Assembly (NCBI GenBank): GCA_021234155.1
Contig: JAJEKV010000006.1
Location: forward strand, 24,968,469 to 25,032,468
Direction of reading: 5' to 3'
Length of the DNA stretch: 64,000 nt
Source of the DNA: Isoetes taiwanensis
Lineage: Eukaryota; Streptophyta; Lycopodiopsida; Isoetales; Isoetaceae
Shown here: piece after piece, positions 1-64,000 of the stretch
How the letters are laid out: each line of letters opens with the position of its first letter
Numbering within the stretch: position 1 is the stretch's first letter
The notes under the pieces: model-generated
Told to the model about the DNA's origin: nothing
The model's input: only the letters and a program-made list of their open reading frames with translations
Database searches by the model: none
Made by a program: the position numbers and the translations under genes

Positions 1-583
1 GACACTTCCCTGACCTGCCTCATCGGACCAGGGAGATGTAACCTGGAGTAGACTTGAAGGGTGGTACCTTGAGTCTGCGTCTCCGGAAGGCTATAGTGAA
101 GCCATAGCATGATTCGACTCATCTGCAAAGTGTGCACAGGAGGGGCGGATGGAGTGGACAACCCTAGCCGATGTTCTATGCCAGCCAATGCCATGTCAAG
201 ATTCGGTCTGCTATTCTCCTGAGACCCAGCCGTCAGTCGAACCTCACTGGAGTCTGAGTCGGGGTAGAACCTTGAGTTTGGGGAGTTTTCTCTAGTATTA
301 AATGTATTTCCTCTGTTATTATCTGTTGGATGGATGTGCCACCCTTCGTGGTGGTTATTTATGATATGATTATGTTGTATGCTAACTTATATTCACGCTT
401 CCGCGACACAGGAGTCCCATCGAAAGCGTGGGCCGAATGACACCTCCGTGTCCTTCACCTGGGCATCTTCATAGATGGTCCGAGTTAGACGGAGGGCCCT
501 GCTCATGGCGAGTTGGTTGCCATGGGAGGGGGAAGTCCCCGTATATATACGTCCGGAGCGCCGTATATGTACTGGGAGCGTCA
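1..583 (+). mobile_element. Ty3-like 5' LTR, cut by window start
   Basis: This segment matches 8571-9155 base for base apart from scattered substitutions and a small indel cluster near 410-500, so it is the 3' part of a long terminal repeat. It ends in GCGTCA at 583, three bases before a tRNA primer site. By comparison with the full copy at 7698-9155, about 870 bp of this LTR lie before the window. Small open frames inside it are not genes. Confidence 0.88.
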
Positions 584-586
584 TAG

Positions 587-598
587 TGGTATCAGAGC
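587..598 (+). other. Primer-binding site (initiator Met tRNA type)
   Basis: TGGTATCAGAGC lies three bases after the LTR end. This is the sequence complementary to the 3' end of plant initiator methionine tRNA and is used by many plant LTR retrotransposons to prime minus-strand DNA. It fixes the element as plus-strand and 1-583 as the 5' LTR. Confidence 0.9.
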
Positions 599-1656
599 AT
601 GATTTTGGTGGACCAGATCGTTGCACTGGCCATGCTCTAACCCGATATAACGTTAAAGTAGTTGGGAACTTTAACATGGAAAGACATCTCTAGAGCCTTG
701 TAGTTAGTTGTTTGAGGCCAAGAATGTTGTTAGTAGGTCTTTGTGAAGGAGGTTTAGTGGTATTAAGGTAGAGAGTCTGTGCAGTTGGACAGGGCAGGGT
801 CCCATATTTCAAAATGCCATAACTTTCTCTAGGAAGTTCAGAATCGGAAAATTGTTGTTCCATTGCGTCGGGGACCTTCGAATTAGCTTAGGACACTCTA
901 TGGTTGGCTAGAAATGGTAAGCAGATGGCCCGAAACCCAAAATCGGCGCACTTGGATAAAAACGAGTTTCTTTCGCGATTTTAAAGGCCAAAATACCCGT
1001 CTGCCGGTTTGACCGGACGTTGACCATTTTTATAAAAAAATAAAAAATTTAAGAGGCGGGATTTTGGAAGCGACGTTTCTAGGGTTTTCCCGCATTTGTT
1101 TTTTAGGGTTTTTCGCTTCCTAAGCTGTCCGCCGAGCGTCATAGCCGCCGTAGCTGTCCGTACCTCTTCCGCCAACCCCCTTTGTGCCGCCATAGCCGCC
1201 TTGCTTACAGTCTCCGGGCGCCTGCACCGCTACATTGTGGAGAGATGGCGAGAACCAAGGGAATAAGAGCTATGCTACCTGTAACATCTCTCAACTCTTT
1301 GTTGCGCCTGGAGACAATATTAGCGACACAGATAAAGGCCCTGAGAAAATCGAGCTCCTCTTAGAACAGCTTGTCCTAAGGTTCATTGAGGGCGACTGCA
1401 TACCATACCCCATCTTTCACCTTACAGAGAGATTCCTGTTCAAGCTCAACGCCGAAGGGAAGACTTATACCTTAGTAGAGCAGGAGGATCAAACTTTGAC
1501 TCTAAGTCAAGTATTATCCCGCAGACATGGCCCAAGAAGCTGCGGATGCCGAAGCTCAGCAGGAAGCCGCACGGATAATGGGGATGGCTCACGAGGAAGA
1601 TCTCAGACAGACAGCTCGTGCAGACCCGGCTGTTAGGGGTCGGGAATATCAGTATC
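599..1656 (+). mobile_element. Ty3-like leader and gag remnant
   Basis: This is the 5' internal part of the LTR element. It holds a GC-rich leader and short overlapping frames between about 1182 and 1724 that switch frame: one runs 1235-1636, another from 1527 with an Ala/Glu-rich start. I cannot identify a gag domain or a CCHC zinc knuckle. It is probably a truncated gag, and no pol genes follow, so the copy is non-autonomous. It stops where an inverted LTR fragment begins. Confidence 0.5.
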
Positions 1657-2215
1657 TGGGTACTAGGGGAGATACTAGGAGCATACTAACGAACATAGGT
1701 CACAGAGGTCTCTACCCCCCTTAAACCCTGCTTTCCGGAAGAACTAACAAAGATACTACCAGAGATACTACCAGAGATACATCCATCCATACATCATATA
1801 GCATCATCCATAATTGAGAACAGTTCTAACTATCAAACAAGGGTTAATCCTAATCAAAGACAACCAGAGAAGACTGACAGAAGCGCTAGCCCTAGAATGT
1901 CAAGCTAATCTATCCACTAACCCGAATTCCTGCTAGATCCATTGTCGTGTGGCATCTCCATCTTCAATCAATCTGGGCGCCCAGCAGCTCCTCTCCTTCA
2001 GATCGATTTGGGGCAAATGGCAATTGGGATCCAATTTGCTGGCTCAAACTAGCAGTTTCCTGCTGGCCAATCGAGTTTGGCTAGGTGTCTTTCCCTTAAT
2101 TAACCCCTTATTAATTTAGCATAGCTAAATTAATCCCTTTTAGGTCAACCCCCTAGGTTAACATACCCCATGGTGGCATATTCTTACTGCGTGACGTGTC
2201 AGTATATTTATACTT
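1657..2215 (-). repeat. Inverted partial LTR (pairs with 7726-8253)
   Basis: The reverse complement of this stretch follows 7726-8253 closely, including the AATTAAGGGAAAGACACC and GATCTGAAGGAGAGGAGC blocks. It covers roughly the first 560 bp of the LTR minus its outermost ~28 bp, in opposite orientation. It is either a truncated antisense insertion of the same family or a rearrangement. It differs by small indels: CGAGCAGGAATTC is replaced here by a longer variant near 1930-1955. Confidence 0.85.
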
Positions 2216-2302
2216 TTGGACTTCGGTCCTTAAACTTCTTTTTGTCATCATAATGTCAAATGCACCTTGGTGCATAAACACTTATGTGCTTTTTAATATG
2301 TA

Positions 2303-2330
2303 CTAGTTATGGTGCCCGGCGTTGCCGGGC
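2303..2330 (-). mobile_element. Probable Helitron 3' terminus
   Basis: Read on the minus strand this is a perfect 7-bp hairpin (GCCCGGC AAC GCCGGGC), then ACCATAA, then CTAG followed by T. Plant Helitrons end in a GC hairpin a few bases before CTRR and insert between A and T; here A is at 2302 on the plus strand. The element body would lie to the right, over the PPR fragment. The 5' end is not certain: a possible A|TCTCTACC boundary is at 6459/6460 (minus strand), which would give ~4.16 kb. No Rep/helicase is visible. Confidence 0.55.
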
Positions 2331-3900
2331 TTTACTACAATTTGAAATAGTGCTTGTTTGATTGGGGGTGTCAGTGGTATATTTTGTGTTGATTTGCTGT
2401 GCAATAGAAATGTCAAGGCATTGACTTTGGGGTACTGAAGGCCTTGTTATTAAATTTGAATACCCATGTGTTGTTACACTGTGATGGTTGATGTGTTGTT
2501 AAAATGTACCTGCACCATGATGGTCATGTCCACCTTTATATTAGATGTCATTGTTCATATAACCCCATGGGTGGAAGTTGTACAGGAATGTATTGGAGCC
2601 GAGAGCATGCTTTTGTGCCTAGTTAAGATGAAATGTCTAGTTAATATGGGAATATTACATGATCAGTTTATCTATGAACCTAAAGCATGATGAAGTAAAA
2701 GCATGGATGGAATGTAGTTGTGATAACTGGATTAGTAGGTGATGAATGAGTCTATTTATACATATTGATGTAGGTTAATTAAGATTTGCTTAGTTGTATT
2801 GGATTGTGAGGGATTGTTTGTTCAATATAAGATACCGGGCATTAGTCATGGACGTGTGGAATTTATGTAATAGAATTTGTAGATGAAATTTCTCATGTCT
2901 AAACAGAAAGGTGTGTAAAGATGTGGAGAGTCTTTTTTTTTTTGGGGGGAGAACATAAGTAGCACACATGAATACAACTCCTTAGACGTTGTATAAGGTT
3001 AGTCTATGCACTAAATCGATGACCTAATTAGTTGAAATTGTTAGATCTATAACTAAAATATATCAACTTAGCTTTGAATGCCTCTCGACTATTATCATTT
3101 ATCTAGGAATTGTTATAAAGAGTTAGGCATTTGAACGCGTGATTTCTTGTTAACTAAGCCAAGGGTGTATTGCAATTCATAAGTCAAAACATTGTGAAGT
3201 CATACTTGCATATTAAATGATTTGGTAATTAAATGGGTGCCCAACATGTCAATGGGGAGTATTAAGAATGTGAAATACTAAATACCCTACACAAATCGTT
3301 AAATGTATACAAATGCATTGCATGTCAATTGTGTCATGGTTTCAAAGTGTCTCATAGCTGATAATGCATGCGAAACATGGTAGAAAGTACCAACATTTTT
3401 CAGAGGGATAACTTTTTATTTGCAAGAAAATAGAGAAGAAACTAATTTAAAACAAAGAAAAAACAAATGTGTCATGGTTGATTATGCCTGTGAAACATAG
3501 TACATTTTTCAGAGGGATAATTTTTGCCTTGCAAGAAAACAGGAAAGAAACTAATTTAAGGCAAAGCAAAAATAAATTGACAAAGTGCAATGAATTAAGT
3601 ACTTTATTGACATTGAGTACTTTAAAATATGAAATGATGGTAAATACAAACGAAGATATTTATGATTAGGTGAATATCGAATTCCTGCATCCCAACATGA
3701 GATGGATAAAACTTTTCCTACGACTGTATAAGATTTTTGTTTCCTCATACTTTGTGAAGCAATATCGATAGCATAGGGATAGGAATTAATTATTTTGGAG
3801 AAACTGTAAAAATAGTTGGATCGAAAGGAATTCGTAATAGAGTAATCATGGGTTTAAAGGAAGCCCAAAAGAGACTGAAAGCCAATACCCTTACCATTGA
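2331..3900. other. AT-rich stretch, no recognised gene
   Basis: I see no protein I can recognise in about 1.6 kb of AT-rich sequence. There is a partial repeat: the segments near 3380-3460 and 3485-3565 both read as an AACATGGTA/AACATAGTA, TTTTTCAGAGGGATAA, TTGCAAGAAAA series, a roughly 100-bp imperfect tandem duplication. Short open frames here show no conserved motif. Confidence 0.5.
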
Positions 3901-3910
3901 ATTTACCATC

Positions 3911-4603
3911 TCATATTTGCACATATGCATATGTATTGGATAAAAGTACATAGTTTGCTGCATTATCAGGATGTAGTTCAAGAACCTGGTCTGCAGCGTG
4001 CTTTCCCCATTCAATATTAGAATGTTTTCTGCATGAACTGAGCAAAATAGCCCATGACATAGAATCAGGTGACAATGGCATGTTGTTAATCAAACACATA
4101 GTAACATCTAATTCTCCAGCTCTGCCGAGGTGGTCAAGTATGCCCTTGTAATGATCCAAGGTTAGCATAATGCAGTAGTCTTGAGTCATGGATACAAAGT
4201 GTTGACAACCTTCATCCACAAATCCTGCATGGCTACACGCGCAAAGAACACGAAGGAAGGTAAATCCCGTCGGCATGATATCCTCCAGATTCATTTCCTG
4301 GAATACCCTAATTGCTTGTCCACCAAGCCCATGTTGTGCATACATTGAGATAACAGAATCCCATGATATCACATCCCTAGCCAACATTCTGTCAAATACA
4401 GCCAACGCTTCATCCAAATCTCCACATTTTCCATACAAACTCATGAGGGCAGTACTGCAAATGAGGTGAGGTTTGAGTATAACATTTAGCATGAAGGCGT
4501 GCATCTGTTTGCCCTCAACTATAGCTGTTTGTTCAGCACATGCATCAAGGATAGAAAGATGCAGATAACAACAAAATTTGAGCTCACCTTTGAATCCAAG
4601 CAA
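3911..4603 (-). pseudogene. Pentatricopeptide repeat (PLS-class PPR) C-terminal fragment
   Basis: PPR proteins bind organellar RNA and act in editing, splicing or stability. This 230-aa frame shows the PLS pattern clearly: a GKQMHAFML segment, then ALMSLYGKCGDLDEALAVFDRM, DVISWDSVISMYAQHGLGGQA, a TFLRVLCACSHAGFVDEG unit, a GRAGELDVTMCLINNMP unit, and the typical SWAILLSSCRKHSNIEWGKHAAD followed by NAANYVLLSNTYA. It stops just after NTYA, where intact family members continue into E/E+ and often DYW domains. The N-terminal repeats are also missing, since full proteins usually have ten or more motifs. It is a fragment lying inside the Ty3-like element, possibly carried by the Helitron ending at 2303. 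Most likely not functional. Confidence 0.85.
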
Positions 4604-7600
4604 GAAATTGACACTGATGGCAAGTCGACCTTATAAAACTTCAAACTGTTGTATCTCTATTAGGGTTGAGCATATGATAGTAAATCATGCACAAAACTAA
4701 CAGCAATACCAAAACATGGCTTCCATCCCCGTCAATATTTTAAATACGCTATTTTAAAGAACTGTGAAGTTCTTGAGAAGTATCAAAATAGCTTACTTGC
4801 TGCAATGAAATGAACAATTCAAAATCACTCAAGCAAGTGCATCACAAATCAAAGATAAAATCTATGCATAGAAAGAATATTATTAAGGATAAAGCCAGAG
4901 CCAAATAGGAACAGAAAAGAGAGCACAAAGCAAACACATCGAAATCAGATTAGACAGCAAAAGGATTTACGTGCACTGATGCACATACAGAAGAAGCTAA
5001 GCTTGGAATTGAAAGGTTTGAAACTCACTAAGAAGCCATGGACGCTTCGTTTTTCATTTGGCCGGACTACTGTTACTGCCCGGTAACATCTAAACTACCG
5101 ATTAGAGTTTAGAGCAATGGCTTGTGAACCCAAACAGCTTCTCCATGTTCTCCAGATGTCCCTCCTCCGGCATGCATGCCTGAATTGCCAAAAAAGAGAT
5201 AGGAATCCGTCGAAGGAAAACCCTGCCCAAATCATACAAAAGATAATTCATGATTTTTGGGTTATTGGAAAAATTTTCTCCTCATTTGAGTAATCAATCT
5301 CAACAGATATGGCCATTTTCAGGTTGATGTGTTCAATGGGTGCAAGTGTAGACTAAGATAATTAAGTTGTGGACAAAGGGTCAGAAGCTCAATACAAACA
5401 TCATTCGCCATAGCATGAAACCCATGTGGCCAGTGGGATTTGCCAACTATGTGCCTGGATTAATGTAAGCATAGCATCCCAGACTGCAATTCAGCTATAG
5501 ATTGCAAGAATCCCAGATCACAATTATTTCGTGTATGTCGGGTAGATGGACACCGATTTTCTTTTCTGTGGTTGTCTCCTTGCCCATTGGATTTGTTTCC
5601 TTTGCAATTCAAATGAGCAAATATTGATCTGTTTCTGCATGACTATAGAGGATCAGGCTATGTTTTCCCTTATTTAATCAGTTGAAGGAAAAAGTGAAAA
5701 AATAGAAAAAAGAATTAACAAAGAAACAACTAACCTTTATTACCTTAATCCAGAAGAAAAGAGATATAACTCAGTAAGCATACTCAAATTGGCCCATCAA
5801 AATAGGAGATTCAGTCTTATCACAACTATGGGATGTTGATAAATGAAGCCTAGACATTTGCAACCATGTCTGTTGGTAACCTGGTAATTTGAAAAGCACA
5901 AATCAACGAAGAAATGTTAGAAAATGAATGAAGAGCCAACTCATGTATTGGACAACTATGAGACAATGCAACAATGAATGGAAGTGCAGCAACGCTGCAT
6001 TGGCATTATACTATGAATGTACAAAATGTTCATGACATGAACACCTGAAGCTTACAAAATAAGATGGTGGAGTTGCTTTAAGGCACAAAGATTACAACAA
6101 TAGAAGAAGCCTTGCAAATTTGCAAACAAAGTAAGAAAGAATGAGCCTTCACATTCAGTGAAGAGCAGGATAAACTAACATAAAATGCTTACTTGCTCTA
6201 TAAAAACATGAAACATGAGGTCTGATTTCCATCTGCAAGAAGAGAAAAAATGTTTCAGCATATACAGCAGAAAATGCTTACTTGCTCTATAAAAACATGG
6301 AACATGAGGTCTGATTTCCATCTCCAATAAGAGAAAAAAATGCTTCAAGGGGCTCATGTTTTGGTTGCTATTTTGTAAACCTTTAGTCCAGCCTTTTAAG
6401 GTATAACATAATAGCTTCAGAGGGAGGAGAAGGTTATACAGCATAGATGGAGGTAGAGATGCAAAATCTTTGATCTAGAGCAAATCTCTGGTCCAAAAAT
6501 CATTGTCCAGACCTGCGCAACAAAACCCTGCAGAAAGGAAAAAATGCATCTTCAACAACCGAAGTGCAAATGATTAAAAATGTTTCTCGCATGATAGACT
6601 TGCATGTCAGTTCAACAGCATCAAGAAGGCGGCAAAATTTGAGGCAGCAAAAACAAAATAACAGTGCCTGGAAAAATATGATTCCATCATGTTAAAGCCA
6701 AGACTCTCAGAACATACGTTGAGCTGGACCTATGAATCCTAGAAAAAGAAAATGATGGATCATCTTGCGTCAATAAAAAATCTAAGGCTAAGCGCTATCT
6801 AAAGAACTAAATTTGCCTCTGGCTTCTATTTGCAGAAGAATGCAAGAATCTGGCTTCTATTTGCAGAAGAATGCAAGAAGAAAAGTGGTGATTCAGCATT
6901 TCAGAACCACAAAAAGCTCTTAGAATTTTGATGCACCTTTAAATACAAATGGCATGAAATACTTACACCTATGATGCTGCCTTTAATGCTGCTCCTAGTC
7001 GCAGTGGAAGATCAATGACCCCAAGTTGTTAATGAACGATTCCTGCAAGTTAGGTTCAAATCCAGCAACAAAAAATAATGAAGAGAAGAAAAGGCTCACC
7101 TATATGAAATGCAAGATCCGGCCCATCTCAAGAACTTGTGGTTAAAAATGGAGTCATGTGATGCATGACCTATGATGCAAGGTCAGACAATAGAGAATCA
7201 TTAAGAAGCCCAATCGTTAAGAAGCTCGAGGATGCTATCCTTCAGTATGATAGAAGAACTGATCCTTCCACATGACGAATCTGGTAAGAACAAATCCATG
7301 GCACTGAGGGGAACGCCGGAAACCCCTTGCAAACATCATAGCGAACAAAAATCTCTACTTCAAACTGCTATAAGGATCATCTGTGGGCTACATGCCGGCG
7401 AATCCGGCCACTGGGACGATTAACCAAAATCCGAATTTTGTAGGAAAAGCCAGAAGCCCGATTTTTGGAACGCTGGAATTTTTTCCCGGGGACTAAAAGC
7501 CTTGAAACCTTAGAAAATCAACCTTAAAAAAAATTCCAAAAAATTTTCGGAACCCCGGAAAAACCAAATTTAAACAATAGGATTTCTATTACCTTCGGGA

Positions 7601-7683
7601 ATAAGGAATTACCTTACTTTTCCTCTATGTGACTTGTTGATCATTGCTTTAACTAACCCCAATGCTGAGGGCAGCATTATTTC
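4604..7683. other. Internal sequence without recognised gene; short tandem duplications
   Basis: About 3 kb with no protein I can identify. Two clear duplications: an ~89-bp unit (6182-6270 and 6271-~6350, starting AAAATGCTTACTTGCTC) and a 31-bp unit (6818-6848 and 6849-6879, starting TCTGGCTTCTATTTGC). The last ~250 bp before 7684 look like the 3' internal end of the LTR element. The rest may be captured host sequence flanking the PPR fragment. Confidence 0.5.
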
Positions 7684-7697
7684 TAAGGGGGGGAGAA
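7684..7697 (+). other. Polypurine tract of Ty3-like element
   Basis: TAAGGGGGGGAGAA lies immediately before the LTR start TGTGAAG at 7698. This purine run is the usual plus-strand primer of plant Ty3/gypsy elements, and its position fixes the internal boundary of the 3' LTR. Confidence 0.88.
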
Positions 7698-9155
7698 TGT
7701 GAAGTTCCACGTATTTATACGGTATAAGTATAAATATACTGACACGTCACGCAGTAAGAATACGCCACCATGGGGTATGTTAACCTAGGGGTTGACCTAA
7801 AAGGGATTAATTTAGCTATGCTAAATTAATAAGGGGTTAATTAAGGGAAAGACACCTAGCCAAACTCGATTGGCCAGCAGGAAACTGCTAGTTTGAGCCA
7901 GCAAATTGGATCCCAATTGCCATTTGCCCCAAATCGATCTGAAGGAGAGGAGCTGCTGGGCACCCAGATTGATTGAAGATGGAGATGCCACACGAGCAGG
8001 AATTCGGGTTAGTGGATAGATTAGCTTGACATTCTAGGGCTAGCGCTTCTGTCAGTCTTCTCTGGTTGTCTTTGATTAGGATTAACCCTTGTTTGATAGT
8101 TAGAACTGTTCTCAATTATGGATGATGCTATATGATGTATGGATGGATGTATCTCTGGTAGTATCTTTGTTAGTTCTTCCGAGCGTGGTTTAAGGGGTAG
8201 AGACCCCGTGACCTATGTTCGCTAGTATGCTCTAGTATCTCCCCTAGTACCCAAGAATTGCAGCCAGTGCACAAGAGACCACCGGTCGTGGATGCTATGG
8301 AATTGCTCACACTGCAGAAGGGGACAGCGGTGGTGAAGTGGGGGTGGGTCTTGTAACGAACATAAAAGGCTCCCCGAGACTCCTACAGGGCTAGGGCCTC
8401 GATAGCCGGTCACGAGGGGGTCGGGGTATGGGTCCGGCACTCCCTGGGTGCAGAGGTGTGACCCGTATGGGGTATCCTGTTAGGGGAGTAGGTCGGGTAC
8501 GGATGCGGGGGTCGCTGATGCGGCATGTATTCTCTAGCTCACCCATGGAACCGCTGCGATCCTGGAAGGGGACACTTCCCTGACCTGCCTCATCGGACCA
8601 GGGAGATGTAACCTGGAGTAGACTTGAAGGGTGGTACATTGAGTCTGCGTCTCCGAAAGGCTATAGTGAAGCCATAGCATGATTCGACTCATCTGCAAAG
8701 TGTGCACAGGAGGGACGGATGGAGTGGACAACCCTAGCCGATGTTCTATGTCAGCCAACGCCATGTCAAGATTCGGTCTGCTATTCTCCTGAGACCTAGC
8801 CGTCAGTCGAACCTCACTGGAGTCTGAGCCGGGGTAGAACCTTGAGTTTGGGGAGTTTTCTCTAGTATTAAATGTATTCCCTCTGTTATTATCTATTGGA
8901 TGGATGTGCCACCCTTCGTGGTGGTTATTTATGATATGATTATGTTGTATGCTAACTTGTATTCACGCTTCCGCGACATAGGAGTCCCATCAAGGCGTAA
9001 TTTAATGACACCTCCAGGTGTCCTTCACCCGGCATCTTCATAGATGGTCCGAAAGTTAGGCGGAGGGGCCCCGCCATGGCGAAGTTGGTTGCCATGGGAG
9101 GGGGAAGTCCCCGTATATATACGTCCGGAGCGCCGTATATGTACTGGGAGCGTCA
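7698..9155 (+). mobile_element. Ty3-like 3' LTR (complete, 1458 bp)
   Basis: It begins TGTGAAG after the polypurine tract and ends GCGTCA, matching the 5' LTR end at 583. Its last 585 bp match 1-583. Over the first ~410 aligned bases I count about 11 differences, ten of them transitions, as expected for methylated retroelement DNA. The outer target duplication cannot be tested because the left end lies outside the window; the five bases after 9155 are CATAA. Frames inside it are spurious. Confidence 0.88.
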
Positions 9156-12100
9156 CATAAGAGAACTAATTCGTCGATCCTACAAACAGATGTTCAAGCA
9201 TATATGGCCGAATTAGGTGCATGGGATTCCATCAGGCTAGAGCTTCTAGATCTCTGTTGTGTCTTCTGTTACAACAGAAATTGGAAGGGACAATGCGAAA
9301 ATAATAGCATGGGCAATCTGTTTTCTGGAATAGGAAATTGAAGCAAATAGCTGGTCTACCTTCTCGCTGAAATACTCGCAAAACAAAAACACCCTAGCAA
9401 AAATAGGTTGGACAAAAAGCCCAACTCTCAACTTTTAAGGCCATAAAATCAGTTTGCTCCTCTTTTGTCTCTACCTATGAATTCATGCAGCCAATCGAAG
9501 CCTGCAAACTTTTTCCAAGATGAAGTACATTGCCAGAGGCCTTCCATCTTAGCTTTCTTTCTTCCACATGCATAACTATTCCACTTTTCCACAGGGATGA
9601 TGATTTCAAAGATGCGTAAAACAACATTTTCTAGTTTCTAGTATAGAGACAATGAAGGGTTAGAGCTAATTGTGGAATCTCTGTGTTACAACTTGCAACA
9701 ATGAATGTAAGCAAGGGAACGATGATCTGGCCTAAGTTTTACAGGTGTGAGCATGTGAAGAGAATATGAATGGACAGTCTAAGATTTACATGAGTGTTTT
9801 GATATCATAGACATGCTTAAATGTTTTTGAAATGCATAAGCATCAGAAATAAACCAACGTCTAGTTGTGATAGTATATAGCATATCCCTTTTTAATAAAG
9901 AAGCTCCAAGCAATGGCATCTCCAAATGCCTGCAAATGTTAGAATTTTGTCATCCATTATAGCATTGGGCTATGACTGTGGCAATTGGGTTGTGACAGCA
10001 GCATGCAAAATAATTTAGCATACTTTCAACTTAAAGTCTGCCATAATTAGATTCAATGAATTTAGACTCATCATTGGAAAACAGGTAAAGGCATATTACT
10101 TGCAATCCACCACATAGATGTCGCCCACTTAATCTCAGGTCTCTGTAATTTCCTTGTTAAAATGCTATTCCATGACATCGTTCCGCCATTCCATTAACCA
10201 AGCAGCATTAGAGCAGGTCAGACTGATAGCAATTGGAAACCGGAAGGGGATCTGAAAGAAGTGCACAAACTTTTAAGATATCGATTATAGACTACAAAGG
10301 AAATGCATCTCATTGTTAAGGATAAAGTCTGGTTTCAATGCTAATAGTATCCCATTTTATAAGGCCACACAACCAACTTTTTGGACGTTGTCAATGGAAG
10401 GTCATTACTAAGATTGATTAATTCATTATGAGTCCTCCAATAAAATATTTTTTAACCCTAATGCTGTTAGCACCAATTTCATCCCCAAGAAAAGGCGCAA
10501 AAGCGTTATTCCTCAATCAAAGCATAGTCACGATCTTTGAAAACTCAATGAAGTTTTAGCTTAAGCTTCTATTTTAGATTTGCCAATTATTTTTTTTATT
10601 CTCAACCATATTTCCAAACTTCCTAGGTTGATAAAATGTCAAGCCTGCGATGCTAATTATCATGCAGAGATTTTACACCAAGTTAATTTGTCTCTAACAA
10701 GCTTTAAGCTGAGGCAGGCCATAGAAAAAGGATTTAATCAGAGAGTTATTTACATTGTTCAAAAGCATCTTCCATTTTATGTAGAAAAGTACCTCCCGTG
10801 ACATGGAGTAAATTTCATTGGCTTCCCACATCAGCATTGAACTGTATTACAAGCTTACTATAATAGCACAAAAAAAGAATTTCATTAAAACAACATGTCA
10901 TAAGAAGTCATAGTATCATGCATCGACATATGATCTCTTCCTACTGTGACAAAGATTCATCTCCATGACAAGCTATTTTCTCCTCCACAGTCTGCAATAT
11001 TCATATCTTGCCGCATTCAATATCAAACATTTGAAGGAGCCACCTAACACAATCTAACCCTTAGAAATCTATAACAAGTATAAGGATGCTTACCTCACAA
11101 CTTTAAACGGTTCCTTAATATCATGTTGCTTGACAGAATCTTTTATACACTGGAACAACTGCATACGTATATTCAATCATGCCCACAACCAAGGCAATAA
11201 GATACAGGACAGTAGGCTGAAACTTTTCTTGTTTGCTACCAGCATATCTTCTAAATTCTGATGCATCATTACGTGCAATGCTAAATTAAGCTATTGAGAG
11301 ACGAATAAAGCCTTCAATGTTGTACAATATCATAATAACATGTCTTGAATGCAAACACCCGGATTCGATGCCGCCGAAGTATGCCTAGGGAGAATTTTCT
11401 CGGGCTGTAGAATATTTCTGTTCACGTTCAAAAGTACTTGATTAGAAGGAAGCTGAATTAATGAAAGTATGCAATTTACTTTTTGAGTCACGTTCAAAAA
11501 CACGTGTTTAGAAGGAAGTTGAAGCAATACACCCATTAAACTAGCAACAACCATTGGTATCAACCCCGCCACTAATATCATTACTTAATATTAGTGCCTC
11601 TGGTGCCAATATTGGTCCCTAGCAACATTCCTACATTAATATTAATCCCCTACTAACAATTTCCATTAGTACTAACCCCCCAGCACTAAATTCCCTTACT
11701 CTTATATTACGTCACCATAGACCGACACGACACATATGGCCCTGATCGACCCGATCCACCGCGGTGACCCGTGATGGAACTTCCATGCTCATAGACGTCT
11801 GTCAAGGGTCCGATTCTGGCAATGCTCCGCGAGCACCTGTAACAAACAATAACATAAGATGCCTAAAACAATGTCAAGCTAATGCATTCCCACTTAACAA
11901 GTTAACAAGGGCAATGTAAAGTAAGACTAAGGATAAGGATAGGAACATACCTAAATTTTTATGCAATTAAATAGTTTGATTGCCTAAAATCATCCTTGCA
12001 AATATTTCCACTTTCGGGACCATGAATTATGCATTTCATGCTCAAACAACTTGTTAAAGAATGTTAAATGTTGGACAATTTTGATTTTTGCCAAGGTATT

Positions 12101-13077
12101 CATGAAAATGCATAATATGAACATTAAAATTAGGAGAAAGGAGCACGAATGCAAGTTAGTGTTTAAAGATTGCAAAATTGAAAATTGGGAGAAATGAGTG
12201 GTGACAAGTAACAAATTGGAATTAGAGGACATTGCAAATTGTTTTAAGTAAAGACAAATTTTGTTTGCTGAAAGACAAATTGCTAAATAGTAGCAGCAGA
12301 GGCAGGGACAAGGGATTTGCAAATTTCTTAAGGGTAGTAAGTGGATGACATTCTTATTTTTTGACAATGTAGGAAGTGTAACTCAACACTCCATGTGCTA
12401 AAGAACCTAGATGTTTTAAGTATGTGAAATAGACTCTGGCACACTATTCTTGGTTATGCAAGTGACGGACATGGAAGAGAGCCCCGAGGCATGAGAAAGG
12501 TAAGGCAATGATCAAGAAGCGATCAATGTAAGTTTCATCAAGGTCTAGATTTATGAAAGGTATGCAAGAATGGTGGTCAAACTCGTGTCTATATTGTATA
12601 TTGTATAGACTGTGCCATTTTTTTGCCCAAGAGAAGGGTCCGATGCAGCTAGGCGGATGACGGTTGAGATTTTTCTTGTTGTAGAATGTCGAGCAGTTAT
12701 GGAATGAAGACCAGAATGTAGATCAGGAAATGGAGCGACAACGACAGGTGAGAATCATAAAAAGAATTGTTGACACGTGTCGCGATTGGAGGGCTAAAAA
12801 TGGCTTGGCAGTCCTTTATGACATTTTTAATAGATAAATAAAATAGAATAGAAAATAGAACTGAATTGATTCTTTATATTCTGAATACAAGAGATCCATA
12901 TAGGAATTTGCAGAGGTATAGGTATTAGGGAAAATAATTTTGGGACCTAGGTATTGGGGCCTGGTTGAGAATACTTTGACAAATGATGATGTGAAAGAGG
13001 GAGGCTTGAGGATAAACAAGATGACACGTTGTTGTGATGTGTAGTTATCCAAACAAAACAACTAAAAGAAAAATGTC
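9156..13077. other. AT-rich region, no recognised gene
   Basis: Nearly 4 kb with only short unrelated frames. Visible structure: a local duplication near 11410-11540 (CACGTTCAAAA...TTAGAAGGAAG, twice) and AT-rich palindromic stretches near 11570-11710 built on ACTAATATTA-like words. ACACGTGTC, a G-box-type plant regulatory word, is near 12774, about 730 bp before the gene at 13505. That link is only suggestive. Confidence 0.5.
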
Positions 13078-13159
13078 GTGTTTGACTTTTTAGACCGCCA
13101 AAAAAAGCCACCATATACGGTTCCACCGCGCTTTCAAGCCCATTATAAACCCTTTCCAT

Positions 13160-13492
13160 TCTTCAGCGCTCCATATCCATATTCGCCAGAACAGAAGCGT
13201 TTAAAGATTGGCCATACTGGAAATTCGTATTCTACAGAAGAAGCATTTACAGATTTGCCAAATTGGAAATCCATTCCATATTCGCCAGAAGCGTTTATAC
13301 TGGAAATTTGTTTTGATTGAAGAACGACAATATTCCCTGTGTTAATCCGAATAGAAATTCATATTCGACAGAAGCATTCACAGATTTGCCATATTGGAAA
13401 TCCATATTCGCCAGAAGCATTTACAGATTTGCCATACTGGAAATTTGTTGTGGTTGAAGAACGACAGTATTCCCTGTGTTAATCCGAATCAA
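13160..13492. repeat. Tandem repeats upstream of the 13505 gene
   Basis: Units containing TATTCGCCAGAAGC, ATTTACAGATTTGCC and ATACTGGAAATT recur about every 45 bp. A larger unit (GAAGAACGAC..TATTCCCTGTGTTAATCCGAAT) is present at about 13318 and 13455, 137 bp apart. The array reads through in several frames, which makes the long frame starting at 13394 extend upstream of the real start. It probably lies in the 5' leader or promoter. Confidence 0.8.
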
Positions 13493-13504
13493 AATTTGAA
13501 GAGC

Positions 13505-14050
13505 ATGACGAAGGTGGGAGCAGATTCAGAAGCGTGGTTAGAGATCAAAGTTTTATGTGTGACAATCCAAGCAACCCAAGAACTGCCACAATCTTTGGGG
13601 GTGAGAATACCGCCAAGATCCAAGGATGCGCAGCTAGTCGTGAATGGAACAGAGGTGCCTTTTCAAAATCCCGCGTATCTGAACCTTCGGCTGGATCAAG
13701 CAGACGAAGATTCTGATTCTGTGATATATATTGGTGCGGACACAGTGAGAGCTCTTGGAGGTTTTGAGGTGGAGATTAGGCACCAAAAAGAGGTCCTTAT
13801 GAGCGCCGCGCTGGGCCAGCAGGCTGCTAAGAGCGGCAGGTATTCTTGGACGCTGGCTGTGTGTGGCTGTCCTCCAAAGCAGAGCATCCGGGTCAAAGAA
13901 ATGGGTATAATTGGGTCCTTAACTGGCTCTTCTTTCATCCTTAGTTCTGCTAAATCCCAGCCCAAATACCCCCTCCATATCATACCCCAAACAAATAGTA
14001 CACCTCGCCGTGGCTTCTTTGGCTTTCGCAGATTGATCCGTCGGTTTTAG
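13505..14050 (+). CDS. At1g01500-like plant protein of unknown function
   Basis: A 181-aa single-exon product starting MTKVGADSEAWLEIKVL. From memory, the order of blocks fits the land-plant At1g01500-like family: an aromatic EAWLEIKV start, a PPRSKDAQLVVNG loop, an L.LRLD segment, then VIYIGADTVRALGGFEVEI and an EVLMSAAL block, then a GR/SWTL segment. Members have no established biochemical role; the misleading 'erythronate-4-phosphate dehydrogenase family' label circulates for them. I chose ATG 13505 over the in-frame start at 13394 because residues before it are repeat-encoded. The C-terminus is basic (GFFGFRRLIRRF). A copia LTR begins 45 bp after the stop, so the 3' UTR may be lost and the gene may be a fragment. 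Confidence 0.6.
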   Translation: MTKVGADSEAWLEIKVLCVTIQATQELPQSLGVRIPPRSKDAQLVVNGTEVPFQNPAYLNLRLDQADEDSDSVIYIGADTVRALGGFEVEIRHQKEVLMSAALGQQAAKSGRYSWTLAVCGCPPKQSIRVKEMGIIGSLTGSSFILSSAKSQPKYPLHIIPQTNSTPRRGFFGFRRLIRRF

Positions 14051-14094
14051 TTCTGTTGTGAGTGGATGGACAAACTCGCCATTTGAGAGGGCAA

Positions 14095-14290
14095 AGATTA
14101 CTAACGGATAGATCAGAGAATCCAGAGATTCCATGCAGATTGTTAATTCTCGTTTGCTATTCTTAGTTTTTGGAAGTTGTTGCTGACACGAATCTTCACC
14201 TGCTCCAAATTAAGAAGATTCTAAACCCAGCCTGTATCTCTGATCAAGCAAGCTTTTCGACGATCATTGTGTTCGTCTAATTGTCTTTTG
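14095..14290 (+). mobile_element. Ty1/copia 5' LTR (partial)
   Basis: It matches 27141-27348: AGATTACTAACGG, GATTCCATGCAGAT, GTTTTTGGAAGTTGTTGC and GATCAAGCAAGCTTTT are shared in order. This copy lacks about 17 bp, including the TATATAAG present in the right copy at 27276-27283. Upstream homology stops at 14095. No primer-binding site follows directly, so the junction was altered or interrupted at about 14291. Confidence 0.78.
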
Positions 14291-17200
14291 TGCTCAAGGG
14301 TTATGTGCCCACTTGCATGCTTCTGAACACATAAGGCGCTTTTTCCACTACATTGCTGTCTTAATTTATCAAAACATGATTGGGCCAGATAAGCAAATAA
14401 AACATCGTAGTTTTTCCACTGAAATTTTTTAAACATGTCTTATATAGATGCCATACAACTTGGGTGTCTCATTTTCTTCTGGAGGAAATCCCCCGTCACA
14501 AAATAAGACATCCAAAAATATTCAATTAGAGGCCTTCTTTGCCGTAATCCATGGATGTCGCAAAAAAAGAAGTAGTGGAAGCATCGAAGCAGTATAACCG
14601 CTGCAGCTGCAACCGGACTTGTAATCCAGTGGCGAATCAATTTTCTGGCAAATATAAAAAGGCAAAATATGAGAAGGCAAAAGCCCTTGTTTGGTAGAGG
14701 AAGGCAGATCTCCGGTGGTTTTACAGGTCGGATTTTCAACAGGTTGAATTTGCTGGACCAATTTACAGGTCGAAATTACTGTAGATCGAATGTGCTGAGG
14801 CCAAAATTGAAGCAGAGCTTGTCAAAAAAAGAAGAGCAGGTCAGATCGAGTTTGCCGAGGTCATTGAACAAGTTTGCCGAGGTCATTGAAGCAGGCCAAA
14901 ATTGAAGCAAAAATGATAGGTCGAAAGCATGACAGATCGAAACTGAAATAGCAGGGCAGGTCGAAGTTAAATTTTGCTTTTCATTCTTTGAATTTTTAGT
15001 GTTCATAGCTTTCAGTTATGTCCAATATTGAATAGTGGAAAACTGTGATTATAATGTGATTATAAGACATGTCTTTGCATGCCTTATCCCAGGCACAGAG
15101 TCTTTTTTGAGAAATTGATTGTAAAGCAGAAAATATGAGCTCGGCCTCTTCAGCAACAGATTGGATTGCACTTTTGTTAAAATATACTCCAGACGATATT
15201 CTGCACACTGATTTTGTATGGGCATTTATGGTCGAAAATTGAAAGATACAACCAATTTTCTTGCATTTCTGGGTTTTCTTAGCATCTGCTCCACTTGGAA
15301 GGTTCTGTCCCAACTCGTCTCTATCATCATGCCATATTTGCTGGATTGCATTATAGACAGGGAAGGAAGCTATAATAAACAAAGATGTATCTCATGCTTG
15401 CTAGATATGTTGTCTCATCTGCAACAGCTATCACGCATCAAGAATTGTGAAATTGCAACTTGAGTGAAATTGTGCATCTCTGTGACAAATATGCAAGAAA
15501 ACCACGGAGAAATTGAGTAGTGGAAAAGCAAATTTATGAGACATGTCTTATATTATAAGACACTTTTATAATGAAGCCATGGAAAATTAATTTTTTTAAG
15601 ACATGTCATAAGAATGACGTGGCATCTAAAATGCTGTCTTATCTCTACTATATAATTGTAATAAGGCCAATAAGGGGGCAGCTTAAATTTGTTTTATTCA
15701 TGTCAATATTTATGTTTAGAATGTCCACGTGGACGCACAAAAAAAAATTAGGAAAAATCTTGGTCTTTCCAGAAGGTGTTGTTGGCGATTCTAGCATGTC
15801 TGGCTTCTTCTAGAGGCTTCAAACTGGAATGTGCTAGAAGCTTCTATTGCAGTTCCAGAAAGATCTAGTCACTTCTTTGTTTTCTTAAAGTGTTCAAGAC
15901 ATCATCTATTATGAGAGTGCGGATGGAAAGCGCCATCAGGGGTTCTTAGCCTATCTTTTATGTTTTTAAGCATGATCATCCATGTTCTGATTTAGCTGGT
16001 TTATGGCTATAAAGATTGACCGGCAGTGGAAGAACGATGCAAGCTTCAAACAGTTCAAAATTGCATGTGGTAGCACCTGTTTACAAACGATTGGCAAGGA
16101 TTGGAAAGGGATGGAGAGGCCAGGCCAGTATGTTTGTCATGGAAAACCAGTTCGATTCTTAAAACAGAATGCCAAATATGGGAAATTTGAGAAAAAGGAA
16201 TGCAACGATTTCAAAAACTCCGTTTTATGCAGGAAATTCCCAGCAATCCACCATATCTTAGTTCGATAAATGAAGTCAGTGTTGATTCTAAGAAGCAATG
16301 CAGGGGATTTAAGTAGGCTGGGCAAGACGAACAGCCGAGAAAGAAAAATTTCTGGCAATGGGTCCGAAGCTGCATAGGCGGATTGTTTTCTTTTGCTTGC
16401 ATGTGGAGGAGAGAGCACCGGATTTCTTGAAAGTGCTTTGCTAGACCATGCAAAGGTAATGAACCTATTGTGCAATCGCATTTCAAAATGGTCTTGGCAC
16501 TCATATTTTTCTCTAAAACTCTGTACAATAGCATTCCAGAATGGTCTTGGCGTACCTGTTTTCCTCTAGGTGACCAGATGCTAGGTTATCTGCTAACTGA
16601 CTTTTTTTTGGAGGAGCAAATCGTCCGGGTTACTTCTTCAAAAAGGCAACCTCTTCTAAATGCAAGCATTCGTGGCAATGGAGATCCAACAATTGTTGGT
16701 GACAGAAGATAATCTGATAGCGCAAAAAAATGGTTCAAAGGTAAAACTTGCGGCCCAAGTCATTGGAAACCCTTGCTGGATTACATCTTTATTTTTTCCG
16801 TTGCATCTGTATCTGCCATAGCCAAGCTTACGGTTTTCCTAGTGGCCAAAACTCCAGATATAAGATCGCCCAAATACAAATTTAGCATACATATTTAATC
16901 TCTATGCATTCTCTTGCTCGGTCTTGCCTTGAATTTCTAGAACCTGAACTTCTATTCTAGAGGAGCTTCAGCAAGGATGCTATGAGTTTAGGACAGAGTG
17001 TCTCAGCATGTACAGGCCCGATGCTGCTCAGACAGTTAAAAGAAAGGGCCGAGGTTCATTTTTTCTACCGTGTGGCTTCGAGTAGCAAAAAATAGAACGA
17101 GCACAGAGAGCTCTCTGTATATATATGTAGGCAAGGAAAAGATATTATACTTTCAAAAAATATGGGAAAAAAAGGGGGATTTTCATTCAGATACAGATAC

Positions 17201-19240
17201 AGATTTATCATTGTGTTGGCCAGCTCAAAATGTCTTCATAGAAAAAATCATGTCGTAGTACTTTCATCCATAATAGTAAAACACCATTATTGAACTTAAT
17301 TAATAAGGCATAATAAACAATATTCACCCTTAACACACCATAACATAAAATGCACATTAGAGCACTAAAACACCATCATTCAACTTAATAAGCCATGATA
17401 ACTATATTTGTGCAACATCAACACAAAATGGAGTGGACTTATCGTTTTCTTCTTTCCCTGGCTTATTGCTTTCATCTAAGGTTCATCATTACATGTTTTC
17501 AACCTTGGCATATAAATGACATTTGACAAGATGGTTTATGGTGGGTGGGTATTTTCTACTGTTGGCAAGAGAACAACTTATAAAATGCACTCCTATGGTA
17601 ATGCAACAATAATTCCATGATACTTAAAAAATAATCACAAGGTAACTCTAGAAGGTTTGAATGAGAAAGTTAAATTGGCTCAAATGAGATCTGGCCCCTC
17701 TGAAAACCAGAGGTTTTAACATAAGATAGTTCCATCATAATTTAACATGCTATATAATATATGTGAGTGAACTCCTGATGCATGGGTGCTGTACTTTGGA
17801 TATTGGGGAATCAATGCAAAAGAAAGGAGGCCGCCCGTTAGGTACCTTGAATTAGATGAACTCAGATTGAAAATAAAGCTATTCTATTCTGAAATTGATC
17901 ACTGAAAAGAAAGTTATATTGAGTTAGAACAATAATAATATCTATTGCCAATTACATAATGACTTAATCAGGAGCATTTCAATAGTGTTTTCCATGTGCA
18001 GACAATTTCAATTGGGAGAATTCGGGCTATGAGACTAGAATCGAAATCTAAGGATGGAAGAGTAGAGAACAAACATTAAAACACTTGGAGCAGGGGAATC
18101 AACCAAACCAAAAGACTTTGCTTTTATTAGAGAACAAACATTAGAACACTTGGAGCAGCGGAACCACCCAAACCAAAAGATTTTGTTTTTATTAACCGAC
18201 TGCAAATCCCTCTAAAAGCAATTCAAGCTTTCAAGAAATCATGAGCGAGATAAGGGGCGAGATTAGTGCCCTTATCTGGCGATTTTCGAGCTTTAGTAAA
18301 GAGTTTAGAGACAAATTAGCTTGCTCATATCTGGATAGCTTTCTAATGTCTTGGTTTTCCTTTACAAGCAGCATATGCAAGACATTATGGGACTCTCTCA
18401 GGTAGAAATAGGATGATCTTTTCTATGTTTTGCATTTGTCACCCATTCCATATTACATAGCTCATTTGCTTGTGGTGTAAATTAGCGCAGATGTGTGCTC
18501 AGGCCATCAAGAACTGTGGATTTTGGTGATACTTTCTGTTATCAGATGAAAGCATTTCTAAAAGGTTTTAGAAATATTGTTCCAAAGAATTACTCCACCA
18601 ATTTCGTTAAATTATTGGCGTCCTCTACCGGCTTCTCTTCTTCTGTCTCTATAACAAATCTGCAGCTATAGAGTTTGATGCTAGCAACCGCCAATATGGC
18701 CAATAGTTTCTTGGTCCAATCGAACCTGCAGACAACAAATCTACAGCTTGCGATGCTTTTGGTTCATCACGATGATAGCTGCCCCCCATATGAATGGTAT
18801 GCAACCATTAGAATGCCTAAACTTAGCTTTATGAATATTTATAATGCTCCAACCATTAACGTTCCAACAATATCAGAATGTAAACTTGCTTCATTTGATA
18901 TTCACAAACATGCAACATGGCTTGGACACGCTATATTGGTTTAATTGTTGTTTTTAAAAAGTTAAAGAGTGGCTTTTGTTCACATCGATGTTATGGAAGA
19001 CCTAAATTAAGTCTTGCTGATTTAACTATAAACATAGTAAAAAGGATTGGTCGAAAGGATGATATTCTTCAGATGCTATGGTGCGGCGGTGACCGCCGCC
19101 GCGATAAAGTGCTTGTAGTTATAAGACAACCATATTTTAAGCCAACCGTGGAAAAAGGGCCTAAGTTCGCATTCCTTTCTAGATCTTTGCATATTTTCGT
19201 GCTGCCCTCCTTCTTTTTCTGTTATATCTATTAAAAAAAA
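14291..19240. other. ~4.9 kb block separating copia 5' LTR from gag; unidentified
   Basis: I recognise no gene. Structures seen: a 22-bp tandem duplication at about 14848-14893 (GTTTGCCGAGGTCATTGAA), repeats of AAGACATGTCTTAT near 14432, 15052, 15540 and 15598, and a 65-bp tandem duplication at 18064-18128 and 18129-18193. There is also a GC-rich hairpin at 19083-19099. The AAGACATGT words may mark ends of a small non-autonomous element. Since it lies between the copia LTR and gag, it is probably one or more insertions. Confidence 0.5.
19083..19099. repeat. GC-rich hairpin (GCGGCGG TGA CCGCCGC)
   Basis: A perfect 7-bp stem in AT-rich surroundings. Read on the minus strand, the flank is ACAAGCACTTTATCGCG followed by the hairpin, closely resembling 47828-47860 on the plus strand (ACAAGAAATTTATCGC plus a GC hairpin). 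The shared flank suggests two copies of one small repeat family rather than chance. Confidence 0.65.
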
Positions 19241-19248
19241 AAAATCAT

Positions 19249-20214
19249 CATGGATTCTGTGAATGGGACTCTTACCGCGACTGAATGGCGATGCTCCCAC
19301 GATTTTCTGGGAAGAACTTCCAAATGTGGAAGTGGAAATTGCATATGCTCTTAGAAGATCATCAACTCTGGGAAGTTGTGTCTCCTTTGCACCAGACAAA
19401 TGGGTCTGGCCTCGTATCTGATTCAACTATTGAGGGTGAAGAGGTTGAAATTGAGGTTGCTCTTGATGCAACAAATTTTGACTTTCTTGAGAAAGACAGA
19501 AAGTCCAAGCTGCTAATCACAGCAAGCCTTGATGACATTCCTGCTCAGATTGTCAATGGGTCTCAAACTGCTCGAGACATGTGGATGGCCTTGCGGTCTC
19601 ACTATGAATCCACCACTGTGAGCAATTCCCTTGTTCTTCGGAAGAAGCTGTATGAGCTTCACCATGATGAAGGAGCAGACCTGATTGAGTATGTCTGCAA
19701 AATGAAAGATCTTTTAGATGATCTTTGTTCTACTGGAAGAGAGATGAGGTAAGATGAGAAGGTCTGTATGTTCTTGAACAGCCTTCCAAAATCCTATGAA
19801 GGATTAGTGATTAATCTTGAAGGGCGGCTCCAGGAGTGCACCTTTGAAACTGCTTACGAGCGGGTCAAGGTTGAGTTCATGCGTCAGATGCAGACTTGAC
19901 CACATCCTGCTGATACTTTTATGGTAGCTGAAATCAAATCCAGCAAAGATGGCAAAGATCAAGCTCGAAAACCACGCACTGATAGGAAAATAAAATGCTA
20001 CAGATGTCAAAAAGATGGTCACTTGGCCCGAGATTGTCGGACTCCTGCGCTTGTACCAAAATCAACATCAATCTCTACCATTGAACATAGTAACATGGTA
20101 GTTGATTTTCTTTGTACTACAGTTGCTGATTCTTTGACTCCAGATCATGCTTGGAACCTGAACTCAGGGGCTACCAGTCACATGACTCCTCAGAGGAGTC
20201 TTTGTCACGTATGA
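19249..20214 (+). pseudogene. Ty1/copia gag and protease region (decayed)
   Basis: A possible ATG at 19249 is followed by a frameshift near 19285, after which LPRFSGKNFQMWKWKLHMLL is a typical copia gag opening. The gag frame continues to a stop at 19750 and another at 19897. A CCHC zinc knuckle (CYRCQKDGHLARDC) lies at about 19998-20040. The aspartic protease motif follows at about 20152-20187 as WNLNSGATSHMT; the usual catalytic Asp in DSGA is Asn here, which should abolish cleavage. The frame ends at 20212 and pol continues in another frame. Confidence 0.88.
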
Positions 20215-20242
20215 ATGTTTTCCAGATCCACGCTCAGTCCGA

Positions 20243-21276
20243 ATGGGAGATAATCATCAACAAATTGCCGTTGCTTCTGGTACCATTTCATTGACATTCA
20301 AATCTGGCCATACTAAGCTTGTGAAGAATGTTTTGCATGTTCCAGGTCTTCACAAAAGTCTGTTATATGTGAGTAAAGTCACAGATGCTGGCCTTCATGT
20401 TGTCTTTCAGTCTGACTGCTGCCAGATTAAAAGCCCTGATCATACCATCTTTCTTACTGGAATTCGTGCAGGAAATTTGTATCAGATTGCAGAGATCATT
20501 TCTGAGCAAGCACATATTGCAGTTACTCAAGAGCACTCCATTTGGCATTTAAGAATGGGACACATACCCTCTGCTAGGCTTGCTCATTTAACTCGAAGCA
20601 AGAATCTGCCTCCAGACTCTTTATCTTCCTTGCCATGTAATGCATGTCTCCAAAATAAAATAACTCGAGCTCATTTCTCACCTTCTGAGTCCTGTGCATC
20701 ACGACCATTTGAGCGTGTTCATGTTGATCTCTGTGGACCCATCAGACCACCTATCCTCAATGATGCTCAATACTTTATGCTCCTTTTAGATGACTACTCC
20801 CGCAAGCACTTTGTCTACTTTCTTCACACCAAGAATCAGGCTTTTGATTACTTTGTTACATTTCTCACAGCAGTTGAACGTCTTACAGGGAAATAGTTGG
20901 CTACTCTACGCAGTGATGGTGGAGAGGAATTCAACTCCCGAAGTTTTGCTGATTTTTGCATCCGTCATGGAATTCAGCATCAGATTAGTGCTCCTCATTC
21001 ACCAGAGCGGAATGGACGTGTTGAAAGAGCCAACCGCACAATTATTGAAATGGCTCGAACACTTCTCACTGCTAGACATGTTCCTGCTCGTTTCTGGGAT
21101 GAGGCGGTACAGACAGCAGTGTACTTGACAAATCGGGCACCTCATAGCAGTCTCAACAATCAATTGCCAGAAAAGGTATGGTCAGAAAAATCTGTAAGTC
21201 TCAAACACCTTAAAGTATTTGGATGCTGTGCATTTGCCCTTCTTCCATCCCATCCTAAGATGTCACCAAAGGGTAA
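20243..21276 (+). pseudogene. Ty1/copia integrase (interrupted)
   Basis: A pre-integrase segment (WHLRMGHIPSARLAHL) and zinc-binding CNAC lead into the integrase core: HVDLCGPI (first Asp), LRSDGGEEF (second Asp) and ERNGRVERANRT (Glu). A TAG stop at 20895-20897 separates the first part from the rest. The coding sequence is broken at 21277 by the TIR element and resumes at 25173. All three catalytic acidic residues are still encoded. Confidence 0.92.
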
Positions 21277-21301
21277 AAGTCGTATTTAATTAAAGTGGGA
21301 C

Positions 21302-22040
21302 TCATTCCATTCCCACTTTTTTTCGGAACCCTGTTATTTTACACAAAAAGGAGCACCCCGACCCGAAAACTGTCCATAATTTGAATTTTTGTCTGTTGGT
21401 GTGCATCCAAGCTTTCTTCCAGTTTTCTTGGATAGCGAGCCAAAAACAAGAACAATGCAACACAAACATAGGAATTTCATTACAGCTTGAAACCAAAGTT
21501 CTAATTGAAAAAGATTCTTAGTTGAACATTTTGGCTCTATTTTCTTAGGTGGGTAGACAAGAGATCACAAATTCCAACAAAAATTAAGCAAATTGTTTAC
21601 TTAATCACCAAAAAATACTAGTTTTGAGATACCTTATATTTATAAATGGGCTCATTACAATATATATTACAGTGGGTGAAGAGACCATAGTGGTCGTATG
21701 GGCACAATGATTACACCCTCTTCACACATGAACCACCTAGTGAAAGGGCGTGGAGCTCTCTCCTAGTCCATGAGCAACTTATGAGACGATAGAAATTTGT
21801 ATGAGGAGTTCCTTTATGGGCCACGTGCTTGTATGTCCAACTGATGTCACCACCCTCTTCTCGGCACCTTTCTTCAATGAACTGATTTACTGATCTTTTC
21901 ATTGCTCCCAAGCATGTACTATCTGGTCGAGATAAGGACTGCAAGAGACAAAATCAAATTAGTCAAGTGATGCTACATGCAAAAAAAATAAAATTAAAAC
22001 ACAGTTCTTAGGGCCATTTTTGGAAAATGGGGCATGAGAG
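21302..22040. other. Left interior of TIR element, no gene
   Basis: I see no recognisable coding sequence. Short minus-strand frames at 21302-21496 and 21711-21944 have no known motif. The stretch is ordinary AT-rich sequence leading into the repeat array. Confidence 0.5.
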
Positions 22041-22640
22041 CCTTTGTCGAGAAAGGCTCCTGAGGGAAAAACACGGGGTCGAAAGGCCTTTCTTCGACGC
22101 GTCGAGAAAGGCAAATTTTGAAAGCAGAAAACGCAGTTTTAGGGGTCGGAAGGACTTTCGACTTCGCATGAGTCGAGAAAGGCGTTCAAAGCGAAGAAAC
22201 GCTTTTAGGCTTTCGGGAAGGCCTTTTCTCGCGACTCGAGAAAGGCAGCCAAAGCCGCAAACGCAGGTTTAGGGGTCGGCCTTCCTCGACTCAGTCGAGA
22301 AAGGAAGCTCAAAGCCGTAAACGCAGTTTTAGGGGGTGAAGGTCTTTTTCGACTCGCGAGTCGAAAAGGCCGGATTCAAAGCAAAAAACGCGGTTTTAGG
22401 GATCGAGGAAGGCCTTTCTCGGACTCGAGTGAAAGGCGGCAAAGCCGTAAACGCAGGTTTTAGGGATGGGAAGGCCTTTCACTCAGCGAAGTCGAAAGGC
22501 GATTCAAAGCCGTAAACGCAGGTTTTAGGGGTGAGAAGGCCTTTCGACTCATGAGTTGAGAAAGGTACCAAAGAAAAATGCAAGTTTGAGGGCCTTTCTC
22601 ATTCGCGAGTTGAAAAAGGCATTTCGAAAAAAAAGGGCAA
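22041..22640. repeat. ~64-bp minisatellite with palindromic core
   Basis: At least eight degenerate units. Each has AAACGCAGTTTTAGGGG (seen near 22129, 22261, 22320, 22388, 22450, 22513, with variants at 22195 and 22578) and a palindrome of the type GGCCTTTCTCGACTC / GAGTCGAGAAAGGC. Spacing is about 60-68 bp. The units are GC-rich against an AT-rich background. The long frame at 22027-22272 is produced by the repeat and is not a gene. Confidence 0.88.
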
Positions 22641-24200
22641 TTTCAAAGCTCGAGTCCCAGAAGGTCGAAAATGAATAACCTTCAAACATCCTATGTATTT
22701 TCTATGAAAAAATACCCTCCCCATAAATTTCCTACATTATTTTCCATGAAAAATAGACCCTCCCCATGTATTATCTAATGGACACATATCCAATGGACCC
22801 TCCCCTTTCTAATGGACCATACCATATAGCTATATGAAGGGACCATTGGGCTCATATTTAGCTATGTAAAGAGTAATGCCTAATGCACATGTAAATAGCA
22901 ACATATGCACCTATAATGCACATTATAACCTATGAGAGCCTATTAGACCTATGCATTAAATCTATTAATATGCATTAGACCTATATATTAATATGTACTT
23001 GTCCCCATTTTGTGTCTTGAACCTTCAAAATGGGTTAAACAAGGTGTAAATTATATCATGATCTTCGCAAAGTTAAATTTTTACCTTAGAATAAGAATAT
23101 ATGCCTAGAAAACGTGCACCATGGCAACATAATGTTTAACGTGTGAACATAGTAGCACACACATGAAAAGAGGAAATTGGGGACACGTCAAAATATAATC
23201 CTATATTATTAGCATTTATTTTACACTTTCTTTTTCAACGTATTATTTTACCCTTTTTTTCTAATACTTACAGCCTTTTTTCCCGCCCATGCTTGAATTT
23301 TAAAATCATTTATTTTACACTTTCTTTTTCAACGTATTATTTTACCCCTTTTTCTAATACCCACTTTTTTTCCGCCCATGGTTGAATTTTAAACTTTGGT
23401 ACATACCTTTGAGACGAAGTTCCTTTGTACCACTTGGAAGAAGCTCCCCAACGCCATAGCTCCCCCGGGCTTGTTAATCAATTTCGCTTGGCCGACGGTT
23501 CGTTCAAGCCGAGGATCCATTGTTTGCTCCACGGAGGGCATGTTCTTTACATTGTTCGTGTTCACAAGTCGATTCAAAGAAACCCGAAAGCAAAATTTTA
23601 AATCATCAAGAAAAAAACAAATCAACCGCTAAACGCCGCCTAAGAAACCCTGGCGGCCTGATGAAGAATGCAGATTATTCATTGTTCCGGCAGAAAGCGT
23701 AAACCTGCGATGTTGTTCGCGAATGTTGCTGCGCGATGTGCGCAGCGTAACCTCGCTACGATGTTGCTCTGCTAGGCTAAGGCACCAAGCCGTTGTTGAA
23801 GAGCGCACTGCAGGCGGAAGTATGGCTATGCTTGCTTCTCCGGCTCTGTTAATCTCTCCTTGGATCGAAAAAGGCACAGGTATGCCATAGCTTTTTCCTT
23901 CCTTTTCTGCCATAGCCATAGCCGTAGCTTTTCCCTTTTTTCCTTGCAAGCTCCAATCCAGGCACTATCCAGCATCCAGAATTAAACGCCGGTGGATCCT
24001 GAATTAAAACAGCAGCCACAAAGCTCAGATTTAGGAGAATAGAGAATGATTCGCAAGATTGATCCATGGACGTTGGCACAAGCTCAGACAGAAAATAGGG
24101 CACATTCCGGATCTGGGATCTTAAATCTGGGTGCGATTTTTCTCCTCTCCGGCCATGACAGAAGGGGCTTCAAATTGGAATGAAGAACTTGTTCTAAATT
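22641..24200. other. Interior of TIR element, no recognised gene
   Basis: This includes the ~94-bp tandem duplication (23213-23306 and 23307-23400, CATTTATTTTACACTTTC...). Several overlapping frames on both strands between 23389 and 24103 show no motif I know. Some may be untranslated parts of the captured kinase locus. Confidence 0.45.
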
Positions 24201-24223
24201 CCCCCCTGGTAGATATTCAAGAA

Positions 24224-24544
24224 CTAAAAGCCTGTGGTGAAGCCCATTTCCGACCGTTGCTTGGCTGTGTTACTTGGCTGTACTTGAAGTTCATTTACAA
24301 AAACTTGGTCGTCTTCCTGGACGCCTGACTTCATCGATTTAATGGCTACCTCTAATCCGTCAATCTGCCCCTTAAAAACTGTTCCCGAAGCTCCTTTCCC
24401 CAAAGTATTTTGTGGGCTAAATCCGTTTGTAGCCTCCTTCAACAACCCCGGCATCACTGGTAAAATCCCTGCCTTCTCTGGGATAAACTCCGCTGGGAGT
24501 CCGCTGGTAAACTCCGCTGGGAGTCTACTGGGACTCAGCTTCAT
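24224..24544 (-). pseudogene. Receptor-like kinase N-lobe fragment (captured)
   Basis: The frame contains LLKEATNGFSPQNTLGKG, the juxtamembrane entry of plant receptor-like and cytoplasmic kinases. It continues with the glycine-rich ATP loop GKGASGTVFKG, the VAIK lysine and an FVNEL start of helix C. It then loses homology (QVQPSNTAKQR...), so the hinge, catalytic loop (HRD) and DFG are absent. An 18-bp duplication TAAACTCCGCTGGGAGTC lies upstream at 24483 and 24507. It sits inside the TIR element with its own strand, as in Pack-type gene capture. It cannot encode an active kinase. Confidence 0.82.
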
Positions 24545-24724
24545 TTCTGGAGCGCTTTATGATTGGAAAGGGCCTAGGTGACTCTCCTCACAGGTGAGCC
24601 CATATGCTGAGCCCATTCTCGCCAATGTTTATTTGTATTTATTAAATCATTTAATGTATTTTAATTGTATTATTATTTATTATATTATATTTATTTATTA
24701 TATTATTTACAAGCCTTACTTTTG

Positions 24725-25080
24725 GATTCATCCCCTCTCCTCCTTTTCCCCTCCCCTTGCCATCTCCTCTTTGCCCTCCCCTCTTCGACCCATTTGCCAT
24801 CTCATTTGCCATCTTCATCCCATTTGCCATCTTCATCCCATTTGCCATCTCCCCCCCCTTTGCCCATCCTCCTTATCCGTTTGCCCTTTGCCCTTTCACC
24901 CCCTTTAAAACTCACCTCGCCTTGCCCCTCTTCTCACCCCCCCTTTCCGAACTCACCTCCCTTGCACCCTCTTCTCACCTCCCCTTGCCCCTTCTTCTCA
25001 CCCCCTTTTTGAACTTCCTCCCTCCCCTTCTTCTAACTTATCCCCTTCAATGACTTCTTTCAACTTCTCCCTTCCCTCCC
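24725..25080 (+). repeat. Pyrimidine-rich tract with 18-bp repeats
   Basis: Roughly 350 bp with very few purines on the plus strand (CCTCTCCTCC, CCCCTTGCCC and similar). It includes an 18-bp repeat ATTTGCCATCTTCATCCC near 24800-24850. Frames across it give Ser/Pro/Leu-rich junk. Such asymmetric tracts can adopt triplex-type structures, and here it forms the right shoulder of the TIR element. Confidence 0.82.
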
Positions 25081-25172
25081 CACGATCTAACAACTTGATT
25101 CAATGTAACCCATTTTCAGTCCGAGTCCCAAAATTCGAGATTTGTCCCACTTTAATTAAATACGACTTGTAA

Positions 25173-25600
25173 ACCCTGCATGTTTATTGGCTACTTACTG
25201 TCTTAATCGGAAAGCATATCGTCTGTTTGATCTTGATCATAACACCCTGGTTGTTACTGCTCATGCATCCTTCAATGAGATGGAGTCATGCTTTCCTCAC
25301 ACTGAAATCTTTGATCCCTTCTATATCTTGTTTGAAGCACCTATTGCACAGCCCTTAAGCCTACCTGATTCATCCAATTCTTCAAACTCTCAAAGTTCCA
25401 CCATTGAGCATCCCAAACCACCTGCGCCTTCAAGTTCTCCTTGTCATTCTACTGAGCCAACAGTCCCTGATATTTTAGAGCATGATACTCTGCCTGACAC
25501 TCCACTGCATACTACCATTATGTCTCGCCCATCTCGCACCAAATGCTCACCTATTTGGGCTCAAGATTACTCTTTTCAAATTTCTGATCATTGAACCCTC
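25173..25600 (+). pseudogene. Ty1/copia integrase C-terminal and linker (resumed)
   Basis: After the right GTAA duplication the copia frame continues with a CMFIGY / NRKAYRLFDLD region, typical of the segment after the integrase core, then a Ser/Pro-rich linker (SSNSQSSTIEHPKPPAPSSS). A stop at 25592 precedes reverse transcriptase. At least one frameshift separates the resumed start from the longer frame at 25187. Confidence 0.85.
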
Positions 25601-25604
25601 AAAT

Positions 25605-26472
25605 TACCAATCTGTCATGAACAGTCCTGAGAAATCCCAGTGGGCTGCTGTAATGCAACATGAATATCATGCTATTCTTGAAGCAAACATTTGGATTTTA
25701 GTTCCCGGACCTTCTGATCACTCTGTTGTAGGGTCTCGTTGGGTATTTAAACTGAAATATGATTTCACTGGTGCCATAGACTGCTACAAAGCCAGATTTG
25801 TTGCCAAAGGCTTCACACAAACTCAAGGTGTCGACTTTGATCAAACCTTTGCTCCTGTTGCCAAAATGGTATCCATTCGTATCATTCTTGCTCATGCCAC
25901 TCAACATCGCTATTTTATCCACCAAATGGACGTCACTAATGCCTTTCTTCATGGTGATTTACAAGAAACAGTTTACCTTGAACAACCTGAAGGTTTTGTA
26001 CAAGGATCTGCCAAAGATACCGTTTGTTTGCTTCACAAAGCTCTATATGGTCTACGTCAAGCTCCTCGAACCTGATATGCCCGTCTTCATCAGTCTCTCG
26101 TAGATCTTCAATTTCAGCCAAGTGCTGCAGATCCTAGTGTTTATATCAGATCATCTCCCAATCCACTCTTTGTTCTTTGCTACGTGGATGATCTGCTATT
26201 TGTTGCAGCTGACCATCAAGATCTTAGTCTTCTCAAATCACAATTGCAAACTGTTTTTCACATGAAAGATCTGAGCCAAGTACATTATTTCCTTGAAATT
26301 GAAATTCTTTATGATCAAACTGCTGGACTGCTCCGTCTCACACAAACCAAGTATCTCCAGAATCTACTTCTCAAAGTTGGTCTTCTCTCTTGCAATCCCA
26401 TCTCCACTCCCATGGAATGCCTCTGTTATGTTGCCTACAGATCCACCTTGTTTCTCTTCCATGTATCGTAGC
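25605..26472 (+). pseudogene. Ty1/copia reverse transcriptase (decayed)
   Basis: The order is typical: SQWAAVMQHEYHAI, then VVGSRWVFKLKY, KARFVAKGFTQTQGVDFDQT, MDVTNAFLHGDLQE, VYLEQPEGF, ALYGLRQAPRT, and the catalytic YVDD at 26181-26192 within CYVDDLLFVA. A stop at about 26073 and a frame change near 26400-26460 break it. The catalytic aspartates are retained, so the decay is by stops and shifts. Confidence 0.92.
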
Positions 26473-27157
26473 ATCATTGGTACACTTAACTTTGCAGCTT
26501 TGTCCACCAGTCCTGATCTCTCCTTCATCATTTGCAAACTCATCCAGTTCTCTATTGCCCCCAAACAAACTCATTGTGTGGCTCTAAAAAGATGCCTTTG
26601 TTACATAGCTGGTACCCTCAAACATGGAATCCAATACTCAGCACATGAGACTTCAAAAATCCTTGGCTACTCCGACTCTGATTGGGCAGGAAATCAGCGT
26701 GATCGTACTTCCACTTCAGGGTATGTGTTTTTGTTGGCAGGGGGGCCATCCCTTGGAGAAGCTCCAAGCAGTGCTGCATCGCTCAGTCCACAATGAAGCC
26801 AAATACATTGCATTAGCCCATGCTGGTAATGAAGCAGTATGGATTCATCAGTATGGCTCTGAGCTTGGGATAATTTCTGATCCATCCCAATCAAGGAGCT
26901 ATAGCCATTTCACATAATCCGGTCATGCACCAATACATGAAACATGTTGATATAAGGTAACATGTGGTTCGTCGTTGGTGGAACATGGATGTCTTCGACT
27001 GTCTTACTGCAGCTCTGAAAACATGGCGGCTGATATGTTCACTAAGGCTCTGCCGTTTCCTAAGATGCAGAAGCACTTGCAGCAAATTGGATTAATCCCT
27101 CCATACTTTGAGGGAGGGCGTTCAGAATCAAAGTCTGCAGAGATTACTAACGGATAG
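26460..27157 (+). pseudogene. Ty1/copia RNase H and 3' end
   Basis: A linker (YRSIIGTLNFAALSTSPDLSF) precedes RNase H with SDSDWAGNQRDRTSTSGY (first Asp). After a frame change comes NEAKYIALAHAGNEAVW (Glu). The tail ENMAADMFTKALP is the conserved copia end. A purine tract GAGGGAGGG at 27110-27118 precedes the right LTR. At least two frameshifts occur here. Confidence 0.9.
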
Positions 27158-27348
27158 ATCAGAAAATCCAGAGATTCCATGCAGATAGTTAATTCTCTTT
27201 TGCTATTCTTAGTTTTTGGAAGTTGTTGCTGACACGAATCTTCATCTGCTCCAAACTAAGATTCTAAACCCAGCCTATATAAGGCAGATGTAATCCTCTG
27301 ATCAAGCAAGCTTTTCTACGATTATTGTGTTCGTCTAATTGCCTTTGT
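27120..27348 (+). mobile_element. Ty1/copia 3' LTR
   Basis: It follows the polypurine tract, and from 27141 it matches 14095-14290. It keeps the promoter-like TATATAAG at 27276-27283, which the left copy has lost. The exact 3' end is uncertain because the left copy is interrupted at the same place. Confidence 0.8.
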
Positions 27349-27420
27349 GTTCTCTTTTCGACTTTGCCACTTGTTCTTGATTTTCAATGTTTGCTCAAAT
27401 CTTAACATTTGCAAGAATCT

Positions 27421-27470
27421 GCCCCTCCCCCTCCCTCCCCCCCCCTCCCGGAAGAATCCGGCCCCCCTCT
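27421..27470. repeat. C-rich inverted repeat, left arm
   Basis: GCCCCTCCCCC, C-runs, then GAATCCGGCCCCCC. The reverse complement of 37071-37116 has the same order (ACCCCTCCCCCC, C-runs, GAATCCGCCCCCT) with small indels. With the TRIM nest taken out, the arms would enclose only ~430 bp containing the MSL exon. They may be the TIRs of a small gene-carrying element. No target duplication was found. Confidence 0.5.
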
Positions 27471-27532
27471 TCTGCATCCGCACCTGGTTCCATGCATCTG
27501 ACAAGTGTTCTGATAAGTGTCGAACTCCACAA

Positions 27533-27609
27533 CCAGAAGTAACTCCACTCGTTCTCAGCTTTGTTTTCAATAATGCATGCAAGACAGCATTTGAAGCAGC
27601 GTTTTTTCT
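27533..27609 (+). pseudogene. MscS-like (MSL) channel exon, left half
   Basis: The frame encodes PEVTPLVLSFVFNNACKTAFEAAFF. This matches the last pore-lining helix region of plant MSL mechanosensitive channels (pattern LVL..FVFGNTCK..FEA..F). It is cut at 27609 by the TRIM and resumes at 36879 in the same frame with MHPYDVGDHCVIDDVQ. Only this exon is seen; neither upstream helices nor the C-terminal beta domain are nearby. The fragment is therefore already partial, in addition to being interrupted. Confidence 0.85.
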
Positions 27610-27755
27610 TGTGGCGTTCCTAACCCGACATGCCCTTAACTAGCTGGGCAAAACCGTCTAGGCGTTTATGAGTAGTCGCTTCTACCCATTTATGCGGTGT
27701 CGGGGGCATACGAGGCACATTCAAGGTTCGAATACTCGGCGGTCTACCATGGGCC
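27610..27755 (-). mobile_element. TRIM-type LTR, left copy (3' LTR)
   Basis: About 146 bp matching 36716-36873 in the same orientation (TGTGGCGTTCC..., CAAAACCGTCTAGGCG, GAGTAGTCGCTTCTACCC, GGTCTACCATGGGCC). Primer-site position at the right copy makes the element minus-strand, so this is its 3' LTR. TTTCT at 27605-27609 is the target duplication, repeated at 36874-36878. The last few inner bases differ from the right copy. Confidence 0.88.
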
Positions 27756-28319
27756 GATTCTGGTCTCTCGAGGGGTAAAAAAAGCTAGGGTGTCTAAAAA
27801 ATGCCCTTACATTATGTATAATGTAGGGCATGTAGGCACCAATTTTGTTATTTTTTTGAATTTTAGTTAGTTGGGATATGTAATGATTAGGAGTAGCCAC
27901 GTCGGCAATTCAAAATTATGAGTGGCGGTGGCAAGAAACGGACCTTCATTGCAATTTTTCGGAGGGAGATTGCGAAGTGTTTCTGTTTAGGAAAAACATT
28001 TGTCGCCCTTCCAATTCGATTGTAACTATTCTTCTTCCTCGAAATCCTTTGCCCAAATCCAAGCAATGGGCCTTTGCCTCCGGGAAGTCACCCCAGATTA
28101 AACAAAAATTTGAAAATAGCCGATTCTAGCAAGAAAGCGAAAAAACAAGAGGAAGGTTCAAACTTCGAGGAACCGGGGGCCAAAAAGAAGACTTATTTGT
28201 GAAGAACCATTGTTGTGGAAGCAAAGCATGTAAGATGTGTCAATGCAGATGAAATTTTTCCAGATTTACAACGAGATAATGGACGAAAGCGATTGGGGGC
28301 CCAAAGACATCTGAGGGGT

Positions 28320-29200
28320 TCAAAGAATCTAGCGTGAAGCCGAGTGGGCGAGAACTTCTACAAACATTATGAAATTGTTTTTGGTAAGCGGGAGGTCACA
28401 AATCGCCATGTACGAAAGTACTTTGCTCGTGCATTTGCCCTTCAATTGTGGTAAAAAAGTAGATTGGGATACTTTTAAAGTTTTGGCCAAAGATTTGGCA
28501 AAGGGAGGGGCAAAAGAATCTGCTATTACAGAAGAAATTGGGACCTCTAAATCCACATCCAAGGTTCCTAAATTTCAGCAAGGATTTTACCCTAAGGAAG
28601 AGCTTGAATTTGCAGAAACTCGAAAAAAAGTGTCATGGAGAGGTAATTAGCAGCACATCCAAGGTTGAAGAACTGAAAATCCAACAGACGCATAATTACG
28701 TGACAATATAAATAAGATTTGGGAAGAAAGGATGCACATGAAGAGGACCTAGCATTTATACAAGAAGACATCAATAGTGTTCTCGACGCGGCCTTAATAA
28801 GAAGAGAGACATCAAGACTGGGCAGCAGGAGGTTGACCTTTTGATGAGGGATAGAACCAGAAGGAAGAAATGTCAAGAGAATTCGGGAGCCATTGGAGAA
28901 AGCCATTCGGAGAAGGAGTTATGTGAAAAGAGGATTGCAGAACTTGAGGAGGCTCACAAAGTTCAGTTTGAGTGCTGCAGACGGCTTGATGATATGCATA
29001 AGTACATGATGCATTCTGCAGCGATTCTCCTTCAGCCCAAAACAAGCTTAGTGATCTCTCCAGCTGAAGAAAAATTCATATCGTGCATGGATGTGTGTTT
29101 TGCGGTAATGGCTTTGCTAATAATGAACCTATCCTAGTTGCTCCATGCGAGCATTCATTTCATATCTTCTGTTTCTCATATTCTATTCTGTTTGGACTAT
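28320..29200 (+). pseudogene. Element protein, N-terminal part with RING-like zinc motif
   Basis: Broken frames on the plus strand. Near 28360-28650 a segment reads RHVRKYFAR-like in one frame, then WDTFKVLAKDLAKGGAKESA. A charged, probably coiled-coil part (ELCEKRIAELEEAHKVQFE) lies at about 28915-28980. At 29083-29166 CVFCGNGFANNEPILVAPC EHSFHIFC gives Cys/His spacing C-x2-C ... C-x-H-x2-H-x2-C, a degenerate RING/zinc-binding pattern. Neighbouring short frames suggest introns or shifts. The role is unknown; the position upstream of the protease suggests one protein. Confidence 0.55.
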
Positions 29201-30639
29201 CTCGCCCAAGAGCATGCAAATGGGACGATAACATTTCAAAGACCTTGGGTGTGTACCTTTGGAGGTAAGCTTGATTTCATGATTTATGTTCAATTTGTTT
29301 GCACCCGGGATTACCGCAATGTAGAATCCATTTACATGTAGAATCCATTTACATGTAGATTCTTTGTGACTTAAGGTTTTGCTCTGACATGTAGGAGTGT
29401 ACTAGTTATTTTATACTTATAGTTCCTTGGCTTGCATGTCATACATATATGTGTTTCTTACATACATGTTGTACATTCCGGTGCAGGGTCCTAAATGTAG
29501 AACTTAAATACATAAAATTAGGAGTTGTGTACTGAGTTTTGTGGCAGAACATTTAGAGGTATTTTATGTAATGTCTGATGTGTACATGTGCATACATTGG
29601 AGCACATTCATGTACATTACATGTACATTCCATCTAGATAAATATTTTGTTTACATGTGTATGTACTCAAAGTACTTCAATGTAGATCGGTTCTAGTAAT
29701 ATGTACTGACTATTGATATGTACCGCAATGCTTAGAGACCGATTAGTTTGAGACCGATATCGATTTGTTATGTGATTTATTTTCAGAGCTTCAAAGTGCC
29801 AAAAAAACTACTGAGCAGAAATTACACCACAGATCAGGTGCGCTTGTTTTCAAATTCAATTTGCATTGTGTCAGAGGAAGCAATTTCTTATTCTTGGTTG
29901 GTTTTCCGTTTTGGAGGTTCCAAAGAAAATTGAGGTGCAAGATGTAGGAAAGAAAGCGTTGATTGAAGGAAAAAGCAAAATCACTATTCTAGCGGTGATC
30001 TGAGGTTGAGGAGGTGGCACCAGTGCATGGTGACATTCAGATTATGACGAGGAACTTCGAGAGATTGAGGAGCTAAAGCTAAGGCCACATCTTCAAAAGT
30101 AAAGGCGGCGGCAGAAAATGTGACTCCAAAGAAGAACTCCCACACCTAAAAAGCCACGTAAGAAGACAATTGAAGCGGTAGAAGCGGGTAAGAAAGCATT
30201 TTATTTCGATTACAACGGCGGTGAAATCCATGATATCCTATGTTTACGAGGTCCTAATGAAGAGGAATCTTCCGGAGCATCAAGATGTAGAGCGGGATAC
30301 TTTTAAGTTTGTGTCAAATATTAGCCCGACATAGCAAAGGAATATTTGGAATTTCGACAATGAGAAATCGGAGAGGTTGAAGAGCGAGGATTCGGACCTA
30401 ATAAGAACCGAGTGAGGAAACCAAAAAGTAGGGGAAGGAAATGGATCCGACTCGAGAAAACAAGTGTGTCAGAAAGCGAAGAATGATCTCGGTAACTTGA
30501 TCTACATTTCTTACATTTTTTTTACATCTAGTATCCAAGTTAAAAACTTTAAAATAATATGGATAGTAGTAGGCGAATGTAGATGATTTGTGTAAATGTC
30601 TTGGTCATTGAACCCGGTATGATTGAATACAGGCCATCG

Positions 30640-31458
30640 ATGCCTTGCTGAACCGAATGATGAAGCTCAAGAAGGCAAGGATTTTCCCAGGATCTTTGCA
30701 CGAAATGGAGTGTTATTTATTTGAACAAGATGTCTTTGGACATGGATGTGGGAAAATTTTCCAACCGGCATGTGGATATGTATGCCAGTCTTGGACTTTG
30801 AACTTGTTCATTTGTATGTGTAAGTCAAGTTAGTAATTTTATCCTTTTCAACTTGTTATAGGTACACTGCAGACTCTATGTTCGGATGATAAGAAGGCCC
30901 GGCGTCTGGTTCTTCCCCGGGACGACTTCATGGAATTTGCGGCATGGGCCAAGGCAAAAAAAAGATAAATCTATGGCGGCCTCGAAGCGTGGAAGAGATA
31001 TTGTAAAGGTAGCTCTTACAGGGGATAAATTGGTTGAAGTGCAGATGGATCATGATTCCAATGCTATGTAGAGTTCTTGAACATCACACTTTGGCCATCT
31101 TCAACATGGCACTTACTAAGAGTAAGAACACCATCAACATTTAGATCTTCAATTAGCAGGGGACATTGGCGTTGACATGCTTGCACTTAAGAGGTATTTT
31201 GTATTTCACATCTCCTTTTATTAATATTGAGTAGATTGGATACCATGTTAGCGACTTCTTTCATTCATTTGCTACAAAATAGATCCGGTCTTTTCGGGGC
31301 TCCATATCCTCACTATGGCCGGCGGTTGTGTCAGTGTCCCACTTTTTGAAGCATGGACAAAATCCTTCACCGGTTGTGAAGAAGATTCATAAGTGTCCAC
31401 AACGAAAGATGGGGATTCATGTGGCCTCTATGTTCTGACTTATATGCGAAGTTTGTAG
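30640..31458 (+). pseudogene. Ulp1/C48 cysteine protease domain (element-encoded)
   Basis: Ulp1 proteases cleave SUMO-type conjugates, and many plant DNA transposons carry relatives. Here TLWPSSTWHLL (near 31088-31120) resembles the region around the catalytic His. At 31282-31395 a frame reads LWPAVVSVSHFLKHGQNP, then shifts by one base into TKDGDSCGLYVLTYM (31402-31446), the classic motif around the catalytic Cys (codon 31420-31422). A stop follows at 31456. Upstream, 30645-30833 and 30860-30965 look like earlier exons separated by GT..AG introns. Frameshifts make it non-functional as written. Confidence 0.78.
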
Positions 31459-31459
31459 A

Positions 31460-33190
31460 CACAATGGGTGTGTGGTAAAACTACCAATGTGAGTGTCTCA
31501 CTTCATTTGTCTTGCAAACAAATGGTTTTTAATACTTATTATGTAAAGTATTGTTGTCACATTTGCAGATTACCAAACCGGTTCTTGCCAAAGTATGCAT
31601 CGATCGTCGTGATGTTCTCACCCGAGCACTACTTGAGGAGTTAGACCACATTCACATCTTTTTGAAACTATTAGACCACGGTACTAATAAATGTGGTGAA
31701 AGCTTGACCTCTCCCTATTGTCAATGCTAAACACTATTTGATTATAAAATACACATTTTTCATTGAATTTGAATAAAATCTCTTTTTATTCAACTCCACC
31801 ATACTTTATTGATAAATTGCATGTTCTTTCATATCAGATTATGCGAAAAGGTTGATAGTGTTTGATATCAATAATGTTTTGGCAAAACAAATACATAGGA
31901 CTTTGGTATCGGATGATCAGCTAGTTGGAAATTATGACATAATAGGCAAGAAAGTGTTGTTTTAAGGCCCCACCTAGGCTAATTCCTGGAATTTGTATTT
32001 GAACACTTTGAAGTAGGAATATGGTCATCAATAGCTCCATGGAACATATCAAAGAGTAGTGGATAAAATCTTCACAATGACTTGATGATAAGGGACTTAA
32101 GGTTCACCCTTTGATGCAAGCCTTGTTTGGCTGCCTTTCGGATTGCGACAAGTGAAGACAAACCTTTGTATCTGAAGCCAATTGAGTTTATATCTGAGAA
32201 GTATCGGGCGGGGAATAGCGTAAAGAACACACTAATAGTAGGCGACTCAGAGTACAAGATGCTCTTCAATCCCAACGAAAATTGCATATGCCCACCTTCA
32301 TGGCGGGGAAAGTGATGTTGAAGACCGGGTCTCTTGACACTTTCGAAACCATGGCTAGAGGGTTTGTTGATAGCACCAGACCTGCAACAGTATGTGAAGC
32401 AAAATCCTTTACGCAATCCATCCGATGTACTAACAACAGCTGTTTGGAGGCAAATGCTTTCAGAGGGCTACAGGGACAGAGATGGCATGTCCAGGCTATG
32501 GACAAGCTGCAAGAAAGTAACATATTGAAACAGCAGAATAGTATGTACTGGCTTCACATCGGCTGTGACCAGATTTTGAATGTAAATTAATGTTAATATA
32601 AAACATGAACAACAGACTTGTATATATTGGCATCATATCTGATATGACCAGGTTGTATATCTTGTGATATGTAATACAAGAGTTTTTGTCTCCATACATG
32701 TTCCACTTTACTGCTTTTTGTTTCATGAATCAAAAGAAAAGCTATTGATATCCATTATAACGAGAACAAGTTTCTGAACTAGTTTAACTTCTTCATGCAA
32801 CAATTGATGAACATTTTGTACTTTCGATATACATTGTGCTTGGAAACATAAGATATTGTGTGATACTGAAATTTAAGTATCAAAATGCACATCATATTAA
32901 AAAATAAGTAAATAATAAAAAACTTGCAGCAATCGACTAGTTTTCTCAACATAACACAGACTAGTTTAACTTCTTCATGCAACAATTGATAAACATTTTG
33001 TACTTTTCGATATACATTTTGCTTGGTCCTGAAGATGATACGTGATACGAAAATGAAGTATCAAAATGCACTTCGGATTAAAAAATAAGTAAATAACAAA
33101 AAAAACTTCACGACAATCGACTAGTTTTCTCAACATAACGTAAGATGATGGCAAATATGAAAGTTCCTTTGTACGGAACTTAGTCATGTG
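31460..33190. other. Between convergent element genes; 182-bp tandem duplication
   Basis: No known domain is clear. Overlapping frames at 32127-32590 (one with LRNPSDVLTTAVWRQMLSEGYRDRDG split as needed) may be a real relic, but I do not recognise it. A precise tandem duplication occupies 32778-32959 and 32960-33141 (start ACTAGTTTAACTTCTTC), with modest divergence between units. Confidence 0.5.
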
Positions 33191-33199
33191 CACTCAACA

Positions 33200-36100
33200 A
33201 TCTCGGTAGGCTTGATATAAGCATGTCATGCACCTCTCGCGTGTGATCATATATCTTTGTCGTGCCCCCTTCAACTTATGCTTGACCGGCGATCATCGTG
33301 AACTTTGCTCCAATTCTGATTAATTTGGTACCAATACTATTTTGTCATCCGGCAACTTGTACTTGTGCTTTGTGCCTTGTAGAGTTGATAGTAATGACCA
33401 GCTATAACCTGTCACCAGCAAGCATTCTATTTCCATAGTCGATCAATCACATCTTCCTGAAGAATATGCATCTCCCTTCACGATAGGAGGGCGAAGTATG
33501 GAACATTTTCATGATTCCACAGGGCACAAAAGATGCAAATATGTCTCAATTTGGGTACATCGGATAGTTCTTGCTCATCGGTACGCATAAAAAAACCAAC
33601 TAGCTCTTCTTGTTTCGACGGGCGAACCTAGGCTCCGGTTTGTGCAGCTTCCCGCACCACAATGCTTTCGAGATTCTCACATTCTCCCCATCTGAAATTC
33701 AAGCAACCATTGCAAAAACATGGCGGGGATCTATACATGACAAGTGTTGGGTCATTTGGATTAATAGCGGAACACACAATGTATAGCTAGAGTACCGGGC
33801 AATGTCTCACAATCCGAGCGAGGGTCCCTGTTAATGTCTTACGCCATCACCTCCCATATGACTCTGTCCATTTTGCACTTCTTTTTGTCTCGAAAAAGTG
33901 CAAAAGCGAGTTGGCACCAAAATCGAACACCATTCTCTTTCCTTTGCTCGTCACGCTAGGAACCTTTTCTCCAAAGCACCGCCCATCATGTTCTCCTTTT
34001 CCATGGCACGAGGCAAAATAATTCCAACTGCATCCTAATTTTATACCTGTTATAATATTGGGCCACATTCAAATAAAAGGCTTCGAGAACACTTAAAGCG
34101 GCGGCAAAGACACCCATCGGACCACATGACATGGTATTTGATGTGGCCAAAACCTTTTGCATCATCCAAATATGGTGCTTCTTGAGTGCAGCCTGAACAA
34201 AGAAAGCATCATGCTTCATAACATCGGAAACATACAAATGAGCAGTTTTTTTCAGCTCGCCATTGACTTTCATCATGGTTATATGCACGAGAATAGTTAT
34301 TCGGTCATTGTTCCAATCTTTCGGTTGAACCTCCCCTGAATGGTACGCAAAGTGTAGTTCTCTGCAAAGTCCATTCTTACGACAAAGCAGAATCATCCCT
34401 CAAATTTTTTTTGCGATTTCTGAATTGTTTGCTCGCCAACTTCTTTGAAAAGTTGTGAATAGTGAACTTTGTAAGGTCTTTGAAACATCTTGTCAAGCAA
34501 TGTACACGGAGTCCCGCTTTTGTTAACAAGCTTCAACCTCCTTGAAGTGCCCGACTTTGGAAGGTTCGTTCCGTGACTTGTAAACTTGCCATTCAATGTT
34601 CTCATTCGTGCGACTCTTTCTCCTTAGGACAGATTTGAATATTTTCGGTGCCGATTCGGCACTCTCCCTTGACACTGATCAAACTATGCCACTCTTAAGC
34701 CTTCCTTGTCGCGGGCAAGTAGCTCTCCACATAGCACCAACATTTTGAAATGTTTTAGAAGGAGCTTGGCGGGCGCCATTGTTCTCATCTCTTTGCACAA
34801 ACACCACAAGAACATGTACGGTTGGCATGAAATTTGCTCCTCGGGGCGCTAAAAGCTTTCCTGTATAGATCAGCTTGTTCATGCTTCACGCAGCAGCATG
34901 TGTTCCTCTCTTTCAACCTTCTCACACATGTAGGCTTAAGCAGCTCGAACTTTACGATGCTAATCTTCACTTCAGGATGTTCATCTTTGAACATCTCATA
35001 CAATTCACTCTGCAAGGAAAAAACGGCATGTATAAGTAAGATATAAATTAGAACACATTAGTTCTATGGCACTCAGATCATGATTTGATATACATTCAAC
35101 TACTATACTACAACATCGTACATACCCTGTACATGATATGTATAAATGTATAAATAATGTACTCCAAAGAGTTCCGGATGTATATAAAAAACTCAATATG
35201 TAAACGGTCACGAGGCGATTATCAGTATTATTACGGATGTATGTATTTCATACTTTTTTTCTTATGGAAGGAAGTAAATTTAAATACTTTTATGTATCAC
35301 CCTATCTTTAAAACTATCTTGAGATCGGGGAAAGCTTAAAATGTACTATAATGTACTTGGGAACTACAAAAAGCAAGACTATAATAACAATGACTGACTT
35401 TCAACACATTTTACGCTTTATGCCACATTGGATGTAACCGAAGTACATCCAAGTACTTTTCCCTGTTAAACATAGCTCATTCGGTACACCTCCAAGTGTA
35501 AAAATATAATTATTGTAGTTGGATGTACTTCAATGTGTATCGAGATACATCCCTTACATGGAATGCAAATAGGATTACTAAACTTATCCGGGATGCACAG
35601 AAGCTAGCTTCTATCAAGCTTGCAAGAAAGAGGATTAAAAGACTTTAAACTGACACGGGGGCATGGCCAAAAACTGGATTGGAAGTGTCCTTTTCTTCCC
35701 GACATCCCCGTACTTTGGAGAAGTTTTTGTGTGGGTTAATTAAAACTCATTTACCAATTTGTTTGGTTGATTCGGGCATATGTCGCCACTGGGTTGCCTT
35801 CACGCCCGGTGCCCACATATTAGCACCGATAATGACATCCGCTTTCTTCTAATTTCGCTTTTGTGAGGTTTCTTGCTTGCACTTGAAGTCGAGGCTACTC
35901 CTTTTTGCCCGAAGTTTTCCATTCTCACCAACAATCATTGATAATGAGGGAATGCTTAGCCGCTAATTTATCATTGCTATTTGCTTGTTTCACTTCTGCG
36001 GACCTTCGGATATTTTTTAGCATAGTATCCTTTCGAATTGCTTTGTTGGATTTCCAATGGCGGTGTTCAAAAGAAGTGCAGCCTTTCATCCCGAACAGTT

Positions 36101-36300
36101 TTTCTTCGCTAAAAGCTCTCCTTTTTGCAGGACATAAATCTTGAACCCGATCATATATAAATTTACAAATTTCATCAATCTTATGCTTCATTTTCTTTGT
36201 CACATTCCGATATTGCAATCTTCTTGCGCCATTTACGTTCCTTCCGTTGTTCATCATGGTTCTTGCGTGGTTTAGGGTTATTTTGGAGGAATTACGCAAG
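33200..36300 (-). pseudogene. CHGKG-type transposase-like protein (decayed)
   Basis: Minus-strand pieces in order. 36299-35925: basic N-terminal region (AKRRAFSEEKLFGMKGCTSF). 35015-34785: DEHPEVKISIVKFELLKP then ERNTCCCVKHEQADLY, a Cys/His cluster. 34396-33986: LHFAYHSGEVQPKDWNNDR, a YVSDVMKHDAFFVQAAL segment and EAFYLNVAQYYN. 34068-33847: NYFASCHGKGEHDG (33982-34023). From memory this order resembles a family of DDE-like transposases found repeatedly in fern, moss and lycophyte genomes. The acidic triad cannot be assigned here because of frame breaks. It is a transposition protein by inference from family and context. Confidence 0.6.
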
Positions 36301-36568
36301 AAGGAGGAAATCCTCGAGCCGGGCGAAGTTTTAGCCCGAAGTGGGAAATTCTCCTAACGTTCGGTGTGTTTCTTGGAGTGGTTCTACGGCGGGAATTGAA
36401 ATCGCTTCATGATTGGCGTTTTTAATGGACGTGGCAAGTAGTTCGAAAAAAGATTCCATAATATAGCTATTATGTACATACTGAAAAAACGGTTATGTAT
36501 TTGAAATGTGATACATCTCTTACTCTACATTTGGCCAAATGTAAGACACCCTAGCTTTCTTTTACCCC

Positions 36569-36701
36569 CCACTAGAACTATGCTCGTCCTCGAGCATCCA
36601 AGGCTATACCATGTCTATGTCATACCATATCACAATGATTACCAAGTCTTTGCAAATTACCCATGCATATACGCACCCATGGAGACTCGAACTCGAGACC
36701 T
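36569..36701 (-). mobile_element. TRIM internal region
   Basis: Short non-coding internal sequence between the nested DNA element and the primer site. Read on the minus strand it has CTCGAGGACGAGCAT followed by AGTGGGGGG, which resembles a polypurine tract. This implies the nested element inserted right at the boundary with the 3' LTR. Confidence 0.7.
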
Positions 36702-36713
36702 GCTCTGATACCA
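36702..36713 (-). other. TRIM primer-binding site
   Basis: On the minus strand TGGTATCAGAGC lies two bases after the LTR end ...GTCACA. It is the same initiator-Met-tRNA type site as at 587. It gives the TRIM its minus-strand orientation. Confidence 0.9.
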
Positions 36714-36715
36714 AC

Positions 36716-36873
36716 TGTGACGTTCCTAACCGACATGCCCTTAACCAACTGGGCAAAACCGTCTAGACGTTTATGAGTAGTCGCTTCTACCCATTTATGC
36801 CGGTGTCTCGGGAACGCCCCACAGGCACATTCAAGGTTCGAATACTCGAGCGGTCTACCATGGGCCCGTTACA
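36716..36873 (-). mobile_element. TRIM-type LTR, right copy (5' LTR)
   Basis: A 158-bp repeat starting TGTGACG and ending GTTACA on the plus strand (TG...CA on both strands). It matches 27610-27755. It is followed by TTTCT (36874-36878), identical to the five bases before the left LTR, so this is a complete insertion with its target-site duplication. The short LTR and non-coding interior fit terminal-repeat retrotransposons in miniature. Confidence 0.9.
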
Positions 36874-36878
36874 TTTCT

Positions 36879-36933
36879 TTTCATAATGCATCCCTATGAT
36901 GTTGGAGACCACTGTGTGATAGATGACGTCCAA
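36879..36933 (+). pseudogene. MscS-like (MSL) channel exon, right half
   Basis: It encodes FIMHPYDVGDHCVIDDVQ, the highly conserved MSL block after the pore helix (usual form MHPFDVGDRC.IDGVQ). It continues the left half (27533-27609) in the same frame once one TTTCT copy and the TRIM nest are ignored. A GT directly after the CAA codon at 36931-36933 may be a splice donor. Downstream sequence to 37070 does not continue the family. Confidence 0.85.
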
Positions 36934-37070
36934 GTTTGTTTTGGATCAGCTTGTATGAAGAAGGCAATTCCATCCGCAGAGATATTATTCGTTAGAATAA
37001 TTTTGAAGGCAAAGCTTGTAGAGAAGGATGCAACAGCGGTGGTTATTTTGGTATTTTTCATTTGTCTGCC

Positions 37071-37116
37071 AGGGGGCGGATTCACAGGGGAGGGGGGGAG
37101 GAAGGGGGGAGGGGTA
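37071..37116. repeat. G-rich inverted repeat, right arm
   Basis: AGGGGGCGGATTC, then G-runs ending GGAGGGGTAGT, the inverse of 27421-27470 allowing small indels. Another G10 run follows at about 37159-37168. It may be the right end of the small element that carries the MSL exon, or only a low-complexity tract. Confidence 0.5.
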
Positions 37117-38182
37117 GTACAATCGGCGGTGTTTAGGCGGATAATTTAGTGGGAAAGCGGGGGGGGGGATAATACAAACTAGCCATTTTTCACACAAGTT
37201 TCACTTTTCAATGAGGTTCAACTTTTAATAACCCATCGATTAAAATCTCTGTACACTAAAAACCTCTTTATTAAAAGCTAAATTCTCTCTGTCTCAGGAT
37301 TTGTCTTCTCGCACCTCCATGGCTAATTTAGCTTCTATTCATTTGATGACGTTCTAATCTACTAAAAAGTTCTTCCATCACTCTTACGCAATGCATTCTC
37401 ATTTTCTGTCCTCCATATTTTCTTTGCTGCATTTTCTTTGAAACTCACTTTCTTGTTGACAAGTGTTGTGTTCCAGCTTTTTATTTGCTTCTCCTTCGAT
37501 TCAAGACTTAAATAGGCACTTAGACCCTGCAGTCTCCTACACGCCTACTCGCTATTTTGTTAACACAGTAAAAAAAAGCAAGGGCTGTCCAACAAAGCCA
37601 TTGAGTCCCAACAAGAAGTCAAGACCGTACACATGGCAAGCAGATTAGAATGCCTTGTGCATGATTCGCTGCAAAGGATTGAGAAGCAAACAGATAAGCG
37701 AGCTGGAAATCAGTGTCGGTTTTATGACTGCTTCATGTAATCCGATAGCAGGCGCATCCTAGACGAATTTGCTTCGGTCTCCAAAGCTCCTACGGCTGCA
37801 ATGGATGAAAAATAGTAGCAATACTCAATCTCACACAATGCCAGTTTCCAAATAACTGAGCAAGAAACCCCTTGCCAGAGATGGCCCCTCCAAGCAAAGA
37901 GGCCTACTGAACAGAACAAAGAACCCTACATAACTTAGGCGCTCCAAAAGAAACAAAGAGCAATAAGTTTCTACTTATCTCAGAATAAATCCAATCGTTG
38001 CAACTCTGCCCACAAAGGGTTTGCTTGTGTTTCTGAATCCAATTTCCCCTCAGATATTGCAACGAATTCTAATGCAAGGGGACAAGAACTGCTGCTCCTT
38101 TCCGACCAAGCTCTTAAAAGAAGTCACGAAATTGCTTGAATTAAGTAGAACTTAAAATAGAATCCAGGTATCTTTTTTGCAG
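37117..38182. other. Upstream of bHLH exons; first exon not identified
   Basis: I see no certain exon. A frame at 37463-37648 ending PTKPLSPNKKSRPYTWQAD could be the variable region before a bHLH domain, but the basic region and helix 1 (ERRRR/RISERM-type) are not found before 38183. The bHLH gene is therefore either missing its first coding exons or they are too diverged to see. Confidence 0.45.
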
Positions 38183-38709
38183 ACTGATACGGCTTCCGTG
38201 CTGCTTGAAGTAATTAGGCACATCAAATTTCTTCACAAACAGGTTCAGGTATTATTAACTCCACAATCAAAACACAAATTTCAAGCTTAGGCGCATGAAT
38301 CAAACTCAGAAATCCCAATTTTGGAAGAATTAGTCTAGAATGTTTTGGAAAGAACTCTAAATTTTGCCTCTTTTCCCCTTTCCGCAGGTCCTGAGCACTC
38401 CATATATGAACAGCAGCTCCACAAGAAGTCGGAATCATGTAAGATTGAGCTGGGCACTCATAATTCGCATGAAATTCTAGTATTGAAATGGGCAGATTTT
38501 AGTGCAGCAAAGGGTTGCGATTAAATTTTTTGTATTTCATGCCGCAAGATTCTGCAAAAGGGAGTTGGATCAGGGATAAGGATGATCCAAACTTAAAGGC
38601 AGATCTTCGAAGGAAAGGGCTTTGTCTAGTTCCGATAACAAACAACTTGCAGATTGCAAACGATAATGGAGAAGATTATTGGACTTCTGCAGTAACGTCC
38701 TTGCAGTAA
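38183..38709 (+). pseudogene. bHLH transcription factor, C-terminal exons
   Basis: Three exon-like pieces. 38183-38248 is exactly 66 bp (22 codons) between TTTTTTGCAG and GTATTA, and encodes TDTASVLLEVIRHIKFLHKQ, helix 2 of plant bHLH proteins; a 66-bp exon at this position is typical. 38388-38438, between CCGCAG and GTAAG, encodes VLSTPYMNSSSTRSRNH in phase 0. The last piece (about 38548-38709) encodes [15 protein letters not shown] with a [10 protein letters not shown] tail, matching the LRSRGLCLVP...DNGADFW ending of this subfamily. The last junction is off by one base as read, and helix 1 is not found, so I call it a fragment or pseudogene. Confidence 0.75.
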
Positions 38710-39980
38710 AGCTTCAAGGAAAAAATATCAACAGGAAAAGAAAAGAACTAGCAAAACTGCAGAGGGTTGGGAAGAAGGCTAGGCGGTTGGGCTCGCATTG
38801 GTTTTTCCCGGCGACGACCTTCTTAGGGTTTTTTTTCTCTTCCGATATGCCTGCAAAGGCTTGGTTGCCTTTGTGTAATGTTAGGGCCTTTGTGTAATGT
38901 TAGGGAGATTTAAGAATTACGTGTAATGCACGTCCCTACTACTCAATCATGTCTAAATAAGCGTTTGGTAAAAAAGACTAGACTATTGTGGTCAAAAGTC
39001 CAAGTGGAAAAAGTTCAAAGTTCTATCTGAGTATTGGGCATCAAACAATTACTTGAACATGCTTTTTGGTTTAATGTGTTGGAGATGTACTGTTACCCCT
39101 CGCACGGCGAAATGGGGGTCGCCACAGGTTTTGAAACGACTACATTAGCAAGATACTTTGAGTATGGGGATCCGTCAAGGCTCCTGTTTAGGGATGGTTG
39201 CAAGGAATGTGTGGAGAAAAATCAGTCCATACCTATCAATTCATCTATTGAGCATATCTCCTTTCCTACTTGTTGCGGGCAAAAGACTCCAGTTATTCCA
39301 ATGTTTTCCCTAGACAAAGACTGTCCAGCTTATACAACAGATGCAGAATGCATTCAGGAAGGCAGGTAGACTATGGATATTTCTCAGGGTTTGAAGATGC
39401 AAAAAGGGCGAGAGGTAGAAGTCAAGATGTATTTTGGAGAAAACAGCATTGAAGCTACAGGCAGAGGGGTGAATTTTGGTGATCGAGGCTGAAAAGCTCT
39501 ACTTTGTAAAATTTGAGGCATCTTAAAAGTGCCTTCATTTTTCCAAAGAATATGTAAAATTCTCATCCTTAAGAGCATCTATAATTGCAACGTTTGTGTC
39601 CAAGTTTCTCTACTTTTCTGTAGTTGTTTTTGTACCTTGTTACCAAAAATTCCCAAGTGCTAAAAACTCAAAATGCATTGCAGTTTTTAAAGAGCTACAG
39701 CTTCACTAAATTTGGCACCTCTGAGCTTAAGTTGCTAAAAGGAAACCTATGTTTTCCATAGGCAAAGGAATATGCAAACATTTTCTTTTGTCTTGATATC
39801 CCAGCTATCTGGAAATAATGCCATATTACATGGAAATTGGAATGACATTACATGTTGGCACCCTATTTTTTTATATGAACCACTTTAACTTTTTACTTTG
39901 ACCTTCTTCTTTGGATTTCCCCAGATAGCAACACATAGCAATAAAATCCGACCATTGCTCCACTGCCAAAAATGAACGGG
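38710..39980. other. Between bHLH and FAX-like genes
   Basis: The bHLH 3' flank has a local duplication GCCTTTGTGTAATGTTAGGG near 38868-38905. A plus-strand frame at 39034-39369 (111 codons) encodes a Cys-containing segment (RDGCKECVEKNQ ... SFPTCCGQKTP) that I do not recognise. It could be an exon or chance. Nothing else is supported. Confidence 0.4.
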
Positions 39981-40897
39981 TCAGCAATTGCCAGTATTTA
40001 CATACCAAAGCCTTAATGTACATAACAAATATCTGAAAAGAACTACAGCTGCTACAGGAAACGAAGGAACCTGTGAGATGTAATAGGTAAGTTTAACTCC
40101 ATATTGAGATATATGTATTTTGGCCAGATCTTATCTACCTTGATGAATCTCCGAATTCCAATCCCAAGAACTAGAGCAGCTATTCCTGCAGATATAATGT
40201 AAGGCAGTATTTTAAAAAAGCTATCACAGGTTTCTTGTTATATTATGAAATCTGATTAAGTGAAGCAGAATCTGACATCCTTTAGCCACATAATTCTTGG
40301 ATTGTTCCAACAACTACCTGCTTGGCTTTGTATAAAAGGCGTGCAAGACTTCTCTTGCTTCCAAACGTTCAAACTTGAAAGCCCAAAGCTAAAATGGCCA
40401 CTCCCACAATTCCAATCCCAAGAACATGAGTAATAATAAACCCAAGTAAACCTCCGGCAGAAAGGATGCCACCTGATCAAATGTTTCCAAACAGACAAAG
40501 TTATTGATGTATTATTAAGCATGGCTATTCATTACGGGGCATATCTGCAATTTTCAGACCATATTACAAAATAAGTTAATTTAGTGGCAAAGCTCTCAAA
40601 AAGGAGTGACAAAATGTAAATAATAATACGTTCTGATGGAAGTCCAGTTTCTAAGAGATTTAGCATGTGCATATAGATGGTGGTACAAGGATGCAATGTA
40701 CCATATGGTATTCCAAGACAGAAATCATGGATTTTGGCTATCTTGGTAGTTTGAGCTGCTGTATGAATGGAATCTTTAGCATCAAAAGGATGAGATTCAT
40801 GATGCAATCCATCATTTTCTTTAGTCTCTGTAGACGTCTCTGTTATTTGTTGATCATTGTTACTGCTCCATTCCCTGGGATTGACATCCACCACCCC
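39981..40897 (-). pseudogene. FAX/TMEM14-family (fatty acid export) gene, frameshifted
   Basis: FAX proteins are small membrane proteins that move free fatty acids out of plastids. Four exons fit in order with matching phases: 40897-40702 (ends IAKIHDFCLGIPYG), 40472-40318 (GGILSAGGLLGFIITHVLG ... LNVWKQEKSCTPFIQSQA), 40185-40139 (IAALVLGIGIRRFIK) and 40070-39981 (VPSFPVAAVVLFRYLL, stop). All borders are GT/AG. The HDFCFGIPYG block and the W(K/R)QGKSS.PFI.GQA block are family hallmarks. One base is missing near 40378 (after ILALG), shifting the frame in exon 2. Either the gene is inactive or the assembly has an error. The N-terminal transit region is not joined with certainty. Confidence 0.75.
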
Positions 40898-42192
40898 CTT
40901 TAAGAAATATAAAGATCTTATATTAGCATGTAATCCATTTTAAATATGCAGAGCACAATAATCACAATAACTTAGTAAACTACTAAAATGCAACTGTAAA
41001 ACAACAGGTTAGCTTCTTCAGAGTAATGAGAGAAGTTTATTAACTTGGTTGAAATGACTGCACTTCGCTGGACACTTTTGGCCATAACCGAAGAGACCAC
41101 TATATCAGGCCAAATTACCAGATCTGGAATAAAAAATCTACAGCCAGTTCCCAGATCGACAAGAAGCTTTTGCGAAGTTAACTCTAAGAGAAGCAATCCA
41201 GCTTAACCTAATAACATACATGTACTCCAGAAGCTTCCCTGGACAAAGCCGAAGCCGTCATATTGGGAAAAAATTGAAATCTTCGTCTCTGTCTCTTGCT
41301 GGTAGATGCGTCATCCAACCACAAAGATTAGCTTGCATACTAGCTTGGATGAAATCCAAAAGCATCCTTCTCCTGCAACATAATTTGGTATAGAAACTTG
41401 TCCTTGAGTAGCACAAATTATTTGTAACAACAATATACCTCATCTCACACATAGATCGATCTCTAATCAATAGCAGTAAATATATGGATGTTAAATGCAG
41501 CTATTCCAACTCTAATTTCATAAGTGTGCTGCCTGACACTGTATGCTATTGATTACAGAAATCCCAAAACAAAGGCAATCCTATGTTGCATTAGAATAGA
41601 AAAAATAGAAGCTAAACTCATGCACTGAGAAATGAAAGAATTGCATAAGCAAAAGTAGTTGTTTACCTTCCTGAAGATGATGCAAGGGGGACCGGGTAGC
41701 CATATCTAATAGTTCTGTACTTCTTTAGCTGGTCATTGTACGTCTTTAGCTGGTCATGGAAATGATATGGTACCTTCGCAGCCAACCTTAAATTTAAAGG
41801 CATCATAGCCCAAGCCTTAAATTTGAAGGCTGAAGGTAGATATTTTTACGGCACAGCATAGGAATGGCAGGGCAAGACTTCACTGTATTTTATGGATGTG
41901 CATGCAAACCTCGGTGAAAACCATGAAGAATGATGGGCATACCAGAATTGTGACCATGTTCCCTTCTTCCAACATATGATCGAATAAAACCAGCTCCACT
42001 AGTAACGAACACAACCTAACTCCGTCCTCATGCTTTGAAACCATCGCAAGGTGAAAACATCTTTCAGGAGAGCCGAAGAGAAAAAAGAAAAAATACTGGA
42101 TGTAAAGAGCTCGAGGTCGGACTTTTGGAGACGGATTAGCAGACATTTGTTGTTGATCTGGGGCGCCCAAGTGCGGAGAAGACGACATGTGT

Positions 42193-42387
42193 TCAAAATA
42201 AATCTAGCAAAGAGCGAGGGAAATGGGTAAAGGACAGTTGCGAAGTGAAAACATGGTTAAAGCCCTTGTGTTGAGGCTGATAATAGTGAGACGAACTTGC
42301 CATTCTGGCGGGTCGAAGGAAGGATTCTAGTTTGCCAGATTGGAAGGATTTGAAGGCAACATGCAAGGTCGGAATGGTTACGGCCAC
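42193..42387 (-). CDS. Possible first exon (plastid transit peptide) of FAX-like gene
   Basis: The frame MAVTIPTLHVAFKSFQSGKL... is rich in Ser, hydroxylated and basic residues and poor in acidic ones at its start, like a chloroplast transit peptide. It is on the same strand, 1.3 kb upstream of the FAX-like exons. I could not establish splice phases through the intervening exon candidates at 41470-41258 and 41196-40990, so the link is inference. Confidence 0.35.
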   Translation of the reverse strand: MAVTIPTLHVAFKSFQSGKLESFLRPARMASSSHYYQPQHKGFNHVFTSQLSFTHFPRSLLDLF

Positions 42388-42399
42388 GACCTGCGGAAG

Positions 42400-43093
42400 G
42401 AATTACTGGGTTTTCTATTTTTCATAACCGTCGATTCATAAATTATTAGATCTAACGGTTGAGATTAAAAATAGGCGACGTGGCAACGACACGATGGCAT
42501 AGCTAGGAATGCAGAAGGAACGGGGGAGGGGGTTAGGCAAACCGCTAAAAAAAAAAAAAAAAAAGAGAGAAAAGAAGATTTGGTCCACTGCCTCAAAGTT
42601 GTTTTTGTACCACTTTCTTCTTGTATGCCAAATTCTATACTTGTTTGCTCCTCCCACTTTTTGTATATATATTTTTTAGGGTATGGTCGCTTCTTTGCGT
42701 GACCCCCCGGGCGACGGTAAACCCCGCCCCTACGCCGGTTATCGCCATGCAGCCATGGGTATCCCGCCTACGATGTCGTCGGTTTGTGGCGGTGTGTCGT
42801 TATCCGTGGTTCCGTCAACCGAGACACCGGGTTCCATCATCCGTGCTGTAATGGCCTCTCGCCGTGGCCCGAATGTCCACCGGCACCGTGCCTCCGGTGA
42901 CCATGCTGCGTGCACTAGATGACCACGTCGTGTTGGAGAAAATACCCCGAAAGCATGCCGATTTGAAACGAAATCAATGCGGGTTTGAAACGATTTGGCC
43001 CAAAGCTTGCACTCGGGACATTCTTGAAATTCAATTCTCCGACACCCGCTATGGCTTCCATGGCCATAAAATCTCCCTCCTTTCATAGTTCAA
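42400..43093. other. A-run and GC-rich stretch, no recognised gene
   Basis: An A-rich run of about 18 bases at 42548-42565 and a notably GC-rich block at about 42700-42930 contrast with AT-rich flanks. The frame at 42683-42922 is Pro/Arg-rich with no motif. This may be the 5' region of the Tigger-like element. Confidence 0.45.
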
Positions 43094-43449
43094 ATGTTAT
43101 CGAGAGGAGGAGGAAGAACACCTAAGGTAGCCATGGTTTCGACGAGGGCAACGAAAGAGAATCTGGATGTTGAAAAGGGGTACCGAGAGACCGGCATCAT
43201 CCAAGAGGGTCTCGCCCGCGAGGACAAAGAGGGAGGGCACCACAGGGTTAGTGCTGCTACCAGTCAATGCCAAGGAGGCCCGAGTAGGGAGGTCAATGGA
43301 CGGAGGAGCAAATGCTCGACATCCTCAAGAGGTAAGCCGAATTTGGCATTTCAATTAGAGGCTTCTAGGAGGTCCGGTATGCGGAGTCCCAATCAGGGAT
43401 TGGTTATCACGGTCGAACAAGCCACAAGCAAACAAATCATCCCACGATA

Positions 43450-44595
43450 TTGACAACTCTCCAAGAGGAGAGCTTCGTCAGTGGGCCCTTAGCATGGGAG
43501 CAAGGGATGGGGGTCACACTATCTGCTGTCAAGGAAAAGGCGGCAGAGATGGCTAAGCGGGGGGCTCATGTGGTGAATCACGGAGTACCGGGCGTAAGTG
43601 GTGGAAGCTCTTTAAACAAAACACCCGAAGTGGCTTTAAGGAGTCGAAACCCCTAGATGTGGCCGGGGCCGTGCCATGACTGCAGGGGAGAACCTCGACA
43701 ACTTCTATGCCGGGCTTAAGCAGATTTATCTTGAATTTGCCTTCCGCCTCAAGGATATGGAATGCCAGCGACAACTTTGGAATTGAGGCAGGGGAAAGTG
43801 AAGGGGGTTGAAAATCATAGCTAGAAAGGGGGAATAGGGTGAGTGAGGTAGTTATGAACAATAGGGAATGGGTTACTATTTTGGTTTGTGTTAATCTTTG
43901 AGGGTACGAGGATCCCCAACATGTATATTTTTAAAGGTAATCGCATGAGGCAGGATCATATTGCAAGATGTGAAGAAGGTGCCATTCAGGCTGTCCAATC
44001 TTCGGCTTGGATGACATCAGAACTGTTTAAGTCATGGCTGTCACATTTTGCAGCAAGAGTTCCAGGTGGTGTATCCCCAGACCAGCCTCACCTTATCATA
44101 TTGGATGGTCATGGCAGTCATGTAGAGTTGGAAGTCATATTGGAGGCAAAAGAGAAGGGCATCCACTTTGCCTTATTGCCTCCACACACATCTCATAGAC
44201 TTCAGCCTCTAGATGTGGCATGCTTTGCCCCTTTTAAGGCAGCATTCAAGAGGCATAGAGCTGCCTACATGGTTAGCAAGGGGAGGGCAGAACCAAAGAA
44301 GGAGGAGATAGCAGAATTGATTTCCCAGTCAATTGCATGCGGCCTCACACCCCAAAACATCAAGGCAGGTTTTAGGGCAAGTATCCGCCCTTTGGCGGAG
44401 AGAAGGTTAAGCCAGGTCAAGAATGTACCAGGTTTGGGAGGGTGCATGTTGAAGACATTACAGCAGGCCAGGAGCAAGCTGGAGAAGATCAGTACCATCC
44501 AGATATGGCACAAGTGGAGGCCTTTGACATGGCAGAAGTGCACCAGCTATGGGAGGCATTACCGGGACAACTCCCCAAATGAAGTGCGAGAATGA
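43450..44595 (+). pseudogene. Pogo/Tigger-like DDE transposase (decayed)
   Basis: Pieces in order: GVTLSAVKEKAAEMAKRG (43507-43560, from the CENP-B-type DNA-binding half), a KWWKLF segment after a shift near 43590, then NLDNFYAGLKQIYLEF (43694-43741). A long frame (43888-44595) follows with the DDE_1 core: HLIILDGHGSHVELEVI (catalytic Asp), LLPPHTSHRLQPLDVACFAPFKAAF (LQPLD motif), and ELISQSIACGLTPQNIKAGF. The first catalytic Asp segment between 43750 and 43900 is lost or shifted. It would catalyse cut-and-paste transposition if intact, and is broken by several frameshifts. No TIR/TA ends were found. Confidence 0.88.
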
Positions 44596-45660
44596 CCAAA
44601 TGCCACACAATCCGGTTGGTGATCAAGTGCCCAAAAGGCCGACCATGTGGAACATACCCATGAATTGCCCATTGAGGTCTTTCTTTGTAGTGAGTCGGTG
44701 CATGCCAATGATGTTGGAGGGTCTCAAACATGTGGCATGCCATCGCACCATAAGGGCAAGGAAGAGAGGCATTGCCCCTGCACTGAGGAGAGTTCACATA
44801 TCAAGTGATGGTTTTGTGAGGCATTGAGAGCCGTTGAGGCTAGAAGCTAAGCGGCCGAGAAATTGAAATTGGAGCAAGTACCGGCAAAAGGAAGGTTGAG
44901 ACCGCAGGGAGGAGGAAGGCTGAAAGGGAGGAGGTCGCCAAGAGGGCACAAGCACAGGGGAGGAGAGAGAGAAGAGGAAGTTGGTCGATGCAAGGGAAGC
45001 CGCAAGTGTCGCAAGGCTTAGGGAGTTTATGTACCCAAGGGGATGTCTAGAGTGGCATCCATATTTGGTTTTCAAAGGGTGTTGAGCGAGGAGGTTAAGA
45101 CAAGAAGATTACATGTGAGGAACAGGCTTAGGATGAGACAAGGGTTAAGTCCACTTGGGGCACCCATTGCTGTGAAATCGCCTTGAACCCACTTGTGCTA
45201 GTCCCCCGTGGTAGACCGAACTCCCAACCATTGAGGATGCCGATGAAGAGCAAGTCATGTGCGCTTTTAGATGACATACATATACGCGCCGGGTGATGCC
45301 TGGTCATGAGCATCAATGTAAGTATCGAGGGTTGCATACCTCCTAGTTAGGCTCAGTAGCAAAACCCAATCAACACACTCAATTCCCCAATGAAGAGGTG
45401 GGACTTGCCTGCTCCACAGCAACATGCTGACATTGGTCACGGCAACTCAATGAGAATGGACACCCAGGGATGGGTGAACTATGCTGCCGTCAATTCAGGA
45501 CCCGAGCATGACCAAAGTTGCCGCAATAGACAAGGCAAGGATTATCGTGGAAATGGTGGAAATTGGGGTAGACCCCGGTATTGTGAGCCGTTAGTGCAAA
45601 GGAGATGGATGTTGGGTTTGCAAAAGGATTTGGTGGGCTGACATGGCTCGAGTAACCCAG
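44596..45660 (+). pseudogene. Tigger element 3' region
   Basis: Continues the element. Broken frames include a charged stretch around 44830-45000 (KLAAEKLKLEQ-like when shifts are allowed) and SRVASIFGFQRVLSEEV at about 45041-45091, which is consistent with a transposase C-terminus. From 45390 the frame (MKRWDLPAPQQHADIGHGN...) is Gly/Asn-rich and unrecognised. Confidence 0.45.
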
Positions 45661-47940
45661 CCAACTCCAAGGTTTGGGGAGGGGACCTCATTCATAGCTA
45701 CACCCGCTGATAGCCAGGTATGTTTGGTCACGTTGTAATCTTAATATTCAGTTCACCTTTTATTTGGTAATCGCTATTAACATACAATGTGCATGTGTAT
45801 CCGAAGACTTCGGATGAAACCCAAGACAATTAGGCATGTCGACAACTTATTATACATTATATATGAAGGAAAAAAAGGAACTTGTTGTTGTACAAGATTT
45901 ATGACTAAGATGGTGAACTGATTAAAATAGTGATTGTTGCACATTCTGCTGTTGCATGGACCCGACACGAAGACAACCATAAATAAATAACAGAAGATAT
46001 GAACATAAACAATGAACAGCAATGAACTGCAACAGTGACAGTAAAAACAGGATCATTCCATTACACAAAAATACTGTTCAGACAAAATTGAGCCCTCAGG
46101 CTGCACAAAATATGCCCGAAGGGCGGTTTCACAACATGAAGGAAGAGGAGGGGAGGATCGTCCAGGGGGTGCCTTTCTGTACAAAGGAAGGAAGGAAGGA
46201 AGGAAGAAACTTTTAATGTCCAGGGGGTGCCTTTCTGTACAAAGGGGGCAGCAGCAAAATTAACCAACTGGGCTTTGGAATAGCACATGGTCGCCTTCAG
46301 TTATTACGATTTGGCGATGGATCGTCGGTCTCGGAACGAGCCAGCTTCGACTTGAGAGACTATTTCGGGCGATACCGGCGGCCGACAAGAACCGGCGGCC
46401 GTTGTGATCTCTATTTGGGGTCACCAAAACAGTTCCTAATCTTGAAAGAGTTAGGAGTGGTAGAGGTCGAGGAGGAGCTAACAGGGGAGGATGGCGCGCT
46501 CGGAGCAGGGCGAGCTCTCTTTGACGGATCATACCCGCCACCCCTCACTATGTCCCATCTCCCACCGGACCGGGGATAACTGGTTCGTCGTGCATGATCC
46601 ATGGTGCCTAAATCCTGTAACACAACGACAAAGCACAAGATCAATGGAAGATAAGAAACAAAAACATATCAGACGCTGAGAACATACCTTGGACGCTTCA
46701 GAAACCCGGATGCTTGAAAGGAATGGAGTATCTTACCGCCTACTCGATCGCTCAATTTAAGGGCTTAACTGTAATGATGGGTCAGGATTTCGAAAAATCT
46801 GGCCTTTACAGCCGAATTAATTGGCATCCGGACATGGCAGAGAATGTTCGGGCCAAATTGGGTCAAGAATTGGAGTTAGAGTGGAGAAATTCGCATCGAA
46901 TTCTGGCGGAAGTGGGCCAAAAGACCAACGGTTACCGTTGGCGGTACCTCGATAGCCGGTACCATACGTACTGGTAGCTGGCGACCTAGGCCTCGTATAC
47001 GGCACCTAGGCCCGCCACTAATAATGGGATGTGGCCTCTAAAGTGGGAGGCTGGCGTGGCGCCAGATCCACGCAATTTGCGCGATAGGTGGCAACATGTG
47101 TGATTGGGAGGCACCTCCCCAGCCTTCCACGCAATAAAGGCCGCTAAAAGAGGGCCTCAGTACCGAAGTGTGGTTTGGGGACAAAGGAGGTGGGCGTTTG
47201 ACCCCCTTCTTGATGCCACCGTAACTTTCAATGGAGATTGAATTTCGGAAAATTGTCTTCGGGGATGTTGTTGAGGACAACATTAGGTAGCCCAATAAAT
47301 TGACAGATCGAAATTTGGGTGAAATCCGCGTGTTTAAGGACAATTTGCCCCTTAAGTGCGCGGAACATGGCGACCATACCCTACTTGTGGAGTTGAGCCA
47401 AATATTTTAGTTTATACTTTAAGACTGCGTCCCTACCTAGGCTATAAAAAAGTTCTACGTTCAAGAATAGGGAGACATGTTTGACAAATTATGTGTGCAT
47501 ATGGCTAATATACAATAAAGAGCTTTATATAATTGAACATGAATACTCAAATTTAATTCCATATACACTCCAACCAAAACCCCTTTAAGACGACCCCTGG
47601 CGCGGAGTAAAATCAGTATAGCACAACATGATGGCATAAGATCCTCATCCAACATCAATGGGCTAGAAAACAACCCAAACCATAGCCCAATATTATTTTC
47701 CCATTAGCATGTGAACTCATTAGATTTATTCAATGATACCAATATGATAAAGTCATATAGAATATAATATTCGCGTACTACATTGCATGCAAAAATACAC
47801 ATTATCTTTTGCATATATATAGAAATACAAGAAATTTATCGCGGCGGCCAAGGCCGCCGCAAACATTTCTCTCTATCAATTTTCATGTATTAGGGAAGTG
47901 GCTTCCCCCTACTGGCTCATTTACTAATTAGAACTCTGTT
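45661..47940. other. No recognised gene; (GAAG)n and local duplication
   Basis: A 28-bp duplication GTCCAGGGGGTGCCTTTCTG... at 46162 and 46219 brackets a (GAAG)n run at about 46186-46208. Frames at 46352-46679 and 46714-46977 have no motif. A GC hairpin is at 47841-47860. Likely old element sequence. Confidence 0.45.
47841..47860. repeat. GC-rich hairpin (9-bp stem)
   Basis: GCGGCGGCC AA GGCCGCCGC, a perfect stem with a 2-base loop in AT-rich sequence. The preceding ACAAGAAATTTATCGC matches the minus-strand flank of the hairpin at 19083, so the two are probably copies of one family. Confidence 0.65.
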
Positions 47941-47944
47941 TGCC

Positions 47945-48395
47945 CTAGATTCTATGAAGATCCCCTTAGGTTCCATAGGGATTCCCCAGGATTCTCGTAC
48001 AATTCCTTTAGGTTCTCCAAGATTCTCTTATGATTTTGTTTGGTTCCCCAAGATTCTATAAAGATTACCTTAGATTCTCTTAAGATTCCAATGCATTCTC
48101 TAATATTCTATGAAAATTCCCCTAGATGCACTAAGATTCTATCAAGATCCTCCTAGATGCTCTAACTTTCCTCTAGATTCCCCTAAATACCACGAAGATT
48201 CTCCAGTATTATATAAAGGTTCCCCAGATTCTCAAAGATTCTATGAAGCTTCTCTAGGATTCTATAAGGATTCTTTTAGATTCTCTTAAGATTTGTCTAG
48301 ATTCCTAAAGATTCTGCCAAGTTTCCTCTAGATTTCCTAAGATTCTAGAAATATTTCAGATAGGTTCTCTAAGATTCTATGAAGATTCTCCATTT
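47945..48395. repeat. Degenerate ~20-25-bp tandem repeat
   Basis: Roughly 450 bp built from variants of AGATTCTATGAAGATTCCCC and TAGATTCTCTAAGATTC. GATTC occurs more than 25 times. The copies are strongly diverged, so it is an old minisatellite. It contains no gene. Confidence 0.85.
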
Positions 48396-48500
48396 CGATT
48401 ACATTGGCTCCAATGGCATTGAAACAATGATCACATATTCAAGAAAAGTGGGACTTATATAAGTCCCACACTATGGGTTGCCCTATTACGAAATCATTTA

Positions 48501-48830
48501 TATAAATAGTTAATATGGGAATGTAGTCTGATTAGGGTTCTATATTTTAAAAACATCCAGCACTGTATGAAGTTATTATAAAAATTAGGATATGTTTGAT
48601 ATAAATAGTTAATATGGGAATGTAGTCTGATTAGGGTTCTATATTTTAAAAACATCCAGCACTGTATGAAGTTATTATAAAAATACATTGGGTTCTATAT
48701 TTTAAAAACATCTAGCATTGTATGAAGTTATACTAATAATACATATAAACCCATTGTGAAAATAATTATTTTCATTATAAGTATGAAGTTATCCTAATAA
48801 CACATAAATCCATTGTTAAAATAAATATTT
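48501..48830. repeat. ~99-bp tandem duplication with two partial units
   Basis: Units at 48501-48599 and 48600-48687 are nearly identical (AATATGGGAATGTAGTCTGA, CCAGCACTGTATGAAG). Partial units follow at 48688-48770 (GGGTTCTATATTTTAAAAAC) and 48779-48830 (GTATGAAGTTATCCTAATAA). Minus-strand frames here only repeat the unit. Confidence 0.9.
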
Positions 48831-49084
48831 TTTATTTGCTCTTGAGTATCTTTTAACAAATACTGAACAGATGAAACATTCTTGATGCGCTACAATGATT
48901 GATTACCTTGTGCAAATATTATTTCATTAAACTTAGCATGTATATGCGACATCCATTAAACATGTTGAAGTGTAAAGTACATATAGATCCATTAAACATA
49001 TTTTTTCATTTTTTCGTATCGTTTTTTACAAACTTCAATTATCTTTCAGCAAGTATCGAAGAGATGCGTCGATCTCGATATCCT

Positions 49085-49990
49085 TCATTGATTGCTAATC
49101 GCATCTGACATTCGAGCTTCAGCATCCGTTTTATAATGGCGAGTATGTTGTCCTATTTTTGGTGGACCATTTACAAGATAGGACAAATTACTCCCTTTGC
49201 TGTCACTCCATTCAATGCTAGCAGTTATAGTAGTATTTGTTTCTGATCCTGGAGCTGAACCTAGGTTGCTAAACTGCAGAGACATGACTCAGAGATCTTT
49301 GAATTTCATTGGATTGCTCTGACAGCCTTTTCTGAAAAATGTCATCTTTTACGTTACAACGTAAATACTCTTGTGTATCTGTAGATTTACATGGTTCTTG
49401 TAAATATGGCAACAATATTGTTTGATTTATCTCCAGAATATATATAAGGATGCAACACCACATGTTCTGGATTTCTAAAAGATTTTCTGCAATCATCATC
49501 AACCATCATAGTGTTATGAGCATTGTACTCTACCTTCTCCATATCTTTCTAAGATCCTTAATAAGGAATGGCTTCTTATGAGAGAGCTTATTGTAACCCA
49601 AGTTTGTGCACTTATCTTGAGTCCACAAAAATTTGAAAATATCATCATATTGTACAATTTGTTTCAAACATATCATGAGGGCAGTCTCTGACATTGTGGT
49701 CCAAATTCAACTTCAGCGAACTTCAAAAGTTCATTGATAAATTCCGCGCAGTTGGGCCTAATTATTATTGTATACTTGTTATACTCTTGGTGCTCACATT
49801 TTAGAAGTACTCCATTCATGTCAAGGATAATAAGCCTTCCAGAACTTGTAAAAAATGAAGATGTTTCAGGGACACCTTCAACATCTACGAACAAAAAGTC
49901 ATTAGTGCAACTTCCATAAAATGTTAAATGCATTAGTGCCGTACTATTAAGGTTTTTTACAATGCTATAACCTAAGTCATGATACAATAC
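49085..49990 (-). pseudogene. FCP1-like HAD phosphatase domain (frameshifted)
   Basis: FCP1/NIF-type HAD phosphatases remove phosphate from Ser/Thr via an Asp nucleophile. Read from 49900 downward: RLIILDMNGVLL (motif I; DxN instead of DxD), RPNCAEFINELLKFAEV, then a one-base shift into IWTTMSETALMICL, then FLWTQDKCTNLGY and KKPFLIKDLRKIW. After another shift comes HNTMMVDDDCRKSF (motif III, VDD) and NPEHVVLHPYIF. A Ser/Asn-rich tail follows (SNEIQRSLSHVSAV; SDSKGSNLSYLVNG). At least two frameshifts are present as read. An AG acceptor at about 49886 suggests an intron upstream. Confidence 0.78.
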
Positions 49991-50267
49991 ATTATTGATA
50001 GTGCTATACTATTAAAATCTTTGACAATGCTATAACATAAGTCATGATACAATACATTATTGATATTCTATGTATCCCAAACATTATCATAATTATACAT
50101 TAAATTTATAGAAAGTTGTGAAGTTGTGACAAATAAGATCTTAACAATTTAAACTCAAACACATTGAAAAGTTGTCTCCATAGAACTTGCAGCAGGATTC
50201 ATATTCCAATGAATAAGAAATTAGTTTATATAACTTCCAACATATGCTTGATGTAACTATTTTATTT

Positions 50268-50549
50268 TCATGCATCATAGCCTAAGTAAGATCCATACTC
50301 ATTAATTTTCCATTCCTTTACTATCTCTCTAACAATTTTCCACTCACTAGGCCCAGAAGTCCTCACCAAGTTTGAACTGGCTAAAAGATTTGGTATATTA
50401 TCACCTGAGATTTGTATCGACTTGCCTTTTGTTTGTCTTTTCCTCTGCTCCTGGTGTTCACTTGGATTAGGATCATGAGCTGCCACTAATACTTGACCAG
50501 ATTCATAGTTTGGATCTTGCAATGATCCACCTCTGCCATCACCTTCCAT
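50268..50549 (-). CDS. Possible linker exon, unidentified
   Basis: A 93-codon minus-strand frame, hydrophilic (HDPNPSEHQEQRKRQTKGKS) with WKIVREIVKEWKINEYGSYLG near its end. It lies between the methyltransferase-like exon and the HAD relic on the same strand, so it may be an exon of one gene. I do not recognise it. Confidence 0.35.
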   Translation of the reverse strand: MEGDGRGGSLQDPNYESGQVLVAAHDPNPSEHQEQRKRQTKGKSIQISGDNIPNLLASSNLVRTSGPSEWKIVREIVKEWKINEYGSYLGYDA

Positions 50550-50598
50550 ATCATTATCCTCTTTTTCTTTTCTAGCAATTGGAGTGTTTTGCGTTGCT

Positions 50599-51337
50599 TC
50601 ATGTTGGTATTTCTTCTAGTTCTTTATTTAAAGAGCTTTCCATACAATCTCCAGATTTGTTCGATAGTGATCCAGAAGAACTTGACGACGTAGATGATGA
50701 TGATAAAACTTCAAGTTGTTCATTTTGTTTGGACTTTGAAGATTCCCCTTGTGCCAATTGGCCATGTGAATGTGTTGAACAGACTGGTGCAAATATCTGA
50801 AATAAACTCAGTCCTGAGAAAATGCTGACTATAGCCTCAATTGCTGTTTTTTGAGCCATTGACTCTGTGAACACCAAAACTTCTCTCCCCATGAGCAAAG
50901 CCTCTCTTGCAATGTTTCCACCACAGTTGACCTCTACTACTATCTGGTTTGGCTTTGACAAACAATCTATAAAACGAAGGATAGCACTTCTCGAAATTGT
51001 ATTCTTTACAAGAAGACCAACTTGATCCCTACCTACCATTGAGTAACTTAATGGCTGCAAATATAAATCTCGTGAACCTGTTTCTGTCTTTGGGATGTCA
51101 TGCGCTGGATCAAATGATGGAGTCTCATCATTTCTTCGAAATTCCAATGACAAGTTCTTTTGTACAAGGTTATCCAAATTGCTTTTTCTTGATTTTGCAA
51201 CGAGTGCAAGCACAACATATATTTTCACAGATATTATACTTCCCTTATCTGTGCTTGATTCATGGTACCCAAAGGCCAATTGGATTTTCCCTTCTATCTT
51301 GGTAAGGACATCAATACAATTTTGTATCTCATATGGG
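50599..51337 (-). CDS. Methyltransferase-like exon, unnamed plant family
   Basis: The exon likely starts at 51337 after TTTTTCCTTAG; the hydrophobic residues before this in the longer frame are intron-encoded. It encodes ~245 aa: a basic middle (AKSRKSNLDNL), SRDLYLQPLSYSMVGRDQVG, then NQIVVEVNCGGNIAREALLMGREVLVFTES. The last segment resembles the SAM-binding strand-glycine loop of adenine-type methyltransferases (VVDLFSGG-like), with VNCGGN in place of the usual acidic-FxGxG, so binding is uncertain. The C-terminus is Ser-rich (LSSSSTSSSSSGSLSNKSGD). A substrate cannot be inferred. Confidence 0.45.
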
Positions 51338-51470
51338 CTAAGGAAAAACAAAATGAATATGATTCCTGCATACACAAAAGAATCAAACATTATAGAAAAA
51401 GAAAGAGAAAAAAAGAAAAAGTTGACAATTACTTTATATGAAGCAAAACATGTTTAACTATATTTCACTC

Positions 51471-52375
51471 TGTGACCTCCATGTATTGGGAAGGGGGGTA
51501 GAGGCCTAAAGCCTGTGTAGCAGATGATCCTAGATAGCCTACTAGTTCCCAATTACATGCGGCCCGTGCACAGGAGCCCGCTTGGTTGTGGGTGGCGGGG
51601 CTAGACCGATTGACAAGGAGGAACTTGTCCCATCACGGTTTGACCCCTCTGGTGTGTAAAGCCTACCGGGGGTCTATGTGGGCTAGGCTTAATGGCTTGT
51701 CACCGAGTGTGGGCAAGGCATGAGCTCGACACCTCTGGGGTGATGCGTCACCTTCCATGAGGTTCAAGTCGAATACGGCCAGTGGCCCTCTAGCCGCCTG
51801 TGATGGGCATGGATGCCTCTGGAGGGGAGGTGACTCTCCTCCTGCCTCGTCGGGACTGGGGAGATGCAACCCAGCAGTAGCCCCTTTGGCTATGCACCCG
51901 GTAGTCAGGTCCCAATACTTTTCAACCTACTCTGCAAAGTGTGCACGGGAGGGGCGGATGGAGTGGACTACCCTCAGCCATGTTCGTATGCTAGCCAAAT
52001 CCATTTGCCATGAATTCTGTCCACAATGACTTCTGGAGGCCCAAGCCGTCAGTCAAACCCCCTTGAGTCTGAGCCCTGGGTAGGATTCCCCTTTGTTGTT
52101 ATTGTTCATATTGATGTTGTTGTATATGTGATGATTATGATGTGTTCACTCTTCGAGGTGATTGTACTAATGTATTGTTATTATGTGCTCATGTTTATTC
52201 ACGCTTCCGCGGGACCCGAAGGGAGACGGGTGAATGACACACCCACTCTTCCCTTGCTGGCTCATTCCACTGGGAGTGGTGTCAGGTGTATGGCCCCTGC
52301 CAGTTTGGCTGACAGGGGGAATGCTCCGCCTTCTGATACGATGTGTGCATCATAGAGGAAGTAGGGGACGTCACA
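51471..52375 (+). mobile_element. Solo LTR related to the 7698-9155 family
   Basis: It starts TGTGACC and ends GACGTCACA. It shares in order with the 7698 LTR: CTCTGCAAAGTGTGCAC, GGAGGGGCGGATGGAGTGGAC, the AGCCGTCAGTC.AACC block and TTCACGCTTCCGCG. It is shorter (905 bp) and much more diverged. No primer site or polypurine tract flanks it and no 5-bp duplication was found. It is therefore an old solo LTR of a sister subfamily. Confidence 0.82.
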
Positions 52376-53900
52376 GCTTCAGCTAGAAATGTTGATGTGA
52401 ACCAAGCAATTACTAGCAGAAAAATGCATGCAATAATCAAAAACCTCTTTTGTATTACTTTTTATGTCCTTGGTTCATAGTATGTCAAGTTTATGTGTTC
52501 TGAGTTATATTTTATGCATGCATTCAGCTACCATCTGGGGCAAAAATTCCTCGATCAGCTTGCGCGCCTTGACTTTGTCAAAAACAAATGGAATGGGGAT
52601 TTCATGGCTGAAACTTGATTATCTTCATTCTTGACTATCTTCTAGATCCTAGACTTGATAATATGACAAGGGTTTCGGATTCGAAGGCCTTCGTTCCTCC
52701 AAGGCGTGAGAAGAAATTTCAGCCAAGAAAACCAAAGAAAATGATCGGATCAGTATCTGCCCCTGTAATTCAAGCACTTGCTTGAAAATGAGCCAAAGTG
52801 AACAAGAAGTAGATCAGATTCCACAACAATTTGTGTTAGAAGGACAAACTTTGAAGCAGGGCCAGTAAGTCAAAATTATGTTTTCTTGTGGAAAATCCCA
52901 AGCATTGATGGTTATGGATCTGAATTCCAACACTCTGCAGATGTGACAAAGATTCCATGGTTTGAACATTATGATAGACCAGGCTTCAATAACATCTCTA
53001 CTTTAAGCACAATTTCATTAAAATGAGAAATTTCGTGATTCCAATTAGGAACGAAAATCCTTTTTAGTCAAATTTATGCCAATTTTTTGAGCAATTATGG
53101 CGCCATTTAAAAAAAATATGCATCTAAAGTGCCATTTATTGGCGCCATTAAAAATTCTAGCATTGCATAAAATGAAGCTGGAGAAACATAACATCACAAA
53201 AATAGTAAAAAATTCCGAATTCATAGATTTGCATATTAAAAAATTTGCCAAAACAGGTAAGGACTCTAAGGGCAGCCAAATATACAAGAGTATTAGTGTA
53301 CAATTTACATTATTTTCATACAAAATTCAGGGTTCTTCATCGAGGGAACAGGCTCCACAATAGGATCAGTTCAGGTATGGCCGTGGCCATGGCTAGAAGA
53401 AGCAACCATAGGATCTCCCGTAAAGCTCTCGACGCCGTGGCGGTGAAATTGGGATCATCAAGAATGTCCATATTGAATTGTGTATTCTTGATCACATCAT
53501 AGTCCACATCGGGTGGAGCTTCGCATCATCTCGATTTGGTGGATCTACGGCTTCTTCAACTACGCCAGGTGGTCTCTCGTCCACGAGGAACATTTGCGAT
53601 GGTAGGATTCAGTAGGCGGTCAAGCCTATCTAGAATCCCCTTTAGGCACTCATGCTTAAGCGGGTCACTTTTCGAATACAATGCAAAATCTCTTATTCAG
53701 CAATGAAGCTCTGCCAAAAGAACCACAGGAGAAGTAATCAAACACCCACGTTTCTGGCGGTACCATTTTTTACGCAGGTGCGAGCATGTAGTGACCCACC
53801 TGGTTTCTCATAATTATGTCCCCTGGCAAGCCTTGCTACTGACTGAATGGCTGTTGTTGCGAGCTTCCGACCATAGCCTCGGTCTCCCCGTCTTCGTCTT
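52376..53900. other. No clear gene; first GGCGCC palindromes
   Basis: Only short frames. ATGGCGCCAT-type words appear at about 53098-53107 and 53139-53149, the first members of a dispersed palindrome set reaching 57.6 kb. It may be the 3' flank of the minus-strand element gene. Confidence 0.4.
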
Positions 53901-53902
53901 CT

Positions 53903-56580
53903 TCAGTTGGTAATGTGAACCGGTGGCGGTTCTTGAGGATGATCGTTGAAGGGGAACTTGAGGTCAATAACTTCGGACGGGAGGACCTTGATGGCCCGAA
54001 TCTTTGTGGCATACACTAGTGAATGGGCCTCCCCGAACTCCCCGGGGGCGGATTCTTGTATTCGCCCCTCATACATGCCAATATAAACTACGGATCTGGA
54101 ATCCGGATCATCCAATCTGAGATGAAATCAAAAAGTTGTGCTCCGCCTTGCAAAGACTACTATCCAAAAGAATCACCGTGGTGTTCTTTACATTTGATAT
54201 TAAAGAAATTTGTTAGTGTGGTTTTGTCCCACATTGGAAATATGCCTCTAGTGTCGGGCAATCAAGGATCTCGGTACGGGAGTGCAAACAACTTGTCCCT
54301 TTGTCGTACATTAGTTCAACTGCGAACGGAAGTCTTGTTATCCTCTCTCTTCAAGACAAAGATTGCGTATGAATCTTGCCAAAGGCAGGTGGCACGTTCG
54401 AAAATGCCTTCCTTGCCCACTCGGTTTCAACCCACTTTACTATGCAAGGTGGCCATGGAAATCAGGTCGGTATCCTCGAAGCCCTAAACGCTAGCATCGG
54501 AGATCGGTGAAGGACTTGAACTTCCTCGGAAAATTATCCTTCACGTATGCAAAAATCTCCTTCTTCAAGAAAGATATGGATCTTAGTGTCTTTGCCCTTG
54601 CCTTGAAGAATTGCTTACCTGTATAATCACTAGTGACCTTGACGAAGGTCTTCCCATCCAGCACTTCCTGGAACAGAACCCGACAGTCTTCGTAGTCCAT
54701 ACCCCTCATGCACCTCGGGGTAGGTCCGACCGGCAGTCGATTCTTTTGCCCGATTCACGAGGGTAATAGTTTGTCCCTTGTTGTCTTTTAGCTTGCAAGA
54801 TTTCCACAAGTTCCATAGGGACGCGAATAATCGAAAAATATCCTCCGGCATGAAGACCCACCGTTGAAATCTTTAGGATGCTTACCACGCATGGTAACTT
54901 CACGAGAGCGGATAACGCTGGAAACAACAAGAAGTTAGACTTGAACATTTAATGAGCAAATGGCGCCGTGGCGCCATTTTGAGGAAATGGCGCCCGTGGC
55001 GCCATTTTGAGGAAAATGGCGCCCGATGCGCCGTTTAGTGAACAAATGGCGCCACGGGCGCCATTTCATAATCTTGCAGAAAATTAAAACATGTACCTTG
55101 TATGGTTCTGAGCGAGATTGCCCGCGTCCGATGGATCGGGCTTCCCGCATAGAGCATATTCTTTGCCCTTGGTGGGTTATGTTATCAATGAATGGCTCTT
55201 TGAAAATAGTCTTCGCGGTGATATCATTGACTTCAATCGAAGCTGCGAGGCATTCTGTTCGATTGTTCGTGCGGACAACACTTTCGGCAATTCCGTTGAA
55301 GATAAATCTTTGACATTTGCTCTTGGGACTTTGGTGTGAGGAGTCTTCTACATACAAGTTGAGCAGCCATAACTCGAATGATTACCATTCACTATATAAT
55401 AGTGCATCCCCATGAGGTCATCCTCGGTTTTCCAAGGGACAGGTTTATTTGTGAGGGGATTGAATGGAATCACATCAGCGGGAGTGAAGACTGGATGTGG
55501 GTCTCTCTGAAAGGACTCCACCAAAGTTTTGACGTGCTCCATATTCCTTGGTCTAGATGTCAGATTTGCTGGTCCTTGATATAATTTGAACACGTCTATT
55601 TTTTAATGAATGTAACAATCAGAGAACTTGGATCTTGGGTGATCAGTAAATTTTTTAAAGTGTATTCTCTGCCGTCTTTTCCTCTTCTGACCTTTCCACC
55701 TGAAGATTTGCAGGCACCTCTAGCAAGTGCTGAGCTATTCTTAATGTGAGCTTCTTTGGCTCTAGCTTCTTAATGGGGACCCTTTTGGCCGGTGTGTCCG
55801 CGGGATCGCTATGCCTTGGGCTCAGGAGGGTTCACCACCACTTCTAGGACTTCCAGCCAGGGACTTGGAGTCCGAGGCTCTCCTTTGTTTTTGGTGTCCT
55901 CTCCTTCTCAAGGCTCTCTCGGCCTGTGCTTCTTCTTTTTCCCATCCGTTCCCTCTGTCTCCACTTCCTTTCCCTCCGTTTCTTTGTAGCCTTTCCTTCC
56001 TACCACGCCCCTTGCCTTCCCTATCCTTTTCTTTTTCCTTGCCCTTTTCTTTTCCTTCTTTTCCCTCTTTTCTTTATCTTCCTTCTCTTTCTTTTCCTTC
56101 TCTTTCTTTTCCTTCTCTTCCTTTTCCTTCTCTTCCTTTTCCTTCTCTTCCTTTTCTTTAGATTGTTTCTTTTTCCTTCTTTCCATATCTTGGATCTTTG
56201 TGATCCTTTCTCTTAACTTTCCTCTTGCCGCGCCTTTCCTTCCTCGGTTCTGGACATCCTCGATTAGAAGATGAGAGTCTTTGTGTTGCAGGTGTATCCC
56301 TAGGTTGTCTTGTCTTCTTCTTGCTCTTGTTTTTAGCCGGCCCGTGTCCACAATGGCGGGGTAGTTTATTTGGGCTATTGCCTTGACAGCGAATGAGAGT
56401 TTTCGACTCGTTCATCCGATTGCGAAGAATCATAAAGCCCCTCAAGATTTCTTGTGGACCTTTGATGTCGGCTTCTTCAAAGTGTTGTAATGACACCGTG
56501 ACCTTCAAAATTTTCTTTGCGAACCAGCTACATTTGCAATGCTAGCGAGACATCAAAGTGGGATCATAAAACTTCAGTCC
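53903..56580 (-). pseudogene. Two-gene DNA element: minus-strand protein with KE repeat and ParB-like motif
   Basis: N to C on the minus strand. 56508-56400: KVTVSLQHFEEADIKGP. 56351-55908: a highly charged stretch with (K/E)EKEEKEKEEK repeats, likely a long helix or disordered. 55593-55348: HVKTLVESFQRDPHP, then ADVIPFNPLTNKPV and YYIVNGNHSSYGC, the order of a ParB/sulfiredoxin-like N-domain (helix, DVIPF strand, then Y.I.nGnH). 55357-55100: a YVEDSSHQSPKSKCQRF segment. 54948-54500: ALVKLPCVVSILKISTVG and DYEDCRVLFQEVLDGKTF. Introns or shifts separate the pieces. Function unknown; a ParB-like fold could bind or cut DNA. It is divergent to the transposase-like gene at 59.5 kb. Confidence 0.5.
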
Positions 56581-57600
56581 ACTATAGTACACAATTATTC
56601 TCTGCTTCAAAGTATCTTCACAGACCACCGGATCCAATCCTCGCGACCGCTCTTGACAACCAACTTCATTTGGACCAAGATACGGGCTGGTAAATGCCCG
56701 GTTTGTTCGTGTCTGTCTCCCCTATAAGGAGGCAGAGCTCTCCGGCAGATCTCCTTTAGAGCCTCGTAGCGATAGAGGGGCTCACCGCATTACTTCCATG
56801 CACCAGCACATCTCTCAAACATCATAGTCTGGTCGGATTGAAATTGTGTTTCCATACGTAAGATAGCCGCAACAAAGAGGCATCAGCAACAAAGAGGCAT
56901 CGGTAAATGGTTTGAACAAGCGGTGAGACAATAGGTTGTGGTTGGCAAATGGCAGGTAAAACGCCATTTCATTTGTATCGATCAGTGCATAAGCCGCGGC
57001 CGTCGTATGCCTATCCTGCGTTTGGTCGAAGAGGGGGCCTCCACCCGTTCAAACCACTCCCCTTCGCAATATTGAGGAAGATAGTTCGAAGGAGAGTGGA
57101 TCGGACTGCGGGAGGCACCGCGACTCGAGGGAGATAACACAAACGAGAACAACAAGCGCATGAACCAGATGACTAGGCAAATAAGCCATGGCGCCATTTG
57201 CATCCGAAAGGCATAAGCAAATGGAAGATATGCGAATGCATTTCCCTGCGTTTTGACAAGAGTGCCGATCAGATCCGAGCCCCTCCCCTTCCAAATATTA
57301 AGTAAGATGGTTGGAAGGAGAGTGGCTCGACCGGTCGAGGCACCGCTACTTGAAGAGAATATATATGCCGCTGCCTCCATTAGTGTTAAAGGACTGGACG
57401 CAAGATAAAAATGCGCCATGGCGCCATTTGCCAACAACAACAAGACCCTATGGTAGCTAAAAGACATCAAATGGCGCCATGGCGCCATTTGGTAGCAACA
57501 AGACCGTTAAAGAGCAAGCTACCGGGCATCTAAAGTAAGCTAAGACTCTAAAGTGCACTCAATCATCAAATGGCGCCATGGAAGCCATTTAATCAACTAT
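54958..57600. repeat. Dispersed GGCGCC palindromes
   Basis: ATGGCGCC..GGCGCCAT words occur at 54959-54980, 54986-55005, 55015-55034 (degenerate), 55045-55067, 57187-57200, 57413-57430, 57469-57490 and 57567-57590, plus two near 53.1 kb. The copy at 57469-57490 is a perfect 22-bp palindrome. They are not evenly spaced and occur both in the coding part and in the divergent intergenic part of the element. Confidence 0.88.
55980..56170 (-). repeat. Short-unit (GAAAAGGAGAAG)-like coding repeat
   Basis: Plus strand reads as repeats of CTTTTCCTTCTC / CTTCCTTTTCCTT. On the minus strand it codes lysine/glutamate repeats. It keeps one long minus frame open (55908-56351), which suggests it was coding when formed. 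Confidence 0.8.
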
Positions 57601-58800
57601 AAGACCCCTAAAGTGGTTACCGGGGGCATCTAAATGTGTGATTGGCCATTTAGCCCAAACAAACAATGCAAGTAGGCGACATACACGCCCCTTGAGGTAA
57701 GCTAAGCTTACGTCTCCACATTTTGTTGAGCTCAGAATTGTCCATTTTCATTTTTTGCGCCTTGAATTTGGTCCAGAAAACCGGTGTGTATCTAGATGTG
57801 TTGAGGCGGTGAAGCTAGCGGGGAAATGGGCGCCAGAAATCCTTGAAAAAAAAGGATGAAAAAGGGTTGCTTTAGTATTTTGGGCTAAACATTTGACTAA
57901 ATTCAGAAATTGCTGAAGCCGTCAGCGCTAAGGTTGGGAGCTGGAGGTCAGCGAATGAAGCCGAATGTGCTTGAAAAAAACAGTGACCCAACTAGGGCCC
58001 ATCGCTATCGGTAGCCCATGCCGCCGAGCCCATACACGCCCGGTGCGTCGCTGATCCAGCATATACGTACTGTCGCGGAGTCCGGCCCTCCATGCCGCCC
58101 GACCACCCTCTCCCCATGCCGTGGCGATCCAGTATGCCCATGCCACAATTAATTTTGAAATCGAATATTTCCCCGCCCCTAGCGCCCGCCAGCCCAAATT
58201 TGAACATAAAATTCAAAATTCCGCCCGCCCGCAAAATTAACATAAAAAGTCAAAATTCCGCCGTATATTGAAATTTGGCTGCCACGTCAAATTTGAATCG
58301 TCCGTTTTGAAAATTGTACTTTGCCTTTAAAGCTCCCTTTTTGCCCGTGCTCCCACTTAATACGACCATGCCACGGCAGCGGGGGCGTTTTCGGTCACCG
58401 GTTCGGCTTTTCCGAATCCGCTTTGTTCGTCTCATTTTTGCCGCTTCGATAAAGCCTTCTTTTCTCTCGCGCCTAGCGAGAAACTTTGCAAAGGCGCATC
58501 GCGTGTCATCGGGCGCTTTCTTCTTGCCAGCTCCAGAAATCGGGTGATTCTTGGCTTTCTTCTTGGCGAATCCTCCTTCTTCTTCTCGAGATCTTTCTTT
58601 TTTTCTTCTTGAAGCTCTTCTTGCGAGCATTCTTACGCCCAATATATCTCTTGGGATCAGCTTCATTTTTCTGTTCTATCTCTTTTGCTCCGGGACATAC
58701 CACTATGGATCTATCTAATATCAAGTAAGTCCTTTGTTTCTGGTATAAATTACGTTCTATTGCTGCCATGTGTATAGAGTGTTCAAATCTTGGACATTAA
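56600..58800. other. Divergent intergenic region of the second DNA element
   Basis: No gene is supported. A diverged direct duplication is present: 57058-57125 and 57286-57355 (CCCTTC..AATATT, then GAAGGAGAGTGG.TCG). GC-rich sequence near 57990-58200 and several palindromes occur. Frames here are short or repeat-derived. It may hold the promoters of the two divergent genes. Confidence 0.5.
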
Positions 58801-58929
58801 TCTTTGCTTAGGACACTGAGAACCTTGGTTTCAATTGCAAAGTTGGCATGGGGTGCCCATGTTATGCATGCTGCTCTTATTGACACATATACAACAATGG
58901 GAGTAAGAATGCATAACATAGGCACCCGT

Positions 58930-59260
58930 GTAGATTTTGTGATGGAGTTAAGCCATTTGGTGGAAATGGTGTTGGATCAAATGGCCATGGGCCATTTGGT
59001 CCGAAATGGTGTTTGGATCAAATGGCCATAAGCCATTTGATCCAAATTCACCTATGAATGTGCCATAGGTGTGAATTTGGATCAAATAAGCCATGCTTCA
59101 TTTGATCACCTATTCATTTCAAATGGCCATTGATCAAGTGTTCATTCGATTACACCAAATGGTCATCATTTAGCTCAAATTTGGACCAAAATTTATACAT
59201 TTGTACTAAATAAGCCATTTTGGCTTATTTTTGCTTATTTTTCCTCTATTTCATATGTTA
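58930..59260. repeat. ATTTGGATCAAATGGCC repeat cluster
   Basis: Multiple copies of (A)TTTGGATCAAATGGCCAT and its inverse, e.g. near 58970-58995, 59005-59045 and 59085-59110. The motif contains ATTTG/CAAAT inverted halves and shares the AAATGGC end with the GGCGCC palindromes to the left. The cluster lies just upstream of the plus-strand transposase-like gene. Confidence 0.75.
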
Positions 59261-59520
59261 GAAAAGTGTAAGCCTTGCTTGATTGAAGCAGGGTTTAATT
59301 TTCCCTGTACAACCTATTAGGTGGGAGGGACAATTGTTGCCCGGGGACATATTTTGAATAGAACCACTCTTCATGGGAAGGGAAATAGATCCTTCAAATG
59401 TAAAGTGAGGTCAGTTGGTCCGGTGATCCCATCGTGAACTTCCGGTCCCTGAGGAGGCGATAACATTGGGTGAAGCGGTTGGGCACATTCATTGATGGCC
59501 TAAGAGGGATGTAAAACCAA

Positions 59521-62270
59521 ATGAGTGGCCCTCAAGTGAAGATCGTCTTGAGATCCCTCAATTTGCCCTCTTCACAAGAGGATTCATCTAGTAGTCCATC
59601 GTCAGCCGGTGGCCAGGACATCGGTTCTTTGCTCCTTTGTGGTGAACCAAGCAACACAGCAACAAATGAAAGACGAGATAGTAGAGGAGATTGGAGGTCA
59701 TGAGAATCTAGCTGCCCGTCTTGGTCTCGGGTTGTTTAAGCTTCGAAGATGGAGCAGTCTACTACTCGGAAACGGATCTACTAGGTTTGCCATGCTACAT
59801 TCTTCACTCACGCACGGATCTAAATATTGGGAGGCGAATATAGTCTTTAGTGATCCTCGGGATGCTATAGGCGATGAGTTCTTGGTGTATCAAAGGTCGG
59901 GCTTCGAGTGGGTAACATAATAGATCCAACGGGGAAACCAAAATATCGGTCATGTCATGCTTGTCTTTGAGAGGCCTATACCTATGATCTAGTAACACAG
60001 GGAGACCCATCTTTGTTTTGCTTCATGATGGTAGAGACAGTTCACAACATTTACAAGCTCTTGCTGCTCTCGAACATGATGATTTAGAAGTTGAGTGCTT
60101 GGAAGGCGATGTTGAGAAGCAATTCAAGAGGAAAAAAAATATACATATGTGAAGAGGGTCGGGGAGGAACCAAGGGGATGGCAAGGAGGAGAGGATGTGC
60201 GCTTCCAAGGCAATTAAGAGTGATCTAAAATCAACATCTTTGCAAGGGCCGAATGTGTCAAAAACCCGAGCCCGGTGTGCAAGTATGTGCCTTAAGAAAA
60301 AGAATTTTATTCTCAATCAAGCAAAGGCGAGGATTACGCTTGTTTTGATGTGTTAGTGTAACTTATCTGTGGAGGGCGGTCGGGCCGAAAGTAGTGGTTA
60401 CGTGGAGTGGAGTCTTTGTCAATTTACGCATGGTAGCGTGGCTTTAGGAGTTGCCTCGACCACGCTTTTTATAGTTGGAGGAAGAGGTTGAGTTAGGTGG
60501 AAAGCGGGCGAACATGGTATCTGATCTAAGAAGCTCTGTAGGATGCGTGACACTAGCTTCTGAAAGTGTGCTTGATACCTTCATTAGTGAGAATGCAGAG
60601 AGCATTCCACATAAAACAAAAAGGAAAGGATGATATAAGGGAGAATGTTCAAAACTTCCTTCCATCCTTAATAAGAAAGAGCATACATAAGGAGGTGGGT
60701 AGTGGTGGAAGAATTGACGAGGAAAAGAGTGTAACCTTGCCCTCTTTTTACAATATTTGGAAGAAAAGAGTTTCGGAGCGTCGACATAGCAAAAAAATAC
60801 AAACATTCTCCAAGTGTAACATATGTGTAGTCATCAAAGAAATTGGAAAAGAACAAAAGATATAAGGGGAGAGGCAACCTTTCAATTCTTGGCGGGCACA
60901 TATGTTGGAACAACGTTCTGGGAGTCAATATTGGCATTGGCGTGCATTATCACATCGTTCGCCGGAGAAAGTCACCTCGCATAATACATGATAAGATGGA
61001 TCAAGGTCAAAACACTCACACCAAGAAGTCACCATCTCATAAAGTCTGTTTGGAGAGGAGATGCGCTTGAAGGCGGGGAGCATTGACACATGGTCATGGT
61101 GGGCGCTTATGGCCATTTCTCTCTTGATCTTTGGAAGGATGACTCAAACTTTCATGTTGGATCACTTTCTAGGATCCTACACTATCTTGAGTTAGGAAGA
61201 AGACAAGTGTGGTGATTTGTGTGGAAGCGAACTACAGTTGCAAATTGATGCAAGCCCTAAAAGATACTTCGATTAAGCGCAACATAAGCTAGTGCGGACA
61301 CAGAAGATGATGCCTTCATCTTTAGTGCCAACTTAGAAGGCTTCAATCCTCTTCGGCAAATCTACTTACAGTTGGATAATGCATCGGGTCAAAAAAATAA
61401 AAAATAGATATGTGTTCTCCTACCTCTCTTATTTGACATGGCTTAAGGTATTGATGAGATTCAGGTTGGCTTCATGATGGTTGGGCACACTCATGGCGAT
61501 ATTGATGCATTGTTTGGGAACTTTTCGGCGTTAATGAGTTCATGGATGCTCTAACTTTGCACGAGTTGCTTTACTTGTTTAGCAAGTGCAATGCAAAAGT
61601 CTCTGTTCCATATTTTGTGGATGAAGTTCCGTATTGGAAAAGGTTTTTGTCAAGGGATATATCGATAAGGGCCAACGTCTAACAGCCATACCGAGCCATT
61701 GCTATTAGATTTAAAATGGATGGGAAAATGGCCCATTATGCAATATAAGATGCGCCAACCCATAAAGAGTGGATTCGAGAAAATGGAATAAGAATGTGGA
61801 AGGAGGATGAAAATGGTGAGCCAACATTACCAACAGGGGGTGCCTAAAAATATCCCTCAAAGGAAGACATTGAAAAGATCTCCACGGCTTTGGCGGAGGC
61901 GACATCAAGCCAGTACATAGCATTATGGAATTCCTTCTGCAAAAATGGGGAAGAAGATAGTGTGTTTTGCACGCGCCGGTACAAAAGCAACTATGGATTC
62001 TTGAGCGAGATTCTTTTTGTGTTTGGAAGATGTATCTAGGGCGACCTCAAAATGATAACTTTTGGTTGCGTACAAGGCAAGAACCTCTACAAGCTGCATT
62101 TACTCAGTCGATGAAGCGGCTGTAAGACCTTTGCCTACATATATTATTAGCCGGATGAAGCGTCCGGTGTTGCCTATGGATGGAGTTGATCCTCATGCAC
62201 ATGTTACGAAAGGTATGTTTGTTTTAGTCCGAGGGCAGGCGATGAAACTCCAGCGTGGTTGGGGCTTCTG
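59521..62270 (+). pseudogene. Two-gene DNA element: DUF7869-like transposase relic
   Basis: Pieces in order. 59521-59920: HENLAARLGLGLFKLRRW and DEFLVYQRSGFEWV. 60700-60850: VTLPSFYNIWKKRV then TFSKCNICVVIKE (Cys pair). 60950-61010: RIIHDKMDQGQN (acidic motif). 61090-61190: HGHGGAYGHFSLDLW after shifts. 61360-61400: YLQLDNASGQNKN. 61454-61520: IQVGFMMVGHTHGDIDALFG. 61600-61830: VPYFVDEVPYWKRFL and KEWIRENGIRMWKEDENGEP. From memory, the LDN / GHTHEDIDA pattern marks DUF7869-type proteins, a presumed DDE (RNase H-like) transposase family. Several stops and shifts make it non-functional here. Confidence 0.65.
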
Positions 62271-62279
62271 AGAAAGAAA

Positions 62280-63100
62280 GATGCCATCCTAGATCGAGTC
62301 TACCAATTATGGTCACATTTTTGTATCATGGTGGATGCACATTTGGTGCATTGACTATACAGTTGCTTAACTAAGCGTTGGCGACCCAATCCATGAGATC
62401 CATCCAAGGTATGAAGTTAGATGCCATACATTATGCATGGGATGCAAATGGCAAAAGGCAGAAGGCTGTTCGGATTCAAAATACATTGTTGACATGTGGG
62501 GGACATAGCATTAGCTAAAGCTCTCAATCTGAGTCATGTTCTCGATAATCATGTATGTAATTTCTTTTGCTATAATACTTAAGCATTTTGGACAATTATC
62601 GTTAATCGATACATCCTAATCATATAACAATCACTTAAATCTATTATAATGGGTGTTCATCCCATCATTATCGATCACCACGGTGTCGATGGCATCCCAT
62701 CTCAGATTCAGATACACATATTATTGATGGCGTTATAAGTCGATGATTCACTCATCATCAATCTATTGTGATCTTGTCCATTTCCATATTATTGATGTAC
62801 ACTATGTAATTTAGATGCACATATTATTATTGATGGCATTATAAGTCGATGGTTACACTCATCATCAATCCACCCTGCTATTGTGATAAGCACATTCGTA
62901 CAAGTAGGCATGGCTCGGGAACCCAAAGAAGATGGTCCACAACGAGTAAGGCAGGGCAATCACACTCCGCGACCTTCCTTTTGGATTGTAAGTAAGGATC
63001 CGGCTCTTAACACCTTTACGTTATGCGATTAATATCATTGTAGCTCATGCGGAGCAAAGAATGGTCTCAATGATCATCGTTAAATATTATAAGCCATGAT
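62280..63100. other. Right flank of transposase relic, no gene
   Basis: A partial duplication (ACACATATTATT.. TTGATGGC.TTATAAGTCGATG) near 62713-62760 and 62816-62860 is visible. No protein motif is recognised. Confidence 0.45.
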
Positions 63101-63129
63101 GGGAGATGAATGACTTCTAGAGATGGAGC

Positions 63130-63270
63130 TGCTTTTATAGTCGTTGTAAATTATTGGTATAATGCCGGCATTATTGGTATTATCGTGAGCATTATTGGTA
63201 TTATCGTCGGCATTATTGGTATTATACTTCAACATTATTGGTCAGTATACTTCAACATTATTGGATTAGT
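63130..63270 (+). repeat. ~18-bp tandem repeat (CATTATTGGTATTATCG)
   Basis: About seven units of GGCATTATTGGTATTATCGT and variants. The plus frame reads IIGIIVSIIGIIVGIIGII, which is an artefact of the repeat. Confidence 0.9.
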
Positions 63271-63299
63271 AGCTATAAATTCTTTTACCTTGTTTCACT

Positions 63300-63790
63300 T
63301 CTCACTTTTCATCCTTGCTTCTTGCTCCTTCATATTCCTTGTTCCTTGATCTTCTTGCTACTTGATCTTCCTTGTTCCTTGATCTTCTTGCTGCATGATC
63401 TTCCTTGTTCATTGCCCGGCTACTTGATCTTGATCCTTGTTCCTTGCTACTTCATTCCGTGCTCCTTCCCTACTTGATCTTGTTCCTTGCTCTTGATCTT
63501 GCTCTTTGCTACACTTGATCTTGATCCTTGTTCCTTGCTACTTCATTTCCGTGCTCCTTCCTACTTGATCTTGTTCCTTACTCCTTGATCTTGCTACTTG
63601 ATCTTGTTCCTTGCTACTTGATCTTGATCCTTGCTTCTTGCTCCCTTGATCTTCCTTGTTCCTTGATCTTCTTGCTACTTGATCTTCCTTGTTCATTTGC
63701 ATCTTGCTACTTGATCTTGATCCTTGTTCCTTGCACTTCATTCCGTGCTCCTGCTACTTGATCTTGTTGCTTGCTCTTGAACTTGCTACT
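63300..63790 (+). repeat. CTTGATCTTGTTCCTTGCTA minisatellite
   Basis: Nearly 500 bp of interleaved CTTGATCTT, GTTCCTTG and TGCTACTTGATCTTG units, with a longer unit around TTCATTCCGTGCTCCT recurring near 63450, 63540 and 63735. The frames it opens on both strands are repeat products. Confidence 0.9.
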
Positions 63791-63853
63791 TACTTTCTGC
63801 TCGTGTTCTACCGCCCCACACTCGTCGGTGATCGCCCCTTTGCTTTTTTTTAA

Positions 63854-64000
63854 ATGATTGGACCCAATCCTCCCGGGCTTCTCGGAAGGCACGCAAGCAT
63901 GCCCAATTACGATAGAGCCTGGAATGCGGATGAGCTATGGGACCATTTCTTGGAGTGGAGGGTTGGCATGCAGTCCCGCAAGGAGCCCCACAATGGGGAT
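63854..64000 (+). CDS. 5' part of an open frame running off the window
   Basis: ATG at 63854 opens 49 codons to the window end with no stop: MIGPNPPGLLGRH, then YDRAWNADELWDHFLEWRVG, ending QSRKEPHNGD. The composition looks protein-like (Trp and charged residues spaced as in a helical start). I do not recognise it. It could be the first exon of the next element gene. Confidence 0.4.
   Translation, partial: MIGPNPPGLLGRHASMPNYDRAWNADELWDHFLEWRVGMQSRKEPHNGD

Follow-up and report, generated by a model that had tools for sequence, protein, structure and literature searches.

Large transposons frequently carry passenger genes, and in ParB-parS partition systems ParB is encoded near clusters of perfect palindromes and binds parS. 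ParB-methyltransferase accessory genes are known from algal transposons (passages of PMC12477816). In the brown alga Ectocarpus, the 21.5 kb element Sola1-1_Ec32 carries a gene for ParB and an N4C/N6A methyltransferase on the opposite strand, and its authors suggest that the gene product binds and epigenetically modifies its own sequence; the same passages cite similar accessory proteins in transposons of green and of red algae (a 2011 study; Petroll et al. 2025). A ParB-methylase of Bacillus cereus is reported, in the passage of PMC5512222 concerned, to have nicking activity in its ParB domain.

We analysed a window of 64,000 nucleotides from the 1.66-Gb genome of a land plant, Isoetes taiwanensis. 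From position 53005 to its end, the window holds the decayed remains of one large class II transposon: a two-gene DNA transposon with terminal inverted repeats (TIRs), from a large DUF7869 superfamily (Table 1). A sequence-only reading had placed a two-gene element at 53100-63100. The two genes stand, while the limits shift, with a start at 53005 and an extension past 63100 to the end of the window.

Table 1. Features of the transposon copy, by position in the window
Feature	Position	Strand	Basis
TIR, A-end AAGCACAATTTCATTAAAATGAGAAATTTCG; left element boundary	53005..53035	+	end of similarity in other copies; inverted at their opposite end
A-end palindrome half-sites ATGGCGCCAT and GGCGCCAT	53097..53150	.	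93 and 137 bases inside A-end
Gene A, exon 2, decayed methyltransferase-like region	~53344..54940	-	tblastn of L008:7138-8829, E = 3.4e-39
Perfect-palindrome array AAATGGCGCC..GGCGCCATTT, in presumed intron between ParB-like exon and exon 2	54958..55066	.	repeat and palindrome scans
Gene A, ParB-like domain (open piece 55348-55602)	55076..55602	-	open frame, tblastn, profile comparison
Gene A, KE-rich linker, within 167-aa open stretch	55908..56411	-	open frame
Gene A, N-terminal domain, decayed	56412..56882	-	tblastn of L008 exon 1 (relative of exon-1 start)
Palindromes 5' of gene A, including CAAATGGCGCCATGGCGCCATTTG at 57468-57491	57175..57595	.	palindrome scans
Palindromes 5' of gene B (AAATGGCCAT..GCCATTT variants)	58949..59230	.	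repeat and palindrome scans
Gene B, N-terminal part, decayed	59294..60225	+	tblastn of L007:1387-2334
Gene B, middle part, decayed	60887..61192	+	tblastn of L010:8169-8564
Gene B, DUF7869 transposase domain with LQLDN and GHTHGDIDALF, decayed	about 61295..62346	+	tblastn of L010:8646-9629
CTTGATCTTG-type tandem repeats, B-side region of element	63315..63791	.	seen in sequence

The left boundary was placed by comparison with other copies. In five of six (L005 and L007-L010), similarity ends within 5 bases of the A-end TIR of the window, and this TIR was found, inverted, at the opposite end of other copies. TIRs of further copies were searched for by BLAST, and their flanks were compared for target site duplications (TSDs). 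Window-related copies have short TIRs (AAGCACAATTTCATTA...) at either end, and all seven with both ends found, among 11 for which ends were sought, are flanked by direct repeats of exactly 4 bp without consensus (TCTA, AAGT, GCCC, CAGA, TTCA, TGAA and AATT). The A-ends of C1068 and C1007 and the B-end of C907 were not found. Element length is 11.4 to 11.8 kb in three copies with placed ends (C1019, C1060 and C1045). One copy from a distant subfamily (clade 1), C919, has the TIR AACAACGT... and the 4-bp TSD AACT. Both the TIRs and the fixed-length TSDs of class II TIR transposons are thus present in related copies, in agreement with the earlier proposal of one large element. A search of 1.1 kb beyond the window did not reveal the B-end of the window copy; positions 62785-63961 align to two other loci (L011 and L013), and to 63996 with L014. 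The window copy is dead: when open frames of related copies are aligned to it by tblastn, they run through numerous stops (17 in one alignment of exon 1, 18 for exon 2 and 11 in the longer of the DUF7869 alignments). Viral contigs, searched with one methyltransferase piece and one DUF7869 piece, gave no relatives.

Gene B is on the plus strand. The LQLDN and GHTHGDIDALF motifs recognised earlier lie in the same frame, with a stop between them, inside the DUF7869-like region. A better copy of this frame, in L010, matches Pfam DUF7869 (PF25273) with an E-value of 1.2e-36. The aspartate motifs LQLDN and GHTHxxID occur in both clades, and VIDGMDQ in clade 1. Gene B thus encodes a DUF7869 protein, a putative DDE/D-type transposase.

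A rough count of first-look candidates in the genome gave about 2,999 for the ParB-like piece of gene A and about 2,039 for a 58-aa transposase piece. Scoring the best 150 for each, we found 25 pairs of genes A and B at most 25 kb apart, where 0.68 were expected, and 23 of these were divergent. All 20 such pairs in clade 1 were divergent. When loci were picked by DUF7869 alone, five of eight had a divergent gene A. The two genes are usually paired and divergent in one element, but they are not always adjacent. The remaining three loci contained no gene A in 5.7 kb 5' (L065), no full gene A but its N-terminal domain only in the stretch examined (L038), and no divergent gene A in the stretch (L063, where the sole gene A belongs to another subfamily and shares the strand of the DUF7869 gene). 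These three suggest that gene A may be dispensable in a moving copy. Passenger genes are frequent in large transposons according to passages of PMC12477816, and gene A could be an ordinary host gene captured beside the transposase by transduplication. We consider this highly improbable: the pair spans subfamilies whose ParB domains are merely 22-23 percent identical, and it is nearly always divergent.

Gene A encodes a multidomain protein, with an N-terminal domain, a KE-rich linker, a ParB-like domain and a methyltransferase-like domain. KE-rich linkers are found at the equivalent place in L005-L010. The minus-strand piece with the pattern DVIPFNP...YYIVNGNHSS, already noted by the sequence-only reading, is an open stretch. 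That reading called its protein ParB-like, which is borne out but incomplete: the protein is a relative of ParB-DNA-methyltransferases, and exon 2 had been overlooked. For the window, the ParB assignment depends on comparing profiles by way of the distant subfamilies. The clade-1 domain matched plasmid ParB (hhalign E = 7.8e-6), and the clade-2 region, which is that of the window's family, matched the clade-1 domain (E = 5.3e-7); control comparisons gave E = 0.67 and 0.19. The clade-2 region alone and a mixed-clade alignment were unmatched with plasmid ParB (hhalign E = 0.31 and 0.19, respectively). The sequence-profile similarity to the ParB/sulfiredoxin superfamily is thus direct for clade 1 and via clade 1 alone for clade 2.

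Single searches with the clade-1 representative L039 gave a match to TIGR03764 (E = 3.7e-4) at 20.2 bits, far under the curated cut-off of 143.75, and weak plasmid hits by tblastn of its ParB domain (seven records, E 0.04-0.3, five of them named ParB family protein). Scans of the window pieces and L008 exons 1 and 2 against Pfam, PHROG, NCBIfam and PDB yielded nothing better than chance for ParB or for methyltransferases, and clear domains of either kind in direct scans were limited to the distant subfamilies. One match with E = 5.4e-5 in these scans was discarded as low-complexity sequence from the KE-rich linker. A sulfiredoxin match of mixed-clade profile A3 in the PDB (six of 11 listed sequences, E 1.2-2.7, at the same 30 positions) was suggestive without being significant, and it did not recur with the clade-2 and clade-1 profiles. 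AlphaFold2 prediction of the window's ParB-like piece from single-sequence input had a mean pLDDT of 43.6. The arginine of the plasmid ParB motif GGNTR aligns with a serine (GGNHS, by hhalign), and clade 2 has GNHS. Because this pocket arginine is not conserved, we call gene A ParB-like rather than an active ParB enzyme.

The methyltransferase domain differs between the clades. In clade 1 it matches PF01555 above the cut-off of that family (E = 5.4e-15), and the clade-1 profile matches MboIIA, RsrI and CcrM (E 1.4e-10 to 2.4e-9). ADIPYGF is present in eight of nine clade-1 loci examined, and DAFSGSGTT in L036, L047, L048, L050 and L051. Motif IV thus has the form DIPY, where DPPY is usual. On the strength of PF01555 and motifs IV and I, clade-1 gene A is assigned a domain of the beta-class N6-adenine DNA methyltransferases. 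The window's subfamily (clade 2) aligned with these N6A methyltransferases at motif I only (hhalign E = 2.5e-4). A canonical [DNS]PP[YFW]-type motif IV was found in none of the ten clade-2 rows spanning its presumed place, where eight had LD[TA]R. Four clade-2 pieces had no Pfam match, and the exon-2 profile gave nothing noteworthy against the PDB. The catalytic motifs are therefore kept in distant subfamilies and degenerate in the window's own.

Estimates of dN/dS were 0.06-0.11 for the clade-1 methyltransferase (five pairs, dS 0.75-1.17), 0.03-0.08 for the ParB-like region (three pairs, dS >2) and 0.14, 0.14, 0.17 and 0.33 for the degenerate methyltransferase (four between-subfamily pairs, dS 1.8-3.0); some of these values are unreliable because dS is near saturation, and pairs with saturated dS (infinite) carry no ratio. 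Where dS was low, the ratios were 0.22-0.55, in keeping with copies that are decaying. The degenerate methyltransferase region of the window's subfamily looks constrained despite the loss of the motifs. Such constraint in a clade that lacks the methyltransferase motifs, together with palindromes near the starts of both genes, would suit a protein that, like VANC in VANDAL elements, mainly counters silencing or regulates transcription, with the host chromatin over the element as its target. Methylation and ParB chemistry would then be irrelevant, and the palindromes would be regulator sites. However, distant subfamilies keep ADIPYGF and DAFSGSGTT, which argues that catalysis matters somewhere, and we regard this regulatory role as rather unlikely.

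The "palindrome-rich centre" described earlier proved to consist of arrays of perfect palindromes between and inside the two divergent genes. From 53005 to 64000 there are nine palindromes with arms of at least 9, versus 0.7 in shuffled sequences. With a narrower gap limit, the element contains seven and the 53 kb to its left six, none of these six with a repeated core. Single palindromes are thus fairly common, whereas identical ones in repeated copies are rare. Related loci are similarly enriched, with 85 palindromes in 15 clade-2a loci (0.0 shuffled), 44 in seven clade-2b-type loci (0.3 shuffled) and 16 in L062 (0.0 shuffled). The exact palindrome 24-mer has 649 genomic sites and its reversed control none. 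In L036 and L037 we found no palindromes with arms of at least 9, L036 having just the shorter GTATGAATTCATAC inside a 112-bp tandem repeat; L042 had none with arms of 9 and three by a looser scan. When loci were picked by palindrome, four of five were between genes A and B. The fifth, L060, had palindromes and a single TIR, and no genes. It looked like a gene-less derivative, a reading that was dropped because another 5 kb of sequence brought no second end.

Palindrome sequence varies by subfamily (CAAATGGCGCCATGGCGCCATTTG, AAATGGCGCAGCTGCGCCATTT, AAAGTGTATTCCGGAATACACTTT and CGGTATAAATTTATACCG), while position is common across subfamilies: between genes A and B, in the presumed intron that follows the ParB exon, or both. 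The palindromes are partly in tandem arrays and could fold as intron RNA, so they might be a by-product unrelated to gene A, arising by tandem duplication of hairpin-prone DNA or as hairpin RNAs feeding host small-RNA silencing. Against this, subfamilies differ in sequence at corresponding places while symmetry is kept, and the centre bases of clade-2 units are complementary in 96 of 140 cases, versus 60.6 in shuffles (maximum 74). We think a by-product decidedly unlikely. The subfamily-specific sequence and kept placement suggest that the arrays are candidate cognate sites of an element-encoded protein.

Half-sites of the palindrome also occur near one end of the element: at least one was present at or near the positions about 93 and 137 bases inside in all 11 A-ends examined. 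Together with the usual location of gene A next to the transposase, and the nicking by the ParB domain of the Bacillus cereus ParB-methylase (passage of PMC5512222), this would fit a transposition cofactor, in line with the assisting role inferred by the sequence-only reading: the protein would bind the palindromes and aid the transposase by nicking or bridging DNA. Yet no half-site was found within 600 bases of any of the five B-ends examined, the full palindromes are internal, in the presumed intron and in the stretch that separates the genes, and the ParB pocket arginine is not aligned. A cofactor role seems unlikely.

For this two-gene DUF7869 transposon we propose, at about even chances and as a joint explanation of these observations, that gene A encodes a self-recognition protein for the element's palindromes. 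Gene B would mobilise the transposon through a DDE/D-type cut-and-paste reaction. The gene A product would bind as a dimer to the palindromes of its own element, much as ParB does to parS, and would thereby occupy both promoters and the intron of gene A. Where the subfamily is catalytic, the protein would also methylate adenines of the element, whereas in the window's subfamily the methyltransferase domain may be retained for binding or structure and not for catalysis. As an outcome, the element might be marked or protected from host silencing, transcription of both genes might be tuned, or the element might be licensed for the transposase. A more specific and tentative form of this proposal is a eukaryotic counterpart of ParB-parS carried by a transposon, in which the palindrome of each DUF7869 subfamily is read by its own ParB-like protein, with clade 1 depositing 6mA and clade 2 acting as a non-catalytic loader. 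If true, the protein would load on its own kind of element only, at the two promoters and within the introns of its gene, and would give a plant transposon a private mark that tells self from other.

The superfamily is a high-copy one in a land plant, where intact versions coexist with degenerate ones and subfamily-specific palindrome arrays adjoin the gene. Such a superfamily makes the published guess of self-binding and marking directly testable by palindrome swaps between subfamilies. DNA 6mA is a disputed mark in eukaryotes, according to the abstract of PMC12695648, and the clade-1 loci are defined places to look for it in a plant.

The sequence-only reading did not know the pair as a described system. 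This holds for the DUF7869 partner and not for the general kind, given the algal ParB-methyltransferase genes in passages of PMC12477816. Like Sola1-1_Ec32, the present element is a large DNA transposon with a ParB-like and methyltransferase gene opposite the transposase strand; Sola1-1_Ec32 differs in its algal host and its length, and the passages on it mention no palindrome array. The green and red algal elements, as cited there, have a like accessory protein inside transposons. Sola and CACTA were considered as possible superfamilies. The 4-bp TSD of Sola elements is present here, a comparison by TSD alone, and the AT-rich AWWT of Sola2 elements (PMC3627910) is not the rule among the TSDs found. 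The Bacillus cereus ParB-methylase likewise has a ParB-like domain fused with an adenine methylase, but it is prokaryotic, with nicking reported and no transposase partner in the passage of PMC5512222. What is new here is the land-plant host, the DUF7869 partner, the palindrome arrays and the lineage with a degenerate methyltransferase. With ParB-parS systems the element shares a ParB-like gene beside clusters of perfect palindromes; it differs in being a eukaryotic transposon, in the fused methyltransferase and in that its reading of palindromes is predicted.

The two genes belong to one transposon, in which a multidomain ParB-like and methyltransferase-like gene (gene A) recurs divergently from a DUF7869 gene (gene B), together with palindromes. 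When the window was aligned with six 10-kb copies from the same genome (L005-L010), five ceased to match at window 53001-53005 and L006 did so earlier. The terminus on the gene A side (A-end) reads AAGCACAATTTCATTAAAATGAGAAATTTCG, and an inverted repeat, AAGCACAATTTCATTATAATGGGAAAATTTT, is found at the opposite end of other copies. Both ends were located in 7 of the 11 copies searched, and in all seven the terminal inverted repeats (TIRs) are bordered by direct repeats of precisely 4 bp, with no consensus; the shared terminal repeats by which the sequence-only reading proposed to recognise a single element are there. From their end positions, three two-ended copies measure 11.4, 11.8 and 11.8 kb. 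The far end of the window copy does not fall within the window, and a search of the next 1.1 kb (L030) did not reveal it. A copy on contig C919 (L037 with L002) from clade 1, the distant subfamilies that keep methyltransferase motifs, has the TIR AACAACGT… and a 4-bp duplication, AACT. Tandem arrays of the CTTGATCTTG type in the B-side region show multiple shifted matches to L011-L015.

Both genes are broken in the window copy. The minus-strand ParB-like piece of the sequence-only reading is present and open, and its plus-strand LQLDN and GHTHGDIDALF motifs share a reading frame that a stop interrupts between the two, in a stretch matching the DUF7869 region of a less decayed copy. The layout of gene A was read from open frames of better-preserved copies, where a presumed intron with palindromes inside would split exons 1 and 2. 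Exon 2 closes with a stretch resembling DNA methyltransferase motif I (PPGTGVFDYFSCGSFGRASLLNKRFCIVFESDP); in the window's clade (clade 2, types 2a and 2b), it had no match in a Pfam search, and a PHROG search returned a weak hint alone (phrog_3008, E = 0.44). A Pfam search with the N-terminal part of gene B gave no match; its IVARGH...IGEAVGTFIQWPKRDV stretch appears similar to the Tnp1/En/Spm-like domain seen in the second proteins of CACTA elements. Ahead of DUF7869, clade-1 gene B weakly matches the RFX DNA-binding (winged-helix) domain. Separately, copy L009 holds a Copia-like gag-pol open frame of 642 aa, with zinc knuckle and integrase-like motifs recognised by eye, past the palindromes and towards the expected place of gene B.

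Coordinates and sequences of features in the window and in other copies (L numbers)
Feature	Location	Basis or sequence
Gene A, ParB-like piece	window 55348-55602	open frame
Gene A exon 1 (N-terminal domain, KE-rich linker, ParB-like domain)	e.g. L008:5403-7145	long open frames
Gene A exon 2	e.g. L008:7138-8829	copies with long open frames
Gene B, N-terminal stretch	L010:6584-7273; window 59294-60225
Gene B, DUF7869 part	L010:8646-9629	PF25273, E = 1.2e-36
Match to that part	window ~61295-62346	LQLDN, GHTHGDIDALF
RFX match	L036:1660-3144	E = 0.013
RFX match	L038:246-3209	E = 2
Copia-like frame	L009:6129-8057
Tandem arrays	window 63315-63791
Clade-2b-type gene A and its palindromes	L063:110-2416
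A-end TIR and the palindromes following it	L060:2741-5034
Palindrome unit	window family	CAAATGGCGCCATGGCGCCATTTG
Palindrome unit	L041, L045, L063	AAATGGCGCAGCTGCGCCATTT and variants
Palindrome unit	L038, L039, L064	AAAGTGTATTCCGGAATACACTTT
Palindrome unit	L062	CGGTATAAATTTATACCG

Rough first-look searches of the genome (1.66 Gb, 1110 contigs), with 150 candidates scored in each, gave 9,906 candidates for DUF7869; the ParB-like piece of the window had 2,999, and a 58-aa stretch of the window's transposase had 2,039. Matches to SAM_LFY (LFY family), which is characteristic of land plants and close allies, numbered four, on contigs C907, C1059, C1034 and C779. Among the 150 best ParB-piece and 150 best transposase-piece hits, 25 pairs lay within 25 kb (0.68 expected under uniform positions), and 23 of these were divergent, gene B lying on the 5' side of gene A, and both remaining pairs fell at one C985 locus; all 20 clade-1 pairs of methyltransferase piece and DUF7869 were also divergent, these counts being drawn from samples of best hits and not frequencies across all copies. 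The expectation that the genes are always adjacent fared less well at eight loci chosen from the DUF7869 list alone (L036-L039, L062-L065), where a ParB-like gene lay 5' of and divergent from DUF7869 in five (L036, L037, L039, L062 and L064). Gene A is represented by its N-terminal domain only in the stretch fetched for L038, and no gene A match was found in the 5.7 kb 5' of DUF7869 in L065. The sole gene A in the L063 stretch belongs to the other clade, carries that clade's palindromes and lies on the same strand, ~3 kb before the clade-1 DUF7869 gene; it is probably part of another element, so that the locus may hold two neighbouring or nested elements, or may be a mosaic.

The distant subfamilies settle the predicted domains of gene A, which runs on into a methyltransferase in all five positive loci. 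The L036 methyltransferase piece passed the PF01555 cut-off (E = 5.4e-15), and a profile of five clade-1 pieces matched the solved N6-adenine methyltransferases MboIIA, RsrI and CcrM (E = 1.4e-10 to 2.4e-9). Motif IV, ADIPYGF, was present in eight of nine loci scanned and motif I, DAFSGSGTT, in five. The clade-1 ParB domain matched TIGR03764 below its curated cut-off (L039, E = 3.7e-4) and, in an hhalign comparison, four aligned ParB proteins from plasmids (E = 7.8e-6). The window's clade aligned with clade 1 over the ParB domain (E = 5.3e-7) and over motif I (E = 2.5e-4, probability 43%), with E-values of 0.67 and 0.19 in two unrelated control comparisons. Since the window's clade had no match to plasmid ParB in direct hhalign (E = 0.31), its ParB assignment is by transitivity via clade 1.

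In the window's clade, METHYLTRANSFERASE is degenerate. Motif I reads FDYFSCGS or LDFFSGGA, and the presumed motif IV place, taken from order and spacing because hhalign aligned motif I alone, has LD[TA]R in 8 of the 10 rows running through and the canonical motif in none. Between subfamilies, dN/dS of the degenerate region was 0.14, 0.14, 0.17 and 0.33 (four pairs, dS 1.8-3.0), compared to 0.06-0.11 for the clade-1 methyltransferase (five pairs, dS 0.75-1.17) and an unreliable 0.03-0.08 for the ParB-like region (three pairs, dS above 2). The degenerate region looks constrained, which suggests that a non-catalytic role has probably been kept.

The palindrome-rich centre of the sequence-only reading proved to be a set of palindrome arrays. 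They recur close to the starts of genes A and B and downstream of the ParB exon, with one more between the two methyltransferase pieces in L062; some loci do not include or do not occupy all of these places, L064 having a palindrome solely after the ParB exon. With arms of at least 9, there were 85 palindromes in 15 clade-2a loci (0.0 in shuffled sequence), and 44 in seven clade-2b-type loci (0.3). The three L038-type loci together held 13 (1.0) and L062 held 16 (0.0). None of this arm length occurred in L036/L037 (0.7 in shuffles), L065 or L042 alone; in L036 a 112-bp tandem repeat that follows the ParB exon contains three occurrences of a shorter palindrome, GTATGAATTCATAC. Of the four centre bases that the search left free, the outer pair was complementary in 96 of 140 clade-2 units (shuffled mean 60.6, maximum 74) and the inner pair in 87 (mean 62.0, maximum 78), which is support and not a probability, as units within one array are related.

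The exact 24-mer palindrome has 649 genomic sites and its reversed reading 0. Twelve of 27 sampled sites lay no more than 9 kb from one of the listed hits to gene A or gene B, two such hits having been added by hand. Five of the remaining sites were examined, and four are within elements, with gene A to one side of the site and gene B to the other; for L056 the stretch takes in just the N-terminal part of gene B. At the fifth (L060, with L061) window-family palindromes follow an A-end TIR, but the stretch fetched contains neither of the two genes, nor a second end; this is possibly a non-autonomous or rearranged derivative.

We propose that the DUF7869 protein would be the transposase and that the gene A protein may bind the element's palindromes; in clade 1 it may also methylate. 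Subfamily-specific palindromes at corresponding places, together with a conserved ParB-like gene, are the trace expected of a co-evolving protein–site pair. The arginine of the ParB pocket is missing in gene A, which argues for a binding role of the putative ParB-like domain rather than ParB-type enzyme activity. All 11 A-ends have half-sites 93 and/or 137 bases inward of the terminus (128 in one copy, small shifts in others), and none was found within 600 bases of the B-end in five of five B-ends. Such one-sided placement slightly raises the case for gene A as a transposition cofactor, the assisting role assigned to it by the sequence-only reading, which we still consider unlikely. The reading we favour is that the gene A protein would recognise its own element through the palindromes.

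No mention of DUF7869 by name was found in the literature searched, and no such gene in a land-plant transposon was reported among the matches listed; most subscription journals were outside this scope. As excerpted, related work reports nicking activity for a Bacillus cereus ParB–methylase (PMC5512222) and dinoflagellate and charophyte retrotransposons that carry cytosine methyltransferases (PMC5890265). The general kind, a ParB and methyltransferase gene within a transposon, is reportedly already known from algae: excerpts of PMC12477816 cite green and red algal counterparts and describe Ectocarpus Sola1-1_Ec32, which resembles the Isoetes element in having a ParB and N4C/N6A methyltransferase protein (1104 aa) on the opposite strand.
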